This document shows positions 1-64,000 of a DNA stretch of 64,000 nt, piece by piece. The stretch comes from Phorcysia thermohydrogeniphila (GTDB lineage Bacteria; Aquificota; Aquificia; Desulfurobacteriales; Desulfurobacteriaceae), in contig NZ_SMFV01000001.1 of the NCBI RefSeq assembly GCF_004339575.1, positions 301,119 to 365,118 on the forward strand, in the 5' to 3' direction. Every line of letters starts with the position of its first letter. Position 1 is the stretch's first letter. The position numbers and the translations under genes are program-made. The notes under the pieces were generated by a model. The model was not told the DNA's origin. It searched no databases and saw only the letters and a list, made by a program, of their open reading frames with translations.

Positions 1-1571
1 AGGAGAAAGCCAAACCTTTCTTTTGCCTCTTCGTCAGAGAGTCCAATAACCTTAAATACTTTCTCCTGTATATCCTCCCTGTGAATACGGATACTACCGC
101 CGCCAATTTCAACGCCGTTTAGAACCATATCGTAGGCCCTTGCCCTGACGCTTGCTGGGTCTTCAAGGAGCTTTTCAACGTCCTCCTCTTTTGGACTTGT
201 AAAGGGATGGTGAAGGGCCTCCCACCTGTTCTCTTCCTCGTTCCACTCAAACATCGGAAAGTCAACAACCCAGAGAACGTTAATCTTACTGTCGTCTATA
301 AGGCCTGCCATCCTTCCAAGCTTTAAGCGCAAGTTAGAGAGGGCTGCGTTAACGACGTCAGGCTTATCAGCAACGAAGAAGAGTATGTCTCCAACTTCTG
401 CCTCAAGCCTCTTTAGGATTTCATTCATCTCCCCTTCTGTAAAGAACTTAACTATCGGGGACTGAAGGCCGTTTGTAGTAACCTTTATCCAAGCAAGACC
501 TTTAGCACCGTAAATTCCGACAAACTTTGTTAAATCATCTATCTCTTTCCTTGAGAGTTTAGCTCCGCCCTTAAAGTTTATAGCCTTAACTATTCCGCCG
601 TTCTCAACAACAGTCCTAAAGACTTTAAAACCGCAAGTTTTAGCTACATCAGTAATTTCCTTTAGCTCAAGGCCGAACCTTGTGTCAGGCCTGTCCGTTC
701 CAAAGCGTTTCATAGCCTCATCGTAGGTCATTACGGGAATCTCGCCAATTTCTACGCCAAGGAGCTCCTTATAAACAGTCCTAATAACCTTTTCGGCAAC
801 GTCCATAACGTCCCGCTCACTAACGAAGGACATCTCAAAGTCTATCTGTGTAAACTCGGGCTGTCTGTCTGCCCTTAGGTCCTCATCTCTAAAACAGCGA
901 GCTATCTGGTAGTACTTATCAAAGCCTGCCACCATGAGTATTTGCTTAAAGAGCTGAGGGGACTGTGGAAGGGCGTAGAACTTTCCGGGGTAGATTCTGC
1001 TCGGAACTAAAAAGTCCCTTGCTCCCTCCGGAGTACTTTTTGTAAGGTAGGGGGTCTCTATCTCTATAAAACCTTCCTCGTTAAAGACTCTCCTTACTGT
1101 CTGGTAGAGCTTGTGGCGAAAGATAATGTTTTCCATCATTTTGTTTCTTCTTAGGTCAAGGAAGCGGTACTTGAGCCTTACGTCCTCCCCTACCTTAATA
1201 TCATCCTCAATGAGAAACGGTAGCGGTAGGGACTTGTTGAGTATCTTTAGCTTTTCAGCGTATATCTCAACCTCCCCGGTCTTTAACTTTGGGTTCTCCG
1301 TTCCGGGAGGCCTCCTCCTTACAGTTCCTTCAACAGCTATAACAAACTCGTGTTTTAACTTTTTCGCCTTCTCAACAAGCTCCTCGCTTATATCAGGAGT
1401 AAAGACAACCTGAACTATGCCCGTTCTATCCCTTAAGTCGGTAAAAACAACTCCTCCGTGATCCCTCGTGGTGTCAACCCATCCGGCGACTCTAACTTTC
1501 TTACCTACGTCCGCAGTAGAAATCTCACCGCAGTAGTGGGTTCTCTTAAAGTCTCCAAGATGCTCAAGCAT
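1..1571 (-). CDS. aspS: Aspartyl-tRNA synthetase, 3'-truncated by window edge
   Basis: Class II aminoacyl-tRNA synthetase that charges tRNA-Asp in the cytoplasm. I translated it from the ATG at 1571; about 523 codons are visible and the gene runs off the left edge. The N-terminal OB-fold anticodon-binding domain is followed by the motif 2 stretch FRDEDLRADRQPEFTQID, then the insertion (GAD) domain typical of bacterial AspRS, then FPMFEWNEEENRWEALHHPF and, near the edge, the start of motif 3. The bacterial-type layout with the large insertion is seen directly. Whether the enzyme also serves tRNA-Asn cannot be judged here. The gene follows comEC by 5 nt on the same strand, so fumA-comEC-aspS probably form one transcript. 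Confidence 0.95.
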   Translation of the reverse strand, partial: MLEHLGDFKRTHYCGEISTADVGKKVRVAGWVDTTRDHGGVVFTDLRDRTGIVQVVFTPDISEELVEKAKKLKHEFVIAVEGTVRRRPPGTENPKLKTGEVEIYAEKLKILNKSLPLPFLIEDDIKVGEDVRLKYRFLDLRRNKMMENIIFRHKLYQTVRRVFNEEGFIEIETPYLTKSTPEGARDFLVPSRIYPGKFYALPQSPQLFKQILMVAGFDKYYQIARCFRDEDLRADRQPEFTQIDFEMSFVSERDVMDVAEKVIRTVYKELLGVEIGEIPVMTYDEAMKRFGTDRPDTRFGLELKEITDVAKTCGFKVFRTVVENGGIVKAINFKGGAKLSRKEIDDLTKFVGIYGAKGLAWIKVTTNGLQSPIVKFFTEGEMNEILKRLEAEVGDILFFVADKPDVVNAALSNLRLKLGRMAGLIDDSKINVLWVVDFPMFEWNEEENRWEALHHPFTSPKEEDVEKLLEDPASVRARAYDMVLNGVEIGGGSIRIHREDIQEKVFKVIGLSDEEAKERFGFL

Positions 1572-1576
1572 TCCCC

Positions 1577-2938
1577 TTACCTCTCACTTTGTTTTGACGG
1601 GTGAATTATAGCCCTTTTGTCTATAAGTTCATTCTCAGGAAGAAACTTCCTTGTAACCGGTAGAACGTAACTTGAATAAATTTGGCAATTCCTTAGAACT
1701 CTCCCCTCTGTTGAGATAAAGCGGAAGGAGTTAAGTCTCCAGCCTTCAATCTCTATTTTCTTACCTTCAATAGTAGAAGAAGTAAAAAGAGCATAAGCAA
1801 GAAGTAACACCGGCGGAACAAGCAAGAGATTTCTCCTGCCGGCAAGGATGAGAGTGAGCATTAGAACCATACAGACTCCTGAAAGCCAAAAAGGTACTTT
1901 AAAGTAAAAGACAAAACTTTTAGTCAAATTAAATAGGAACTGAGAAACTTTCAAGAAGTAAAAGCCGGCAAACTCAAGAGCTCTGACCAAGAAATCCAGC
2001 TTAAAGAGTGTAACCTCGCTTAAGAAAGAAAGAATTAGGAAGGGAGAAAAGAGGAAACCGGCAATAATAGAATTTATCGGCGAAAGAAAATTTACAGTTC
2101 CAAAAGTGTAAAGAACTACAGGAAGAGTAAATAGGAACGGCGCTATGGAGACCTTTAGCAATTTCGTAATTCTGCTGCCACCTGAAGAGGATAGCAAAAG
2201 AATACCAGCAACTGCGGAGAAAGAGAGAACCGCAGAAAGAGATATTCCACTGGTTATAACAGCTACCAAAAAGACAACACTAAGCAGGTAAAGAGGCGAA
2301 ACTTTCCTGTAATTTTCAATACCCAGCGAAATAAAGAGCATAAAAAGGTAAGCCCTTACAGCAGAAGGGGGAAGACCCGTTAAAGGCATCAGGGGAAGGA
2401 TAGAGAGTGTCGCCTTAGTCAGAGGTCTCTTAACCTTTAGGAGTTTGAGAAGTCCTGCGAGAGCTCCGATAACTATCCCAACGTGAAGTCCAGAAATCGC
2501 TAAGAAGGGATAAAGCCCTGATAGGAGAAAGTAGCCTTTAACGGCGTAGGGGAGCTCGTACCTTACCCCAAGGGTTACAGCCCCAACAACTGTAGAAATC
2601 GGGTAGTCAACGTTTTCTTCTACCTTCCTGTAGAGTGAATGCCTTAGGTTTGGAAGAAATCTATAGAGCCTATTTCCCTCCGTAAGAAGGTGTCCACTAC
2701 CGTCAACAATATCACCGATTTTGACGTCATCCCTTAATCTTACTCTTTTCCCGTTTTCAAGAAGGGCAAGCTTTAAGTTTTCGCTCCTTTCGCTTATCCA
2801 GACAACTCTATCTGGAGAAGCAATCGGCCTAAAAAGGGAAAAAAAAGCAAGAAAGAACAAAACTAGAAGTATTCCGGGGACGAGCTCCCTTGCTCGGAAT
2901 CTCGCAGCGTAATGGACAAAAAGGATAAAGACAGACAT
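1577..2938 (-). CDS. comEC: ComEC/Rec2-family DNA-uptake channel, competence domain only
   Basis: Polytopic inner-membrane protein of the ComEC/Rec2 family, expected to pass single-stranded DNA during natural transformation. The family signature AISGLHVGIVIGAL lies near residue 149 and is followed by a long run of membrane segments and the motif TGLPPSAVRAYLFM. At 453 residues it has the competence domain but no C-terminal metallo-beta-lactamase-like domain. The ATG at 2938 has no Shine-Dalgarno sequence. The same frame stays open upstream to about 3046 and encodes a hydrophobic ComEC-like N-terminus (for example VYVLFLSFFALAL), but contains no ATG, GTG or TTG. A strong AAGGAGG at 3051-3057 sits 7 nt before a GTA codon (3041-3043) that overlaps the fumA stop, so the true start may lie there. 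Identity is firm; the start is not. Confidence 0.85.
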   Translation of the reverse strand: MSVFILFVHYAARFRARELVPGILLVLFFLAFFSLFRPIASPDRVVWISERSENLKLALLENGKRVRLRDDVKIGDIVDGSGHLLTEGNRLYRFLPNLRHSLYRKVEENVDYPISTVVGAVTLGVRYELPYAVKGYFLLSGLYPFLAISGLHVGIVIGALAGLLKLLKVKRPLTKATLSILPLMPLTGLPPSAVRAYLFMLFISLGIENYRKVSPLYLLSVVFLVAVITSGISLSAVLSFSAVAGILLLSSSGGSRITKLLKVSIAPFLFTLPVVLYTFGTVNFLSPINSIIAGFLFSPFLILSFLSEVTLFKLDFLVRALEFAGFYFLKVSQFLFNLTKSFVFYFKVPFWLSGVCMVLMLTLILAGRRNLLLVPPVLLLAYALFTSSTIEGKKIEIEGWRLNSFRFISTEGRVLRNCQIYSSYVLPVTRKFLPENELIDKRAIIHPSKQSER

Positions 2939-3039
2939 TAAAAGAAAGGGAAAAAACGGAGAGGCTGGCTCTCTTAGAGCCAGCGCAAAAAAAGAGAGAA
3001 AAAGAACGTAAACTGTGTGTTTTTCAAGAGGTCTTGAGA

Positions 3040-3885
3040 CTACAGCTCAACCTCCTTGTGGCGAGATGCGTGACACTGAATATTAACGGCCACAGGAAGG
3101 GATGCTATATGGCAAGGATACCACTCAATTTTAACGTCAAGGGCTGTAACTTTTCCACCAAAGCCAGAAGGACCTATTCCAAGCTTATTTATCTCCTCAA
3201 GGAGCTCCTCTTCAAGCCTTGCATATCTTGGGTCGGGATTTCTGTGACCTATCGGTCTAAGGAGGGCTTTTTTAGCAAGGTATGCTACCTTCTCAAAGGT
3301 TCCACCTATTCCAACGCCAACGGTTATTGGCGGACAGGGGTTTGGACCCGCGTTGCTAACAGTCTCTATGACGAACCTCTTTACTCCCTCAATGCCATCG
3401 GCAGGTTTCAGCATTGCAAGGCGGCTCATATTCTCGCTACCGCCCCCCTTAGCGGCCACCGTAATTTTTACCTTATCTCCCGGAACTATCTCGTAGTGGA
3501 TAACTGCTGGGGTGTTATTCCCCGTATTCTTCCTGTCAAAGAGGGGGTCGGAGACGATAGACTTTCTCAAGAAGCCTTCTGTATACCCTTCTGCAACTCC
3601 CTTATTTATTGCTTCCTCCAGACTACCACCGACAAACCTCACGTCCTGCCCGATTTCAACGAAGATAACGGCAAAACCTGTATCCTGACAGTAGGGAATT
3701 CTCTCCTCTGCCGCTATCCTTGCGTTTTCTTGGAGTATGTCAAGAACGTTTTTACCGACAGGAGATACTTCTTTCTCCTTACCCTCTTTAAAGGCGTTCA
3801 GGACATCTTCAGGGAGAAAGTAGTTTGCCTCCATACAGAGCTTTTTGACGGCTTCCCTTACACGGTCAACGTGAATTTCCCTCAT
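3040..3885 (-). CDS. Class I fumarate hydratase, alpha (catalytic N-terminal) subunit
   Basis: Catalytic subunit of the two-subunit, oxygen-sensitive [4Fe-4S] fumarase (FumA/TtdA family) interconverting fumarate and malate. At 281 residues it has the usual length of the split alpha subunit. Seen motifs are IPYCQDTGFAVIF near residue 63 (first cluster cysteine), KGGGSENMSRLAML, and NPCPPITVGVGIGGTFEK. The beta subunit is not in the window, so it must be encoded elsewhere if the enzyme is active. The gene sits 9 nt after mdh on the same strand, giving the malate-fumarate pair needed for the reductive TCA cycle; that pathway role is inferred from context. Confidence 0.92.
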   Translation of the reverse strand: MREIHVDRVREAVKKLCMEANYFLPEDVLNAFKEGKEKEVSPVGKNVLDILQENARIAAEERIPYCQDTGFAVIFVEIGQDVRFVGGSLEEAINKGVAEGYTEGFLRKSIVSDPLFDRKNTGNNTPAVIHYEIVPGDKVKITVAAKGGGSENMSRLAMLKPADGIEGVKRFVIETVSNAGPNPCPPITVGVGIGGTFEKVAYLAKKALLRPIGHRNPDPRYARLEEELLEEINKLGIGPSGFGGKVTALDVKIEWYPCHIASLPVAVNIQCHASRHKEVEL

Positions 3886-3894
3886 CTTTTTCCC

Positions 3895-4836
3895 CTAAAG
3901 AGGTAGTTTCTCAACGAGCTTTCTTACGGACTCAACAGATTTTCTCCACTGCTGCCACTCTTCATCTGATAGGTCAAGCTTGATAATCTCCTCAACTCCC
4001 TCTTTACCAAGAACTATTGGAACTCCAACACAGAGGCCAGAAGCTCCGTAGTACTCACCAATTTCACCGTCAAGGTAAACGCTTGCAGAGAGGATTTTCC
4101 TCTTGTTCCAAAGAATAGCAATAACCATCTCCAAGATAGAAGCAGCCGGAGCGTAGAAGGCGCTACCTGTCTTTAAGAGCTGAACAATTTCACCACCGCC
4201 AAAGCGTGTCCTTTCAATTATTTCGCTCAGCTCCTCATCGGAGAGGAAGTTTGTTACAGGCATACCGCTAATTGTTGTGTACTTCCTAAGAGGAACCATA
4301 TCGTCGCCGTGACCGCCAATAACAAAGGCCTTTATGTTTTCAACGGATATTCCTGTCTTTTCTGAGATAAAGTACGCAAAGCGGGCAGAGTCAAGAACGC
4401 CTGCCATTCCCATAACTCTTTCTTTTGGAAAACCTGTAACCTTTAAGGCAGTGTAAGTCATAGCGTCAAGAGGATTCGTTACAACAATTACGAAGGCATC
4501 AGGGGAATACTTTTTAATTTGCTCAGAAACGCTTTTTACAATTTCAAAGTTCTTAAAAAGAAGGTCATCCCTGCTCATTCCCGGCTTTCTGGGGAAACCG
4601 GCAGTAATAACAACGACGTCGGAATTTGCCGTATCGGCATAGTCGGCAGTTCCGGTAACGTGGGCGTTAAATCCAAGAATTGGAGAGGCTTCCATAATGT
4701 CAAGGGCTTTTCCCTTGGCTATACCCTCATCAATGTCTACAAGTGTTATGTCGGCCGTCTCTCTTCTTGCAAGGAGTAAAGCAAGGGTTGCACCTATGTT
4801 TCCTGCACCGACTATTGTTATTTTTTTTCTGTTCAA
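3895..4836 (-). CDS. mdh: Malate dehydrogenase (LDH-like type)
   Basis: NAD(P)-dependent malate dehydrogenase of the LDH-like family, 313 residues. The N-terminal Rossmann motif is VGAGNIGATLALLLA with an acidic residue (VDID) at the end of beta2, which favours NAD. The substrate loop AGFPRKPGMSRDDLL carries the arginines of malate rather than lactate dehydrogenases. VVTNPLDAMTY and the active-site histidine in IGGHGDDMVPL are also present. The start is a TTG at 4836 with GGAGGGAACC just upstream, which gives the expected N-terminus MNRKKITIVGAG. It leads the minus-strand string mdh-fumA-comEC-aspS. Confidence 0.95.
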   Translation of the reverse strand: MNRKKITIVGAGNIGATLALLLARRETADITLVDIDEGIAKGKALDIMEASPILGFNAHVTGTADYADTANSDVVVITAGFPRKPGMSRDDLLFKNFEIVKSVSEQIKKYSPDAFVIVVTNPLDAMTYTALKVTGFPKERVMGMAGVLDSARFAYFISEKTGISVENIKAFVIGGHGDDMVPLRKYTTISGMPVTNFLSDEELSEIIERTRFGGGEIVQLLKTGSAFYAPAASILEMVIAILWNKRKILSASVYLDGEIGEYYGASGLCVGVPIVLGKEGVEEIIKLDLSDEEWQQWRKSVESVRKLVEKLPL

Positions 4837-4875
4837 GGTTCCCTCCTTCAGGTGATGTTAAAAGGTGGAGAATAT

Positions 4876-4895
4876 TTTAACACGAATTTAACACG
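4876..4895 (-). promoter_or_regulatory. Direct repeat upstream of mdh
   Basis: TTTAACACG occurs twice on the plus strand, at 4876-4884 and 4887-4895, 11 bp apart (about one helical turn), within 60 bp of the mdh start. I see no strong -35/-10 pair for mdh, so the repeat may be an activator site. No regulator can be named. Confidence 0.25.
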
Positions 4896-5011
4896 CTTTT
4901 TACTTTCAGGTGATATGAGCTCTCCTCCCTCCCAAATGCACATACCTAATTAAAGCAAGTTTTTACTCTAAATCAGGGAATAGTTAAGCAGGAAGGCAAG
5001 AAAGGTAAATA

Positions 5012-5052
5012 GAAAACAAAAGGTCATCTCCCCCGTAAAGGGGAGACGACCT
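5012..5052 (-). terminator. Rho-independent terminator of the hydrogenase operon
   Basis: Directly after the stop of the last Ech gene, the minus strand forms a GC-rich stem (AGGTCGTCTCCCC paired with GGGGGAGATGACCT, one mismatch) with a short TTTACG loop, followed by TTTTGTTTTC. It closes the ~9.9 kb hydrogenase transcript and separates it from mdh. Confidence 0.8.
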
Positions 5053-5054
5053 GA

Positions 5055-5462
5055 TTATTTTTTCTTCTTCTTAGAAGCAAGCCATGCTCTTTTGCTTTCG
5101 TCGGCCTTTTTCTCAAGAGAATCCCAGTCAGGGATAGTAGTAGCCGTTGCAGGAGGAGCTGCTTCCTGAGCATGGGTTAAACAGCCCGGTTTTGGACAAG
5201 CTCTTATACACTCACCGCAGTAGATACAGAGGTAAGGATTGTAGTGGAACTCCTTAGTGTCGTCCTCGTTGTAGGTAAACCTTATAGCTCCCGGAGGGCA
5301 GACCATTTCACACTTGGTACAGAAGATACAGAGCTCCTTCTTGTAAACGATAAATCCCCTGTAGTTTGGAGGTGTTGGAGAGGGTTCAAGAGGATACTTT
5401 AACGTAGCAGGCTTTGAGAAAAGGTTTTTTATAGATTCAATTAGCATCTGCTTCACTTTCAA
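5055..5462 (-). CDS. Ech-type hydrogenase ferredoxin-like subunit (EchF/NuoI-like)
   Basis: Electron-transfer subunit with two [4Fe-4S] clusters that should link soluble ferredoxin to the hydrogenase small subunit on the cytoplasmic side. The 135-residue protein has two CxxCxxCxxxC motifs, at residues 45-55 (CIFCTKCEMVC) and 79-89 (CIYCGECIRAC), and a Lys-rich end (SKKKKK). It overlaps the upstream cytochrome gene by 4 nt (ATGA-type coupling) and is the last gene before the terminator. In Ech operons EchF follows the large subunit directly; here a cytochrome gene intervenes. Confidence 0.9.
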   Translation of the reverse strand: MKVKQMLIESIKNLFSKPATLKYPLEPSPTPPNYRGFIVYKKELCIFCTKCEMVCPPGAIRFTYNEDDTKEFHYNPYLCIYCGECIRACPKPGCLTHAQEAAPPATATTIPDWDSLEKKADESKRAWLASKKKKK

Positions 5463-5803
5463 CCTCCAATAAGTTGGTTATAGAGCTCCTCAACCGCCGG
5501 ACTCTCTTTAGGAGAGAGCTTTTTATGGCAGTCTATACACTGGCCGATAACCTTGTGAGCCGGTGAAGAGCTCATCACCCTTGCTACAGAGTGGCAGTCA
5601 AAGCAGTCTGCTCCACATTTACTGCTTAAGGCCTTTTCATCGTGGTCTGGATGGCACGAAGTGCAACTTTTTAAAACCTCGTGGTTTTTATCAGCCGGTA
5701 TGCTACTGTGGCACTTATAACAGTCACTACTACAGGAAAGAACGTGCTTAAACGGAAAGAAAAGAACTAATCCGATAAAAAGACAGAGGAAAAGTCTCCA
5801 CAT
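5459..5803 (-). CDS. Exported tetraheme c-type cytochrome in the Ech operon
   Basis: Small multiheme cytochrome of 114 residues. The first ~23 residues (MWRLFLCLFIGLVLFFPF...) are a signal peptide or membrane anchor, followed by four CxxCH heme sites at C28-H32, C47-H51, C67-H71 and C89-H93, with extra His residues that could be distal ligands. I chose the ATG at 5803, preceded by GAGGTAAAGGAT, over a GTG at 5833 that would overlap the large-subunit gene further and spoil the signal peptide. It should face the periplasm, while Ech-type catalytic subunits are cytoplasmic. A role as electron acceptor or donor for the complex is inference from operon position only; it resembles small c7/c3-like cytochromes but I cannot assign a family. 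Confidence 0.85.
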   Translation of the reverse strand: MWRLFLCLFIGLVLFFPFKHVLSCSSDCYKCHSSIPADKNHEVLKSCTSCHPDHDEKALSSKCGADCFDCHSVARVMSSSPAHKVIGQCIDCHKKLSPKESPAVEELYNQLIGG

Positions 5804-5808
5804 ATCCT

Positions 5809-6894
5809 TTACCTCGCCGTACAGGACAGGCACGGGTCAAAACTTATCACAACAGCCGGAACGTCGGCGTACTCCATCCCGACAAAGAGCTCCCTCATAA
5901 CTGGTATGTTAGCAAATGTTGGAACTCTTATCCTGAGCCTTTCAAGAACCATTTTCTTGTTACCCCTCACGTAGTAAAAGAGCTCTCCCCTCGGAGCCTC
6001 AATTCTAACGAAAGATTCACCCTCAGGAAGACCTTTAACGTTCACTTTTATGTCTCCCTCAGGCATACCGTCAAGGACGTTAAAGAGCATTTCTATGGAG
6101 TTAACCGTCTCCTCAGCCCTTACCATGTTCCTCGCGTACACGTCTCCTTCATCCCTTACAACCATACGGTAGCCAACTTCCTTGAAAGGCAGATAGTCAA
6201 ACTCGTTCCTGACGTCAGTTGCAAGGCCAGAAGCCCTTGCAGGAGGTCCTACTACGTTAAGCTCCTTTGCCATCTCCTTAGTTATAACTCCAACTCCTTT
6301 CCAGCGGTACTTGATACTGTAGTCGTTTTCATAGACATCTTTTAGCCAGAGAACTTTCTCTTTTAGTGTTTTGAGCTTTTCACGGAGCTCCTTCTCTACT
6401 TCAGGCGTAAGATCCCTATTTACTCCTCCTATGCAAGCGTAGTCAAACTGGATTCTGTTACCGGTAACGAGTTCTTGGAGCTCCATAACGAGCTCCCTGT
6501 CACGGAAGGTGTGCATAAAGAGGTTCTCATAACCGGCAACCTCAGCAAGGTGTCCCATTGCAAGCAGGTGGGAGTGAATCCTGTCAAGCTCGCTCACCAA
6601 TATTCTCAGGTAGAGAGCTCTCTTTGGAACCTCAATTCCCATGAGCCTTTCAACGGCTGTAACGTAAGCTAAAGTGTGAGAGATAGCACAAAGGCCACAA
6701 ACCCTTGCGACAACGTAGCCAACCTGCATGTACTTAAACTTGGTCATACAGGCCTTCTCTATTCCTCTGTGGACGTAACCAACGTCAACGTCAACATCAA
6801 CAATCTTTTCGTTCTCAGTCTGGAAAACGAACCTTATAGGTTCAGGCAGGGCAACGTGCTGGCTACCAAATGGTATCGTTATCTTCTTCCCCAT
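5809..6894 (-). CDS. Ech-type [NiFe] hydrogenase large subunit (EchE/NuoD-like)
   Basis: Catalytic subunit of a group 4 membrane-bound [NiFe] hydrogenase, homologous to NuoD. Both nickel-binding motifs are intact: L1 RVCGLCAISH (C66, C69) and L2 DPCLSCTAR (C355, C358). The protein ends directly after TAR, so there is no long C-terminal peptide to cleave off, as in Ech/NuoD relatives. At 361 residues the length fits EchE. The gene starts 1 nt after the NuoC-like gene. The nickel ligand here is an ordinary cysteine, unlike the UGA-coded site in hydA of the same operon. Confidence 0.95.
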   Translation of the reverse strand: MGKKITIPFGSQHVALPEPIRFVFQTENEKIVDVDVDVGYVHRGIEKACMTKFKYMQVGYVVARVCGLCAISHTLAYVTAVERLMGIEVPKRALYLRILVSELDRIHSHLLAMGHLAEVAGYENLFMHTFRDRELVMELQELVTGNRIQFDYACIGGVNRDLTPEVEKELREKLKTLKEKVLWLKDVYENDYSIKYRWKGVGVITKEMAKELNVVGPPARASGLATDVRNEFDYLPFKEVGYRMVVRDEGDVYARNMVRAEETVNSIEMLFNVLDGMPEGDIKVNVKGLPEGESFVRIEAPRGELFYYVRGNKKMVLERLRIRVPTFANIPVMRELFVGMEYADVPAVVISFDPCLSCTAR

Positions 6895-6895
6895 C

Positions 6896-7240
6896 TTAAC
6901 CTCTCCTTAAAGGTGCTTGAGGGCTATCTGGTTCAAGGAAGAGACCTTTCTTAGCTCCCTCAACGTTAAGTCCTAAAAGGTCTGCAAGTTCCCACTCGGA
7001 AATCCAAGCAGAAGGAATAATGTAGGTAATTGTTGGAATTTCATCGTCGTAACCTGCCTCAGCGGTAAATACCTTGAAAACCTCTTTCTCGCCGTACTTG
7101 GCAAAGAACCACTTAAGCTCAACCTTACCGCCAAGGTCCGTTCCGTTAACAGTTATAAAGTGCCACTCATCTGGGTTATAGAACTCTTTAATTGCCTTTC
7201 TTACTTCCCTTAAAGGAACTTTTACCTCATCTACCTTCAT
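6896..7240 (-). CDS. Ech-type hydrogenase NuoC-like subunit (EchD)
   Basis: Small hydrophilic subunit homologous to the 30 kDa NuoC protein, part of the cytoplasmic arm. The chosen ATG at 7240 follows GAGGAGGTACC and gives 114 residues; a start at 7264 would add eight residues without a ribosome site. The segment IPSAWISEWELADLLGL near the C-terminus resembles the NuoC region that contacts the large subunit. It overlaps the end of the small-subunit gene by 14 nt. Confidence 0.85.
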   Translation of the reverse strand: MKVDEVKVPLREVRKAIKEFYNPDEWHFITVNGTDLGGKVELKWFFAKYGEKEVFKVFTAEAGYDDEIPTITYIIPSAWISEWELADLLGLNVEGAKKGLFLEPDSPQAPLRRG

Positions 7241-7748
7241 GGTACCTCCTCGTACACTCTGCAAGGAGTTTTCTACGGCTACTTTCTCTCTTTAGTTCCT
7301 TGCATCTGTGTGGCAACTCCATATCCTTCTTCTTTTTCTCAAGAATCTCAAGGGCTTTAACAACGCCGTCTATAATGCTCTCCGGCCTTGCTGCACAGCC
7401 GGGAACGTAGACGTCAACAGGAATGAAGTTGTTCACTCCGTTACCTACGTTGTACATACCTCTGAAAACCCCTCCGCTACAGGCACAAGCACCAATGGCC
7501 ACAACGACCTTGGGCTCTGGCATCTCCATGTAAAGCCTGATAAGCCTGTCCCTCGTCCTTTTCGTAACGGGGCCTGTCACTAAGAGAATGTCGGACTGCT
7601 TGGGATTTCCACGATTTAAGATTCCAAACCTCTCAAGGTCGTACTTTGGCCCGAGGCACGCCAAAATCTCTACATCACATCCGTTACAGCTACCTGTGTT
7701 GTAGTGAAGTATCCACGGTGATTTCTTCCTAAATCCGTTCAGTTTCAT
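7227..7748 (-). CDS. Ech-type hydrogenase small subunit (EchC/NuoB-like)
   Basis: Small subunit carrying the proximal [4Fe-4S] cluster. Cluster cysteines are visible at C21 and C24 (GSCNGCDVEIL), in GACACSGG (C88/C90) and at C118 (VPGCAARPESIIDG). The 173-residue length fits the short NuoB-like group 4 type, without the extra clusters of group 1 enzymes. The ATG directly abuts the stop of the NuoH-like gene. The C-terminal tail is basic and rich in Glu/Lys/Arg. Confidence 0.93.
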   Translation of the reverse strand: MKLNGFRKKSPWILHYNTGSCNGCDVEILACLGPKYDLERFGILNRGNPKQSDILLVTGPVTKRTRDRLIRLYMEMPEPKVVVAIGACACSGGVFRGMYNVGNGVNNFIPVDVYVPGCAARPESIIDGVVKALEILEKKKKDMELPHRCKELKRESSRRKLLAECTRRYHEGR

Positions 7749-8591
7749 TTACGCCCTCCAGAGTGCAAGTAGCATAAGGTTTATTACAACGAGAGGTACA
7801 AGAACGTACCAGTGGAAAGCTATCATCTGACGGAAGGTGAACCTTGCAGTTGCGTTGTCTACGAGGTTGACGAAGAAGAAGGCAAAAACTGTTAGGAGAG
7901 CTCCAAGCAGGTAGTTACCACCTGCAAAGAGGAAGACGAAGAAGAAAGCGTAAACGTACTCAATCCACTTAGCCGTGTAAACGGCCTCGTAGAACTTACC
8001 GGAGTACTCAATCTCCGGTCCACCAATAATCTCCTGATGGGCCTCCGCAATGTCAAATGGGGATTTTTTAAGAACCGCCGGAAGCGTAAGGAGAAAAGCT
8101 ATAAAAACAAGTGGCAGTGAGAAAATAGGAACAGCGTCAGACTTGAGAATCTCTGAAATCTGGAAGGTTCCAGTTACGAGGTAAAGGCCGGCCGCTGCCA
8201 TTACGAAGACCGGCTCGTAAGCAACCATGTGTAAGAGCTCCCTCATTGCCCCGACAACTGAGTAGGGAGAACGAACGCTGAAACCGCCAATTACCAAGAA
8301 GGCAAGTGAGAGAACGTGGAAGAAGATAGCTATCAGGATGTCACCACCTGAGAGGAGAACGTAGAGGGAAAACCACGTTCCCACTAAGTACATAATTCCC
8401 ATAAAGGCGTGGAAAGAGTGAACAATAATGGAGCGCTTGTCCATAAGCTTAAGGAAGTCGTAGAAGGGCTGTAGCAGAGGAGGCCCCTGACGGTTCTGCA
8501 TCCTTGCCCTTACTACCCTCTCAAGACCGTAGATAAGACCTCCAATCACCGGAGCCAAGATGGTCAGGATGATTGCCAGCGTTCCGCTCAT
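7749..8591 (-). CDS. Ech-type hydrogenase membrane subunit (EchB/NuoH-like)
   Basis: Integral membrane subunit joining the catalytic arm to the antiporter-like subunit. The conserved NuoH/EchB loop SPFDIAEAHQEIIGG is followed by EIEYSGKFYEAVYTAKWIEY, with about eight hydrophobic segments and the N-terminal R-x-Q-N-R-Q-G-PP element (ARMQNRQGPPLLQP). Length 280. The start overlaps the EchA-like stop by 4 nt (ATGA), so the two are probably translationally coupled. Confidence 0.95.
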   Translation of the reverse strand: MSGTLAIILTILAPVIGGLIYGLERVVRARMQNRQGPPLLQPFYDFLKLMDKRSIIVHSFHAFMGIMYLVGTWFSLYVLLSGGDILIAIFFHVLSLAFLVIGGFSVRSPYSVVGAMRELLHMVAYEPVFVMAAAGLYLVTGTFQISEILKSDAVPIFSLPLVFIAFLLTLPAVLKKSPFDIAEAHQEIIGGPEIEYSGKFYEAVYTAKWIEYVYAFFFVFLFAGGNYLLGALLTVFAFFFVNLVDNATARFTFRQMIAFHWYVLVPLVVINLMLLALWRA

Positions 8592-10447
8592 ACCAGACCT
8601 CCACCAAAAACGAGTGTCATGATGAAGAGGGCAACTGCAGCTGTTTCAATAAACGGTTCTATCTTGGACACGCAGAAGAAGTCGTAAGTTCCAATGGTCA
8701 TTTCTATGTTCTCACCGCAGGTGTACTCGTAAACCCTGTCTGTATTCCTGAAGTGGATGAAGTAAGCAAGGATTGGAACGAGTAGCAGGAGAACGATTGC
8801 GCCAATAATTTGCCAGCCGTAAATCTCAGAGAAAGGCGTGTAGAGGGTAAGGCCAGAAGCTTTAATCTGCGCAGCAGCACCAACTATGTCCTTAACAACC
8901 GGGTTAATGAAGTCCGTTGAAAGACGTGCAATGTAAATTGAGCCGACCATAGTAGCCACAACGTAGAGAGTCGTTGTGAAGAAGTAGATGAAGGGGAGCT
9001 TCTCTAAGCGGAAGTGGGAAAACTCTCCCCTCTTCCTCGCCATTACGCCGATAACCTTAAAGTAGAGGAGCGTTAGAACAACTCCTCCAACTGTAACGAG
9101 AATAATTGAAGCGATATAAGCACCGTGGGAGAGTAAGTTAGAAGCTGTCTCTAAGGTAAGCCATTTCGCTATGAAGATTCCAAAAGGCACTATTGTCATA
9201 CTCATAAAACCAATGGATATAAAGAGAACAGTAATTGGTGCTTTCTCAACAAGCTGTCTCATCTGTTCTACGTACTTAGCGTTAAAGAGCTTCTCCATAA
9301 TTCCCGCTTCAAGGAATAGGAGAGCTTTAACAATCGCGTGGAAGAGTATGAGAAGAAGTGATGCAAGTACGGCGATGGGGCTTCCCATGCTGGCAGTGAG
9401 CATCATAAGCCCAAGGAGAGAAATCGTAGAGTAAGCGAGGATTTTCTTGAAGTTGTCCTGTGTCAGAGCTAAAAGACCTGCTGCTACGAAGACAAAACCG
9501 GTTGTCGTAATGAGGAGCTTTGCAAGCAGTGTTCCTTTAATTACGGGTGAGATTCTCAAGATTAGGTATGGAGCAATCTTAACCATCGTAGCGGAGTGAA
9601 GGATTGCACTAACAGGTGTCGGAGCCACCATAGCTCCAAGGAGCCACCTGTGGAAGGGCATCTGTGCACCTTTAACAAGGGCCGAGATAGCAAGGAAACC
9701 GAGGGGTATCATTGAAAGGGTTTTCTTATCAATCGCCAAGATGTCCGTGAAGTTGTAAACTCCGTGGTGTTTAACGGCAAAGAGAATCGCAAAGAGGATT
9801 GCGATTCCACCTACTTGGTTCATCCAGAGAGCTCTAATGGCATTCCTGATAGAGATATCGTCCCACCTGAACCTAATCAGGATGTAGGAGGCAAGAGTTG
9901 TGGTTTCAAAGAGGGCAAAGAACCACTCAATGTTGTTTACAGAAACTGCAAAGTTCATTACGCCTAAGAACCAAAGGAGTATCGCAACGAACCTGTTTTC
10001 TCTATCAACGTTTTCCTGTTCCATGTACTTAGTGGCATAGATACAGATGATTGAGCCTACAGTCGCAACGATGAGGTACATAAATGCTGATAGCCTGTCA
10101 ACGTAGATTGGAGCCGTGTATGACTCAGGGAGTATCATGAGAGCCCAAGTGAGGAGGAAAACCTGAGCAGCTGCAAGAACCGAAACTAAGAAACTCCTAA
10201 ACTTTATACCCTGATAGAAGAAGTATCCCAAGAGTAAGTAGTCAAAGACGGTTACTGCCGTCTCCACCCAGTGGGGTGTGTGGATGAAAAGTGGGAGCTC
10301 TGCGTTCCAGACCTTGCAGGCAAGGTAGGTGAGAACTGGAAGTGAGAGGAATGTAACAAGCTGTCTTCCCCTGTGGGAAGGAATGAGAAAGACTGCAAGT
10401 GCCATGAGCCACGGCAGGAGAATCAGTCCTCCTATTACCTGCTCCAT
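8588..10447 (-). CDS. Ech-type hydrogenase antiporter-like subunit (EchA/NuoL-like)
   Basis: Proton- or sodium-translocating subunit of the NuoL/M/N and Mrp antiporter family, 619 residues with about 15 membrane segments. Key elements are the glutamate in ALFETTTLASYILIRF, the lysine region LVKGAQMPFHRWLLGAM, APTPVSAILHSATMVKIAPY and LAYSTISLLGLMM. Past the antiporter core, the C-terminus (EYTCGENIEMTIGTYDFF) matches the extended end of EchA-type subunits. It starts 13 nt inside the preceding cNMP-fold gene. The six Ech genes keep the order A-B-C-D-E-F, apart from the inserted cytochrome. Confidence 0.95.
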   Translation of the reverse strand: MEQVIGGLILLPWLMALAVFLIPSHRGRQLVTFLSLPVLTYLACKVWNAELPLFIHTPHWVETAVTVFDYLLLGYFFYQGIKFRSFLVSVLAAAQVFLLTWALMILPESYTAPIYVDRLSAFMYLIVATVGSIICIYATKYMEQENVDRENRFVAILLWFLGVMNFAVSVNNIEWFFALFETTTLASYILIRFRWDDISIRNAIRALWMNQVGGIAILFAILFAVKHHGVYNFTDILAIDKKTLSMIPLGFLAISALVKGAQMPFHRWLLGAMVAPTPVSAILHSATMVKIAPYLILRISPVIKGTLLAKLLITTTGFVFVAAGLLALTQDNFKKILAYSTISLLGLMMLTASMGSPIAVLASLLLILFHAIVKALLFLEAGIMEKLFNAKYVEQMRQLVEKAPITVLFISIGFMSMTIVPFGIFIAKWLTLETASNLLSHGAYIASIILVTVGGVVLTLLYFKVIGVMARKRGEFSHFRLEKLPFIYFFTTTLYVVATMVGSIYIARLSTDFINPVVKDIVGAAAQIKASGLTLYTPFSEIYGWQIIGAIVLLLLVPILAYFIHFRNTDRVYEYTCGENIEMTIGTYDFFCVSKIEPFIETAAVALFIMTLVFGGGLV

Positions 10448-10920
10448 TGCCTACCTCCTGTTGTATTGAAGAAGCCACAGATTTCGGCGTATCGTCTGTC
10501 TTCTTCTTTCAACCTTGTAGAAAGAACCGCGACAACCGCCTCAAGGAGCTTAACGGCCAAAGCTGGCTCTTCACTTTTAAGCCGTAAAAAACTTTCCCTG
10601 TCTATTTTTAGAGCTCTGACGTCCCTTTCCGCTACGGCCTTAAGGGAATGGGTACAGCCAAGGAGAAAGGCACACTCCCCGAGGGGCGTTCCCCCGTAAA
10701 CAACGGCTATCTTGTTCCACCTGCCAAAGTTGTCGCTCCTAAAAAGGGCAACTCTTCCCTCTCTCAAGAAGTAAAAGAAATCGGCGGGGTCTCCTTCGTC
10801 AAAGAGGAGACAGCCTTTCTCAAAACTAACATCCTCAAGGACTTGAGAAAGAACTTCCTTTTCCTCAGGCGAAAAGGAACTAAACAGCTTACACTCTTCA
10901 ACAAGTGAACTCTTTACCAT
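10435..10920 (-). CDS. Stand-alone cyclic-nucleotide-binding-fold protein
   Basis: 161-residue protein made almost entirely of a Crp/Fnr-type double-stranded beta-helix: LFSSFSPEEKEVLSQVL, then GCLLFDEGDPADFFYFLREGRVALF, then a GGTPLGECAFLLGC stretch at the place of the phosphate-binding cassette. No C-terminal helix-turn-helix is present, so it is unlikely to bind DNA by itself. The cassette lacks the classical Arg pair of cAMP sensors, so ligand binding is uncertain. It starts 2 nt after the true hydA stop, using the last hydA codons (AGGAGA) as ribosome site, and overlaps echA by 13 nt. An accessory or regulatory role for the hydrogenases is inferred from position. Confidence 0.85.
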   Translation of the reverse strand: MVKSSLVEECKLFSSFSPEEKEVLSQVLEDVSFEKGCLLFDEGDPADFFYFLREGRVALFRSDNFGRWNKIAVVYGGTPLGECAFLLGCTHSLKAVAERDVRALKIDRESFLRLKSEEPALAVKLLEAVVAVLSTRLKEEDRRYAEICGFFNTTGGRQWSR

Positions 10921-10922
10921 TC

Positions 10923-12227
10923 CTATCTCCTAACCACCTTTACTAACGGTGTTTCTCCACCAAACTGGTGGACCGCACAGGCAATTCAGGGGTCGTAGGC
11001 CCTTATAAGCATTTCAGCTCGCTTTTTGAGCTCTTCGTCAGAGGCTTCTTTAGACCTTTCAACAAGGGATTTAAGGTCTCTCTCTATAACGGCCTGAAGC
11101 TGAGCAGTTGGGGTAATGATGTTAGCTGAGACACACCTTCCGGTATCGTCAAAAGAGTAACGGTGGTAGAGTGTTCCCCGGGGCGCCTCTTTAACGCCAA
11201 AGCCCGTTCCTTTTTTGGGAGCTACGGGGACTTCACCTTTAAAGGGAGATGCGTTTATCAGTACCTCTGTTATCTCAATTCCCCTAAGGGCAAACTCTAA
11301 GATTTCTATGGCCCTTGCAAGGTTGGCATGGAGGGAATTTGAAGATGGGAAGCTGTTTTTAAGGAGGAAAAGCTGTTTTTTTGTTCCTTCTAAAAGTCTA
11401 TCAGCGTAATGGTTTACCCTCGCAAGAGGACCTATGAGGAAAGGTTTCTCCTTTATAGTTGAGCACTTGGCAGTGCTGTAGTCGGAAACTTTTTCCTCTA
11501 CGAAGAGCTCGTACTCCTGCTTAGTAAAGACCGTCCCGTCAGAGAGGGTTACTTTATCGCCGAAAGAGAGCGGGTCGTCAGCCTCTACACACATCTGGAG
11601 CTCGTGGGGGTCGTTGAACTCAGGATAGTCAAGGGAATCAAAAAGGGATATCGTTGCCTTTATTTCTGGAAGAACACGGTGGAGGTCCTCCTGAACTTTT
11701 TTAAGGTCGTCAACAGATGGAACTGACTTGAAGCCTCCGGGCAAGATGTTCTCGCCGTGAACTGTCTTACCACCTATGAGCTTCATTATCCTGTTGCCGA
11801 CTTCCTTGATAAAGAAGCCCCGTCTAACTATGTTGGGGTAGTCCTTAGCCATAGCGATGGCCGACGGGTAGCCCATGTAATCGGGAAGTGCAAGGAAGTA
11901 GAGGTGAAGGGCGTGACTTTCAAGGTATTCACCTACGACGAGGAGTTTCCTGAGGAGCTCTATCTCCGGTGTTACCTTAACCCCAAAGGCATCCTCAACG
12001 GCAAGGCTTGAGGCAAGCCTGTGAGAAACGTAACAGATACCGCAGATACGGGAAACTATCTTTGGAATTTCGCTGTAGAGCCTTTCTCTCGTTATAAATT
12101 CAAAGAAACGGGGTCCTTCGGTGAAACGGAGCTTTATCTCCTTTAACATTTCATTTTCAATAACTATGTTTACAGCTCCGTGTCCCTCAACTCTCGTTAA
12201 GTGGTTTATATTAAGCTCCCTTTTCAT
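10923..12227 (-). CDS. hydA: Group 3 [NiFeSe] hydrogenase large subunit with in-frame UGA (selenocysteine)
   Basis: Catalytic alpha subunit of a soluble group 3 (HydBGDA, sulfhydrogenase-like) hydrogenase. The N-terminal L1 motif RICGICYVSHR (C62, C65) is intact. The frame meets TGA at 10986-10988 exactly after AYDP, where the L2 nickel ligand belongs. Reading on in the same frame gives U-I-A-C-A-V-H and 14 more residues to a TAG at 10923-10925. Sec414, Cys417 and His420 then form D-P-U-x-x-C-x-x-H, and the tail QFGGETPLVKVVRR would be the maturation peptide removed after His420. Total 434 residues, the normal size of the family. A hairpin fitting a bacterial SECIS follows the UGA. The gene overlaps hydD by 17 nt. 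A gene caller would end it at 10986 and lose the second pair of nickel ligands. Confidence 0.92.
10945..10988 (-). promoter_or_regulatory. SECIS-like hairpin after the UGA in hydA
   Basis: Counting from U of UGA as 1, the mRNA has G15 G16 U17, then the stem C18-C22 (CCACC) pairing with G28-G32 (GGUGG), and the loop A-G-U-U-U at 23-27. A lower stem CGGU/ACCG can form around it. E. coli fdhF has its bulged U at 17 and the loop GU at 23-24, so the register is nearly identical. The element lies inside the coding region, as expected for SelB-dependent readthrough in bacteria. No folding program was run. Confidence 0.72.
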
Positions 12228-12990
12228 TTTCTACTACCCCTTCTGAAAGCTTGATTTCCTTAGACTGGTAGCCCCTAAAGACCTTCAGGAACTTCACAGC
12301 ATCTCCAGTTGAAAGGCCGTTTTTCTTGAGAATCTCCACCATCTCCTCAAAGTTGGGGAAGTCACAGTTACCTCTACAACCCTGACAGCCAACCCCTGAA
12401 GCTGTGCAGGGAGCTCCACATCCGGCAAACGTAACTGGCCCCTGACAGGGAATACCCTTTAGTGTTAGGCACTCAGTCTCGGAGAGCTTACACTCGTGGC
12501 AAACCGGAATCTTCGGGAAGAAGGGTTTCACGCCGTTAAGAATGGAGGCAACTGCGTAAACAAACTGCCTCTTGTCAAGGGGACACCCGGGGAGCTCGTA
12601 GTCCACCTTTACAACTTCCGAAACTGCACGGGGTTTTTGAACCTTTACGGGGAGCTCCTTCCTGCCGTAAACTGCAAGGAGCATCTCTTCTAAGGAAGCC
12701 TCGTCGTTCCTCTGGGACTGAACTCCCCCGTAACAGGCACAGCTTCCAACAGCCACGAGAAACTTAGCCCTCTCCCTCCCCTCTTTAACCTTCCTCTCGT
12801 CCTCCTCTGTAGTAACCGAACCCTCAACAAAGAGAATCTCAAACTCCCCGAAGCTATTGTTGTCCTGAGCAAGGGGGAAGTAGGATATCTCCACCTTCTC
12901 AATAAGGCGGTAAATGGCTTCCTCGCAGTTGAGTATCTCGCACTGACAACCAGAGCACCCGGTAAGTCCCATTATTCCTATCTTCACCAT
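12211..12990 (-). CDS. hydD: Group 3 hydrogenase small subunit
   Basis: Delta-type small subunit carrying [4Fe-4S] clusters that feed the nickel site. N-terminal LTGCSGCQCEILNCEEAI, GSCACYGGVQ and ELPGCPLDKRQFVYAV supply the proximal cluster cysteines. The C-terminal half has further Cys groups (CHECKLSETEC, CQGPVTFAGCGAPCTASGVGCQGCRGNC) for medial and distal clusters, as in P. furiosus HydD and HoxY/Vhu relatives. 259 residues. It overlaps the hydG stop by 1 nt (TGATG) and hydA by 17 nt. Confidence 0.94.
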   Translation of the reverse strand: MVKIGIMGLTGCSGCQCEILNCEEAIYRLIEKVEISYFPLAQDNNSFGEFEILFVEGSVTTEEDERKVKEGRERAKFLVAVGSCACYGGVQSQRNDEASLEEMLLAVYGRKELPVKVQKPRAVSEVVKVDYELPGCPLDKRQFVYAVASILNGVKPFFPKIPVCHECKLSETECLTLKGIPCQGPVTFAGCGAPCTASGVGCQGCRGNCDFPNFEEMVEILKKNGLSTGDAVKFLKVFRGYQSKEIKLSEGVVENEKGA

Positions 12991-13868
12991 CAGATCATCT
13001 CCGGAAGGTTTTTGGTATCCCAGAGCGGAAAGATTGGTCCGTCAACGCAGGCATACTTGTAGCCTATCTGACAGTGGCCACATTTACCGATTCCACACTC
13101 CATCTTCCTCTCAAGAGAAACGAAAACTTGACTTTCCGGGTAGCCGTTTTTTAGGAGCTCCTTACCTATGAACCTGTAGGCAACTGGAGGACCGCATACG
13201 GCAACGTAAGTTTCCGTAGGGTCAAGGTCTACTTCGGGAATGAGCTCCGTTAAAAGTCCCTGTCTATCTGTCCACTGCCTATCCTCTTCAGTTTCAATCC
13301 TGTCAAGTATGTAGAGACACTTAACGTCATCCCTTTCACGGAGTCTCTTGAGCTCCTCCTTGTAGAGGACGCTCTCGTAGTTCCTCGTTCCGTAGAGGAC
13401 GTAAACCTCCTTGTAGAGGTGGCGACGGTCAAGGATGTACCAGATGAGGGAACGTAGAGGAGCTATTCCCAAACCGCCTGCAATTATTAGGACGTTGTGT
13501 CCCTCCATTATCTCCACGGGGAAGCCGTTACCGTAAGGTCCCCTTATCGCAACAAGGTCTCCCGGCTTAAGCCTGTGGAGAACCTCCGTCTTCCTTCCAA
13601 CTTTCCTAACGGTCAGTTCAATCGTTCCCCTCCTTGTAGGGGAGGAGCAGATAGAAATGGGAATTTCACCCGCCTTTGGAACTGTTATCATTACGAACTG
13701 GCCCGGTATGTGATTCCAAGAACTGTTAAGCTTCTCATCCAAGAAGGTGAAGGAAAACTTTTTGTGGTCCGGAGCCAGCTCCTCAACATCCGTTATGAGA
13801 GCTTTATGAGGCAGTAGCGGGTCACCCGGTAGTGGTTTGTTCAGGAGCTTCTCTAAGCTCTTCTTCAT
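12990..13868 (-). CDS. hydG: Group 3 hydrogenase FAD/NAD(P)-binding gamma subunit
   Basis: Diaphorase-like subunit that passes electrons between NAD(P)H and the iron-sulfur chain. The ferredoxin-reductase fold shows a flavin-binding region (GQFVMITVP, ISICSSPTRRGTIELTVRKVGRKTEVL), a nucleotide-binding region (LIIAGGLGIAPLRSLIWYI, YGTRNYESVLYKEEL, VAVCGPPVAYRF) and a C-terminal [2Fe-2S] site (CGIGKCGHCQIGYKYAC). 292 residues, as in HydG/SudA relatives. NAD versus NADP preference cannot be decided by eye. It overlaps hydB by 47 nt. Confidence 0.94.
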   Translation of the reverse strand: MKKSLEKLLNKPLPGDPLLPHKALITDVEELAPDHKKFSFTFLDEKLNSSWNHIPGQFVMITVPKAGEIPISICSSPTRRGTIELTVRKVGRKTEVLHRLKPGDLVAIRGPYGNGFPVEIMEGHNVLIIAGGLGIAPLRSLIWYILDRRHLYKEVYVLYGTRNYESVLYKEELKRLRERDDVKCLYILDRIETEEDRQWTDRQGLLTELIPEVDLDPTETYVAVCGPPVAYRFIGKELLKNGYPESQVFVSLERKMECGIGKCGHCQIGYKYACVDGPIFPLWDTKNLPEMI

Positions 13869-14907
13869 CTGCTGTTCCTCTCAGTTTCTTTATTGTTTCA
13901 ACCATGCTTATCTTGGCGGGACACTCAGCACTACACCTACCACAACCAACACACCCAAGCTTTTCTATTTGGTAGAGGTATCCAACAAGCTTGTGGTAGT
14001 AGCGGTGCTTGAATCTATCTGCCCTCGTTGGCTTGAAGTAGTGACCTCCCGCTACAAGGGAGTAATAGGGATACTGGCAAGAGGTTGTGAATTCAACTCT
14101 CGCAACCTTTCTGCCGTCTAAGTCTGGTATATCAACGCACGTGTAACAGAAGCAGGTTGGACAGACGTTCGTGCAGGTTCCGCAGCCAAGACACCTTTTG
14201 GCTTCTTCTTCCCAGACAGGAGAGTCGTACTCCAGCTCAATAACTTGAGAGATTCTTCCAAAGTCTGGAAGCTTCTCTATTTCAAAGAGAGCTTTCTTAA
14301 AGGAAGTGCTCTTCTTATACCTATCAAGGTCTTCTTTAGTTATTTCCCTAAATATTTTCCGGAGCTTGAGGATAATTTCGTCTCCCTTAGGACTTCCAAT
14401 GCTGACAAAGTAGTCGTCTCCTATATCCGTCAGGAAGAGGTCCCAGTTTGCACCATCTGGGAAAGCAGTCCCCGTTGAGAGGCAGAAACAGTACTCGTCT
14501 GGACGGCAAGAAATTCCAATTAAAACCGTTTTCTTCCTAACTTCAAGGTACCTCGGGTCTGGATTGTCCCTAAGGTAAACGGAGTCAAGAATTGAAATTC
14601 CGTGAAGGTCACAGGAGTGGATACCGAAAATAATCTGCTCCACTGGACGGAAGCTGCTCTTAAACTCTAAGGTATCCGTGCTGTACGTATACCTCTCCCT
14701 TCTGTAAGGAAGGAGGAACTTTTTAGGCGGTAGAATAGTCCTCGTGTAGTTGATTTCTACGTCCAAAACGTCTCTTATCACGTCAAAGACAAACTTTTCA
14801 CCCTTGCGAACGGGAGCTATTAACCTTCCCAGCTTCTTAAGACCTTCCAAGAACTTTTCCAAGTTCTCCTTCGGGAGAACTTTCGCCTTGTCTATGTGAA
14901 ACTCCAA
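13822..14907 (-). CDS. hydB: Group 3 hydrogenase iron-sulfur beta subunit
   Basis: Beta subunit with two ferredoxin-like [4Fe-4S] sites linking HydG to HydD. Motifs are CLGCGTCTNVCPTCFCYTC near residue 239 and CVGCGRCSAECPAKIS near residue 325. The N-terminal ~200 residues are the HydB-specific part (IFGIHSCDLHGISILD). 361 residues. The start is TTG at 14907 with GGAGGATT 8 nt upstream. It is the first gene of the hydrogenase operon, downstream of a good sigma70-like promoter. Confidence 0.93.
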   Translation of the reverse strand: MEFHIDKAKVLPKENLEKFLEGLKKLGRLIAPVRKGEKFVFDVIRDVLDVEINYTRTILPPKKFLLPYRRERYTYSTDTLEFKSSFRPVEQIIFGIHSCDLHGISILDSVYLRDNPDPRYLEVRKKTVLIGISCRPDEYCFCLSTGTAFPDGANWDLFLTDIGDDYFVSIGSPKGDEIILKLRKIFREITKEDLDRYKKSTSFKKALFEIEKLPDFGRISQVIELEYDSPVWEEEAKRCLGCGTCTNVCPTCFCYTCVDIPDLDGRKVARVEFTTSCQYPYYSLVAGGHYFKPTRADRFKHRYYHKLVGYLYQIEKLGCVGCGRCSAECPAKISMVETIKKLRGTADEEELREAPEQTTTG

Positions 14908-15303
14908 CTTTTAAATCCTCCTCACTATGATTTTTAGGTATTTATATAAAAATAAACTGATTGAGTCAAGTATTTTTCAATTTCTAAATTTAGATAAGTT
15001 CCATCTTATATAAGACAAGCTTAATATAAGGTTTTCTCTACGCAAAGAAGCAATAAAAGTCTAAAAAGGCATTTCATCGCTTTCCCCTCCCTTTGACAAG
15101 CCAAACAAAACTTTCCTTGTGAAGACCTACCAGCTAAATAAACTCACCTAACCACTACAGCCAGCCCTTGCCAATAAGCAAACGACACCCGCACACTTTT
15201 GATAAGACAAGCAACGCAAAGGTTTTCAACAACTTTAAGGAGAAAAGACAAGATGGTAGACTTTTTTATCAACACTTAAAGCCAACAGTCAAAGGAGAAC
15301 ACG
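14908..15303. other. AT-rich divergent intergenic region with palindromes
   Basis: About 400 nt between hydB and the TPR gene. Besides the hydB promoter it holds the perfect palindromes TCTAAATTTAGA (14983-14994, 13 bp upstream of the -35) and CTTATATAAG (15005-15014), plus an imperfect copy of the latter at 15020-15030. These could be operators, but no regulator is recognisable. For the plus strand, TTGACA at 15093-15098 has only a weak -10 partner. I see no convincing gene or RNA here. Confidence 0.5.
14941..14969 (-). promoter_or_regulatory. Sigma70-like promoter of the hydrogenase operon
   Basis: On the minus strand TTGACT (14964-14969) and TATAAA (14941-14946) are separated by exactly 17 bp, about 34 nt upstream of the hydB TTG. 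It is the only strong promoter pattern I see for the whole hydB-to-echF string. Confidence 0.65.
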
Positions 15304-18036
15304 ATGAGAGCAAAAATCCTGCTCATTTCAGCTTTCCTAACAACCGCCTCTTACGCTGCAGACTTAAGCTTTGGCGTAAAACTCTTTAAAGACGGACTCT
15401 ACTCTTTAGCTTCAAAGACCTTTAGTGAAAACATTGAAAGCCTCTCCCCAGAGAGCTTTAAGAAATACTACAAGTACATTTACCTATCATTCCTTAAATC
15501 GGGCGATTTTAAGAATCTAAAAGAGTTTATAAGATACTGGGAAAAGAACTTCCCGAGGTTTCACAGGGGAGAGCTCCTAAGCTTAAAAACTTTACTCGGA
15601 CTAAAAGAGGGAAAACCTATAGAAGAACTTATAAAAAAAGATGATTTAACTCCCCTATCAATAAAAGACAAGGTCGCTTTCTTCAAAACTATCGCTAACT
15701 TCCCCCCAAGTAGCGAGGAGCTCTACTACCTTCTCAGCATAGCCTCAAAAGACATAGAACTCAAGGGAGCCGTAAAGGAAAGCGGACTTTTGAGCTTAGC
15801 TTTAAAGAAGGCAACGGAAGAAGGTAACACTTCCCTTGCTGACCTTATATTTGAAGCTTACGGGAGGTGGTTTGAGTCTCCTGAAGAGAGAATTCAGTTC
15901 GTTAAGTACCTTGAGAGGAAAAAACGGTTTAAAGATGCTCTCCTTGAAGCCGAAAAGCTCTACAAGAAATACCCATCAGACAGGGCAAGGTTAGAGCTCG
16001 CAAAGGTTCTCTACCTTAACGGCAAGTACAAAGAAGCTTTAAAACTTTTGCAGAACCCAAAAACAGAAGAAGAAAGATATCTAAAAGCTTGGTGCTACTT
16101 TAAGCTTGGGGAAGCGAGAAAGATACCTCAGTTAATAGGCCTTAACGTCTCCCGTCCACAAACCCCAGAAAAAATTAAGGTTCTCTTAAACTTTTACAAG
16201 GGCAAATTTGAACTTAAAGAGCTTAAAAAGCTATATCCAGAGCTCTACCTCAAGGCCCTCATATTCTCCTTTTCTACCGAAATACCGGAAAAAGTAGGCT
16301 CTCTCCACGACCTTGGATACATCTACTACGAGAGAGGGCTTTACATGAGAGCTCTCTCTACACTTGAAGAGGCTGTACAAGAGGGAAGTGAAAAGCTCTC
16401 CATGCCAAGAACCCTCTTCCTCCTTGGCAAGCTCGGTAGCGTAAACGCAGATGTTGTAAGCACCGTATACACAGAGTTGATGAACAGCTACCAGAACACC
16501 CCCTACTACGCCGAAGCCGTTGTCCCAGCTGCAAAAGCTTACCTTCTAAAGGGAAATACGAACCTTTCCCTTAAGCTCTTAAAGTACGCAGAATCACAGC
16601 TAAAGAAACGCAGCGATGAAGTTAAAAAGCTGATTGCTTTAGCCTACAGGAACTCCGGAAACTTTAGAAGCAGCGTAAAGTACTTCCTGTCAATCAAGAA
16701 GAAAGACGGTGAGGTAATGACTTTCCTTCCCTTTGACCTATACCAGCTCGGAAAAAAGGAAGCAGCTTACAAGCTGCTCAAACTCTACCTGAAAAGGAAA
16801 GGACTCTACCCAGAAGTTAATGAGGGAAGGTTCATATACTTGTCAAAAGAACTGAAGAAAGTGAAGGAACTTAATAAGTTTCGCTTTAGCTCTCCTGTAA
16901 CATCCCTTCTCGCAGCTGCTGTTTCTAATAACCTTAAAAAGATTAAAGAACTCCTTCCTTCTCTCCCAGAAAGAGAAAAAATTGCTGGGGCTCTCCTCTT
17001 AGCTACAGCCCTTGAAAGGAAAAACCCCAACAGGGCTATGGAATACCTTACAACCGTTTTTAACCTGTCTACCGATGAAAACACCTCTCAGTACGCTAAG
17101 CAGTTCATCAACTACTTGGCCTTTAAATCCGGTAACCTTGAACCCCTTCTCTTTAACGACCCAAAGTTTATCGCCTATAACCCCGAAAACAGTATAGAAA
17201 CGGTAGATACTCTCGTTTCAAAAGCTGAGGACTACGTTTCAGTCGGCGAGTACGGAAAGGCTTACGGACTCTTAAAATTAGCCCTTGAAAGGACTTCATC
17301 TCAGGAACTAAGAAAAGAGATAGTGAAAAAGCTGGTCTACATAGACCTAAAGCGCAGGAACTACTCCAGAGCTCTCAAAGACGTAAAACTTTTACCTCTG
17401 AAAAACCAGTCCGATAAGGACCTCAAAAACTTCCTCAGGTTCAAAATCTACTTAGCAATGGGCAAACTGGTTGATGCCTACTCGGCCGCTGAAAGCGTAA
17501 AAGACATTAAGAATATCCCCAAGGAAGAGAGGGAGACCTTCATAGCAAAGCTTGCAGGCTACTACAAGTTGACAGGGGATAGAGAAAAAGCTCTGGAGCT
17601 CCTTGAGAAGCTTGTGTCTTCCGGAAACCTCTCAAAGCTTGCCTACGATGATCTCATAAACCTTGCAATCTTCGCCGAGAAAGAAGGGAAGCTAAAGGAA
17701 GCCAACCTCCTCATCAACGAGGCAATGAAGAAGGCAAAGAGAAAAGAGCAGAAAGTAGAATCCCTATTTTGGAAAGCCTCTTTACAGGCCAAAATGGGGA
17801 ATACGAGTGAAGCTATCCTCAACTACATGAAAATCGCCTATGAGTATCCAGACGTTGAACCTTGGGCTTCAACAGCTATTTATAGGGCTGCCCAGCTCTT
17901 TGAAGAGAAGGGAGACCTTAAACAAGCTCTTAAACTCTACCAGAAGGTCGTGAAGCTTAAGAGGGGAACCAAGGAAGGAGAAATTGCTGCAGAAAGGGTA
18001 AAATCTCTTCTGCAAAGAATTGGAAAGGAGGAGTGA
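15304..18036 (+). CDS. Large exported TPR-repeat protein
   Basis: 910-residue protein with a signal peptide (residues 1-19, ending TTASYAADLS) and then helical repeats throughout. TPR-like units are clear at, for example, YKKYPSDRARLELAKVLYLNGKYKEAL, LHDLGYIYYERGLYMRALSTLEEA and ERETFIAKLAGYYKLTGDREKALELL (each quoted in part here as a pattern of ~34 residues). It should be periplasmic or on the outer membrane and act as a protein-binding scaffold. The specific partner is unknown. The ATG is preceded by AAAGGAGAACACG. The stop overlaps the start of the next gene. Confidence 0.85.
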   Translation: MRAKILLISAFLTTASYAADLSFGVKLFKDGLYSLASKTFSENIESLSPESFKKYYKYIYLSFLKSGDFKNLKEFIRYWEKNFPRFHRGELLSLKTLLGLKEGKPIEELIKKDDLTPLSIKDKVAFFKTIANFPPSSEELYYLLSIASKDIELKGAVKESGLLSLALKKATEEGNTSLADLIFEAYGRWFESPEERIQFVKYLERKKRFKDALLEAEKLYKKYPSDRARLELAKVLYLNGKYKEALKLLQNPKTEEERYLKAWCYFKLGEARKIPQLIGLNVSRPQTPEKIKVLLNFYKGKFELKELKKLYPELYLKALIFSFSTEIPEKVGSLHDLGYIYYERGLYMRALSTLEEAVQEGSEKLSMPRTLFLLGKLGSVNADVVSTVYTELMNSYQNTPYYAEAVVPAAKAYLLKGNTNLSLKLLKYAESQLKKRSDEVKKLIALAYRNSGNFRSSVKYFLSIKKKDGEVMTFLPFDLYQLGKKEAAYKLLKLYLKRKGLYPEVNEGRFIYLSKELKKVKELNKFRFSSPVTSLLAAAVSNNLKKIKELLPSLPEREKIAGALLLATALERKNPNRAMEYLTTVFNLSTDENTSQYAKQFINYLAFKSGNLEPLLFNDPKFIAYNPENSIETVDTLVSKAEDYVSVGEYGKAYGLLKLALERTSSQELRKEIVKKLVYIDLKRRNYSRALKDVKLLPLKNQSDKDLKNFLRFKIYLAMGKLVDAYSAAESVKDIKNIPKEERETFIAKLAGYYKLTGDREKALELLEKLVSSGNLSKLAYDDLINLAIFAEKEGKLKEANLLINEAMKKAKRKEQKVESLFWKASLQAKMGNTSEAILNYMKIAYEYPDVEPWASTAIYRAAQLFEEKGDLKQALKLYQKVVKLKRGTKEGEIAAERVKSLLQRIGKEE

Positions 18037-18608
18037 TGGCTAAAAAGAATCGCTTCCTGAAGCTCCTTGCAGACAAAGTTGCTAACAACCTCCTTGAGAA
18101 AGAATACGTCATAGCGGACGACCCCGAATCGTTTAAAGAAAAGGTTTATAACATCCTCTACGAAGACTACGTAGCAGAAAAGGAACTTGAAGAGGAGGCC
18201 GAGAGGATAATTCAGGAAAACGCCGAAGAGGTTACCTACAGGGGAGTTTCCATACACAAGGCCAGAAAGCTGATAAAGGAAAAGCTTGCAAAGGAAAGGG
18301 GCATTTCCGTTGTGGGAAGCATCTTTTCAAGGGACAAGGCCAACTACTTAGCCGGAAAAATCTTAAGGCTCATTCTGACCGATGACGAGCTTGACTACAC
18401 TCAGGAAAGGGGCATCATAAGGGCAGCGATTGTCAAATCCTTTGAAGAAGTAGCAGCCTTAAGGAGAGAAATAGACCAGAAAGTTAGGGAAAAGATTGCC
18501 TCCCACTCCCGTCCTATATATGAGGGAACTCCTGAGTGGTACGCTCTCTATAGACGCTACTACAACGAGGAACTAATTGAGAGAGGACTAATTGAGCCGG
18601 AGTCTTAA
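18036..18608 (+). CDS. DUF507 family protein
   Basis: 190-residue cytoplasmic protein matching the DUF507 family, which I know from Aquificota and other deep-branching bacteria; no function is established. It is two similar halves: LADKVANNLLEKEYVIADD near the start and DKANYLAGKILRLILTDDELDY near residue 105, suggesting an internal duplication. The ATG at 18036 is used with AGGAGG at 18026-18031; a GTG one codon earlier is possible. It touches the TPR stop and is overlapped by the next gene, so the three are probably cotranscribed. Confidence 0.8.
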   Translation: MAKKNRFLKLLADKVANNLLEKEYVIADDPESFKEKVYNILYEDYVAEKELEEEAERIIQENAEEVTYRGVSIHKARKLIKEKLAKERGISVVGSIFSRDKANYLAGKILRLILTDDELDYTQERGIIRAAIVKSFEEVAALRREIDQKVREKIASHSRPIYEGTPEWYALYRRYYNEELIERGLIEPES

Positions 18609-18888
18609 GTGTAAGTTCAGGTGGCTATTTCTATTCTGGGCGCTCTTTGCGCCCTGGGCCTTCTACAGCTACTTCCTCGGAGAGAACTCACTGAGGACTT
18701 ACACCGAACTCAAAGAGACCTATAGAGCCCTAAAGCGAGAGAAGGAGTACTGGAAAAACAGAAACGAGATACTAAGGGAAAAAATCTCAGCCTTTGAAAA
18801 AAACAAAAAGTTCTACTACGAAAAACTTGCAAGGGAAATGTTTGTAAAAGGAAAGGAGGGTGAAGAAGTTATACTATTTGTAAAATGA
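18592..18888 (+). CDS. FtsB/DivIC-like septum formation initiator
   Basis: 98-residue bitopic protein: a short basic N-terminus, one membrane helix (WLFLFWALFAPWAFYSYFL), then a coiled coil (residues ~35-75, heavily Lys/Glu) and a short C-terminal segment with the pattern YEKLAREMFVKGKEGEEVI typical of the FtsB/DivIC family (reads like 'ARE-lgmvkpgE'). It would act in the divisome with FtsL and FtsQ. The start is TTG at 18592, 17 nt inside the DUF507 gene. Confidence 0.8.
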   Translation: MSRSLKCKFRWLFLFWALFAPWAFYSYFLGENSLRTYTELKETYRALKREKEYWKNRNEILREKISAFEKNKKFYYEKLAREMFVKGKEGEEVILFVK

Positions 18889-19355
18889 AAGAGGCTGTAA
18901 AAGAGAAGTTTTTAAAGTACGGGAAAATAATAGAACCTTTTGAAATTGACGGCTGTCGGTTTGAGTTCTTTGGGGAGCTCCAGCTAAGGACCGTTCATAC
19001 CACCTTCTTTATGAAAGACTACGAAATCGTCAGTTACCTCTACCTCCTAAGTAAGAGACTAAAATCCGTAAACATTCAAAAGGCTAAAGAAGAGTTGGAG
19101 CTCCTAAAGAGACTGTCAAAGAAGCTCCTTAAAACCCCCGAAGGCCACTACCTCTCAACCTTCATACTCCTCTTAGAAGCAGAAGAGGCAGAAATACCGG
19201 AAGGAGAAGCGAGAGCTCTCTTCTTTAAGAAATCCATCCTTTTCGGCCTTAAAGGCTCTTTCCAGTGTGCAGTAGTAATCACCAACGGTGAGAGGGAAAT
19301 TTACCCTAAGGAAGTTGAGGATACTATTAAATGGCTATCACTTGAGCAGTCTTGA
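18885..19355 (+). CDS. Unrecognised protein downstream of the FtsB-like gene
   Basis: 156-residue soluble protein with no signal peptide and no motif that I recognise. It is rich in Leu, Lys and Glu, mostly helical by eye (residues 48-110), with a short beta-like end (CAVVITNGEREIYP). It overlaps the FtsB-like stop by 4 nt, so it belongs to the same operon. Its 3' end overlaps the convergent glycosyltransferase gene by 18 nt. The reading frame is supported by codon use and coupling, not by homology. Confidence 0.65.
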   Translation: MKEAVKEKFLKYGKIIEPFEIDGCRFEFFGELQLRTVHTTFFMKDYEIVSYLYLLSKRLKSVNIQKAKEELELLKRLSKKLLKTPEGHYLSTFILLLEAEEAEIPEGEARALFFKKSILFGLKGSFQCAVVITNGEREIYPKEVEDTIKWLSLEQS

Positions 19356-20639
19356 TACTTTCCAAGGATTCCAGCGGTCGTAGTAGGAGACTTTGAAGAG
19401 GAGCTCCATAAAGTGAGCAAAGGTTCGTACCACCCTCAAGTAAATTCCCGTATAAATCGGCATTAGGGGCAGGTAAATCCAGAGAAGAAACTCTCCCCTC
19501 CTAAAGGTTTTCCCTAAGATTAAAACGGCCATAGCGTATTCAATAACGTTCGCTCCCAAGTAGAGAAGGTAGTTTATAAGGAAGATAAAAACTAAATCGT
19601 GGTGGTAAACAAAGAAAGTCTGGAACAGGTATATCCACCACTTAATATTCAAAACCATGTTGTAGAAAAGGTTTTCCATCACCGTCAGAGCATTTGAAAG
19701 CCTAAAGTTCTTATTAAAGGGCGAAAGCATGTCCCTATGGCGGCGAACTCTAAAGCGAACTAAAGACCTATCCCAGCGGTAGCGCTGCCTTGCCAGCTTC
19801 AAGAGGGACGTAGGGACAGAGGTATAGCATACGGCTTCCGGCTCGTGAACTACCTTAAAACCGAGCTTCCTTATCCTTAGGGTTATGTCACCGTCTAAGC
19901 CGGGACCAACGTCCCAACCCTTTATTCTGTCAAGGATATCTTTCCTAAAAGCCCCAAATGCCCCTGAAACAATCCTGAGTATATCAAGCATGGACGTTAC
20001 TATCCTTCCTGTACTGATGGACTTTAAGTACTCAACAGCCTGAAGGTCTGTAAGAACGTTGTAGTTCAGGTTCTTAACCCTGATATCCCCGCTGACAGCT
20101 CCAACGTCCCTGTAGGCGTAAAAGGGCAGAATTATGTTCTCTATAGCGTCCTCCTTCAGGTGGCTATCTGCATCAAGGTGGACAACGAACTTTCCCTCAG
20201 CATACCTGAGAGCAAGGTTAGCTGCAGACGCCTTTCCTCCCCTCACTTCACACCGAAAAACCTTGTCTATAAGACCCTGTCTTTTAAGGTTTTCAAGAAT
20301 TATAGGCGTATCATCGTCAGAGCCATCATCAACGATTATCAGCTCTACGTTCTTGTAGGTCTGCCTCTTTATAGAGGCAACAAGGGCCGGAATGTGTTTC
20401 CCTTCATTTTTGCCGGGAACTATTACAGAAACCAAGGGATTTTCCCGGTACAGCATGTACCTTGCAAACTGTCTTTTCTTCCTCTCCAACCGTCTCTTTA
20501 TTCCAAAGTAAACCAGACAGAGGGTATCAAGGATAACGAACCTCGGCAGGTCAAAGAAAAAGAAAGGCCAGAACATAAAGACGAGCTCTTCAAGAGAGTG
20601 TCTACTGAGAAAATCAATTACACTTTCAAAGTAACTCAA
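19338..20639 (-). CDS. Processive family 2 glycosyltransferase (polysaccharide synthase)
   Basis: Membrane-embedded GT2 synthase of the PgaC/hyaluronan/cellulose-synthase type, 433 residues. Catalytic elements in order: SVIVPGKNEG and IIVDDGSDDDT (UDP-sugar binding), HLDADSHL (DxD), GLDGDITLRIRK (general base region) and QRYRW, the QxxRW signature of processive enzymes. One hydrophobic region precedes the catalytic domain (residues ~17-48) and several follow it (after residue ~315). No PilZ domain is fused. It is the last gene of the minus-strand EPS locus and overlaps the TackOD1/GGDEF gene by 4 nt. The polymer cannot be predicted. Confidence 0.9.
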   Translation of the reverse strand: MSYFESVIDFLSRHSLEELVFMFWPFFFFDLPRFVILDTLCLVYFGIKRRLERKKRQFARYMLYRENPLVSVIVPGKNEGKHIPALVASIKRQTYKNVELIIVDDGSDDDTPIILENLKRQGLIDKVFRCEVRGGKASAANLALRYAEGKFVVHLDADSHLKEDAIENIILPFYAYRDVGAVSGDIRVKNLNYNVLTDLQAVEYLKSISTGRIVTSMLDILRIVSGAFGAFRKDILDRIKGWDVGPGLDGDITLRIRKLGFKVVHEPEAVCYTSVPTSLLKLARQRYRWDRSLVRFRVRRHRDMLSPFNKNFRLSNALTVMENLFYNMVLNIKWWIYLFQTFFVYHHDLVFIFLINYLLYLGANVIEYAMAVLILGKTFRRGEFLLWIYLPLMPIYTGIYLRVVRTFAHFMELLFKVSYYDRWNPWKVSRLLK

Positions 20640-22072
20640 CTTGCGCTCTCTCCTTTTTTTTCGTAAAGAACCATCTCATTCAGGAGAGTTTCAATTAGAG
20701 CTACAGGTTCCCTGTCAGTGTCTGATATCTCCCTTTTACCAAACTTGATGATTACCTCAATACCAAGGTTTTGTAGGAGAAGCTGGTTTATCCTCGTTAC
20801 CATCCTGTTAAGGACGACTTCCGCTCCTCCTTCCGGCGTGTGGGGCAGAAGAATGAGTATCAAGCTCTCGTTCATTATGGAAACGACGTCACACTTGCGG
20901 GTTACTGCCCTAATAACTGCACTGATTTCCTTAAAGAGTTCTAAAGCTCTACTTCCCAGCCTTCCGTAAATCTCGTTGATGTTAACTATTTGAAATGCCA
21001 CCAAGCTACTCCTAACTCCATACCTCCTGCACCTTTCTATCTCCAGCTTCAAAATCGTAAGGAAAGTCTCGTAGGAGAGAAGGTCAAGGTTCTCTTTAAG
21101 AGCTGTAAAGAGAAGGCTCTCCATTCCGTAGATGGCAACGTTCTCCCCAAGGGCCGTCAGCCTGTAAGCCTTAACGGTTCTCAGTATGAGGTCCTCCGGA
21201 AAGCTTTCCTTCCCGCAGTAAAAACAGACAGTCTTTACTTGAGGGTCCTGAGTTACGTACCTACAGTGGTTACACCTGTATATGGTCGCCGGCCTGTCAA
21301 AGTCTACACCCAGACCTTTCAACTCCCTTCCACACTTTGGACATACAAAGGTATCGCCCTTCTTAAAGTCCTCTTCAGGCCCTACGTAGGCACAGGGGAA
21401 ATGGTGTATCAGGTTCTCTATGGTAAGGTCTCCAGAACCACAGTTGGGACAGACCTCCATGAAGTTTAGGAAGGCAAAATGGCACTTGTTGCAGAAGTGA
21501 ACCTTCTCGTAAAACTCTCCCGTGAGAAACCTCTTCTCTTCAAGCAAATCAAGGACGTTGAAAACGCTAAAATCCTGCCTTGTAAAGAAGTTTTCAAGGG
21601 GCGGGTAAGAAAGACCAAAGAACGAAAAGGCGTCCCTAACAGGCTCTATTTCTCCACCTCTCGTATAGATATAGCGGAGAACTTTTAAAACAACGTTGGA
21701 GTCTGAAACACCTTGAAAGACGTTAAGTCTATCTATCTGCTGGTTAATCCTGTCTACTTTCCTTAGGCGTCTTTTAACCTCTCTCCCTTCCGCTTCAGCA
21801 GGTAACACAACATCGGCCATAGCCCTAAACCTTCTTGAAAATTGCTCCTCCCCCTCCAACAGTAGGATAGGCCTGAGGTAGAGTAGAGGGTCGGAGAGGT
21901 GCCTTATAGCCTGACATGCCTTCTCTAAAAAGGAAGGGTTAGCCGTATATACCAAGAAGGCTTCTGGAGCTTCAGAAATTCCCTTCTCTAATGCCTCCAA
22001 ATCAAGTTCTCCGGCTACTTCAACCGGTAAGTCCGGAAGCTCAACTAAATCCTTTATTACGTAGACCTTCAC
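20636..22072 (-). CDS. TackOD1 zinc-binding protein with degenerate GGDEF domain (likely c-di-GMP receptor)
   Basis: 478-residue soluble protein. Residues ~190-300 are a zinc-ribbon region with cysteines at 194, 197, 208, 211, 227, 244, 247, 267, 270, 283 and 286 (for example FCNKCHFAFL, VCPNCGSGDL, HHFPCAYV, VCPKCGREL), matching the TackOD1 output domain as I know it. Residues ~330-470 align with a GGDEF domain, but the active-site loop reads NESLI (401-405) in place of GGDEF, so it should not make c-di-GMP. The inhibitory-site RxxD is kept as RKCD (392-395). By analogy with PelD, it may bind c-di-GMP and switch on the neighbouring synthase. It overlaps the genes on both sides by 4 nt. Confidence 0.8.
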   Translation of the reverse strand: MKVYVIKDLVELPDLPVEVAGELDLEALEKGISEAPEAFLVYTANPSFLEKACQAIRHLSDPLLYLRPILLLEGEEQFSRRFRAMADVVLPAEAEGREVKRRLRKVDRINQQIDRLNVFQGVSDSNVVLKVLRYIYTRGGEIEPVRDAFSFFGLSYPPLENFFTRQDFSVFNVLDLLEEKRFLTGEFYEKVHFCNKCHFAFLNFMEVCPNCGSGDLTIENLIHHFPCAYVGPEEDFKKGDTFVCPKCGRELKGLGVDFDRPATIYRCNHCRYVTQDPQVKTVCFYCGKESFPEDLILRTVKAYRLTALGENVAIYGMESLLFTALKENLDLLSYETFLTILKLEIERCRRYGVRSSLVAFQIVNINEIYGRLGSRALELFKEISAVIRAVTRKCDVVSIMNESLILILLPHTPEGGAEVVLNRMVTRINQLLLQNLGIEVIIKFGKREISDTDREPVALIETLLNEMVLYEKKGESAS

Positions 22073-23250
22073 AGTTTCCTTACCCTCGCCTTAACCTTTA
22101 TGCCATCAAGCTTTTCCCATAGCTCACCGTAGAGGGCGTCTACTTGAACTTCAATCCTAACGGGAGAAGTAACAGGCCAGTACTCCTTTGTAAGCTCTTC
22201 AGCGTAAGGTAGTGCAGCAGAATACTTCTCAAGAACCTTACCGGTTACCTCTCTCCCGTCAGGCAGTATCAGCTTTACCTCTGAACCCTTGGAGAAGTAG
22301 ATAGCCTTCTTTGGACTGCAGAAAAGGGTAACGTAAACTCTGCTCCCTGACGGTACAATAACCATAAGGGGCTTTCCAGAAGAGACCGGGAAGCCTTCTC
22401 TACTAAGCACCTTTATGACTTTACCGCTAACGGGAGACCTGACTTCAACCTTTAGCTTTACCGTTCTTAGCGGAACTTTTAGGCTCCTAAGAGCCGAATT
22501 TAGAACATCTATTTCTTTTTTCAGCTCGTTCACCCTGATGGAGAGCTCCCTCTCCTTAGCTCTAATCAGCCGCCTCTTTTCCTCTTCTAAGGCCTTAAGC
22601 TCCTCTCGCAGTAAGTCTATCTCTCCTTTCAAGCTACTCAATTGGGCCTTTTCTTTAAGGAGCTCCTCGGCATTAATTGTTGAAAGCTCAAGTAACCTGC
22701 TCTCCCTTTCCTCCTTTTCCCTGTAAGTAATGAGTTTTTCAAGCTGAAGGAGCTCCCTCCTCTTCTCCTTTAAAGAAGCCTCCGTTAGCTTTATCTTCCT
22801 CTCAACTTCTAAGAGCTCAGGTATGAGAACCGACAAATCCACCGAGCTTTTGGACCTTAAAGCCTCAAGAGCCCTAAGAACCCTCTCAAGCTCAAGTTTC
22901 CTCTCGCCTATTTCCCTTTCTAAGCTAACTGTCCTAAAAGGAGAGCCCTTTACCTCGTAAGAGGAAGAAACAAGAGCAAGTAGTTCCCCCCTGCTAACAC
23001 GTTGTCCTTCCTTAACGTAGAGACGCTCAACAACTCCACTTTTCTGGCAGGAAACGACAGACTTGGGAACTTCCAAGTAGCCGGATACCTCTACGTAGAG
23101 GAAGTTCTCGTAAATCAGGTAGATAGCATAGGCGGCCACCGAAAGAACGAAAATCAGGTAAATATAAAAGGCAACCGTTCTTTTCCGCGATACGGGAGGT
23201 TCTCCTTCAGGAACGTAGTTTAGGTATGACCTTCTGTTCCTGAGCTTCAT
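22069..23250 (-). CDS. HlyD-family membrane fusion protein
   Basis: Periplasmic adaptor protein with one N-terminal membrane helix (residues ~26-48), a split biotinyl-lipoyl/barrel-sandwich motif (VSGYLEVPKSVVSCQKSGVVERLYVKEGQ in part, and VEVRSPVSGKVIKVLSREG) and a long alpha-hairpin coiled coil between them (~residues 95-255, rich in Glu/Lys/Leu). 393 residues. It would bridge the inner-membrane synthase and the TolC-like protein encoded next door; it recalls Alg44 without its PilZ domain. It overlaps both neighbours by 4 nt. Confidence 0.88.
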   Translation of the reverse strand: MKLRNRRSYLNYVPEGEPPVSRKRTVAFYIYLIFVLSVAAYAIYLIYENFLYVEVSGYLEVPKSVVSCQKSGVVERLYVKEGQRVSRGELLALVSSSYEVKGSPFRTVSLEREIGERKLELERVLRALEALRSKSSVDLSVLIPELLEVERKIKLTEASLKEKRRELLQLEKLITYREKEERESRLLELSTINAEELLKEKAQLSSLKGEIDLLREELKALEEEKRRLIRAKERELSIRVNELKKEIDVLNSALRSLKVPLRTVKLKVEVRSPVSGKVIKVLSREGFPVSSGKPLMVIVPSGSRVYVTLFCSPKKAIYFSKGSEVKLILPDGREVTGKVLEKYSAALPYAEELTKEYWPVTSPVRIEVQVDALYGELWEKLDGIKVKARVRKL

Positions 23251-25253
23251 CTATTCTCCGCACCGAGGAAGTTTAGAGAGGAGAGCTCCACTAAGCTCTC
23301 CAAGTCGTAAAGGACAAAGGAACTAACCCCAAGCTTAGAATAAACCTTATCAATAAAGCCTTCAAGCTCCTCCTCACTCCCAAACTTTTTAACCTCTACG
23401 AGCAACCCAAACTTACCCTTTGGTAATTTCAAAAGGGGAGTAGATACTACAAGCCTATCGCAGTTCAAGGCCAAATCGTGAATTAGCTCCTCCCGAAACT
23501 TATCTGGAAGAGTAACCGTCAAGCTCTGACCGCTATGGAGAGCTAAGTCGTGAACTTTACCAATAAAACCGATAATCTCCTTGACCTCTCGGCCGTCAAG
23601 CCCCCTCAGGTCAAGGTTTAAACTGTAACCGGCCTTAAGGAGCTCCCTTACCCTTTTTACGGCTACCTCTAAGGAATCAAGGGAAGAAACGTTAAAGACA
23701 ACCTCCAAGTCTATACCCTTTTCTTTAAAATGCTTAAGAAGACGTGAATACTCCCCCTTCTCTACAGCCTCTACTGGAAGCTCCAACTTCCTTATACCCT
23801 TAGCAATCAGGAAGTTCTCTAAGATAAACGGAGGATAAGCACTTAAAGTCTTCCGATTTACGAAAACGCTCCTTTCGCCTTTACGCATCCTATCCCAAAG
23901 GGGAGTTAAGGACACGGAACTGACAAGACTATCATCCCAGTCCACACCGCTGAAAAGGAGCAGGTAAACGAGACGACGGTAGAGGAGCTCCTCGCTACAG
24001 AGGAACTCATACTGAACGTCCAAGAAGTTGCTAAGGGACTTAAGGAAAGTAATGTAATCCCTTAGGTAAACTTTCCCTGAAGGAAGTTGCCTTTCCACGG
24101 GTAAAAGCGAACGCCTCAGCCTCTCTGCTGCTACCTTCAGCCGATACCACATCTTAACGGCGTCGCTCACCTTCTCTTCCTGTAAGTCGTAAAGCTGAAA
24201 GAGAGTTTCAAGGAGTTTCCTCTTTCCAGCTTCAACCTCTTCTTCGGCCTGCTGGAGCTCCAGCTCCTCCACCAAGGGACTTTTCCTTCGTAAAGGTACT
24301 GAGAGTGAAACTCCAGTAATTACACCCTTCTTTGAAAAGAGGGTCTCGTCCCCTTTCGTAGAAAAGGCTAAATAAACTTGAAGCTGAAGGTCGTGAACCC
24401 AGCTCCTTTTAAGCTCTACAAGCTCTCTTTGGAGCTCCTTTAGCCTTTCCCTCTTACTGTCCTGCTTAACTGCCTTTATCAAAACAGGGAACTCTAAACG
24501 CAGAACCGGCGGGTAGGTAAAAGCCTTAGGGGAAAGCCTACAATAGTCCTCATCTCCACTACACAGAACAGAAATCAGCTTTCTGTAGTATTTGAGCTTC
24601 TCTTCTGTTTTATGGAGTTCAAGCTCCACTTCAAAGCCGTCATCCGCCAGAGAAAAACCCCTAAAGTAGCTTTCCCTGAGAACGCCGTAGAGGTGCTTAA
24701 GAACCTTTAGCTTTCTTTCTAAAATGGGAATTTTTAAGACAGCAAAGTAGTAAGCAATAAGATTCCTCCTACAAGTATAGGAGTCTTTTTTTCCTTTTAG
24801 GCTCTCCTCTAAGGCAAGGAGCTCCCTCCTTAGCAGAACTTCCCTCTCTTTAAGCCGATTTTCAAGGAGTCCATTTTTCACGATATCCCAAGTTACTCCA
24901 AGGCGGGCTGAACGGTCGTAGAGGTTTAAGTCACCCGTTGAAAACCTAAGGTTAGTCCCGAGCTTAAGCCCCCAGTCTCTTTCTAACTCCTCGGCAACAG
25001 CCCCTAAGAGCTCTCCTTTAAGTTGGTACTCTGAGCTTTGACAGACAGTTTCCAGCATAAAACTTTTAAGTAGATTAAGTCCCTTCTCAGGAGGATTAAG
25101 AGAAGAATCAAGGATTTTCTCGGCCACACTAAGAAGGTTTTTTGATACGCTTTCTGAAACAAAGAGTGAGAGCTCCCTTCCCCACGCGGGAACTAACAGG
25201 AAGAAGAAAAAAATTAGAAAAGAAACCTTTTCATAGCCTCCAAAACGCAACAT
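23247..25253 (-). CDS. TolC-like outer-membrane protein with extra C-terminal domain
   Basis: The ATG at 25253 (after AAGGAT) starts a clear signal peptide, MLRFGGYEKVSFLIFFFF...VPAWG; a start at 25274 would precede it with seven polar residues. About 668 residues. Residues to ~440 are long helices with charged heptads and the layout of an outer-membrane efflux (TolC) protein, including a VTWDIVKNGLLENRLKERE stretch. The last ~230 residues are different: alternating beta-strands and helices (RKLELPVEAVEKG, LEVVFNVSSLDSLEVAVKRV, YSLNLDLRGLDGREV, LVVSTPLLKLP) suggest an alpha/beta barrel. That part I do not recognise. It overlaps the dehydrogenase gene by 23 nt and the HlyD-like gene by 4 nt. 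Confidence 0.7.
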   Translation of the reverse strand: MLRFGGYEKVSFLIFFFFLLVPAWGRELSLFVSESVSKNLLSVAEKILDSSLNPPEKGLNLLKSFMLETVCQSSEYQLKGELLGAVAEELERDWGLKLGTNLRFSTGDLNLYDRSARLGVTWDIVKNGLLENRLKEREVLLRRELLALEESLKGKKDSYTCRRNLIAYYFAVLKIPILERKLKVLKHLYGVLRESYFRGFSLADDGFEVELELHKTEEKLKYYRKLISVLCSGDEDYCRLSPKAFTYPPVLRLEFPVLIKAVKQDSKRERLKELQRELVELKRSWVHDLQLQVYLAFSTKGDETLFSKKGVITGVSLSVPLRRKSPLVEELELQQAEEEVEAGKRKLLETLFQLYDLQEEKVSDAVKMWYRLKVAAERLRRSLLPVERQLPSGKVYLRDYITFLKSLSNFLDVQYEFLCSEELLYRRLVYLLLFSGVDWDDSLVSSVSLTPLWDRMRKGERSVFVNRKTLSAYPPFILENFLIAKGIRKLELPVEAVEKGEYSRLLKHFKEKGIDLEVVFNVSSLDSLEVAVKRVRELLKAGYSLNLDLRGLDGREVKEIIGFIGKVHDLALHSGQSLTVTLPDKFREELIHDLALNCDRLVVSTPLLKLPKGKFGLLVEVKKFGSEEELEGFIDKVYSKLGVSSFVLYDLESLVELSSLNFLGAENR

Positions 25254-26547
25254 CCTTAAATTTATCCTTGTCATAAATTCCTTTAACGTCCAAGATTATC
25301 GGCTTTGAAACAGAAATTTTTCTAAAGAACTCAGGAGTTAGGGCTCTAAACTCGTCGTGCTTAACGGCAACAATAACGGCATCGTAGGGAGCTCTCTCTT
25401 CGGGAGAAGAGAGGAGTCTTATGCCGTATTCCTTCTCCACTTCTTCCGGTATTGCGCGGGGGTCGTAAACAAAAGGTTCTACACCAAAACTCTGGAGCTC
25501 TTCATATATGTCAATAACCCGGCTATTTCTTACATCCCTTATGTTCTCCTTAAAGGTTATGCCAAGAATCAGAACCTTTGCGTTAAGAACCTGCTTTCCC
25601 TCCTTTATCATCAGCTTGACGGCGCTCTCTGCCACAAACTTTCCCATGTAGTCGTTTATTCTCCGGCCTGCCAAAATAACCTCAGGGTAGTAGCCAAGCT
25701 CCTGAGCCTTAAAGGTCAAGTAGTAAGGGTCAACACCTATACAGTGTCCCCCTACAAGCCCCGGCTCAAACCTTAAAAAGTTCCACTTCGTAGCAGCCGC
25801 CTCAAGAACGTCCCTCGTGTCTATACCCATCCTGTGGCAGATAAGGGCAAGCTCGTTCATCAGGGCGATGTTTAAATCCCTCTGAGTGTTCTCTATAACC
25901 TTTGCCGCTTCTGCCGTCTTTATGTTGGGAGCTCTGTGAATACCCGCCTTTATTACCGAACCGTAAATGGCAGAAAGGAGCTCCAACGTCTCCTCATCGC
26001 ACCCGGCAACCACTTTAACCACCTTATCTATGGTGTGCTCCTTATCGCCCGGGTTTACCCTTTCTGGGGAGTAGCCGACCTTAAACTCTTCCATGTACCT
26101 GAGCCTTGAGACCCTCTCAAGAATAGGGACGCAGACCTCCTCAGTAACTCCCGGATAAACGGTTGACTCGTAAACAACTACCGTTCCGGGCTTCATCTGC
26201 TTAGCTACTGTTCTCGTTGCTGCCTTTACAGCGGTCAAGTCCGGTATTTTGTGCCTGTCAATAGGCGTTGGGACGGTAACGATGATGAGACGGCAATCAG
26301 AGAGCTCTTCCTCTCTGTCCGTAAACTTTACGTTTACCCTTTTAAGTTTTTCCGTCTCAACTTCTCCAGTCCTGTCAAAACCTTCCCTTAACTCCTTAAT
26401 CCTTTCAGGACTAACGTCAAATCCGACAACCCTGAACTTTTCTGCCAGTATAACGGCAAGGGGAAGTCCTACATAACCAAGGCCAACAACGGCAATCTTT
26501 TCTTTGCCTTTAGCAAAATCCTCGTAGGTGGGAAATTTCAGAACCAT
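25231..26547 (-). CDS. UDP-GlcNAc/GalNAc-type nucleotide-sugar 6-dehydrogenase
   Basis: NAD-dependent dehydrogenase of the UDP-glucose/GDP-mannose family, closest in pattern to WbpA/TviB. It oxidises C6 of a UDP-sugar to the uronate in two steps. Seen motifs: the Rossmann VVGLGYVGLPLAVILA, VTVPTPID, VYESTVYPGVTEE, YSPERVNPGD, and the active-site region GLVGGHCIGVDPYYL with the catalytic cysteine. 438 residues. The GHCIGVDPYY form is typical of HexNAc-uronate enzymes. It is the first gene of the EPS string and implies an acidic sugar in the polymer. Confidence 0.92.
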   Translation of the reverse strand: MVLKFPTYEDFAKGKEKIAVVGLGYVGLPLAVILAEKFRVVGFDVSPERIKELREGFDRTGEVETEKLKRVNVKFTDREEELSDCRLIIVTVPTPIDRHKIPDLTAVKAATRTVAKQMKPGTVVVYESTVYPGVTEEVCVPILERVSRLRYMEEFKVGYSPERVNPGDKEHTIDKVVKVVAGCDEETLELLSAIYGSVIKAGIHRAPNIKTAEAAKVIENTQRDLNIALMNELALICHRMGIDTRDVLEAAATKWNFLRFEPGLVGGHCIGVDPYYLTFKAQELGYYPEVILAGRRINDYMGKFVAESAVKLMIKEGKQVLNAKVLILGITFKENIRDVRNSRVIDIYEELQSFGVEPFVYDPRAIPEEVEKEYGIRLLSSPEERAPYDAVIVAVKHDEFRALTPEFFRKISVSKPIILDVKGIYDKDKFKDVAFWRL

Positions 26548-26616
26548 AACGGGAAACCTCTATAGAAAATACGGAATGTTTGGGATATATGGTATCAAAA
26601 CTTTCCTAATTTTCTA

Positions 26617-27705
26617 TTAGGATAACGGAGCCCTAAGGAGCTCTTTGTAAAGGTTTAAGGTTTTCCTCGCTACGTTTTTAATATCAAACTTTTCTGCAGT
26701 CTCTCTGGCAGAAACTTTCATTCCTTCGTTGTTAAGGTTTTCCAGCGCCGTTAAAAGACCCCGGTAGAGCGAATCAACGCTTCCGGGCTCAACTGCTATA
26801 CCGTTCTCCATATGCCTTAGGTAGTCTTTTATCCCTCCTGTGTAGGAGGCTACAACTATCCTCCCAGTAGCCATAGCCTGCAGGAGAGAACTTCCTAAGC
26901 CCTCCTTAACAGACGGAAAAACGAAAATATCTGTAGCTCGGAGTATACGGGGAACATCCCTGCGGAAGCCCAAAGGAATAACTTGGGTGTCTAACCCGTA
27001 CTTCTTAATCAGCGAAGTAGACTCCTCTCCACAGGTATCTCTCCCAACCAGTAACAGAAAGGCCTTCTTTCTAGTAGTCTGAAGGAATTTCTTAAAAGCA
27101 GGAAGAAGTACGTGGTGTCCCTTTACCTGCGAGAAATTCGCAACGTTGGTAACTACCAAAGCGTCGGCTGGAATAGAGAGTTCTTTCCTGAGCTCTACCT
27201 CCTCCCCCGAGTAAAACCGGTCAAGCTCTATACCAGAAGGAATATAGTAGACCTTTTTCCTAAGGATTGGATACTTTTGGAGCTTTTTGCAAATTTCTGG
27301 GGATATTCCTACTATCCCATCAACATTAATACTGTACTTAGTAAAAGCGGATAGAGGTGAAATGTCGTAAAGCACCCGTCTCGTATAGACAACTGCTGGT
27401 CTTTTCTTAGCCAGAAAGGAAGAAATCCAAACAAACCAGTGAGCTTTAGAAATGTGTGTGTTTACTACATCGTAACCTTCAATAATTTCCGCAAGTTTTT
27501 TAGCCTCCGATAGACTTAACTTCTTAGTGTTTGGAAAGTAGACCCTTTCTATGCCAAGTTTTTCAGCCCTTCTATCAAGTTCGCACCCTCTAAAGGTAAG
27601 AATATGCGTCTCATAACCCATATCGTTCATATACTTTGCAAGTAGAAAACACTGCTCAGTTCCACCACTCCAACCAATAGCAGTAGTTGCCTGCAGTATT
27701 TTCAT
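26617..27705 (-). CDS. GT4-family glycosyltransferase
   Basis: GT-B fold glycosyltransferase, 362 residues. The N-terminal domain begins MKILQATTAIGWSGGTEQ, with the Gly-rich acceptor-side loop. The C-terminal donor domain has VTNVANFSQVKGHHVLLPAF, VFPSVKEGLGSSLLQAMA (the E-x7-E pattern of family 4) and YTGGIKDYL. Likely an LPS core or O-antigen sugar transferase from its place next to a heptosyltransferase-like gene, msbA and an O-antigen ligase; the sugar is unknown. A weak hairpin (CCTAAT/ATTAGG) follows its stop. Confidence 0.88.
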   Translation of the reverse strand: MKILQATTAIGWSGGTEQCFLLAKYMNDMGYETHILTFRGCELDRRAEKLGIERVYFPNTKKLSLSEAKKLAEIIEGYDVVNTHISKAHWFVWISSFLAKKRPAVVYTRRVLYDISPLSAFTKYSINVDGIVGISPEICKKLQKYPILRKKVYYIPSGIELDRFYSGEEVELRKELSIPADALVVTNVANFSQVKGHHVLLPAFKKFLQTTRKKAFLLLVGRDTCGEESTSLIKKYGLDTQVIPLGFRRDVPRILRATDIFVFPSVKEGLGSSLLQAMATGRIVVASYTGGIKDYLRHMENGIAVEPGSVDSLYRGLLTALENLNNEGMKVSARETAEKFDIKNVARKTLNLYKELLRAPLS

Positions 27706-27721
27706 TCTAACCTTCCTTTAG

Positions 27722-27750
27722 TTGCACAGCAGAGTCTATCAGCGTAGATT
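27722..27750 (+). promoter_or_regulatory. Candidate promoter of the GT9 gene
   Basis: TTGCAC at 27722-27727 and TAGATT at 27745-27750 are 17 bp apart, 36 nt upstream of the GT9 ATG, in the short divergent gap. Confidence 0.4.
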
Positions 27751-27785
27751 CTGTTCCCGTAATTCTATCTTAGGGGCAGACCTAA

Positions 27786-28778
27786 ATGAAAACTTTAATT
27801 ATCCAGCTTCATCAGCTTGGGGACATATTACTAAGCTCTGCACTCTGCAGAGCAGTAAAAGAACACGTAAAAGGAGCAGAGGTTCACTTTTTAACGTCAC
27901 CCACAGGAGCAGAAATTGTTAGAAATAATCCTTACATAGATTCTGTCGTCGTCTTAGAGAGAGGGATTGTTCCAGAACTTAAAACTGCCTTTAGGGTTAG
28001 GAAGGAAAAGTACGAACTTCTAATAGACCCTCAAAGAACGGGCAGGACAAAGAGGCTCTCTCTACTTTCTGGCGCCAAGAAAAAGGTCGCGTTCAAGAAA
28101 AAGGGAGACAACTTTTACTACGACGTACTCGTTGAGTATAAGAAAACAGGTTACACAGTTTGGGACAGGCTGGAGCTCCTAAAAGGAGCCGGAATAAACG
28201 TAAAGAAAAAGTACTATCCTGAGCTCTTTTTAACAGAAGAAGAATTAGAGTCAGGTAGAAAAGTTCTAAAAAAGCTCGGACTTGAAGAGAAAGGTTTCTT
28301 CGTAGTTGTCCCAACCTCACGGAGAATGAACAGAGCTTGGGAGCCGGAAAAGTTCGGAGTCCTTTCAAACTTCATAGCCAAGAAAACGGGATTTATACCC
28401 CTTATTTGCTATGCACCGGGCGAAGAAGAGTATGCTGAAAAGGCCTTCAGTCAACTAAAGGAGGGCCTGAATCTTCCTTCTCCACTTCCTATCAGAACCT
28501 TTGCTGCTGTCGTAAGCTTCTGTGCATTCTTCGTCGGGAACGACTCATTTTCCTCCCATCTTTCTTTTTCTCTTAAAAAGAAAACTATAGTTATTTTAGG
28601 ACCAAACGAAGGCTGGTTTCCAGAGAACGAAAGAATTTTAAAAGTCAAAAAGGGGCTCACCTGTCAGCCGTGCAACAACTGGAAGAAATGCAAAAAAAAC
28701 CTTGCTTGCTACAGAGAACTTTCCCCAGAGGAAGCCTTCTCTCAAATAGAAAACTGGATATCACAGAGCTTCCTGTAG
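27786..28778 (+). CDS. GT9 heptosyltransferase-like protein
   Basis: ADP-heptose:LPS heptosyltransferase family (GT9), 330 residues. MKTLIIQLHQLGDILLSSAL is the typical N-terminus (R/Q-x-x-x-x-GD-x-L), followed by LLIDPQRTGRTKRLSLLSGA; the acceptor/donor motif FVGNDSFSSHLSFSLKKKTI replaces the common G-N-D-S/T-G-x-x-H. A late Cys-rich stretch (CQPCNNWKKCKKNLACY) matches the CxxC end seen in many GT9 enzymes. It should add an LPS core sugar on the cytoplasmic face. The 3' end overlaps the convergent msbA gene by 37 nt. Confidence 0.87.
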   Translation: MKTLIIQLHQLGDILLSSALCRAVKEHVKGAEVHFLTSPTGAEIVRNNPYIDSVVVLERGIVPELKTAFRVRKEKYELLIDPQRTGRTKRLSLLSGAKKKVAFKKKGDNFYYDVLVEYKKTGYTVWDRLELLKGAGINVKKKYYPELFLTEEELESGRKVLKKLGLEEKGFFVVVPTSRRMNRAWEPEKFGVLSNFIAKKTGFIPLICYAPGEEEYAEKAFSQLKEGLNLPSPLPIRTFAAVVSFCAFFVGNDSFSSHLSFSLKKKTIVILGPNEGWFPENERILKVKKGLTCQPCNNWKKCKKNLACYRELSPEEAFSQIENWISQSFL

Positions 28779-30469
28779 TCTGAAAGGTTCTCGTATAGTT
28801 CCTCGTGCTTCCCGATTCCGACCACCTTCCCTTCCTTTAAGAAAACTATCCTGTCACTATTAACAACCGTTGAAAGCCTGTGGGCGATAGCTATCAGTAT
28901 TCTATCCTTAAACTTCTCGTCAAGTGCTCTCTGAACAGCCGCTTCCGTTTCTGAATCAAGGGCACTTGTAGCTTCGTCAAGTATAAGAACATCGGGGTCT
29001 TTAAGAATAGCACGGGCAATTGCAATCCTCTGTTTCTGTCCTCCGGAAAGCTGAATCCCCCCGTCTCCTATTACCGTATCATACCCTTCCGGGAGGGAAA
29101 CGATAAAGTCGTGAATACAGGCAACCTTTGCTGCTTCAACTATCTCCTCAAAGGAAGCAGACGGCTTACCAACAGCTATGTTCTCCTTAATAGTTCCACG
29201 AAAGATAACAATATCCTGACTTACAACCCCTATCCTTTTCCTTAAGGACCTCAGAGTAAAGTTTTTTATGTTTTTCCCATTTACAAGGAGCTCCCCTTTT
29301 TCAGGGTCATAAAAACGGGGAATAAGGCTAATCAAAGTACTCTTTCCGCTTCCAGTCTTTCCCACTATTGCGTACTTTTTACCCGATTCAAACGAGAGTG
29401 AAACATCTTTAAGCGTAAAGCTCTCCGAGTTGGGATACTTGAACCAAACGTTCCTAAACTCAAGCTGTCTAATTTGAGCCTTAAGCTCCTCCTTTCCACT
29501 TTTGAGGCTGTACTCGTCAGGAAGGTCCAAAATTTCCTTTACTCTCTCTGCAACAGCTATAGACTGCTGAATTTTGTTGTAGTTCTGCCCCAGCTTCCTT
29601 ACAGGTTCATAAGCCATTATAAGGGCTATAATGAAGGAGAAGAAAGCTCCAGCCGTAAGCTCTCCCTTAACTATCCTCATTCCTCCGTAAAAAATTAAAA
29701 ACCCAACAATCAAAGCCGCAACAAACTCAACAACAGGAGGGTAGATACCTTCTACTTTCTTTATCTTCATGAACTCTTTAAAATACTTGGCATTGTCTTT
29801 CTTAAAAAGAGCGGAAAACTTTCCCTCTATGCTGAGAAGTTTTATCTCTTTTATATTCTTTATACCCTCAAAAAGGTGACCAGTAACAACGGCAAGTCTA
29901 TCCTGCATTCTACCAGTATACTTTTTAATTTTTTTCCCTATTCTGGATATCAGGTAACCAATCAGAGGAAGAGCAACAAGACCGAAGAAGGCAAGCTTAA
30001 AGTCCTGATAGAAAACTACAGCAATTAACCCTAAAGCGGTAAGAAGGTTCCTCAGGAATGTAGCAACCTGCCGAGACGTAAAGTCCTGCAAAAGGTTTGT
30101 ATCGTTTATTATCTTTGATATAAGGGTCCCCGGAGGCTCTAAAAGGAACCTCTCCATAGGAAGCCTGAGAACCTTATCGTAAAGGTCTTCCCTGAGTTTA
30201 GTAATTACTACCTGACCAAGGTAAGACATAGTATAGTAGTTAATAAAGAAGGCAATTCCTTTCAGAAGAACAAGAGCTACAAGAATAAAGGGAATCAGCT
30301 TTATCATTTCTTGGTCTTTATTAACGAAAACGGAGTTGACTATGTTCTTTACGAAGTAGGCAAGGTAAGACGTAACGCCGGCGTTAACGAGCATACTTAC
30401 CACTGCAGCAAACAGAAGGAGCTTATACCCCTTCAAGTAAGAAAAGAGCCACCAAGGAAAACGCTTCAT
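28742..30469 (-). CDS. msbA: MsbA-type lipid A/LPS flippase ABC transporter
   Basis: Fused membrane and ATPase half-transporter that forms a homodimer and flips lipid A-core across the inner membrane. Six membrane helices fill residues ~10-310. The ATPase domain has Walker A GKTGSGKST, signature LSGGQKQRIAIARAI, Walker B DVLILDEATSALD and the switch His in IAIAHRLSTV. I chose the ATG at 30469 (MKRFPWWLF), giving 575 residues; a start at 30499 would add ten charged residues. It lies next to the O-antigen ligase, fitting LPS export. Confidence 0.9.
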   Translation of the reverse strand: MKRFPWWLFSYLKGYKLLLFAAVVSMLVNAGVTSYLAYFVKNIVNSVFVNKDQEMIKLIPFILVALVLLKGIAFFINYYTMSYLGQVVITKLREDLYDKVLRLPMERFLLEPPGTLISKIINDTNLLQDFTSRQVATFLRNLLTALGLIAVVFYQDFKLAFFGLVALPLIGYLISRIGKKIKKYTGRMQDRLAVVTGHLFEGIKNIKEIKLLSIEGKFSALFKKDNAKYFKEFMKIKKVEGIYPPVVEFVAALIVGFLIFYGGMRIVKGELTAGAFFSFIIALIMAYEPVRKLGQNYNKIQQSIAVAERVKEILDLPDEYSLKSGKEELKAQIRQLEFRNVWFKYPNSESFTLKDVSLSFESGKKYAIVGKTGSGKSTLISLIPRFYDPEKGELLVNGKNIKNFTLRSLRKRIGVVSQDIVIFRGTIKENIAVGKPSASFEEIVEAAKVACIHDFIVSLPEGYDTVIGDGGIQLSGGQKQRIAIARAILKDPDVLILDEATSALDSETEAAVQRALDEKFKDRILIAIAHRLSTVVNSDRIVFLKEGKVVGIGKHEELYENLSDYRKLCDIQFSI

Positions 30470-30476
30470 AACCTCC

Positions 30477-31715
30477 TTACGTCTCCTCCAGCAGGGCAAA
30501 ATTCAAGCCGAGGATAAAAAAGAGGGTAAACTGAACTTCCGCATCTGTAAAGTTGTTTTCAAAGAAAGAGGCGATTAAGAAACCTGTGTAACCCGCTAAG
30601 AAAGCTTTTACAAGTAGCGGCTCCTTTACACTTTTTAGCTTTAATAGGTTAAAGGCGAAGACGTAGCCCCAAAAGATTAGATATCCAATTAGACCAACTA
30701 TGCCGTACTTAGTGAGGAACTTTAAATAAAGATTATGAGTAAGGCCTTCATAGAAGAACTTCTTAAGCTCCTCAGGAGGCGGAGGTTTTTTCCCCGTAAC
30801 TTCTTCATAAGCCTCTCCAAAGTGTTTCCAAGCCAAACTTCCAGCTCTATCGGCAGTTCCAAAGAGTTTTTCAAAGAGGGTGTAATCCTTGCTAAAGGCC
30901 TTAAAATGGGATTTCCATATCATAAGCCTTATAATGTTGCTACCGTAACTTTTCGTGTCAGGGATACTGTAAAACCTCTCTTTCAGTGCAGGAACTTGAA
31001 AGATTAGAGCTCCCGCCAAAAAGAGTCCTCCCAAGGAGATAAGCGTCAAACGCTTGTTCTCCCTAAAGCTTAAGAGAGAAAGCAGAACAACAAAAGTTAC
31101 AAAGGCCAACCAGTAAGAGCGACTTTCACTGAGGAGAAGAGAAAAAAGAAGGAAGGGTAAAGGCAGCAGGAGACTCTTTTTCTTCTCACGAAAGTAGAGG
31201 ATAGCAAAAAGCACTATGAGGAGGTATAACACCCCTCCTGTTGTCAAAGGGTGATCTAGGAATCCTCTCGCTCTCAAAATTTCTGTATGAAAAGATAATG
31301 TACTCCAATCAATATGTTTTATGTTCTGATGGGTAAAAGCTTCAAAGACTACCGAAAAACACAGTGCAAGCGTTGAAACCATCAAGAGGGTTACAACTTT
31401 ATTAAAAACCTCTTTATCCTTTGCTACCCTAAAAGAGACAAAGTATGAAATAAGGTGATGGTCAAAGTCGGTTTTTTTGAAAATTTTCACAGGAGAAAAA
31501 ATTAAATAGCGCGCTACTTCAGGAACAAGAAAGAAAAGAAACGGTTTAATTGGGGGAAAAGGCTTAAAAGAAGAAGTAAGAAGTAGCAGTATAGCTCCTA
31601 ATATCCCTACAGCTGCAGCGATATTATCAAGGGCCATGGAGGTTGGAATGGCAACTGCAAAGAGAAAAGCCGAAAGGACTATTAGTCTACTCCCCCACAG
31701 TTCTAAAGGCTTCAA
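30477..31715 (-). CDS. O-antigen ligase (WaaL-like)
   Basis: Polytopic membrane protein of the O-antigen ligase/Wzy family, 412 residues with about eleven hydrophobic segments. A conserved periplasmic loop (RGFLDHPLTTGGVLYLL) and the later GLTHNLYLKFLTKYGIVGLIGY segment, with the H-N-x-Y-L pattern, are characteristic. It would join O-antigen to lipid A-core on the periplasmic side. It overlaps thiE by 29 nt at its 5' end and is followed closely by msbA. Confidence 0.85.
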   Translation of the reverse strand: MKPLELWGSRLIVLSAFLFAVAIPTSMALDNIAAAVGILGAILLLLTSSFKPFPPIKPFLFFLVPEVARYLIFSPVKIFKKTDFDHHLISYFVSFRVAKDKEVFNKVVTLLMVSTLALCFSVVFEAFTHQNIKHIDWSTLSFHTEILRARGFLDHPLTTGGVLYLLIVLFAILYFREKKKSLLLPLPFLLFSLLLSESRSYWLAFVTFVVLLSLLSFRENKRLTLISLGGLFLAGALIFQVPALKERFYSIPDTKSYGSNIIRLMIWKSHFKAFSKDYTLFEKLFGTADRAGSLAWKHFGEAYEEVTGKKPPPPEELKKFFYEGLTHNLYLKFLTKYGIVGLIGYLIFWGYVFAFNLLKLKSVKEPLLVKAFLAGYTGFLIASFFENNFTDAEVQFTLFFILGLNFALLEET

Positions 31716-32373
31716 TCTTCCTCCTCAGCTTAGAGACATTTTCTTCAGGGTCTCCCTCCTCAAAGGCTGCCCTCACTACGGCTATCCCCGCTGGCTTACA
31801 TTTCAAAACAGGAGCAATATTATTTGGATTTATCCCGCCAATTGCTACTACCGGTAACTTGGACTCCTTTACAGCTTCACAGAGAGCTCCAACACCGGTA
31901 ACAGGGTCTGGATTTTCCTTAGTAGTTGTCGGATAAACAGGACCAAAACCTATATAGTCTGCAAGCCCCTCGCTGTTTGCCTTCTTTACCTGTTCCAAAT
32001 TGTGAGTGGAAAGACCTACGACAAAACTGGAAGGAGCAATTGCCCTGATTGCCTTAACAGGAAGGTCATCCTGACCGACGTGAACCCCATCTGCTCCTAC
32101 TGCAAGAGCTAAATCAAGTCTGTCGTTAACTATAAATGTAACGCCGTAACGTTTAGTAACTTCCCTAACAATAAGGGCTTCTTGAAACATTTCTTTAGCA
32201 GTTTTCTTTTTCGCCCTATACTGAACAACGGTAGCGCCACCTAAAATTGCCTTCTCAACGGCTTCATAAATATTGGTTAAGTCAAGGAACCTTTCGTCGG
32301 TTATTACGTAGAGAGACAGGTCTATTTTTTCAGAAATTTTTAGAAGGGATTCTTCTTTCTTCTGATTTTTCAA
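31687..32373 (-). CDS. thiE: Thiamine-phosphate synthase
   Basis: Joins HMP-pyrophosphate and thiazole phosphate to thiamine phosphate. TIM-barrel protein with LYVITDERFLD, ATVVQYRAKKKTAKEM, FIVNDRLDLALAVGADGVHVGQDDLP, VGLSTHNLEQ, YIGFGPVYPTTTKENPDP and VVAIGGINPNN, the full ThiE signature set. 228 residues; the first ~18 are an extra charged N-terminus, and a later ATG is not available before the fold begins. No thiamine riboswitch is visible upstream, where the tRNA gene lies. Confidence 0.95.
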   Translation of the reverse strand: MKNQKKEESLLKISEKIDLSLYVITDERFLDLTNIYEAVEKAILGGATVVQYRAKKKTAKEMFQEALIVREVTKRYGVTFIVNDRLDLALAVGADGVHVGQDDLPVKAIRAIAPSSFVVGLSTHNLEQVKKANSEGLADYIGFGPVYPTTTKENPDPVTGVGALCEAVKESKLPVVAIGGINPNNIAPVLKCKPAGIAVVRAAFEEGDPEENVSKLRRKIEAFRTVGE

Positions 32374-32407
32374 CTTGAGACCCTCAAGGAAGGAGTGTAG
32401 ACATAAA

Positions 32408-32482
32408 TGGTAGGGCCGAGGGGTTTCGAACCCCTGACCTCCACCGCGTCAAGGTGGCGCTCTCCCACTGAGCTACGGCCCT
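32408..32482 (-). tRNA. tRNA-Val (anticodon GAC), CCA encoded
   Basis: Cloverleaf read by eye on the minus strand: acceptor AGGGCCG/CGGCCCT, D-arm GCTC-AGTGGGA-GAGC, anticodon arm CCACC-TTGACGC-GGTGG, T-arm AGGGG-TTCGAAA-CCCCT, discriminator A and an encoded CCA. The loop centre GAC reads Val codons GUC/GUU. It is the only tRNA I found. Confidence 0.96.
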
Positions 32483-32526
32483 ACTTCGGACGGTCAATAA
32501 TATAGCGCCTTCTTCAGAAATTTCAA

Positions 32527-32814
32527 CTATTGGCTCTGAGCAGCAAGTTCCTTTTCAAGCTTAGCAACAGCTTTAGCTACCTTAGACTGTCTCCTTGCAG
32601 CTTCATTCTTATGGATAGCACCCCTTGAAGCTGCCCTCTGAATCCACTTCATTGCTACTTTAAGCTGCTCCTTAGCAAGCTCTAAGTTCTTCTCCTCTAC
32701 GGCCTGAAGAACCTTCTTAGCCTCAGTCTTCATTCTCCTTATGTAGTACCTGTTCCTCTCCCTACGTTTGATGTTCTGACGGAGCCTCTTCTTAGCAGAC
32801 TTTGTATTGGGCAT
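32527..32814 (-). CDS. rpsT: 30S ribosomal protein S20
   Basis: 95-residue basic, helical protein starting MPNTKSAKKRLRQNIKRRER, with AASRGAIHKNEAARRQSKVAKAV near the end, the standard S20 pattern; it binds 16S rRNA. GGTGGAGGAAACGG lies before the ATG. On the minus strand TATAAA (~32855) could be its -10. Confidence 0.97.
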   Translation of the reverse strand: MPNTKSAKKRLRQNIKRRERNRYYIRRMKTEAKKVLQAVEEKNLELAKEQLKVAMKWIQRAASRGAIHKNEAARRQSKVAKAVAKLEKELAAQSQ

Positions 32815-32907
32815 TCCGTTTCCTCCACCCTAAGATTGAATTTGCGTGGTGAAGTTTATAGCAAGAATTTTAGAAAGGCAAGGTCTGCGGTGAAAATTAA
32901 CGGGGTG

Positions 32908-32913
32908 TATAAT
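32908..32913 (+). promoter_or_regulatory. -10 element for the peroxiredoxin gene
   Basis: A perfect TATAAT lies 31 nt upstream of the ATG. The -35 region is poor, so only the -10 is called. Confidence 0.4.
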
Positions 32914-32943
32914 TTCCTTAAGTTCAGAAATTAGGAGGATTGT

Positions 32944-33423
32944 ATGGACTTAGAAGTAGGAACTATAGCTCCCGATTTCTGCCTGCCGGATGAAAACGGG
33001 AACACCGTATGCCTTAAGGATTTCAGGGGAAAATGGGTAGTTCTATACTTCTACCCTAAGGACAACACTCCCGGGTGTACGAAAGAGGCTCAAGATTTTT
33101 CCGAAAAGCTTGAAGAGTTTGAGAAAGTAGGTGCTGTCGTCCTTGGCGTTAGTCCAGATTCCGTAGAGAGCCACAGGAAGTTCAAGGAGAAGAAGAGGAT
33201 AAGAGTAAAGCTCTTAAGCGATACGGAAAAGGAAGTAATAAAGAGATACAACGTCTGGCAGCTTAAGAAAATGTACGGAAAGGAATACTACGGAGTCGTA
33301 AGGACAACTTACTTGATAGACCCTGAAGGTAGAATTGCCCACGTCTGGAAAAGAGTAAAAGTCAAGGGTCACGCAGATAGCGTGCTTAAGAAAATTCAGG
33401 AATTTTCAGGAGGTAAGAAATGA
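32944..33423 (+). CDS. bcp: PrxQ/BCP-type peroxiredoxin
   Basis: Thiol peroxidase that reduces hydroperoxides. The thioredoxin fold has the peroxidatic cysteine C45 in KDNTPGCTKEAQ, and YNVWQLKKMYGKEYYGVVRTTYLID matches the BCP family end. The resolving Cys found five residues later in many PrxQ enzymes is Gln here; the only other cysteines are C13 and C23, so it may act as a 1-Cys type. 159 residues. TTAGGAGGATTGT precedes the ATG. It overlaps the next gene by 4 nt. Confidence 0.93.
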   Translation: MDLEVGTIAPDFCLPDENGNTVCLKDFRGKWVVLYFYPKDNTPGCTKEAQDFSEKLEEFEKVGAVVLGVSPDSVESHRKFKEKKRIRVKLLSDTEKEVIKRYNVWQLKKMYGKEYYGVVRTTYLIDPEGRIAHVWKRVKVKGHADSVLKKIQEFSGGKK

Positions 33424-34193
33424 AAAAGTTAATCCTTGCAGCGACAACCTTACTTGCAACAACAACGAGTGCAACCGCAATAACCATCAGCGCTGGGATA
33501 GGCGGTTGGAACCAAAATCCGTCAGGATGGATAGAGTACAGAGAAAACGGCCTCATTACAACCGAGACCCACGTTGACGTTGAGAGCGACCTTCACATTT
33601 CCGATAAAACGAAAGCTTCAGGATGGTTTCTGATAGAAGGAATTCCTATACTCCCAGACATCAGAGTTCAGTACACGCCGATGAAGTTTTCTGGAAGGGG
33701 AATAGTTAGCAAGGAGTTTTCTTTCGGTAATATTACCGTTAGGGCAAATGACCTTGTGGAAAGTGAACTGGAAGCAAACCAGATTGACGTAACCCTCTAC
33801 TATGGAGTTCCTTTCTTAGGAACCCTAACTGCGGGGAAATTAAACCTTAATGCTGGAATAAATGTCAAGGTAATAGACGGCTACGCAAAGGTTAGAGACC
33901 TAACAAGAGGAATTGAAGAGTCCAAAAGCGCTACCATTCCCGTTCCTATGCTCCACTTGGCAGGGAGTATAAAGCCCATAGACTCTATCAGCTTTGAATT
34001 TTCAGGAAACTGGATAGGATACTCCGGGAGCCAGTTTTACGAAACTGTAGGAGAATTAAAAGTTTTCCCCGCAAAGCACCTGTTTATTGGAACTGGATAC
34101 AGGTACCAAAGGCTAAAGATTGACGACATAAGCGACGTCTCCTCAGACCTGAAGATAAAGGGATTCTTTGCAGAGGCCGGATTCCTCTTCTAA
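33420..34193 (+). CDS. Outer-membrane beta-barrel protein (TIGR04219-like)
   Basis: 257-residue exported protein: signal peptide MKKLILAATTLLATTTSATA, then alternating amphipathic strands with Gly and aromatic residues, ending with an aromatic residue (AEAGFLF) as outer-membrane barrels do. The sequence pattern resembles the TIGR04219 outer-membrane family; that assignment is from memory of the family layout and is moderate. No function is known. It overlaps the peroxiredoxin stop by 4 nt. Confidence 0.75.
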   Translation: MKKLILAATTLLATTTSATAITISAGIGGWNQNPSGWIEYRENGLITTETHVDVESDLHISDKTKASGWFLIEGIPILPDIRVQYTPMKFSGRGIVSKEFSFGNITVRANDLVESELEANQIDVTLYYGVPFLGTLTAGKLNLNAGINVKVIDGYAKVRDLTRGIEESKSATIPVPMLHLAGSIKPIDSISFEFSGNWIGYSGSQFYETVGELKVFPAKHLFIGTGYRYQRLKIDDISDVSSDLKIKGFFAEAGFLF

Positions 34194-34203
34194 GGAGAGC
34201 TCT

Positions 34204-35367
34204 ATGAACAGCAGGATAAGGAACTTAAAAGCCTACCCGATGGATAGGCTTGTCAAGGCAAAAGAGGAACTGAAGGCAGCCGGTAAGAAGATTTACGACT
34301 TTGGAACGGGAGACCCAAAAGAGCCAACGGCGGAGTTCATAAGGAGAGCTCTCATAGAAGCCGTCCCGGAAGTCAGTCAATACCCAACGGTTAAAGGCAG
34401 GAAAGACCTAAGGGAAACAATCGCCAATTGGTTTAAAAACCGTTTTGGCGTAGAACTTGACCCAGAGCTTGAAGTAATACCGACTGCCGGCTCAAAAGAA
34501 GCAATATTCCACTTTCCCCTCGTATTCATAGATACGGACACAGAGAAAAGAAGGGTCATATACGGAACCCCGGCGTATCCGGTTTACGAGAGGGGAACTC
34601 TATTTGCAGGCGGGGAACCCTACCCGGTAGAGCTCCGCTACGAGGACAGTTTCCTCCTTCGGCTTGACAGAGTCCCAAGGTCAATCTTAGAAGAGACCGC
34701 CATCGTTTGGATTAACTACCCCCACAACCCTACAGGGGCAGTTGCACCCCTTTCCTACTTAGAAGAAACTTACGGAATATGCAGGGAGTACGAAATTATC
34801 CTCTGCTCCGATGAGTGCTACACAGAAATCTACTTTGAGCGTCCTCCCCACTCCCTTCTTGAGGTTGGAAAAGAGGGAGCTGTTGTCTTTCACTCCCTCT
34901 CCAAAAGGAGCGGAATGACAGGCTACCGCTCAGGGTTTGTTGCCGGCGATAGAGAAATCGTTCAAACCTACCTTAAGTACCGCTCCTCCTTCGGCGTGGC
35001 ATCCCCAGACTTCATCCAACAGGCTGCAAGGGCCGCTTGGTCCGACGAAGAACACGTTAAAGAAAGGAGACAAATTTTTAAAGAAAAAAGGGACATTTTC
35101 GTTAAGTTCTTTAAAGAATTAGGCCTTGAGTTCCTCTACCCTGAAGCTACCTTTTACTTCTGGGTAAAGTTACCTGAAGGTATTTCCAGTGAGGAGTACG
35201 CTCTACACCTTTTAAGCTACGGAATAGTTATCTCTCCGGGTGAGTTCTTCGGAAAAGGAGGAGAAGGGTCCTTCCGTATCGCCCTCGTTCCAACCCTTAA
35301 AGAGTGCCAAGAAGCTGTAAAGGTCTGGAAGATTGCCCACAAAGAGTTCATGGAGAAGAAACGTTGA
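34204..35367 (+). CDS. Class I aminotransferase, DapC/DapL-like
   Basis: PLP-dependent fold type I aminotransferase of ~387 residues, close in pattern to succinyldiaminopimelate or LL-diaminopimelate aminotransferases of lysine/peptidoglycan synthesis. The PLP lysine is in FHSLSKRSGMTGYRSGF; NYPHNPTGAVAP and CSDECYTEIYF are the cofactor-binding motifs. I chose the ATG at 34204 after AGGAGAGCTCT; an upstream ATG-less extension would run into the previous gene. Substrate is inferred from family resemblance only. Confidence 0.85.
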   Translation: MNSRIRNLKAYPMDRLVKAKEELKAAGKKIYDFGTGDPKEPTAEFIRRALIEAVPEVSQYPTVKGRKDLRETIANWFKNRFGVELDPELEVIPTAGSKEAIFHFPLVFIDTDTEKRRVIYGTPAYPVYERGTLFAGGEPYPVELRYEDSFLLRLDRVPRSILEETAIVWINYPHNPTGAVAPLSYLEETYGICREYEIILCSDECYTEIYFERPPHSLLEVGKEGAVVFHSLSKRSGMTGYRSGFVAGDREIVQTYLKYRSSFGVASPDFIQQAARAAWSDEEHVKERRQIFKEKRDIFVKFFKELGLEFLYPEATFYFWVKLPEGISSEEYALHLLSYGIVISPGEFFGKGGEGSFRIALVPTLKECQEAVKVWKIAHKEFMEKKR

Positions 35368-35745
35368 GAATAAGGGAAACAAGGAAGAAACTCATAGCTG
35401 ACATTAACCTTTCTCCCATACTTGACCTATCTTTGATGCTTGTCATTTTCTTAGCAGTAACAACAGAGTTCATCTCTGGAGGAGAGATAAAGGTTCAGGT
35501 ACCAAAAGGCGGTGCAGCAGTAGTAACTACGAGGGATGTGGTAAAAATCATCGTGGACAAGTGGGGGAAAATCTACTACGACGGGAAAGTCTACAGTGAC
35601 CCAGTCAAACTGATAAAGCACCTGCCACGGAACCGTCCAGTATTTATAAAGGCCGATAGAGAAACGCCTTACCTTTACGTCTTCTCTCTCTTAGATACCC
35701 TCAGGAAATCGGGCATAAAAAAGGTCTCACTTGTGGGGCAGAGAG

Positions 35746-35753
<8 letters not shown>
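35364..35753 (+). CDS. ExbD/TolR family protein
   Basis: Bitopic inner-membrane protein: short basic cytoplasmic N-terminus, one membrane helix with the key Asp (INLSPILDLSLMLVIFLAV), and a periplasmic domain ending LLDTLRKSGIKKVSLVG, as in ExbD/TolR. These proteins pass proton-motive force to TonB or TolA together with ExbB/TolQ. No exbB/tolQ partner is next to it. The TTG at 35364 (after GGAGAAGAAACG) overlaps the aminotransferase stop; it gives 129 residues. Confidence 0.88.
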
Positions 35754-37499
<1,746 letters not shown>

Positions 37500-37510
37500 G
37501 AAAACACCTT

Positions 37511-37530
37511 GCCCCCTCTCGGGGGCTTTC
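37511..37530 (+). terminator. Rho-independent terminator after eno
   Basis: GCCCCC-TCTC-GGGGGC stem-loop starting 12 nt after the eno stop, followed by TTTC. The T-tract is short but the stem is perfect and very GC-rich. Confidence 0.7.
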
Positions 37531-37575
37531 CTAAATTTTCCATCTCAAATAATACACAATACAGGAGGTTTAATC

Positions 37576-38130
37576 TTGGAGTTTAAGAAGATAATGGAAA
37601 ACGTTTTGTTTATTTCTGAAACTCTTGAAGGAAAAAAGGAGGTAAAAAACCCTTCTACAGAAAGGATAAAAGAAAAAGCCTACAATCTCTACTGGAAGTA
37701 TAACTGCGAGTGTGGAGTTGTAACTGCCTTCTACGAAGAAGCGAACCTTTCAATAAACTTTAAAAAAGTTAGGGCTCTATCAGAGGAACTCCCTTATAGG
37801 TGGAGCTCCATTTGTGGAGCAGTAACCGGAGCCTTCTATGTACTGGCTGCTTCCCTTCCCGAAGAACTCTTAGAGAAAGCAGTAAAAGAAATCATCAACT
37901 ACCACAACAGAACTCCCCTTCCACAGTTTAAAGGAAGAGGTGGCGTTCACATACCTAAGGCACCGGCAGGCTCCATTCTCTGCAGGGACTCAATAATAAA
38001 CTGGTGTAAGGCTACAAAAATTAACCCCCGTAGCAGGGAAAGGACAGAAAGGTGCGCCCGCATAACGGCAGACATTGCAGGGAAGACGGCGGAGCTCCTT
38101 AAAAAGTATGCAGTAGCTGCCGTTAAATAA
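37576..38130 (+). CDS. C_GCAxxG_C_C-type redox-like protein
   Basis: 184-residue soluble protein. The start is TTG at 37576 with a strong AGGAGG 9 nt upstream; the open frame extends back into the terminator, which makes earlier starts unlikely. Cysteines fall in YNCECGVVTAFYEE, SSICGAVTGAFYVLA, SILCRDSIINWC and TERCARITADI, resembling the C-GCAxxG-C-C family. Members are thought to bind a metal or cluster, but function is not established. It is followed after 1 nt by a Gate-domain membrane protein. Confidence 0.6.
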   Translation: MEFKKIMENVLFISETLEGKKEVKNPSTERIKEKAYNLYWKYNCECGVVTAFYEEANLSINFKKVRALSEELPYRWSSICGAVTGAFYVLAASLPEELLEKAVKEIINYHNRTPLPQFKGRGGVHIPKAPAGSILCRDSIINWCKATKINPRSRERTERCARITADIAGKTAELLKKYAVAAVK

Positions 38131-38131
38131 A

Positions 38132-39052
38132 ATGAACTTTACGGAGCTCTACTTCATAATCATCTCTGCCGTAGCTTTCGGCTACGTTCTTGCAGCAGTT
38201 CTCGTTGAAACGAAATTTGTCAACTGGCTGGGGCTAAAAACCCTCCGCCTCTCCCGATTCGGAATTCATCCCCTCTTAACGAACGTTCCAGTGATTTACT
38301 TAGTCTCCCCAAGGGCTGCCCACGTTGTAGCTTCAGAGCTCCTAAAAGAGGGGAAAATAGAAGCAGTAGACCTTTACCTTGCAATCCTTGCCTCAAACTT
38401 TCCAATGAGGCTTATGTTCCTCTACCGCTACTACCTGCCGGTTCTCTTGCCACTGATAGGAGCTGTTGCAGTATACTACGCACTCCTTAGGCTGGCCTTT
38501 GACATTGTCGTTTTAGCTACAGTCTCTATCATTGGCAGGCTCCGCTACAGGAAGTTACACTTTGAATACCCAAAGTATGAATCGGTAAAGGTTGAGGTTA
38601 ACCTTAAAGTCCTAAAAGAAGGCGTGTTAAAGGGTTTAAAAGAGGCTGCCCTATTTACAGTAAAGTTTACTCCCCTGTTCCTGCTGGTTGTTTTCCTCAT
38701 AAAAGAAGGAGCTATGGAGTGGCTGACCAACAAGCTCGGGCCGTACTTTGGAGCTCTCGGCTTTGATTCTCTGGAAATTACTTACATAACAACAGCAGCG
38801 ATAAGTCCGCCTGTTGCCTACGGCCTCATAAAGGTAATGCTTGCAAGGAATTACGCCGTTACCCACATCTTAGGAACAATGGCTGTTGGTAACGCAATGT
38901 TTTCCCTCCTAAGGAGCTGGTGGGCCTACCTTCTTCCCTATTACTTAGGACTCTACCCTATAAGAATAACAACGATGCTCCTTCTATTACAGGCCGGACT
39001 GCCGATTGTTTACAATTTTAGTGTTGGGGTGTTACTCGTAAAGGTGTTCTAA
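38132..39052 (+). CDS. Nucleoside-recognition (Gate) domain membrane protein
   Basis: 306-residue polytopic membrane protein with two similar halves, each with a Gate-like hydrophobic bundle (NVPVIYLVSPRAAHVVASELL; LGFDSLEITYITTAAISPPVAYGLIKV in part). The pattern matches the nucleoside-recognition family found in spore maturation proteins and nucleoside or ferrous transporters. The substrate is unknown. It lies between the C_GCAxxG_C_C-like gene and a Toprim gene, with gaps of 1-2 nt, suggesting an operon. Confidence 0.75.
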   Translation: MNFTELYFIIISAVAFGYVLAAVLVETKFVNWLGLKTLRLSRFGIHPLLTNVPVIYLVSPRAAHVVASELLKEGKIEAVDLYLAILASNFPMRLMFLYRYYLPVLLPLIGAVAVYYALLRLAFDIVVLATVSIIGRLRYRKLHFEYPKYESVKVEVNLKVLKEGVLKGLKEAALFTVKFTPLFLLVVFLIKEGAMEWLTNKLGPYFGALGFDSLEITYITTAAISPPVAYGLIKVMLARNYAVTHILGTMAVGNAMFSLLRSWWAYLLPYYLGLYPIRITTMLLLLQAGLPIVYNFSVGVLLVKVF

Positions 39053-39054
39053 AG

Positions 39055-39417
39055 ATGGAGAAGCTAAAGGTCTACATAAGCGAGCTAAAGCAGTTTTCCC
39101 TTAAAAACCCAGACTGGGTAATTTTGGTTGAGGGTAAAAGAGACCTAAAGGCCCTTGAAATGTTCGGGATAGAAAACGTCGTAGACATGAAGGGGAGGAA
39201 GTACCACGACATAGCTGAAGAGCTCTCCGAAAGTTACGTTGGAGTAGTTCTACTTATGGACTTTGACCCCGAAGGTGAGACGATTTTCAGGAAGCTCACT
39301 AAGGTGCTAGAGCTTTACGGACTAAAGATTGATACTTCTTTCAGGGAAAGACTAAGAGAGCTCGGAGTAAGGTTTGTGGAGGAAATACCTCTACTCCTTA
39401 GGTTACCCCGCTGGTAA
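39055..39417 (+). CDS. Small stand-alone Toprim-domain protein
   Basis: 120-residue protein consisting essentially of one Toprim domain: the glutamate motif VILVEGKRDLKAL (E26) and the metal-binding DxD in LLMDFDPEGE (D69, D71). The length and layout resemble the ribonuclease M5/OLD-like small Toprim proteins. It is followed after ~20 nt by RNase R, so a role in RNA processing is plausible but inferred from position alone. Confidence 0.82.
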   Translation: MEKLKVYISELKQFSLKNPDWVILVEGKRDLKALEMFGIENVVDMKGRKYHDIAEELSESYVGVVLLMDFDPEGETIFRKLTKVLELYGLKIDTSFRERLRELGVRFVEEIPLLLRLPRW

Positions 39418-39438
39418 AATGAGTAGTTGGAGGAAAGA

Positions 39439-41562
39439 ATGGAATACAAGAACTTAGAAGAAGGAATATTTAAGGCACTTGAAAAGCTTAATAAACCCCT
39501 AAAAGCAAGGGAAATCGCTAAGTTCCTCGGAATACCCCCAGAGGAGAGGCAGGAGCTCCGCGAAAAGCTAAAGGAGCTTGCCAAAGAGGGAAAGCTCGTA
39601 AAGCTGAAAGGCGCCAAGTACGCCCTACCTGAGAAGTTCAACCTTGTCGTCGGAAAGCTCTGCGTCTACAGGGAAGGCTTCGGGTTCGTTGACCCTATAG
39701 ATGGAGGTAGAGGCGTTTTTGTTCCCGGCAAAAATATGGCCGGTGCAATGAACGGTGATATAGTCGCCGTTGAGATAGTTAAGGAATTTCCCGACGGTAG
39801 AAAGGAAGGTAAGGTCGTCTCCGTTATAGAGAGAGCAGTAAAGAAAGTCGTCGGAAGGGTAGAAAAGCACCGCCGACACTGCTTTGTGATACCGGAGGAT
39901 AAAAGAATCCGCTACGATGTTTTACTTACCCACGAAGACTGTAAAAAGGTAGAGGACGGCGACTACGTAGTCGTTGAAATCATATCCTACCCCTCAGATA
40001 CCCGTGGACCCGTTGGGAAGCTCTTAGAGAACCTCGGCAAAACAGGACCTAAGCTTGACATAGAGCTCATAATAAGGAAGTACGACCTGCCGGTTGAATT
40101 CCCTCCAGAAGTTCTAAGAGAGGCAGAGAAAATTCCAGACCAAGTAACAGAAAAAGATTTAGAAGGCAGGGTAGACCTCAGAGACCAGCTCTGTTTTACC
40201 ATAGATGGGGAAAACGCAAGGGATTTTGACGACGCCGTAGCCATAGAGAAACTTCCAGACGGAAACTACAGGCTCTTTGTCCACATTGCAGACGTTTCAC
40301 ACTACGTAAAACCCGGAAGCGCCTTAGACCTTGAAGCCTACAGGAGAGGAACGAGCGTTTACTTCCCCGATAGGTGCATCCCAATGCTCCCCGAAAAACT
40401 CTCAAACGGTATCTGCTCGCTAAACCCAAACGTGGACAGGCTCACATTTACCTGCGAAATGTTAATAAACAGGCGGGGAACTGTTATTGATTACAAGATT
40501 TATGAAAGCGTAATCCACAGTAAAGCCCGCCTCACCTACACGATAGCACAGAGGATAATAGATGGCGATGAAGAAGCAATTGAAAAGTTCCCCCACGTGG
40601 TAGAGTCGCTAAAGGCTATGTACGAGCTTGCCCAAATACTCTACAAGAAGCGCTACAAGAGAGGTTCTCTTGACTTTGACCTACCAGAGCCTGTTGTTGT
40701 CCTCAACACAGAGGGAGAACCGATAGACATATACAGAGCTGAAAGGCTCTGGAGCCACAGAATAATAGAAGAGTTCATGATTGCAGCCAACGAAACTGTT
40801 GCAGAGTTTATGTTCTGGTCAGACTACCCAAGTGTTTACAGAGTCCACGAGTCTCCAGATAGAGAAAAACTTAGCGAGTTCCTAAACTTTGTTAGGTCAC
40901 TCGGCATAAGGGTTCCCGCCGTTAAGAACGATATTCAGCCCAAGCTCCTTCAGAAAATCTTAGAGCAGGTTGAAGGAAAACCTGAGGAAAAGCTCGTTAA
41001 CTACCTAATGCTTAGAACCATGGCAAGGGCTAAATATTCCCCCGACAACATTGGCCACTTCGGCCTTGCCTCAACCCACTACACCCACTTTACCTCACCT
41101 ATAAGGCGTTACGCCGACCTACAGCTCCACAGGCTCGTAAAGATGGCCCTAAGAGGGGAATTTACCTCAGATAGCATTCCCTACTGGGAAGAAAAACTTG
41201 AAAAGGTCTGTAAACACGTAACTGAACGTTCAATAAACGCCGATGAAGCAGAAAGGGATGTTATAGAGCTCAAAAAGCTCCAGTACGCAAAGAACCATAT
41301 AGGTGAGGTCTTTGAGGCTATTATCACGGGAGTTACAGAACAGGGACTTTACGTTGAAACCATAGAACAGCTAATTCCCGGCTTTATCCACGTAACAAAC
41401 CTGAAAAATGACTACTACATCTGTATTCCAAAGCAGTACTGCCTTGTTGGAGAAAAGACGAGAACGGTCTTTAGAATCGGGGACAGAGCTCTCGTGAGGC
41501 TCCTCCACGTTGACACCGAAAACAGAAAAGCAGAGTTTGAAATGGTGAGGAAGCTAAAATGA
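39439..41562 (+). CDS. rnr: Ribonuclease R
   Basis: Processive 3'-5' exoribonuclease of the RNB family, ~707 residues. An N-terminal winged helix (residues ~5-60) is followed by cold-shock-like domains, the RNB catalytic core with DARDFDDAVAIEK-type acidic residues (ENARDFDDAVAIEKL), YFPDRCIPMLPEKLSNGICSL and FTSPIRRYADLQLHRLV, and a C-terminal S1 domain (IGEVFEAIITGVTEQGLYVE in part). The ATG at 39439 after GGAGGAAAGA is preferred over an in-frame TTG at 39427. Confidence 0.95.
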   Translation: MEYKNLEEGIFKALEKLNKPLKAREIAKFLGIPPEERQELREKLKELAKEGKLVKLKGAKYALPEKFNLVVGKLCVYREGFGFVDPIDGGRGVFVPGKNMAGAMNGDIVAVEIVKEFPDGRKEGKVVSVIERAVKKVVGRVEKHRRHCFVIPEDKRIRYDVLLTHEDCKKVEDGDYVVVEIISYPSDTRGPVGKLLENLGKTGPKLDIELIIRKYDLPVEFPPEVLREAEKIPDQVTEKDLEGRVDLRDQLCFTIDGENARDFDDAVAIEKLPDGNYRLFVHIADVSHYVKPGSALDLEAYRRGTSVYFPDRCIPMLPEKLSNGICSLNPNVDRLTFTCEMLINRRGTVIDYKIYESVIHSKARLTYTIAQRIIDGDEEAIEKFPHVVESLKAMYELAQILYKKRYKRGSLDFDLPEPVVVLNTEGEPIDIYRAERLWSHRIIEEFMIAANETVAEFMFWSDYPSVYRVHESPDREKLSEFLNFVRSLGIRVPAVKNDIQPKLLQKILEQVEGKPEEKLVNYLMLRTMARAKYSPDNIGHFGLASTHYTHFTSPIRRYADLQLHRLVKMALRGEFTSDSIPYWEEKLEKVCKHVTERSINADEAERDVIELKKLQYAKNHIGEVFEAIITGVTEQGLYVETIEQLIPGFIHVTNLKNDYYICIPKQYCLVGEKTRTVFRIGDRALVRLLHVDTENRKAEFEMVRKLK

Positions 41563-42467
41563 GAACAGCAGTAATTTATGACGATATATTCTTAAAGCAC
41601 GACCTTCCTACCCACCCTGAGAACGCCCTGAGGCTAAAGTATTTCCTTAAATCTCTACCGGAATTTAACATTCCGGTCCTAAAACCCAAAAACGTTAGCT
41701 ACGACATTCTAAGAGCCGTTCACTTTGAGAACTACATAGAAGACGTCAGAATTTCCTGCCGGGAAAACGCTCCCGGCTTCTTTGACCCAGATACCTACTA
41801 TGGGGAGTACACCTTTGACGTAGCTCTCATGGCCGCCGGTGCTGTGGAAATGGGGGTTGAGCTGCTACTCTCTGGGAAGCTCCGCTCTGTTTTCTGTGCC
41901 GTCAGACCCCCCGGCCACCACGCCGAAAAAGGTAGGGCTATGGGCTTTTGCATATTCAACAACGTTGCCGTTGGCGCTGTAAAAGCCCTCTCCTTAGGAG
42001 CCCAGAGAGTCTTCATCGTTGACTTTGACGCCCACCATGGAAATGGAACGCAGCACATATTTGAAAACACTCCAGAAGTCTTTTACTTTTCCACCCACCA
42101 GTACCCCTTCTACCCCGGAACGGGTAGCACAAAAGAAAACAGAAGCAACGTCCTTAACGTTCCGATGAAAGAAGGAACAGGAGACGCTGAGTTTCAGAAA
42201 GCTTACGGGGAAACCTATAGAAAGGCCGTTAAAAGCTTTAGCCCTGACATAATACTCGTATCGGCTGGCTACGACCTCCACCGGGATGACCCACTTGCGG
42301 GACTTGAGGTTACAGACAGCGGAATTGAATACATAATCACCCAGATTTTAGAGTCAGCAGAAGAGCTGAAAATTCCCGTTCTCTTTTCCTTAGAGGGAGG
42401 TTACAACCTATACGCTCTGGAGAGGTGCGGGAGAATAACCTTCAGGAAGCTCGCTGAGTTCTCTTAA
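41559..42467 (+). CDS. Histone deacetylase-like (AcuC/HdaH family) amidohydrolase
   Basis: Zn-dependent deacetylase of the HDAC superfamily, 302 residues. Active-site motifs are intact: RPPGHHAEKGRAMGFCIFNN (His pair), VDFDAHHGNGTQHIF (metal Asp and His), STHQYPFYPGTGS, and VSAGYDLHRDDPLAGL (second metal Asp). Bacterial members act on acetylated proteins, polyamines or small amides; the substrate is not predictable. It overlaps the rnr stop by 4 nt and meets the GGDEF-EAL gene tail to tail with a 4 nt overlap. Confidence 0.92.
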   Translation: MRTAVIYDDIFLKHDLPTHPENALRLKYFLKSLPEFNIPVLKPKNVSYDILRAVHFENYIEDVRISCRENAPGFFDPDTYYGEYTFDVALMAAGAVEMGVELLLSGKLRSVFCAVRPPGHHAEKGRAMGFCIFNNVAVGAVKALSLGAQRVFIVDFDAHHGNGTQHIFENTPEVFYFSTHQYPFYPGTGSTKENRSNVLNVPMKEGTGDAEFQKAYGETYRKAVKSFSPDIILVSAGYDLHRDDPLAGLEVTDSGIEYIITQILESAEELKIPVLFSLEGGYNLYALERCGRITFRKLAEFS

Positions 42468-44782
42468 CTAAGCTGGGTTGGTTTCCCCAAGTAGAATCCC
42501 TGTCCGTAGTCAACTCCCAGCTCTTTAACTTTTTCCAGAATCTCCTCAGAGGAGATAAACTCAGCAACCGTCTTTATATTCAGCTCCTTAGAGAAAAGAA
42601 CTATATGCTTTACAAGGGTCTCAGCATCTTTTGACTGGACTACTTTTGATATCAGACTACCATCAATCTTAATGTAGTCTGGCTTTATAATTGTTATGTA
42701 CTCGTAGTTGGAGTAACCGCTACCAAAGTCATCAATAGCAAGCTCTGCCCCAAGTTCCTTCACTTTTGAGTAGAAACTTTCTAAGATACGAAGGTCGCTA
42801 AAGGCCTCAGACTCCACTATCTCAAAGCAAACTTTATCGGCAACGCCGTAATTCCTGATAACCTCAATTAACCAGTCCCTCATAGTAGAAGAGACTAAAT
42901 CCTCTGAGGAGATATTTAGAGCAACTTTTATCCCCTTTTCCCTAACAGTAAGTAAAGCTTTCTCTATAAGCTTCTTAGAGAGTTTGTTGTAAATGGATAT
43001 CTTCTTCGCAACAGGAAGAAAATCTCCCGGCATCAATAGCTTTCCGTCCTCATCAACAATCCTCATGAGAGCCTCGTACTTTTCAACCTCTCCAGTTTGG
43101 AGGTCAACAATAGGCTGAAAGACAGGAATTACTCTATCGTTGGAAATGGCGTCCTTTAACTTCGTCGCTATTGTGATGTTTTTCTGGAGCTCCCTGTAGA
43201 GCTCCTCAAGGTCTACATCAAACACGTATATGTCCATATTCCTCTTCTTAGCCTCCTGCTCTGCAATTTCCGCCTCAATAATCGGCTGCTCCCTGTTCCT
43301 TGAAATGCCGGCAACTACGTCCAGCCTAAACTTTATATCTCCAACCTCAAACTCCTGCTGCTCAAGCTTTGCAATAATTCTTTTAACCATAGAAATAAAA
43401 TCACCCTCGCTTATATCAGTAACCAAAAGCCCAAACCTGTCTCCCCTTATCCTGTAGACCCTCGCGAACTTGTTCTCCCTTTTTGCCAGCCTCTTCAAGA
43501 ATTTGCCAAAGGTTCTAAGTATTCTGTCCCCCTCCTTCATACCGAAGAGCTCGTTTATCTCCCGGAAGTTCCTGATGTTCACAAGGGCAAAGTTAACCTT
43601 GGAGGTCGCTACCTTTCTAAGGTCTTCCTCAAACCTATTTCTGTTCCTAAGTCCTGTAATGTTATCCTTATAAGCCCTAAGTACCATCTCCCTGTTTAAC
43701 TTGGTTAGTTGACGGTTCCTCTTAAAGAGCTCCCGCAAAGTTTTTCTAAGCTCCTCCATAAAGTACCAGATGCCAAGGGTGGAGCTTGAGAAGATAACAA
43801 GAACAACTAACGAACCTACGAAAAGGGCAGCTTTCATAGTGCCCATAAACTCTCCCTTAAGAACAACGGCCTCCTTAAAGAGGTCATCCTTCGTAACGTA
43901 GCTTCCTATCAGCCAGTTCCACCTACGGTAAAGCCTCAGGTAGTAAACCCCGGAACCATTGTTAATAAACAGCCCTGATTCAAGCTCCTTTTGAGGGAGT
44001 CTCCTAACTACAGCTAAAAGCCTTCTTTCCTGCAGGGAAGAACCGGTTTTTCCGTTAAGGTCAACAATAAAGAGGTTATAGATTCTCCCCTCCTCTTTTA
44101 GGATTCTCTTAACGTACTCCTTAAAGTCAGAAAGGTAAAATCCTCCCCCTATTATCCAATTGTACGGTTTAAAGAGTTTCAAGAAGGAGATTTTCTCATC
44201 AACTTTTTTCGTTCCGGGAAGGTACCAGTAGTAAGTAACAAATCCCTCATTGTTAGGAGAGTAGAGAACCGTTCTCTCAAATTCCCTATGGACAAGCTTC
44301 CCTTTGGCGTCCTTTATATTCCAAACGTTTTTTCCTTCAAGCTCAGGAAAAAGGGGATTAAGAACTACAGGGCCTTTCACGGAATCAATGAAAATGTACC
44401 CTTTGCCTTCAAAGAACCTGTATCCCTTTAAGGCCTCATGAATCAACCTCTTAATTTTATTATCACTGCATTTAAGAATTTTACAGGTTCTGTATATAGA
44501 AGTAGCTATTTTATGGGCATTAAGAACTTCTTCCCTGACTTTCCTTTTCATATCTTCTTTAAGGAGAGCTTCCTTCTTGGAAAAAGAAAGAACAGTAGCA
44601 TCAACTATTTCTTTCAGTCTCTTTTTATTTTGCTCAAAAATAGAGACGTAAATGGCCTCTTCAACTTCCTTTCTAAATAGGTAGTTACTACCTGCCATAA
44701 AAAGGACTGAAGCTACCAAGATTAAGAGAAGTAGGTAGCCTATCCTTCTTACTTCTTTAAGACGTGTAAAACTCTCCGCCAA
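42464..44782 (-). CDS. Cache-GGDEF-EAL c-di-GMP phosphodiesterase
   Basis: 772-residue membrane sensor. Helix one (residues ~15-33) and helix two (~312-335) flank a periplasmic Cache-type domain (GKGYIFIDSVKGPVVLNP, YSPNNEGFVTYYWYLPG). The GGDEF domain has RGDRF in place of GGDEF and is probably inactive. The EAL domain keeps its catalytic set: YEALMRI, NISSEDL, CFEIVESE, DDFGSGYSN, DYIKIDGSL, VAEFIS and YGQGFYLGKP. It should therefore degrade c-di-GMP in response to a periplasmic ligand, a natural antagonist of c-di-GMP-activated EPS synthesis. Confidence 0.9.
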   Translation of the reverse strand: MAESFTRLKEVRRIGYLLLLILVASVLFMAGSNYLFRKEVEEAIYVSIFEQNKKRLKEIVDATVLSFSKKEALLKEDMKRKVREEVLNAHKIATSIYRTCKILKCSDNKIKRLIHEALKGYRFFEGKGYIFIDSVKGPVVLNPLFPELEGKNVWNIKDAKGKLVHREFERTVLYSPNNEGFVTYYWYLPGTKKVDEKISFLKLFKPYNWIIGGGFYLSDFKEYVKRILKEEGRIYNLFIVDLNGKTGSSLQERRLLAVVRRLPQKELESGLFINNGSGVYYLRLYRRWNWLIGSYVTKDDLFKEAVVLKGEFMGTMKAALFVGSLVVLVIFSSSTLGIWYFMEELRKTLRELFKRNRQLTKLNREMVLRAYKDNITGLRNRNRFEEDLRKVATSKVNFALVNIRNFREINELFGMKEGDRILRTFGKFLKRLAKRENKFARVYRIRGDRFGLLVTDISEGDFISMVKRIIAKLEQQEFEVGDIKFRLDVVAGISRNREQPIIEAEIAEQEAKKRNMDIYVFDVDLEELYRELQKNITIATKLKDAISNDRVIPVFQPIVDLQTGEVEKYEALMRIVDEDGKLLMPGDFLPVAKKISIYNKLSKKLIEKALLTVREKGIKVALNISSEDLVSSTMRDWLIEVIRNYGVADKVCFEIVESEAFSDLRILESFYSKVKELGAELAIDDFGSGYSNYEYITIIKPDYIKIDGSLISKVVQSKDAETLVKHIVLFSKELNIKTVAEFISSEEILEKVKELGVDYGQGFYLGKPTQLS

Positions 44783-44845
44783 TTTCTCCTATCCCAATAA
44801 TTGTTACAATGTAGGTGTCAGAATTAATATATTAGGAGGTCTCCA

Positions 44846-45526
44846 TTGAAAAAACCACCTTACAGAGCATATAGGAAGAAAGAAAAGAAAAAGGAAGAGC
44901 TCCCCGTACACTTACCAGAGAAAATAGACACCCCAGAGGCAGAACAACTCGTCTCTGACCTTTACAGGATAGCCCATTTCCTCTCAGCTAACTGGAAGAA
45001 AATTGCAGGAGCCCTTCTACTTTTCGCCGTAATAGCTGGCAGTTACGGAGGATACGTATGGCAAAAAAACCAAAAGGAACTTAAAGCAGCAAGGATTGTT
45101 GACGAAGGGCTCTACTTTTTAAGGTCTGGAAACGAGAAAAAAGCTACAGAACTCTTTTCTAAAGCCCTAAAGGAGTATAAAGGAGCTCCTTCTACAAAAA
45201 TAGCCGCCTTTCTACTTGCAAAGATTGAGAAGAAGGAAGAGCTCCTAAGAGAGCTCTCAAAAACAGACAGTTTCTTAGTCTCTCCTCCATCCAAAACTGG
45301 AATGGTAGCTGCAGAAATTGACAAGAACGATTTAGATGCTGCCCAAAAAATCATTTCCCAAATCAAGAGGGATAAAGACTGGACCTATCCAGAAGCAATC
45401 TACGACAGGCTTCTCATAGCTCTTAAAAAAGGAGATTCTGAGAGCGCGAAGGATGCCTTAGAAACGCTCAAAGGTGACTATCCAAACCTTCCTATAACGA
45501 CCCTTGCCCGGAGGATTGCAGAGTGA
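44846..45526 (+). CDS. YfgM-like membrane-anchored TPR protein
   Basis: 226 residues: a strongly basic cytoplasmic N-terminus (KKPPYRAYRKKEKKKEE), one membrane helix (residues ~50-72, IAGALLLFAVIAGSYGGYVW), then periplasmic TPR-like helices (LYFLRSGNEKKATELFSKALKEY in part). This is the layout of YfgM, the SecYEG/PpiD-associated ancillary protein; I cannot separate it from other TPR_21-type proteins. It overlaps upp by 4 nt. TTAGGAGG precedes the start. Confidence 0.75.
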   Translation: MKKPPYRAYRKKEKKKEELPVHLPEKIDTPEAEQLVSDLYRIAHFLSANWKKIAGALLLFAVIAGSYGGYVWQKNQKELKAARIVDEGLYFLRSGNEKKATELFSKALKEYKGAPSTKIAAFLLAKIEKKEELLRELSKTDSFLVSPPSKTGMVAAEIDKNDLDAAQKIISQIKRDKDWTYPEAIYDRLLIALKKGDSESAKDALETLKGDYPNLPITTLARRIAE

Positions 45527-46176
45527 AGCTCCTAAAACCGGAAAACGCACTTATAGAAGAACTCCTTGCGACAATCCGAGATAAAAACACACCTTACTAC
45601 GTTTTTAGAGAAGACCTTGAGCGATTAGGAGAACTGCTCATAATAGAGGCCCTCAAAGAGTTAAAACTAAAGGAAAAAACTGTAGAAACTCCTGTAGCCC
45701 CTGCCAAGGTAAAAACCGTTTCTGAAGAAGTCGTCTTCATAGCCATTTTAAGGGCCGGATTATCCCTACTGCCAGCTGCCCTTAGGGTTTTCCCTAAGGG
45801 AAGACTCGGCTTTATTGGAACTTACAGGAACGAGGAAACACTACAGCCGGTTAACTACTACGTCAAGTTTCCTCTTTTAAAGAGTGCTCGCTACGTTCTC
45901 CTTGACCCGATGCTGGCAATGGGAGGAACAGCAGAGCAGGCGGTGAAAGTCCTCCTTGAGAAAGGTATTGAAGAAAACAACATAACCTTTATCTCCATCG
46001 TCTCTGCACCAGAAGGGATTAGAAGGCTTGAAAAATTTAGAGGGTTAACTATCATAACTGCATCGGTTGACGAAAAGTTAAACGGCAACGGCTACATAGT
46101 TCCCGGACTTGGAGATGCCGGGGACAGGTTCTGTGGAACAGAAAACGTGGAGGTGGTAGAGTCCCATGGAGTTTAA
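45523..46176 (+). CDS. upp: Uracil phosphoribosyltransferase
   Basis: Makes UMP from uracil and PRPP. 217 residues, with ILRAGLSLLPAAL, GTYRNEETLQPVNYY, the PRPP loop LLDPMLAMGGTAEQAV and the uracil-binding end GYIVPGLGDAGDRFCGTE. The GTG start overlaps the preceding TGA (GTGA). The end overlaps hisS by 11 nt. Confidence 0.96.
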   Translation: MKLLKPENALIEELLATIRDKNTPYYVFREDLERLGELLIIEALKELKLKEKTVETPVAPAKVKTVSEEVVFIAILRAGLSLLPAALRVFPKGRLGFIGTYRNEETLQPVNYYVKFPLLKSARYVLLDPMLAMGGTAEQAVKVLLEKGIEENNITFISIVSAPEGIRRLEKFRGLTIITASVDEKLNGNGYIVPGLGDAGDRFCGTENVEVVESHGV

Positions 46177-47398
46177 AGCTGTAAGGGGTGTTGAGGATTT
46201 AATCCCTCCCGAAAGCGAAAAATTTGAGAAGGTTGTAGAAAAGTTCAAGGAAATCGTAAAGAGGGCTGGATTTAGAGAGGTTATCCTACCGATATTTGAG
46301 GAGGCTGGACTATTTACAAGGAGCGTCGGAGAAACGACGGACATAGTTCAAAAAGAGATGTACGTCTTTGAAGATAAAGGCGGCAGGGTAATTGCCTTAA
46401 GACCTGAAGGAACAGCTTCTGCTGTAAGGGCCTACGTAGAACACGGCGTTTTTGCAAAAGAACCCTTTACAAAGTGGTTCTACGTTGGTCCTATGTTCAG
46501 GTTTGAAAGGCCTCAGGCCGGAAGGAAAAGGCAGTTCTTCCAAGCTGGATGTGAAATTTTCGGCCTTTCCTCCCCCGGAGCGGACGCAGAGGTCATAAAG
46601 GTAGCTTCTGACATATTAAACAACTTAAATGTTGAATTTACCTTAGAGCTTAACTCCATAGGTTGCGAAAAGTGTAGGCCAGACTACCGGAAGGCACTTT
46701 TAGACTTCCTTGAAAAGCAAAAGGACAAGTTGTGTGAAGACTGTCAGAGGCGGTTTGAGAGAAACCCGCTAAGGGTACTTGACTGTAAGAACGAAAAATG
46801 TAGGGAAGTAGTAGAGAAAGCCCCTTTAATTACCGATTACCTGTGCCCTGAGTGTAGCGAGCACTTTGAGAGCGTGAAGAATTTCCTGAAAGCTTTAAAA
46901 GTTGACTTTAACGTTAACCCCTTCTTGGTGAGGGGACTTGATTACTACACAAGAACTGTATTTGAGTTTAAATCGGACAAACTTGGAGCTCAAAGTACCG
47001 TCCTTGCAGGCGGAAGGTACGACAAGCTCATCTCTCAGCTTGGAGGTCCCGATACTCCTGCCCTTGGCTTTGCTCTTGGCGTTGACAGGGTAATGCTGCT
47101 ACTACCCGATATAGAGGAAAAGAGAGACGGCGTGTTTGTCATAACAGGAGGAGAGAAAGCCTACAGAGAAGGGCTCAAATTAGTTGACCTCCTCAGGAAG
47201 AAAGGCTTTAGGGCAGAAATAGACCACAGGCAGGGAAGCTTCAAATCACAGATGAAGGCTGCTGACAGGGTTAAAGCCAAATACGCCGTTATAATTGGCG
47301 AGCTGGAGCTCTCTGAAGGCTTTTACTCCCTCAAAGAACTTGAAACTGGTAAACAAGAAAGGGTAGATACCTTAGAAGCCCTCCTTGCAAGGCTTTAA
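46166..47398 (+). CDS. hisS: Histidyl-tRNA synthetase
   Basis: Class II synthetase, 410 residues. Motif 2 reads MFRFERPQAGRKRQFFQAG, and the histidine-A and -B motifs are LVRGLDYYTRTVFEF and AGGRYDKLISQLGG; ALGFALGVDRVMLLLP is motif 3. The C-terminal anticodon-binding domain follows (VFVITGGEKAYREGLKLV). A CxxC-rich insertion (LCEDCQRRF, CKNEKCREVV, YLCPECSEHF) matches the usual HisRS insertion region. Confidence 0.97.
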   Translation: MEFKAVRGVEDLIPPESEKFEKVVEKFKEIVKRAGFREVILPIFEEAGLFTRSVGETTDIVQKEMYVFEDKGGRVIALRPEGTASAVRAYVEHGVFAKEPFTKWFYVGPMFRFERPQAGRKRQFFQAGCEIFGLSSPGADAEVIKVASDILNNLNVEFTLELNSIGCEKCRPDYRKALLDFLEKQKDKLCEDCQRRFERNPLRVLDCKNEKCREVVEKAPLITDYLCPECSEHFESVKNFLKALKVDFNVNPFLVRGLDYYTRTVFEFKSDKLGAQSTVLAGGRYDKLISQLGGPDTPALGFALGVDRVMLLLPDIEEKRDGVFVITGGEKAYREGLKLVDLLRKKGFRAEIDHRQGSFKSQMKAADRVKAKYAVIIGELELSEGFYSLKELETGKQERVDTLEALLARL

Positions 47399-47400
47399 AG

Positions 47401-48519
47401 ATGAAAAGGGTACTCATCCTCGGCTCAACAGGCTCTATAGGTGAGAGCTCCCTAGATGTCATCAGAAGGTTCCCCGAAAGGTTTAAAGTCATAGGACTTG
47501 TGGCCGGCAGGAACGGGAGGAAACTAAGGGAGCAGGCGGAAATTTTTAAACCCGAAGCTGTCTGCCTTGTAGAAACTCAAGAGTTTTTCTCTTTCAACGG
47601 GAAGTTTTACACAGGTCTTAAAGGCGTAAAAGAGCTTATAGAAACAGTTGACTTTGACATCTGTATATCGGCAATCTCTGGCTCTGCCGGCATTCTGCCA
47701 ACCTATTGGGCAGCTCAAAAAGGGGGAAGGTTAGCCCTTGCCAACAAAGAGTCCTTAGTCTGTGCCGGTAAATTTATCACCGAAGTGGCGAAAGAAATTA
47801 TCCCCGTTGATAGTGAACACTCTGCAATATTCCAGTGTTTAAATGGTGAAAGGAAGGATAGCGTAAAGGAAATAATTCTTACCGCCTCCGGAGGCCCATT
47901 TAGAAAGAGGGAAAATCTTGAGGACGTAACGCCGGAAGAGGCCCTAAAACACCCAAACTGGAGTATGGGAACTAAAGTTACAGTTGACTCCGCAACTCTT
48001 ATGAACAAGGGACTTGAAGTAATAGAAGCCTGTTGGCTCTTTAACCTCCCTCCCGAAAAAGTAAAGGTCGTCATTCACCCTCAGAGTATAGTACACTCCC
48101 TTGTAAGGTTCTCTGATAACTCCGTTATCGCCCAGCTCGGCGTTCCAGACATGAGGATACCTATAGCCTACGCCCTAAGTTATCCTGAGAGGCTACCTTT
48201 GGAGGTTGAAGAACTCCGGCTGGAGCTCTTTGGACTGGAGTTAACCTTTGAAGAGCCGGACACTGAACGCTTTCCCTGCTTAGAGCTCGCCTACAAAGCC
48301 TTTAAAATGGGCTACCCATACCCAATAGTCCTAAACGCAGCCGATGAAGTCGCCGTTGAAAGCTTCTTAAAGAGAGAAATTCCCTTTACGGCCATACCTA
48401 AGGTGATAGAAAAGACTATGGAGTTAGCAGACTTTGAAGAACCCTCATCAGTTGAGGAAGTAGTTGAGATTGATAGAAGAGCAAAAGAACTGGCCAGAAA
48501 GGTAGTAGAATGCCTTTAA
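47401..48519 (+). CDS. dxr: 1-deoxy-D-xylulose 5-phosphate reductoisomerase
   Basis: Second step of the MEP isoprenoid pathway, NADPH-dependent. 372 residues with LGSTGSIGESSLDVI (NADPH), ALANKESLVCAG, IPVDSEHSAIFQCL (metal site), LTASGGPFRKRENLEDVTPEEALKHPNW in part, and TLMNKGLEVIEACWLF. Starts 2 nt after hisS and overlaps cobO by 10 nt. Confidence 0.97.
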   Translation: MKRVLILGSTGSIGESSLDVIRRFPERFKVIGLVAGRNGRKLREQAEIFKPEAVCLVETQEFFSFNGKFYTGLKGVKELIETVDFDICISAISGSAGILPTYWAAQKGGRLALANKESLVCAGKFITEVAKEIIPVDSEHSAIFQCLNGERKDSVKEIILTASGGPFRKRENLEDVTPEEALKHPNWSMGTKVTVDSATLMNKGLEVIEACWLFNLPPEKVKVVIHPQSIVHSLVRFSDNSVIAQLGVPDMRIPIAYALSYPERLPLEVEELRLELFGLELTFEEPDTERFPCLELAYKAFKMGYPYPIVLNAADEVAVESFLKREIPFTAIPKVIEKTMELADFEEPSSVEEVVEIDRRAKELARKVVECL

Positions 48520-49022
48520 AGAGAGGCTTCGTCCACGTTTATACCGGGAACGGTAAAGGGAAAACTTCTGCAGCCCTCGGCCTTTGCCTAAGAGCCTTAG
48601 GTAGGGGACTCAGCTGTTGCTTCATACAGTTCCTAAAGGGAAAACCTACAGGTGAAATAGAGGCAGTGAAGAAGTTACCAAACTTTCACTTTATCCAGAC
48701 CGGAAGACCAGATTACGACTTCTGCGTAACGGAAGTTGACAAAGAGCTTGCCCTAAGGGGTTTCCAGCTTGCAGAGGAAGCTATAGAAAAATTTGACATT
48801 TTAGTTCTTGATGAGATAAATATTGTTGTTCACTTAGGACTAATTCCCCTAAGTAGGGTCATTGACCTGATAGATAGGAAACCGCCAAGGGTTGAGCTTA
48901 TCCTAACAGGGAGGCACGCAAAGGCAGAAATCATCAAGCGGGCAGATTACGTAACGGAGTTTTGTCTTGTCAAACACCCGTTTTACAGAGGTGAAAATGC
49001 GAGGGAAGGGATTGACTTTTAA
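48510..49022 (+). CDS. cobO: Cob(I)alamin adenosyltransferase, CobA/CobO type
   Basis: ATP:corrinoid adenosyltransferase of the CobA/CobO/BtuR family, 170 residues. The reversed P-loop VYTGNGKGKTSAALGLCLRA is diagnostic, with FIQFLKGKPTGEI, LDEINIVVHLGLI and ELILTGRHA. It would make adenosylcobalamin from salvaged or new corrinoid. It overlaps dxr and a small lipoprotein gene. Confidence 0.95.
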   Translation: MPLKRGFVHVYTGNGKGKTSAALGLCLRALGRGLSCCFIQFLKGKPTGEIEAVKKLPNFHFIQTGRPDYDFCVTEVDKELALRGFQLAEEAIEKFDILVLDEINIVVHLGLIPLSRVIDLIDRKPPRVELILTGRHAKAEIIKRADYVTEFCLVKHPFYRGENAREGIDF

Positions 49023-49191
49023 GTTGGTAGCCGTATGTTTCTTACCCCTATTCCTCTCAAGCTGTATTCCGTTCCTCGTGGCAGGAGGGGCGGGAATGGC
49101 AGCCGGATACATAGCTGGCAAGAAGTACGACATAAAGGTCAGGTCTCCGATAGTGGTTAAAAAGGAAGAGGAAGAGAAACGGTCAAAATGA
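48997..49191 (+). CDS. Small predicted lipoprotein
   Basis: 64 residues from the ATG at 48997: a basic start, a hydrophobic core and the lipobox LFLSSC, followed by a Gly/Ala-rich segment (VAGGAGMAAGYIAGKKYD) and a charged tail. It is probably anchored to a membrane by a lipidated Cys. It lies within the cobO-queE overlap string (26 nt into cobO, 4 nt into queE). I know no function for it. Confidence 0.7.
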   Translation: MRGKGLTFKLVAVCFLPLFLSSCIPFLVAGGAGMAAGYIAGKKYDIKVRSPIVVKKEEEEKRSK

Positions 49192-49856
49192 GAATTACCC
49201 TCTCAGAAACTTTCGTCTCCATACAGGGAGAAGGCTTAGACGTTGGCCAACCGGCCTTCTTCATTAGAACTGGAAGGTGTTCCGTAGGCTGTAAGTTCTG
49301 CGATACAAGGTATGCATGGAACTCTAAGAAAACAGCACAAGTAACGGAAATTGTAAAAGAAGCTTTAAAATCAAAACTGCCAGAAGTTATCATAACAGGC
49401 GGAGAACCCCTTGAGGAAGAAAACCTCCCCCTACTAATTAGACTCCTATCAAAGGAAGAAAGGATAAAAAGAATCACTATAGAAACCTGTGGACACATCT
49501 TTAGGGACGACCTGCCGGGGGAAAAACTAAAAATCGTCCTCTCACCTAAACCTCCAACAATGGGAGTTACTTTCCCTGAAGAATCCCTCAAGAAATTCCT
49601 GAAAACTTACGAACGTGCCTACATAAAATTCGGAGTTTTTAGCCAAAAGGACTTTGAAACCATAAAGACATTTGCTTTTAAAAACAGTGAGCTCATAAAA
49701 GAACCAATCGTAATCCAACCCCTTGAAACGCCCTTTGAAGACTATATAGAGACGTGCAGAAGAGTTACCCATATGGTTGTGGAAGATAGGGAATTCGTAA
49801 ACGCTTTCTCCGTTAGAATTATTCCCCAAGTCCACAAACTTATTGGGCTAAAGTGA
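49188..49856 (+). CDS. queE: 7-carboxy-7-deazaguanine synthase (radical SAM)
   Basis: Radical SAM enzyme of queuosine/7-deazaguanine synthesis, converting CPH4 to CDG. 222 residues, starting MRITLSETFVSIQGEGLDVGQP; the cluster motif is CSVGCKFCDTRYAW (CxxxCxxC) and ITGGEPLEEENLP binds SAM. Other queuosine genes are not adjacent. Confidence 0.94.
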   Translation: MRITLSETFVSIQGEGLDVGQPAFFIRTGRCSVGCKFCDTRYAWNSKKTAQVTEIVKEALKSKLPEVIITGGEPLEEENLPLLIRLLSKEERIKRITIETCGHIFRDDLPGEKLKIVLSPKPPTMGVTFPEESLKKFLKTYERAYIKFGVFSQKDFETIKTFAFKNSELIKEPIVIQPLETPFEDYIETCRRVTHMVVEDREFVNAFSVRIIPQVHKLIGLK

Positions 49857-51034
49857 TGCTTTTATGGCTCTATAGCGCTGTACTTCTCGGCCTCTTACCT
49901 TTCTTTCCTGTGGTAAAGTTTGCAGCAAGGAAGCGGGGGAACGTAACACTACTGTCCCGCTTCTCCACCTCTTTTCCGGAAGGAGAGGAAAAAATCCTCC
50001 TTCACGTTTCAAGCGTTGGAGAAGCAACCTCAGTCAAGCCACTTGTAAGGGCTCTCAAGGGAAAAGTCGCCATAACAGTCTTTACCGACTACGGCTTAGG
50101 AAGGGTAAAAAAACTCTATCCCGAAACTCCCTCTCGCCTACTCCCAGTAGATATCTACCCAGTAGTAAAGAGTTTCCTCAAGAAAACAAAGCCCAAAAAG
50201 ATTCTAATTTACGAGACCGAAATTTGGCCTTCACTATTAAAAGCTGCAAAGGAACAGGGCATTCCTGTTTACTTTGTTAGCGGGAAGATATCTGATAGAA
50301 GCTTTAAAAACTACAAGCGCCTAAGGAAATTTTTAAAACCTCTCGTTGACAAGGCCGTCTTCCTTGCCAGAACAGAGAAAGACGCTGAAAGGGCAAAAGA
50401 GGTAGGTTTTGGGAGAGTTTTTACGGTAGGAGACTTAAAGCTTGACGTTCCCAAACCAGAAAACTTGGCAGAGCTCCATATAGAAGGAGAGAGGAAGGTC
50501 TTAATCTGGGGAAGTACCCATCCCGGAGAGGAAGAGTTAGCCTTTAAGGTTCACAAAAAGTTAAAGGAACACTTTCCTTCCATCCTTACAGTCATAGCCC
50601 CAAGACACGTCGGAAGAGCAAAGGAGCTCTCTCCCCCCGGAAAAACAGCCTTCAGGAGCAAAACAAAGAGAATAAGCAAGAATGTTGATTTCTACATAGT
50701 TGACACGATAGGTGAACTCGCATCTTTATACCGCTATGCCGACGTGTGCATAATAGGGGGAAGCTTTGTTCCCGGAATCGGCGGACACAACCCTGTTGAG
50801 GCAGTCCTGTGGAAAAAACCGGTCATTATGGGGAAGTTCTGTAACGATTTTCGCGACGTGGCTGAGCTCCTGCAAATTCCAACCGCTAAGAAGGAAGAGC
50901 TCCCAGAGCTCTTAAAGAATCTCCTTTCAAACGAGACAATTTATAATAAATTCTGTGAGGACACCTTTAGCTCCTACCTAAAGCAAAGGGGCGTAACTGA
51001 AAGAATCCTTGAATCCATAGGAGAGAGGGGTTGA
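49856..51034 (+). CDS. waaA: Kdo transferase
   Basis: GT-B glycosyltransferase that attaches Kdo to lipid IVA at the inner membrane. ~392 residues: N-terminal anchor (LLWLYSAVLLGLLPFFPV), LLHVSSVGEATSVKPLV, IYETEIWPSLL, WGSTHPGEEELAF, and the donor region FVPGIGGHNPVEAVLWKKPV. The ATG at 49856 overlaps the queE TGA by 1 nt; a GTG one codon earlier is possible. It begins the lipid A string waaA-lpxK-lpxL. Confidence 0.94.
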   Translation: MLLWLYSAVLLGLLPFFPVVKFAARKRGNVTLLSRFSTSFPEGEEKILLHVSSVGEATSVKPLVRALKGKVAITVFTDYGLGRVKKLYPETPSRLLPVDIYPVVKSFLKKTKPKKILIYETEIWPSLLKAAKEQGIPVYFVSGKISDRSFKNYKRLRKFLKPLVDKAVFLARTEKDAERAKEVGFGRVFTVGDLKLDVPKPENLAELHIEGERKVLIWGSTHPGEEELAFKVHKKLKEHFPSILTVIAPRHVGRAKELSPPGKTAFRSKTKRISKNVDFYIVDTIGELASLYRYADVCIIGGSFVPGIGGHNPVEAVLWKKPVIMGKFCNDFRDVAELLQIPTAKKEELPELLKNLLSNETIYNKFCEDTFSSYLKQRGVTERILESIGERG

Positions 51035-52110
51035 ACGCCGACGAACTGAGAAAGAAGGTTGTAAGGAAAGAAGGAAAGTGGAAGCTCCTCTTCCCTTTCC
51101 TGTGGGGGCTTTCAAAACTCTACTGTGGAGCTATGGCTTTTCGCAACTTCCTATACGATGCCGGTTTTCTTAAATCCTTTTCTTCAGGACTTCCGATAAT
51201 TTCCGTTGGCAACATCGTCGCCGGCGGAGCAGGAAAAACCCCTCTTACAGAGTCCATCTACTTACTCCTTGAGGAGGTCGGCTTTTCTCCCGCAATTGTC
51301 AGCAGGGGATACAGAGGAAAGGAAAAAGGGCCCGCTTTCGCTAAGCCAGACCCAAAACGGTTTGGAGACGAAGCATCCCTCTACGCCCTAAAAAAATACA
51401 GAACTGTAGTGAGCAAGGAAAAGGTTGAAGGGATAAAGTTTGCCTTTAAGAACGGAGCAAACGTTGTAATCTTAGACGATGGATTTCAGCACAGGAAAGT
51501 TACTCCCAAGATAAACATCGTTGCCATTGACCCCTTTAACCCCTTTGGCGACGGCTACTGCCTACCTCTCGGCCTTTTGAGGGAGCCGCTAAAAGGTCTC
51601 AGCAGAGCAGACTGCTTTGTCATAACACGAAGCAACCTTGTAGATACAAAGAGACTTGAAAGCCTTGAGCTATACCTACGAACCTTTAAAAAGCCTATAT
51701 TCCACGCTGAGCAGAGCTTTAAGTTCTGGGTTAACCAGAACTTTGATAGAGTAGAACCTCCGAAAGGAGAGATAGACGTCTTCTGTGGAATAGGCAACCC
51801 GGGACAGTTCGTAGAGATGCTCATAAGGATGGGATATACCATACGGAACCTGTTCATCTTTCAGGACCACCACGAGTATACGGAAGAAGAGATTGAGAAA
51901 CTCAAAAGGCTTGAAAACCCCGTAACTACCGAGAAGGACCTGATAAAGCTAAAGGGTAAAGGAATCAAAGCAAGAGCTCCCGTCCTAAGGCTTGAAGCCT
52001 ACGGGCTCAAAGAGTTCATACTCTCTAACCTTGAAGGAACGGAAAAGGTAAAAGAGGAAGAAATTGAAGGAGAATTTACACCTGCTGGAGTATCTACTTT
52101 TAAGGGTTAG
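51031..52110 (+). CDS. lpxK: Tetraacyldisaccharide 4'-kinase
   Basis: Membrane-associated P-loop kinase that phosphorylates the lipid A disaccharide at the 4' position. 359 residues with Walker A VGNIVAGGAGKTPLTES, SRGYRGKEKGPAFA, VILDDGFQHRKV and FCGIGNPGQFVEML. The TTG start overlaps the waaA TGA (TTGA). The end overlaps lpxL by 47 nt. Confidence 0.95.
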   Translation: MNADELRKKVVRKEGKWKLLFPFLWGLSKLYCGAMAFRNFLYDAGFLKSFSSGLPIISVGNIVAGGAGKTPLTESIYLLLEEVGFSPAIVSRGYRGKEKGPAFAKPDPKRFGDEASLYALKKYRTVVSKEKVEGIKFAFKNGANVVILDDGFQHRKVTPKINIVAIDPFNPFGDGYCLPLGLLREPLKGLSRADCFVITRSNLVDTKRLESLELYLRTFKKPIFHAEQSFKFWVNQNFDRVEPPKGEIDVFCGIGNPGQFVEMLIRMGYTIRNLFIFQDHHEYTEEEIEKLKRLENPVTTEKDLIKLKGKGIKARAPVLRLEAYGLKEFILSNLEGTEKVKEEEIEGEFTPAGVSTFKG

Positions 52111-52933
52111 CCTCTTTACAGTAAACAAGCTCTCCCGTGAAACGGCCTTCAGGATAGGCGATAAGTTAGCAGAAGTCCTCTACAGCTATCCGAGAATAAA
52201 GAAGGTAACAGAGGAAAACCTTCTATTTACCGGCTTCCCAAGAGAAATCGGCAAGGAGAGCCTTAAGAACTTTATAAGGTGCTCAGTAGACTTTTTCCGA
52301 TTACCTTCCTACTCCTTTGACTACTTAAAGAGCCTATTTAAGCCCGTTGACCCATCAAAAGTTCCCGAAGGTGGAGGTATCCTTTTAACCGCCCACATAG
52401 GCAACTGGGAACTGATGGGAGCTCTCTTTTCTGCCCTAAGTGGAGGAAAGCTTTCTGTAGTTGCCAAGCCCATGAAAAACAAAAGGGTAGACAGGATAAT
52501 AAACTCAATAAGGGAGTCTTGGGGCATAAAGGTCATTCCAACAGGGAACGTCATTGAAATCGTGAAAGACCTAAAACGTGGTCGCTACGTAGGGATTCTC
52601 CTTGACCAGAGGCCAAAGGTTAAAGAGGGAGTTCTCACAACATTCCTTGGAAGGCAGACCTACACGAACAGGGGTGCTGCAATACTCAGCATAAAAACCG
52701 GAAAGCCTGCCATTCCAGCCTTCTGCTTTATTGAGGACGGAAAGTACGTAATAAGAACCTACGAGCCGATTTACCCAGAAGGTAAGAGCGTAGAGGAGCT
52801 GACACAGGAGTACACAATGGCAATTGAAAAGGCCGTGAGAGAACACCCAGAACAGTGGTTCTGGTTTCACAGGAGGTGGAAGAACTCCCCGGAGTTTAAA
52901 AAGTGGAGGGAAGAGCGTGAAGGAGTTTCTTAA
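52064..52933 (+). CDS. lpxL: Lipid A late acyltransferase (LpxL/HtrB family)
   Basis: Adds a secondary acyl chain to Kdo2-lipid IVA. 289 residues; catalytic HxxxxE motif LTAHIGNWELMGALF, then PMKNKRVDRIINSIRES, GILLDQRPKVKEGVLTTFLG and EQWFWFHRRWK near the end, as in the LpxL/HtrB family. The TTG at 52064 has GAGGAAG upstream; no better start exists before the conserved region. Confidence 0.92.
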   Translation: MKENLHLLEYLLLRVSLFTVNKLSRETAFRIGDKLAEVLYSYPRIKKVTEENLLFTGFPREIGKESLKNFIRCSVDFFRLPSYSFDYLKSLFKPVDPSKVPEGGGILLTAHIGNWELMGALFSALSGGKLSVVAKPMKNKRVDRIINSIRESWGIKVIPTGNVIEIVKDLKRGRYVGILLDQRPKVKEGVLTTFLGRQTYTNRGAAILSIKTGKPAIPAFCFIEDGKYVIRTYEPIYPEGKSVEELTQEYTMAIEKAVREHPEQWFWFHRRWKNSPEFKKWREEREGVS

Positions 52934-53186
52934 AAATCTAAAGCTCTTCTTTAAAGGAGCTCTCCTTGACTCTGCAACCGACAAGCTTGAGTATAAGGCT
53001 AAGGTTCTAAACGACAACCTACTGACCGTGGTATTGAGCCACAGGCTCGGAATTCCAAACCCCGTTCACTACTACCTTGTGGAGCTCCTACCCCACATTG
53101 CAGTTGAAATAAAGGGGTGGGAGAGGAGAATGGCAGACAGAAAGAGCGTAATCTCCCGCGCCCTCGGAGAGGTAGGAGAGCCTTGA
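52917..53186 (+). CDS. Unrecognised small protein between lpxL and the ArsA-like gene
   Basis: 89 residues starting at GTG 52917, 17 nt inside lpxL. It is soluble, helical by eye, with a conserved-looking core (VVLSHRLGIPNPVHYYLVELLPHI in part). I do not recognise the family. The 4 nt overlap with the ArsA-like start (53183) suggests translational coupling. Confidence 0.65.
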   Translation: MKEFLKNLKLFFKGALLDSATDKLEYKAKVLNDNLLTVVLSHRLGIPNPVHYYLVELLPHIAVEIKGWERRMADRKSVISRALGEVGEP

Positions 53187-54058
53187 AAGTCTTTTTCTTT
53201 TCTGGCAAGGGTGGAGTGGGGAAGACAACCGTTTCCTCTGCCCTCTCCTTAGGATTTGCCTCCTCAGGCTACAAAACCCTTTTGGTCTCCTTAGACCCTG
53301 CCCACTCCCTATCCTTAGCCCTTAAAAAGGAAATCGGCGGGAACGTAAAAAAGGTCTGTGATAACCTCTACGCCATTGAGGTTGATGTTGAAAGGGAGAT
53401 GAAGAACTACCTGAAGAGGGTAGAGAAGGAAGCTGAAAAAATCGTAAGCCCTGTAATTCTTGAAGAGATAAAGGAAGAGATAAAACTTGCCTTCTACTCT
53501 CCGGGAAGCTTTGAGCTTGCAATCCTTGACTCAATATACAGGATTTTAAAAGAAAACCTTAAATCTTTTGACAGGATAGTTTTTGACACAGCACCATCGG
53601 GCTACACTGTAAGGCTCATAGCACTGCCGGAGCTCCTTTTAAAGTGGCTTGAAAGGCTGATAAACCTAAGGGAAGAAGCCCTCCGTTACGAGGAGATGGC
53701 AGGACTCAGAAAAGAGGAGGAAGACCCAGTCTTAGAGATACTTAAAAGGAGAAAGGAACAGGTTCTCTTCTTAAGGGAAAAGCTCTTAGACGAAAAAATA
53801 ACAACCTTTGGAGTTGTAACAACGCCGGACTCAATGCCGATTGAGATAGCAAGGAGAACGATAAAAGAGCTTGAAACAAGTGGAGTAAACGTAAAACTCG
53901 TTGTATTAAACAGGTGTCAAAAGAACTGTAAAGAATTTGAAAAGATTTTTGGCAAGAAGGTAGTAACTGTGGAGCTCTTTAAAAAAGAACCGGTAGGAAT
54001 TGAACCCCTGAAGAAAGTGGGGAACTCCCTCCTTTCTCAACTAAACTACTCTCAGTAG
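53183..54058 (+). CDS. ArsA/Get3-family ATPase
   Basis: Single-domain ATPase of the ArsA/GET3 type, ~291 residues from TTG 53183. The deviant Walker A FSGKGGVGKTTVSS, the switch I region SLDPAHSLSLAL and switch II DTAPSGYTVRLIALP are characteristic. The family includes arsenite-pump ATPases and tail-anchored protein targeting factors; no ars genes are nearby, so arsenic resistance is not implied. The frame is open upstream, but the TTG with GGAGAG is the start that begins at the fold. Confidence 0.88.
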   Translation: MKVFFFSGKGGVGKTTVSSALSLGFASSGYKTLLVSLDPAHSLSLALKKEIGGNVKKVCDNLYAIEVDVEREMKNYLKRVEKEAEKIVSPVILEEIKEEIKLAFYSPGSFELAILDSIYRILKENLKSFDRIVFDTAPSGYTVRLIALPELLLKWLERLINLREEALRYEEMAGLRKEEEDPVLEILKRRKEQVLFLREKLLDEKITTFGVVTTPDSMPIEIARRTIKELETSGVNVKLVVLNRCQKNCKEFEKIFGKKVVTVELFKKEPVGIEPLKKVGNSLLSQLNYSQ

Positions 54059-54140
54059 TGAGGGAGACATAGCCCCCTCAGATTCCCCCCTTAAAAGTAT
54101 GAGACCTGCTTTTCCCCTTCCTTAAAACTCCTCCCCGTGA

Positions 54141-54470
54141 AAGAAAATCCCTTCAACTTTTCAGGGCATTTCAACATTACATCAAAACTCGTTGCGGAAA
54201 AATGGGTAAACGAGAGTCGCAATCCCGCTCACTTTTTCGGGCATTTCAACTGGGGAACTTCTTGCACAGGCAGGCATAGGAGCCTGCGTTTCGTCGCAAT
54301 CCCGCTCACTTTTTCGGGCATTTCAACAGGTTAGGGATGAGGAAATGGGACGAGAGAAGTTGGAGTCGCAATCCCGCTCACTTTTTCGGGCATTTCAACT
54401 TTTAGGTGAATGTTAGGTATAGTTAACAATCTTAAGTCGCAATCCCGCTCACTTTTTCGGGCATTTCAAC
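54141..54470 (-). CRISPR. CRISPR array, 5 repeats (1 degenerate), 4 spacers
   Basis: 35-nt repeats at 54216-54250, 54293-54327, 54365-54399 and 54436-54470 are identical, beginning GTCGCAATCCCGC and ending GGGCATTTCAAC on the plus strand. A diverged copy at 54141-54175 shares the AATCCC and GGGCATTTCAAC blocks. Spacers are 40, 42, 37 and 36 nt. Read on the minus strand the repeat ends ATTGCGAC, resembling the 8-nt handle ATTGAAAC of type I-B/III repeats, and contains a CCCG/CGGG stem. With the degenerate copy at the opposite end, this suggests transcription on the minus strand from a leader at ~54.5-54.66 kb. No cas gene lies in the window. Confidence 0.93.
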
Positions 54471-54668
54471 AGCAAAAATCTGGAAATATTGAAAATCAAT
54501 ATCTCCAGAACTTGAGATTTCTATCAAATTCTATAACTCGCTAAAAATCAACCCTTACAAGCAAAAAGTTTCAGCAAGCCTAACTTTGCCCGTTAACCTT
54601 ATTCAACTTTCAAAGACCACAATAACTTTTTAGATTATAACAAAGCAAACTCTAAAAGGAGAGCTCCG
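54471..54668. other. AT-rich presumed CRISPR leader with hairpin; upstream region of mtaB
   Basis: About 200 nt of AT-rich sequence between the last CRISPR repeat and mtaB. A near-perfect inverted repeat at 54479-54509 (TCTGGA, ATATTGA and their complements; 13 pairs with one mismatch, 3-nt loop) lies 8 nt from the last repeat. On the plus strand TTTCAA and TAGATT, 17 bp apart at ~54613-54641, could be a weak mtaB promoter. No gene is seen. Confidence 0.5.
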
Positions 54669-56000
54669 TTGAAGAGAGTTGCCTTCTATACACTCGGCTG
54701 TAAGATGAACTTCCACGAGACGGCCTACATGGAAGAGCTCTTCAAAAAGGCCGGCTACGAGGTCGTTGACTTTGACGAGGAAGCAGACATCTACATAGTA
54801 AACACCTGTACGGTAACGTCAACGGCAGACGCCAAGTCCCGTAAAGCTTTAAGGAAGGCAAAGCAGAAGAATCCAAAAGCTCTAATTGTTGCAACGGGTT
54901 GTTACTCTGAGGTCTACCCGGAAGAAGTTGAAAAGGTAAAGGAGGTAGACTTCATAACGGGAAACACAGAGAAGTTCCACATCTTAGAGCTCGTTGAGAA
55001 GCGACTTAAAGGGGAGCTCCCCCGTATCCACGTAAAAGGCGTATGGAAGGATAGGAATTTCTACCCCCTTACAATCAGACACTACGAGGGCAGGACGAGA
55101 GCTTTCCTGAAAGTCCAGCAGGGGTGTGAGCTCTTCTGCTCCTACTGCATCATCCCAAAGGCACGGGGCAAGATGGTAAGTGAAGAGCCCCAGAGAGTAA
55201 TTGAACAGGTAAAGGAGCTCGTTGACGCAGGCTACAAGGAGATAGTCCTAACCGGAACTCACTTAGGAGCTTACGGTGTAGACCTTGAGGGAAACTGGAA
55301 TCTTGCAAAACTCATTGAAGAGCTCGTCAAAATTCCCGGACTCTACAGGCTCAGAATCAGCTCCGTTGAGCCGATTGAATTTACCGACGACCTCATAGAG
55401 GTAGTAACTGGCTCAGAGAAGGTAGCCCCCCACCTTCACATACCACTTCAGAGTGGAAGTAACAGAATCCTTACACTAATGAGAAGGCGCTACAGGGCAG
55501 AGGACTTTAGGAAGGTAGTTGAAAAGATACTCTCACGGAATCCGGAAATCTGCATAGGAACGGACGTTATGGTCGGATTTCCCGGAGAAAGGGAAGAGGA
55601 CTTTGAAGAAACGAGAAAGTTCGTTGAGGAGATACCCTTTGGCTACCTTCACGTCTTCCCCTACTCTAAGAGAAAGGGAACAGTTGCAGCAACGATGAAA
55701 GACGACGTTCCACCGGAGGTAAAAAAGGAAAGAGCTTCCATCTTAAGAGAGATTGGAAAGAGAAAAAGCGTAGCGTACAGGGAGCGTTTTGTTGGAAGGG
55801 AGCTTGAAGCCCTCGTCCTCTCTCAACTGCCAGATGGAAATTCCACCGCCCTAACCGGAAACTACATAAGGGTTATACTGAATGAAGAGCTAAAACCGGG
55901 AGAAGTTGTTAAAGTAAAACTGACAAAGGTAGGGGAAAAGAGAGAGGAAAACTATGGAGAGGTTGTTGATAGAGCCCTTCTACGTAATGAAAGTTCTTGA
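54669..56000 (+). CDS. mtaB: tRNA t6A37 methylthiotransferase MtaB
   Basis: Radical SAM methylthiotransferase that turns t6A37 into ms2t6A37. 443 residues: N-terminal UPF0004 domain (YTLGCKMNFHETAYMEELF; NTCTVTSTADAKSRK; ATGCYSE with its three cluster cysteines), radical SAM motif CELFCSYCIIPKARG, and a C-terminal TRAM domain. The N-terminus and T-C-T-V-T pattern separate it from MiaB and RimO. The start is TTG 54669 after AAAAGGAGAGCTCCG. TsaE, of the t6A precursor pathway, is also encoded in this window. Confidence 0.94.
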   Translation: MKRVAFYTLGCKMNFHETAYMEELFKKAGYEVVDFDEEADIYIVNTCTVTSTADAKSRKALRKAKQKNPKALIVATGCYSEVYPEEVEKVKEVDFITGNTEKFHILELVEKRLKGELPRIHVKGVWKDRNFYPLTIRHYEGRTRAFLKVQQGCELFCSYCIIPKARGKMVSEEPQRVIEQVKELVDAGYKEIVLTGTHLGAYGVDLEGNWNLAKLIEELVKIPGLYRLRISSVEPIEFTDDLIEVVTGSEKVAPHLHIPLQSGSNRILTLMRRRYRAEDFRKVVEKILSRNPEICIGTDVMVGFPGEREEDFEETRKFVEEIPFGYLHVFPYSKRKGTVAATMKDDVPPEVKKERASILREIGKRKSVAYRERFVGRELEALVLSQLPDGNSTALTGNYIRVILNEELKPGEVVKVKLTKVGEKREENYGEVVDRALLRNESS

Positions 56001-57063
56001 GAGGGCTAAGGAGCTTGAAAGGGAAGGTAGGAAAATCATCCACTTTGAAGTTGGAGAGCCAGACCTCCCTGTCCCCGAAATCGTTAAGGAAAAAGCCTTA
56101 GAGGCACTAAAAAGGACGGAGCTCCGCTACACAGAAACAGCCGGAATTCCCCCCTTAAGGGAGAAAATAGCCGAGTACTACGAGAGGACTTACGGCGTTA
56201 AGGTAAACCCAGAGCAGGTTATAGTTACTCCGGGGAGCTCCATAGGCCTCCTTGCCGTCTTAAAGGTCGTCTCAGAGAGGATAGGTAGCGTAGCCTACCC
56301 AGATCCCGGATATCCCTGCTATAAGAACATGTTAAAGTTTTTAAAAGCTGACTCAGAACCGGTCAACGTTGAAGCAGAAGAAGAGTTTAAGGTAAAACCG
56401 GAAAAACTAAAGACAAAAGCAGTGGTAATTAACTCTCCTTCCAATCCTACTGGAGTGGTTTACACAAAAGAGGAGCTCCAGAAGATTTCCGAAAAGGCCT
56501 TTGTAATTTCTGACGAGATATACCACGGCCTCACATATGGGAGGGGAGCTCCATCGGTACTGGAAGTAACTGACAATGCTGTAGTAGTTTCAGGTTTTTC
56601 AAAGTTCTTCCTCATGACCGGCTGGAGGGTAGGTTGGCTGATAGTTCCAGACTGGATGGTCAAAGACGTAGTAGCAATTCTCCAGAACGTAGCCATATCA
56701 GCTCCAACCCTTTCCCAAATAGCGGCACTTGCCTGCTTTGAAGAAGAGTGTCTTGAAGAATTAAGGAGAAACGTTGAAACCTTCAGAAAAAGAAAGGATT
56801 TAATGTTAAGTGGTCTGAAAAAATTAGGCTTTCGCATACCAGCACATCCCCAAGGAGCTTTCTACATCTTTGCCGACGCCTCTGCCTTCACAGAAGACAG
56901 CTTTTCCTTTGCCTTTAAGGTCTTAGAAGAAACCGGAGTGGCCATAACGCCGGGAAGGGACTTTGGCTATAATAAAACGGAACGTTTTGTCCGGTTTTCG
57001 TTCTGCACGGACGAAAGGAACATAGAAGAGGGGCTTGACAGACTCTACGTCTTCCTGAGGTAA
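55954..57063 (+). CDS. Class I/II aminotransferase (aspartate aminotransferase-like)
   Basis: PLP-dependent fold type I enzyme, 369 residues. IIHFEVGEPDLPVP, VINSPSNPTGVVYTKEEL, VISDEIYHGLTYG and the PLP lysine in VVSGFSKFFLMTGWRVGW are all present. The small size and N-terminus match class I aminotransferases of amino acid metabolism; the substrate pair is not decided. The ATG lies 47 nt inside mtaB. Confidence 0.9.
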   Translation: MERLLIEPFYVMKVLERAKELEREGRKIIHFEVGEPDLPVPEIVKEKALEALKRTELRYTETAGIPPLREKIAEYYERTYGVKVNPEQVIVTPGSSIGLLAVLKVVSERIGSVAYPDPGYPCYKNMLKFLKADSEPVNVEAEEEFKVKPEKLKTKAVVINSPSNPTGVVYTKEELQKISEKAFVISDEIYHGLTYGRGAPSVLEVTDNAVVVSGFSKFFLMTGWRVGWLIVPDWMVKDVVAILQNVAISAPTLSQIAALACFEEECLEELRRNVETFRKRKDLMLSGLKKLGFRIPAHPQGAFYIFADASAFTEDSFSFAFKVLEETGVAITPGRDFGYNKTERFVRFSFCTDERNIEEGLDRLYVFLR

Positions 57064-57065
57064 CT

Positions 57066-58211
57066 TTGAGAAAGGTAAAAAAGTACATACCACCAAAGTA
57101 CGGTCAGGAAAGAATACTTGAAGTCTTAATGAAGTTCCGTGCCCCCCTCATAATCGCCCTCATTACTGTAATGGTATCTACCGTTGGTTATATGCTCATC
57201 TCCGGTGTTGACCTTTTAACGGCATTCTACATGACCATTCTCACTGTTACGACCATAGGCTACGGTGAAATGTGGAACATGGACGTTAAGGCAAGGATAT
57301 TCAACCTTGCCGTAATGACCTTTGGTGTAGGCAGCGTTATGGGATACTCTATAGCGGTTCTCATAAACATCGTTACCTCTGGAGAGGTAAAGAAAATCTT
57401 GAGGTTCAGGAAAATGGTAAATGACATCTCTGCTCTCAAAGGCCACTACATAGTTTTCGGAATGAACGACTACGTCCTCCATCTTATAAAGGAGATGAAG
57501 TTCTACAAGATACCCGTTGTTCTCGTAGACCCTTCCGAAAAGTTGGAAGAGTTTGCGAAAGAACACGAGATAAACTACTACCTCCAGCTTGACCCCTCAG
57601 ACGAGAATACCCTATACCTCGCAAACATAGAGACTGCAGTTGGAGCTATCGTTGCAACTACTGACGATTACAGGAACCTTGCAATAACGCTAACTGTCAA
57701 GAACGCCGTCACAAAAAACAACATCTATCCATTCTTTATCCTTGCCCTCGTAAAGAAAGACAAGTTCAAGGAAAAGCTAAAGCTCGTAGGAGCTGACTAC
57801 GTTGAGACAATACCGTCCATAATTTCAAAACGCATGGCAATACTTGCCAGAAAACCTCCAATCTTCGGCGAGAAATCCCTTCTTGAAGAGATACTCTTTG
57901 GCGAACACACCTTTATAGACATAGAAGAGCTAGTCGTCCAGAGCGACTCGCCAATTGTTGGAAAAACTCTGAGAGATATTGACCTCAGGAAAAGATTTGG
58001 AATTACTGTCATTGCCGTAAAAAAATCTGACGGGAAAGTTATATACACCCCCGGTGGAGATGTAGTTATTGAACCCCTAGATATCTTAGTCGTTGTCGCT
58101 CCCAAGAATAGGTTACAGGATGCAATCAAAGTTCTTTTCAAAGGTAAAGTTACCTCAAGAGGTGCAATGCTCAAGAAAAAGATAAAGGAGAGGCTCCATG
58201 GACTGGGGTAA
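57066..58211 (+). CDS. Two-helix potassium channel with RCK (TrkA-N/TrkA-C) domains
   Basis: MthK/YugO-like channel, 381 residues. The pore module has helices at ~28-46 and ~80-105 around the filter TVTTIGYGE (T63-I-G-Y-G-E68), which has Glu where most channels have Asp. An RCK Rossmann domain follows (HYIVFGMNDYVLHLIKEM) without the full GxGxxG, and a TrkA-C-like domain near residues 280-370 (LVVQSDSPIVGKTLRDIDL in part). No internal second RBS is obvious. It overlaps the next gene by 14 nt. Confidence 0.88.
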   Translation: MRKVKKYIPPKYGQERILEVLMKFRAPLIIALITVMVSTVGYMLISGVDLLTAFYMTILTVTTIGYGEMWNMDVKARIFNLAVMTFGVGSVMGYSIAVLINIVTSGEVKKILRFRKMVNDISALKGHYIVFGMNDYVLHLIKEMKFYKIPVVLVDPSEKLEEFAKEHEINYYLQLDPSDENTLYLANIETAVGAIVATTDDYRNLAITLTVKNAVTKNNIYPFFILALVKKDKFKEKLKLVGADYVETIPSIISKRMAILARKPPIFGEKSLLEEILFGEHTFIDIEELVVQSDSPIVGKTLRDIDLRKRFGITVIAVKKSDGKVIYTPGGDVVIEPLDILVVVAPKNRLQDAIKVLFKGKVTSRGAMLKKKIKERLHGLG

Positions 58212-58545
58212 AGTTGGAACGGCCTTTTTTATCATGATGTCACTTACAACAACCGTTGGCTTTGTTTACGACGGAGACCCTTACGAGCTCATCGCCTCCG
58301 TTACGTTCAACCTCATAGCTACCCTTCTTAAACTTGGCAGTAAAAAGACCCTAAGTGCAGAGCTCCTTGCCACAAGTTTAGCAGCCGACCTACACCTAAT
58401 ACCGGCCCTGATTTTCTACGAGATGGGCGCCCGAATGACACTCGTTGAAGCTCTTGCATGGGGTGCACTCGTTGCCAATATTTTCTCAGTAATTATTGTT
58501 ATAATTGAGACGGTCCTTGAGGCAAAAGAGGAAGCTTGGTGGTAA
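58198..58545 (+). CDS. Small conserved-looking membrane protein
   Basis: 115 residues with about four hydrophobic segments (VGTAFFIMMSLTTTVGFVY; LIASVTFNLIATLLKLG; ELLATSLAADLHLIPALIFY; LAWGALVANIFSVIIVIIETVL). I do not recognise a functional family; a DUF6394-like assignment is possible but not secure. It starts within the K+ channel gene, suggesting coupling. Its TAA stop forms part of the TAAA -35 box of the flgM promoter. Confidence 0.7.
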   Translation: MDWGKVGTAFFIMMSLTTTVGFVYDGDPYELIASVTFNLIATLLKLGSKKTLSAELLATSLAADLHLIPALIFYEMGARMTLVEALAWGALVANIFSVIIVIIETVLEAKEEAWW

Positions 58546-58569
58546 AATATGCCTTCCCTCTGCCGATAA
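58543..58569 (+). promoter_or_regulatory. Sigma28 (FliA) promoter of flgM
   Basis: TAAA at 58543-58546, exactly 15 nt, then GCCGATAA at 58562-58569: a perfect match to the flagellar sigma factor consensus (TAAA-N15-GCCGATAA). It is 36 nt upstream of the flgM start. The -35 box overlaps the stop codon of the preceding gene. Confidence 0.85.
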
Positions 58570-58604
58570 TGTAAGTGTAGGGAAAGCAGCGGAGGGTTAC
58601 AAAG

Positions 58605-58886
58605 TTGAGAATAGATAGGATTTCTCCAGAGTTCCTTGCCGCTATTAACGAGGAGATAGGGCAACTGAAGAGAGCTCGCAAAGGGTCTTCAGATTCTCTC
58701 CCAGATGGGGAAACAGAAGGGGTAATGGTAACGCTGTCTGAAGAGCTCTCCTCTCAGATTGAGGAACTCCAGCCACCACCCCGCGAGAAGGTAGAGGAGA
58801 TAAAGAGGGCTCTTGCTGAAGGAACTTACAGTATTGACGTTCATAGGATTAGTGAGGCTATTTTGAAGGATATCCTTGGCGAGTAG
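58605..58886 (+). CDS. flgM: Anti-sigma-28 factor FlgM
   Basis: 93-residue, charged, probably partly disordered protein ending in the FlgM sigma-binding region (VEEIKRALAEGTYSIDVHRISEAIL in part). It holds FliA inactive until it is exported through the flagellar basal body. The start is TTG 58605 with GGAGGG 9 nt upstream. A consensus sigma28 promoter lies directly in front, giving the classical feedback loop. The 3' end overlaps the convergent flhB-like gene by 29 nt. Confidence 0.88.
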   Translation: MRIDRISPEFLAAINEEIGQLKRARKGSSDSLPDGETEGVMVTLSEELSSQIEELQPPPREKVEEIKRALAEGTYSIDVHRISEAILKDILGE

Positions 58887-59127
58887 CCGAGTAGACAAGA
58901 GCCAATACTTTAGCAACAGCTTTATAGAGGGAGGGAGGTATCTCCTCCCCTAAGTCAAGTGAAACCAAGAAAGACACCAGCTCATTATCCTCTATAACTG
59001 GTATATCGTGCTTTTTTGCTAACTCAACTATTTTCTCCGCAATAATCCCTTTTCCTTTTGCTAAAACCTTAGGAGCGTTATCCTTTTCCCTCTCGTACTT
59101 TAGAGCTACAGCCTTTTTCTCCTCCAT
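58858..59127 (-). CDS. Small FlhB C-terminal-domain homologue (FlhX/YlqH-like)
   Basis: 89-residue cytoplasmic protein resembling the C-terminal domain of FlhB/YscU: AVALKYEREKDNAPKVLAKGKG, then AEKIVELAKKHDIPVIEDNELVSFL and GEEIPPSLYKAVAKVLALVY (quoted in part). The NPTH autocleavage motif of FlhB is replaced by the region around NAPKV, so self-cleavage is not expected. Such short homologues occur beside full FlhB in several bacteria. It sits convergent to flgM, so both genes in this pocket concern flagellar export. Confidence 0.82.
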   Translation of the reverse strand: MEEKKAVALKYEREKDNAPKVLAKGKGIIAEKIVELAKKHDIPVIEDNELVSFLVSLDLGEEIPPSLYKAVAKVLALVYSATRQGYPSK

Positions 59128-59133
59128 AGTTTA

Positions 59134-59161
59134 ATTATAACTGCTACAATTTTGCGAACAA
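59134..59161 (-). promoter_or_regulatory. Promoter of the FlhB-like gene, suggesting a leaderless mRNA
   Basis: On the minus strand TTGTTC (59156-59161) and TATAAT (59134-59139) are 16 bp apart. The ATG (59127) begins 7 nt after the -10, where transcription would normally start, and no ribosome site is present in between. Confidence 0.5.
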
Positions 59162-59186
59162 AATCCCCGCTCACCGGAGGACTCCT

Positions 59187-60650
59187 ATGACTGTTCGCGT
59201 AAGGTTTGCTCCAAGCCCCACAGGTTTCATGCACGTTGGAAACGCAAGAACGGCGCTCTTCAACTACCTTTTTGCAAAACACTACGGCGGAAAGTTAATT
59301 CTGAGAATTGAGGATACAGACGTAGAAAGACACAGTGAAGAGGCAGTTAAAGTTATATACGAGGCCCTTAGATGGATGGGAATTGAGTGGGACGAGGGAC
59401 CGGATGTAGGGGGAGACTATGGCCCTTACAGGCAGTCTGCGAGGCTTGACATATACAGGGAGTACGTTGAGAAGCTCAAGGAGAAAGGGCTTGTTTACGA
59501 GTGCTACTGTACACCTGAAGAGCTTGAAGCAATGAGAAAGGAACAGCTTGAAAGGGGAGAGCCCCCAAGGTACACCGGAAAGTGCAGACACCTAACGGAG
59601 GAAGAGAAGGAAAAGTTAAGGAAAGAGGGCAGAAAGCCCGTCCTGAGATTTAAAGTCCCTGAGGATAGAGTCATTGTATTTGAAGACCTCGTAAAGGGAA
59701 GAATAGAAATAAACAGCAGACAGCTCGGTGGCGATTTTGTCATCGTTCGCTCCAACGGGATGCCGGTCTACAACTTCGTCGTCGTCGTTGACGACGCCCT
59801 CATGAAGGTAACCCACGTCATAAGGGGAGAGGATCACATCTCCAACACTCCCAAGCAGTTGCTCCTTTACGAGGCTCTTGGATTTACCCCTCCAAAGTTT
59901 GCTCACCTACCTATGATACTTGGAACAGACAGGAGTAAACTCTCAAAGCGCCACGGCTCAACATCTGTAAAAGAGTTTAGGGAAAAGGGCTACCTACCAG
60001 AAGCCTTTACAAACTTCTTGGCACTCCTTGGCTGGTATCCAAAGGACGGAAAAGAGATTCTCTCTATGGAAGAGCTAATAGAAAGATTTGACATAAAGGA
60101 CGTAAACAGCGCTCCCGCCGTCTTTGACACTACAAAGCTCAACTGGATGAACCAAGTCTACATAAGGAGCTACCCGATAGATAAGCTAACAGAGCTCCTC
60201 ATTCCCTACCTTGAGAAGGCAGGATACGCCCTCTCATCCTTTGATAGGAAGTGGCTTGAAAGGGTAGTTGAAGTAACGAGGGACTACTTTACGGTTCTCT
60301 CCGACGCTCCCACCTACATGGAGACCTTCCTCAAGGACGACTTTGAAGTCTTAGATGAGGCGAAGAACTTTATCGCTGAAAATCCGGACAGGGTGAAGGT
60401 TATTGAGCTCTTCTACGAGAAACTCAAAGCGTTTGATGGGGAGCTCTCCCAAGAGGCCTTTAAGAAGCTTGTAAAGGAAGTCGGGAAGGAGCTGAAGGCC
60501 AAGGGCAAGAACCTCTTTATGCCTATAAGAATCGCCCTTACCGGTAAAATGAGTGGTGTGGAGCTCCCAATCTTAGTAGAGCTCCTTGGCAAAGAGAGAA
60601 CCCTGAAGAGAACGGAGAACACCCTTAAGCAGTTAAGTGATATATCTTAG
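59187..60650 (+). CDS. gltX: Glutamyl-tRNA synthetase
   Basis: Class I synthetase, 487 residues. The HIGH-type motif is APSPTGFMHVGNART and the KMSKS-type motif is LSKRHGS (DRSKLSKRHGSTSV). LRIEDTDVERHSEEA and VIRGEDHISNTPKQLLLYEALG are the glutamate/tRNA regions. Whether it also charges tRNA-Gln is not decidable by eye. CACCGGAGGACTCCT precedes the ATG. Confidence 0.97.
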   Translation: MTVRVRFAPSPTGFMHVGNARTALFNYLFAKHYGGKLILRIEDTDVERHSEEAVKVIYEALRWMGIEWDEGPDVGGDYGPYRQSARLDIYREYVEKLKEKGLVYECYCTPEELEAMRKEQLERGEPPRYTGKCRHLTEEEKEKLRKEGRKPVLRFKVPEDRVIVFEDLVKGRIEINSRQLGGDFVIVRSNGMPVYNFVVVVDDALMKVTHVIRGEDHISNTPKQLLLYEALGFTPPKFAHLPMILGTDRSKLSKRHGSTSVKEFREKGYLPEAFTNFLALLGWYPKDGKEILSMEELIERFDIKDVNSAPAVFDTTKLNWMNQVYIRSYPIDKLTELLIPYLEKAGYALSSFDRKWLERVVEVTRDYFTVLSDAPTYMETFLKDDFEVLDEAKNFIAENPDRVKVIELFYEKLKAFDGELSQEAFKKLVKEVGKELKAKGKNLFMPIRIALTGKMSGVELPILVELLGKERTLKRTENTLKQLSDIS

Positions 60651-60679
60651 AGTATTGAAGTTCATACAGGAGCTTCTTA

Positions 60680-61246
60680 GTGGGACTAGCAGAGAAATTT
60701 AAGGAGTACTACACCTATGAAGACTACAAGAACTGGAAGGGAGACTGGGAACTCGTAGAAGGAGTTCCCTTTGCTATGTCTCCTTCTCCAAGCGTTAAAC
60801 ACCAGCTTGTAGTATCAAGAATTGTCTACATACTGAGCAGAGAACTTAAAAAAGCTGACTGTAAAGGTTGTTTAGTTCTTCCAGAAATTGACTGGGTTGT
60901 AAAGTTTAACACCGTCGTAAGACCAGACGTTGTGGTAGTCTGCAACTTAAAAAACCTTGAAGGACACCTAAAAGTCCCTCCACTCTTAATATTTGAGGTA
61001 GTCTCTCCTTCTTCTTCCCAGCGAGACGAGGGATTAAAATTTGAGCTCTATAGGCAAGAAGGGGTAAAGTTTTACGCCCTCGTCTACCCTGAGCTTAAAA
61101 GATTAAAGGTTTACAGCTTTAAAGAAGGCTCTGGAGTCCTTTTAGAGGACAAAACCTCCGGAAAGGTAGAAATCCCACTAAGAGGAAATTGTAAGTTGAG
61201 TATCAGCTTAGAAGAACTTTTTGGAGAAATTTCCCCAAATGACTAA
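60680..61246 (+). CDS. Uma2-family (DUF820) PD-(D/E)XK nuclease-like protein
   Basis: 188 residues starting at GTG 60680. The Uma2 pattern is present: YTYEDYKNWKGDWELVEGVPFAMSPSPS in part, then VVRPDVVVVC (catalytic Asp) and LIFEVVSPSSSQRDEGLKFELY (Glu and downstream Lys), with GVKFYALVYPELK near the end. The active-site residues look intact. The biological role of the family is unknown. It lies between gltX and miaA and overlaps miaA by 8 nt, so it is part of a housekeeping operon. Confidence 0.88.
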   Translation: MGLAEKFKEYYTYEDYKNWKGDWELVEGVPFAMSPSPSVKHQLVVSRIVYILSRELKKADCKGCLVLPEIDWVVKFNTVVRPDVVVVCNLKNLEGHLKVPPLLIFEVVSPSSSQRDEGLKFELYRQEGVKFYALVYPELKRLKVYSFKEGSGVLLEDKTSGKVEIPLRGNCKLSISLEELFGEISPND

Positions 61247-62159
61247 GGGAAAACCCCTCATAGTTATCACAGGCCCAACGGCAACGGGTAAGACAGACTT
61301 CTCTATTCAGCTCGCAAGGGAAATAGACGGGGAGATTATCTCCGCCGACTCAATGCAGGTTTACAAGGGCCTTGACATTGGAACGGACAAGGTTTCTGAA
61401 GAGATAAGGAAAGAAATTCCCCACTATCTCATAGACGTTGTTGAACCGTATGAAAAGTTTTCCGTTGCGGACTTTGTAAAAGTGGCCGACAGGGCAATAG
61501 AGGAAATACAGGAAAAGGGAAAGTTTCCAATCGTTGTAGGTGGAACCGGCTTTTACATAAGAGCTCTCCTCTACGGCGTTCCTGAAACTCCCCCTTCAAG
61601 CGAAGAGGTTAGGAAAGAATTAGAGAAGTTCTCCACAGAGGAGCTTTACGCAGAACTCCTTAAAGTCTCCCCAGACTACGCTAAAAAGATAGGAAAGAAC
61701 GACAGGAAAAGAATCATTAGGGCTCTTGAAGTCTATAGGCTCACAGGAAAACCTATTACCGCCTTCCCAGAAAGAGGAGAAAAGCCCCGCTACCCCTTCC
61801 TTGGATACTTTCTGTACAGGAACAGAGAAGAGCTCTACAGGAGGATAGAAGACAGAGTTGACTCCCAGATAAGGAGAGGACTTGTAGAGGAAACAAAGTG
61901 GCTACTAAAGTTTGGCAGGAACTTAACGGCATTTCAGGCCCTTGGTTACAAGGAAATCTTAGAGTACCTTGAAGGAAGGATGAGCCTTGAAGAAGCCGTT
62001 AGACTTTTAAAGAGGAGAACAAAGCAGTTTGCTAAACGCCAGTTTACGTGGTTCAGGAAAGAACCTAAATTTAAGTGGGTAAACCTATCTGAGATTAGTG
62101 AAGAAGAGGTAATAGAGCTAATTAAAAACGACATCAAAAACTTCTGGGAGGAAACATGA
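61239..62159 (+). CDS. miaA: tRNA dimethylallyltransferase
   Basis: Adds the isopentenyl group to A37 of UNN-decoding tRNAs. 306 residues with P-loop [54 protein letters not shown] and [12 protein letters not shown], and the tRNA-binding end [17 protein letters not shown] chose the ATG at 61239; a TTG at 61221 would add six residues. It overlaps hfq by 4 nt, the common miaA-hfq pairing. Confidence 0.96.
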
Positions 62160-62401
62160 ACCTTCAGGATACCTACCTCAACAGGCTCAGGAAGGAGAGA
62201 ATTCCTGTAAGCGTATACCTTGCAAGGGGAACGAGACTTCAAGGAGTAATTACCTTCTTTGACCAGTTTACGATTCTGCTTGAAAACGGAGGAACCCAAC
62301 AGCTTATATACAAACACTCCATAGCAACCATAGTTCCGGCAAGGCCTGTAAAGAACCTTTTCCAGTCAGAAAACAGGGAAGAAAAGGAGAGTAATGGCTA
62401 A
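62156..62401 (+). CDS. hfq: RNA chaperone Hfq
   Basis: 81-residue Sm-fold protein that forms a hexameric ring binding small RNAs and mRNA. N-terminal [20 protein letters not shown], Sm1 with [18 protein letters not shown] and Sm2 [10 protein letters not shown] (YKHAISTI type). The C-terminal tail is short and charged. It overlaps miaA by 4 nt and the next gene by 8 nt. Confidence 0.97.
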
Positions 62402-63824
62402 AAAGACCATTCTTTTCGGCGGGCTTACACCGACTCATGAGCTCCTCATGAAGGGAGCTGTTGAAAGCGTAGGGTATAGGGCTGAGTTCCTGCCGACCCC
62501 CGATAACGTCTCCCTTGCCATCGGCAGGGAGTTCTGTAATAGGGGAATGTGCAACCCTGCCTACTACACGATAGGCAACCTTATAAAGTTCCTCAAACAG
62601 AAGGCCGCCGAAGGAGTTGATGTAGAGAAAGAGTACACCTTTACAACTATAGGAGCCTGCGGACCCTGCAGGTTCGGAATGTACGAGTCTGAGTACAGGC
62701 ACGCCGTCCGTGAGGCCGGCTTTAAAAACCTCAGCATCTCTATACTCAACCAAAGTAAGCTCTCTTCAGAAGGAGAGGTTGAACTAACGCCAACTTTGGT
62801 ATGGAGGCTCATAAAAGCCGTCTGGACTGCCGACATTGTGAGGGACATTGGCTATCAGCTGAGACCTTACGAGGTGGAGAAAGGCTCTGTTGACAAAGTT
62901 ATCTCAGAGTACCTTCAGGAACTCTACGCCGCTATGAAGAAGGGAGGCAAAGTTAAGGAAATACTCTCCATCCTCGTCAAACTCCGCAAAAGCTTAAACA
63001 GCCTTCGCTTTGACTACACGCGAGTTAAACCCGTCGTTAGTGTAATTGGCGAGTTTTGGGCCCACACGACAGAAGGGGACGGCAACTACCGTATTCACAG
63101 GTGGCTTGAGGAAGAAGGAGCAGAGGTAAAACCAGAACCCATAGCTGGATGGATAGACTACCAGCTCTTTATGCAGGAAAAGAAATTGTTGCTGGAGATA
63201 AAAGCTAAAGGGCTTTCTTACCAGCGCATTAAAAGGTTTATTGCAGTCAAAACTGCCTCTTCTCTCCTTAGGTGGCTCTACAACCTTTTAAGGGGAGCTC
63301 TCTCCTTTAGGCCGAGAGCTCTGCCTCCACAAAAGTACTTGGCCGAACTTGCTAAAGACTACTACGACCCTTTAGTCGTAGGTGGCGAAGGTTATTTGGA
63401 AGTTGCAAAGCACATCTACAGCGTAAAAGAAAAGAAAGCCCACATGGTTCTCTCCGTTAAACCCTTTGGCTGCATGCCATCAACCCAGAGTGACGGAGCT
63501 CAGTCAAAGGTTCTCTTAGACTACCCGGAGAGCATATTCATCTCCGTTGAAACCTCAGGCGACGGCGAGGTAAACGTAAAGAGCAGAATCCAGATGAAGC
63601 TCTTTGAAGCCAAAAAGGCAGCAGAAAAAGAGTTTGAAGAAGTTCTTGAAAAGCTAAAACTAACAAGGGAAGCCTTTGTAAGAGCTTTCTCCTCTCCGGA
63701 GCTCCAAAAACCCTTCATTAAACTTTCAGGAAAGTTTGCTGGAACTGCAGCAAGAGCTCTCTACGCCAATTTCCAGAAAGCTTACTCCCTTCTTCCAGAA
63801 AGAGAAGCGGAGGGTACCGTTTAG
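62394..63824 (+). CDS. HgdB-like 2-hydroxyacyl-CoA dehydratase/activase-related protein
   Basis: 476-residue cytoplasmic protein resembling the HgdB-like half of large CoA dehydratase/activase-related proteins. Cysteines at C48, C53, C89 and C92 ([26 protein letters not shown]) and [14 protein letters not shown] suggest a [4Fe-4S] site. The N-terminal ATPase (activase) half present in the big fused proteins is absent. Function in such autotrophs is unknown; amino acid fermentation is not implied. It overlaps hfq by 8 nt. Confidence 0.78.
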
Positions 63825-64000
63825 TGGACTACCTGTTCATAGAAAAGTGTGTCCCCGAAATTGAAAAAGCTCTAAGGAAAGAGAGAATCTCTGCCGTTTA
63901 CGGTAACCAAAAAACCTTTTCCATAAAGGCGGGTAAATTCTTTCTAAACGTCTACACCGGACAACCAAACGCCCTCTTCCTCTCTCAGAGTCCACTTTCC
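63824..64000 (+). CDS. NFACT/RqcH-like protein, N-terminal fragment (cut by window edge)
   Basis: Begins at GTG 63824, sharing 1 nt with the preceding stop, and stays open to the right edge (59 codons). The visible residues ([20 protein letters not shown], then KAGKFFLNVYTG and NALFLSQSPLS) match the start of NFACT-N domains, where a helix and strand pair precede the ALFLS/LLLS-type segment. Full-length members (RqcH/Rqc2) act on stalled 50S ribosomes. Only the beginning is seen, so the call is tentative. Confidence 0.6.
   Translation, partial: MDYLFIEKCVPEIEKALRKERISAVYGNQKTFSIKAGKFFLNVYTGQPNALFLSQSPLS

Follow-up and report, generated by a model that had tools for sequence, protein, structure and literature searches.

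The hydA gene in the window (the whole 64,000-nucleotide stretch of Phorcysia thermohydrogeniphila DNA analysed here) is very probably a selenoprotein gene, in which UGA codon 414 is decoded as selenocysteine (Sec) to give the large subunit of a group 3b-type [NiFeSe] hydrogenase. Judged from its sequence, the enzyme looks like the first [NiFeSe] hydrogenase of group 3b.

Reading frame and nickel ligands of HydA

The hydA gene (10923..12227, minus strand), predicted to encode the catalytic large subunit, runs from ATG at 12227 through 413 codons to TGA at 10988-10986 and through 20 more codons to TAG at 10925-10923, which gives 434 codons including Sec414. An earlier note on this DNA had placed the TGA (10986..10988, minus strand) where the nickel-ligand cysteine of the L2 motif belongs, and its coordinates are exact. 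The readthrough product that it described was also reproduced, with all counts correct: DPUIACAVH followed by a tail of 14 residues past VH, QFGGETPLVKVVRR (10926..10967, minus strand), and the TAG that ends at 10923.

With the TGA read as Cys, a phmmer search aligned HydA with sulfhydrogenase I of Pyrococcus furiosus (9nez) with an E value of 3e-84, through AYDP-C-I-x-C-x-VH, in agreement with the placement at L2; reading the TGA as Cys raised the score from 268 to 286 bits. As the alignment runs through L2, codon 414 would be the first L2 nickel ligand and C417 the second. The L1 motif C62-G-I-C65 (12033..12044, minus strand, in the context SRICGIC) is predicted to hold the other two, so that C62, C65, Sec414 and C417 would together ligate the Ni-Fe site. 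The UxxC of HydA, with a UGA codon at the first L2 nickel-ligand position, is the arrangement that marks a [NiFeSe] hydrogenase.

The hyd operon and its neighbors

hydA forms one operon with hydD, the small iron-sulfur subunit of the Oxidored_q6 family (12211..12990), hydG, a FAD/NAD(P)-binding subunit with FAD- and NAD-binding domains (12990..13868), and hydB, an iron-sulfur subunit (13822..14907), all on the minus strand. The latter three frames are open, and the genes are thus intact, as the earlier note had it. These partner genes are those of a group 3b enzyme, and the large subunit, with its L1 and L2 CxxC motifs (one Cys replaced by Sec), is closest to HydA/ShyA. The proposal of a group 3 [NiFeSe] hydrogenase is thus supported by sequence and can be narrowed to the group 3b type (HydBGDA), a subgroup without a listed [NiFeSe] variant. 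HydA stays below the NCBIfam equivalog cut-offs, with scores of 339 against 700 for ShyA and 299 against 880 for HydA, and the family therefore does not fix the exact cofactor and function. By these scores the window HydA is clearly homologous to the Pyrococcus enzymes, yet it is not their equivalog.

A gene for a cyclic-nucleotide-binding-domain protein (10435..10920, minus strand) starts 2 nt behind the hydA TAG. Such a gene follows hydA at 11 of the 18 loci; its start overlaps the stop after the readthrough tail in several genomes (TAATG, TGATG). A neighbor start at or over the end of the tail is as expected if the tail is translated, and the gene is possibly translationally coupled to hydA. 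A cluster for a group 4 (Ech-type) hydrogenase adjoins the operon (window 5809-10447), and the large subunit encoded there carries Cys (DPCLSC) and lacks a tail.

The 14-residue extension of HydA would presumably be cleaved off by a HycI-type protease after nickel insertion. One HycI-type maturation protease scored above cut-off in the genome (G000:C1:389888-390262), near a group 1 hydrogenase; the genome has several hydrogenase large subunits.

Conservation of codon 414

A full-length HydA was found in 18 of the 22 genomes of the family. Codon 414 is TGA in 14 of these 18, which represent six genera (g1-g6), and TGT or TGC in the remaining four, all from one genus (g7); the comparison of homologues at residue 414 that the earlier note had proposed thus gave either Cys or TGA. 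The sequence beyond codon 414 is homologous in 18/18, reading IACAVHQFGG... where codon 414 is TGA and ISCSVHMF... where it encodes Cys, and the readthrough tail is homologous to that of the four Cys orthologues from g7. Most HydA tails in the family end in V-x-R or x-x-R. A search with the site pattern matched 14 of 136 Aquificota genomes, all of one family and each time at the hydA TGA, with no matches in the control. A single contig scan for relatives, the extent of the search beyond Aquificota, gave matches in four Desulfurobacteriaceae, including a Thermovibrio MAG, and in one remote relative. A sequencing error, chance or a pseudogene was considered as the source of the TGA and rejected because it is conserved in 14 genomes; a correction to TGC or TGT, which the earlier note had named as a possible refutation, does not apply for the same reason.

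A SECIS-like hairpin behind the TGA

A bacterial SECIS element is a stem-loop that directly follows the UGA and carries a guanosine in its small apical loop (PMC1088965). A hairpin of this form, TCCACC-AGTTT-GGTGGA (10956..10972, minus strand), begins 13 nt after the hydA TGA and has a G in its apical loop. All 14 Sec genes form this fold in the same position, and in the Cys genes the fold is absent. Across the Sec genes the hairpin reads TCCACC-AGTTY-GGTGGA; its apical loop lies some 19-20 nt past the UGA and has the G at its start. In G009 the basal pair is lost. In this genome, the TGA codons of SelD and of a peroxiredoxin are also followed by hairpins, at a comparable distance.

This hairpin, and the synonymous constraint that accompanies it, go beyond what the earlier note had examined. 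At residue-invariant sites, the pairwise codon difference among the 14 Sec genes falls from 0.52 upstream to 0.11 at codons +5 to +11, and the lowest of 164 seven-site windows is the one directly behind the TGA. In the four Cys genes the difference does not fall behind codon 414 (0.47 upstream, 0.49 downstream). The rare valine codon GTC, about a tenth of the Val codons in these genes, is present there in 14/14 Sec genes. The stem is almost invariant in the 14 sequences, and support for pairing comes from frozen synonymous sites, not from compensatory changes. Against synonymous recodings the hairpin is as a rule more stable than 90-99% (83% for one sequence), with 0.8% to 17% of recodings as stable; in single sequences its advantage in stability is only moderate. 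An Rfam search at the hairpin gave no match; to our knowledge, Rfam has no general family for bacterial SECIS elements. We propose that the hairpin is a bacterial SECIS-like element and a candidate recruiter of SelB.

Selenocysteine machinery and probable decoding of the UGA

A tRNA-Sec in Desulfurobacteriaceae has already been published (PMC4227106). The genome of this stretch (1.62 Mb, 99.4% complete) encodes the whole Sec machinery that the earlier note had named for a check, selA, selB, selC and selD: a tRNA-Sec with anticodon UCA (84 bits), SelA (E 3e-168), SelB (E 4e-129) and SelD (E 6e-114). SelD has an in-frame TGA itself (SGUGAKL, G000:C3:171402-172328). ARAGORN found 42 tRNAs in nearly the whole genome, of which only tRNA-Sec reads UGA; Trp is served by CCA only, and neither a Trp-UCA nor a suppressor tRNA was among the 42. 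The suggestion that the hydA stop is probably a Sec codon thus agrees with the machinery, the conservation in 14 genomes and the SECIS-like hairpin.

During translation, UGA codon 414 would be decoded by a tRNA-Sec delivered by SelB, and SelB would be recruited by the hairpin 14-30 nt behind the UGA. The finished HydA would hold the Ni-Fe site with Sec in place of the first L2 cysteine, its C-terminal tail would be cut by a maturation protease, and the subunit would then join HydD, HydG and HydB to form a group 3b-type (sulfhydrogenase) enzyme that is cytosolic and linked to NAD(P)(H). We infer Sec insertion, nickel ligation, tail cleavage and NAD(P) coupling from sequence, and a faster or more oxygen-tolerant enzyme would be of the same standing.

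The standard code closes the hydA frame at the TGA, and an annotation program would do the same. If this were a true stop, HydA would be a truncated or dead subunit without two of its four nickel ligands. Against this, 14 genomes from six genera retain the TGA with both flanks conserved, the readthrough tail matches that of the Cys orthologues, and nowhere in the gene is synonymous change more constrained than behind the TGA. We regard termination as the sole fate of this codon as very improbable. Readthrough with an ordinary amino acid, by near-cognate suppression or a change of code, has a general precedent, as readthrough of UGA by tRNA-Trp is known. It is no more credible here and just as improbable: the Sec machinery is complete, including SelB, nearly the whole genome gave no Trp-UCA or suppressor tRNA, three of the hydA genes compared use TGA as their own terminal stop, and the hairpin sits at SECIS distance. 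An ordinary residue would also be unfit at site 414, which requires a metal-binding thiol or selenol.

Sec might also be inserted chiefly for regulation, with termination at low selenium leaving the cell without this hydrogenase and affecting the downstream gene through translational coupling. The overlap of the tail's stop with the cyclic-nucleotide-binding-domain gene in several genomes fits such a role, as does the selenium-dependent choice of hydrogenase reported for Desulfovibrio vulgaris (PMC10423856); the neighbor gene, however, is present at only 11/18 loci, and we consider a chiefly regulatory role unlikely. It extends the decoding of UGA 414 as Sec and does not contradict it.

Comparison with known hydrogenases

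The closest known system is sulfhydrogenase I/II (Hyd/Shy) of P. furiosus, a group 3b [NiFe] enzyme with the same HydBGDA set, whose large subunit aligns with HydA end to end and is its best PDB match. At the corresponding place the Pyrococcus enzyme reads AYDPCISCSVH, with Cys at the L2 position of the predicted Sec. The window HydA further differs in being bacterial, in its longer tail after VH and in scoring far under the NCBIfam equivalog cut-offs. The Desulfovibrio-type HysA (group 1a) likewise has a Sec nickel ligand in L2 and bacterial Sec decoding, but HysA is a periplasmic respiratory two-subunit enzyme of another group, and the window HydA matches it only in part. The FrhA/FruA and VhuA/VhuU [NiFeSe] enzymes of methanogens (groups 3a and 3c) are cytosolic group 3 hydrogenases with UxxC at L2 (PMC13188914). 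They have an archaeal SECIS in the 3' UTR and F420 or heterodisulfide partners, whereas in the window enzyme the partners are HydB/HydG and the hairpin lies inside the gene, directly behind the UGA.

In HydDB, [NiFeSe] variants appear under groups 1a, 3a and 3c only (PMC5037454), and a 2026 review gives Sec in FrhA, MvhA/VhuA/VhuU and delta subunits and confines [NiFeSe] enzymes to methanogens and sulfate reducers (PMC13188914). HydABCD of Thermovibrio ammonificans (Theam_0484-0487) has been described as a group 3b [NiFe] sulfhydrogenase whose HydA is 'unique to the Desulfurobacteriacea'; the genome paper mentions selenocysteine once, for a tRNA, and its proteome is reported to include hydrogenases apart from Frh (PMC5441870). 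This HydABCD is almost certainly the same enzyme as the Sec-type HydA hydrogenase, and the cultured type strain HB-1 almost certainly carries the hydA TGA. We found no report of Sec in HydA in the open-access literature.

With a group 3b form in H2-oxidizing Aquificota of hydrothermal vents, the use of selenium would reach the NAD(P)-linked hydrogenases, which attract interest for making NADPH and H2 enzymatically. Since a gene caller would end HydA ahead of its active site, such genes may be misannotated.

Other selenoprotein candidates

A peroxiredoxin gene with an in-frame TGA (PADFTFVUPTE) lies at about G000:C2 278852, and the TGA is also present in G012 of genus g7. Formate dehydrogenase was rejected as a Sec client of this genome, because neither of its two Fdh-like genes contains a TGA; among the family genomes searched, only two (G010 and G003) have an in-frame TGA in formate dehydrogenase alpha. 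A genome-wide scan for conserved in-frame TGA codons, in a comparison that covered half of G012, left HydA as the sole convincing case under a strict filter, which also dropped the Sec peroxiredoxin and SelD, so that the result is a partial selenoproteome. The unfiltered scan gave mostly antisense ghost frames.

Origin of the selenocysteine form

In a tree of 30 HydAs, built with the L2 region left out, the Sec forms are one clade (support 96/92) and one state change suffices. The Cys relatives around this clade are from genus g7, a second family (f5) and other Aquificota. The simplest reading would be a single change from Cys to Sec.

SelA and tRNA-Sec are kept in both g7 genomes tested. The peroxiredoxin, as a second Sec enzyme, would explain why the machinery is kept in a genus with a Cys HydA; since g7 retains both the machinery and the TGA peroxiredoxin, its Cys is not due to loss of the Sec trait. 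It is likely that this is the first NAD(P)-linked group 3b hydrogenase found in a selenium form, that Cys gave way to Sec once within Desulfurobacteriaceae, and that one thermophilic family holds a natural pair of Sec and Cys orthologues in which the g7 difference reflects the enzyme. Close Sec and Cys orthologues with the Sec machinery kept in both would offer a clean test of the role of selenium in a hydrogenase.
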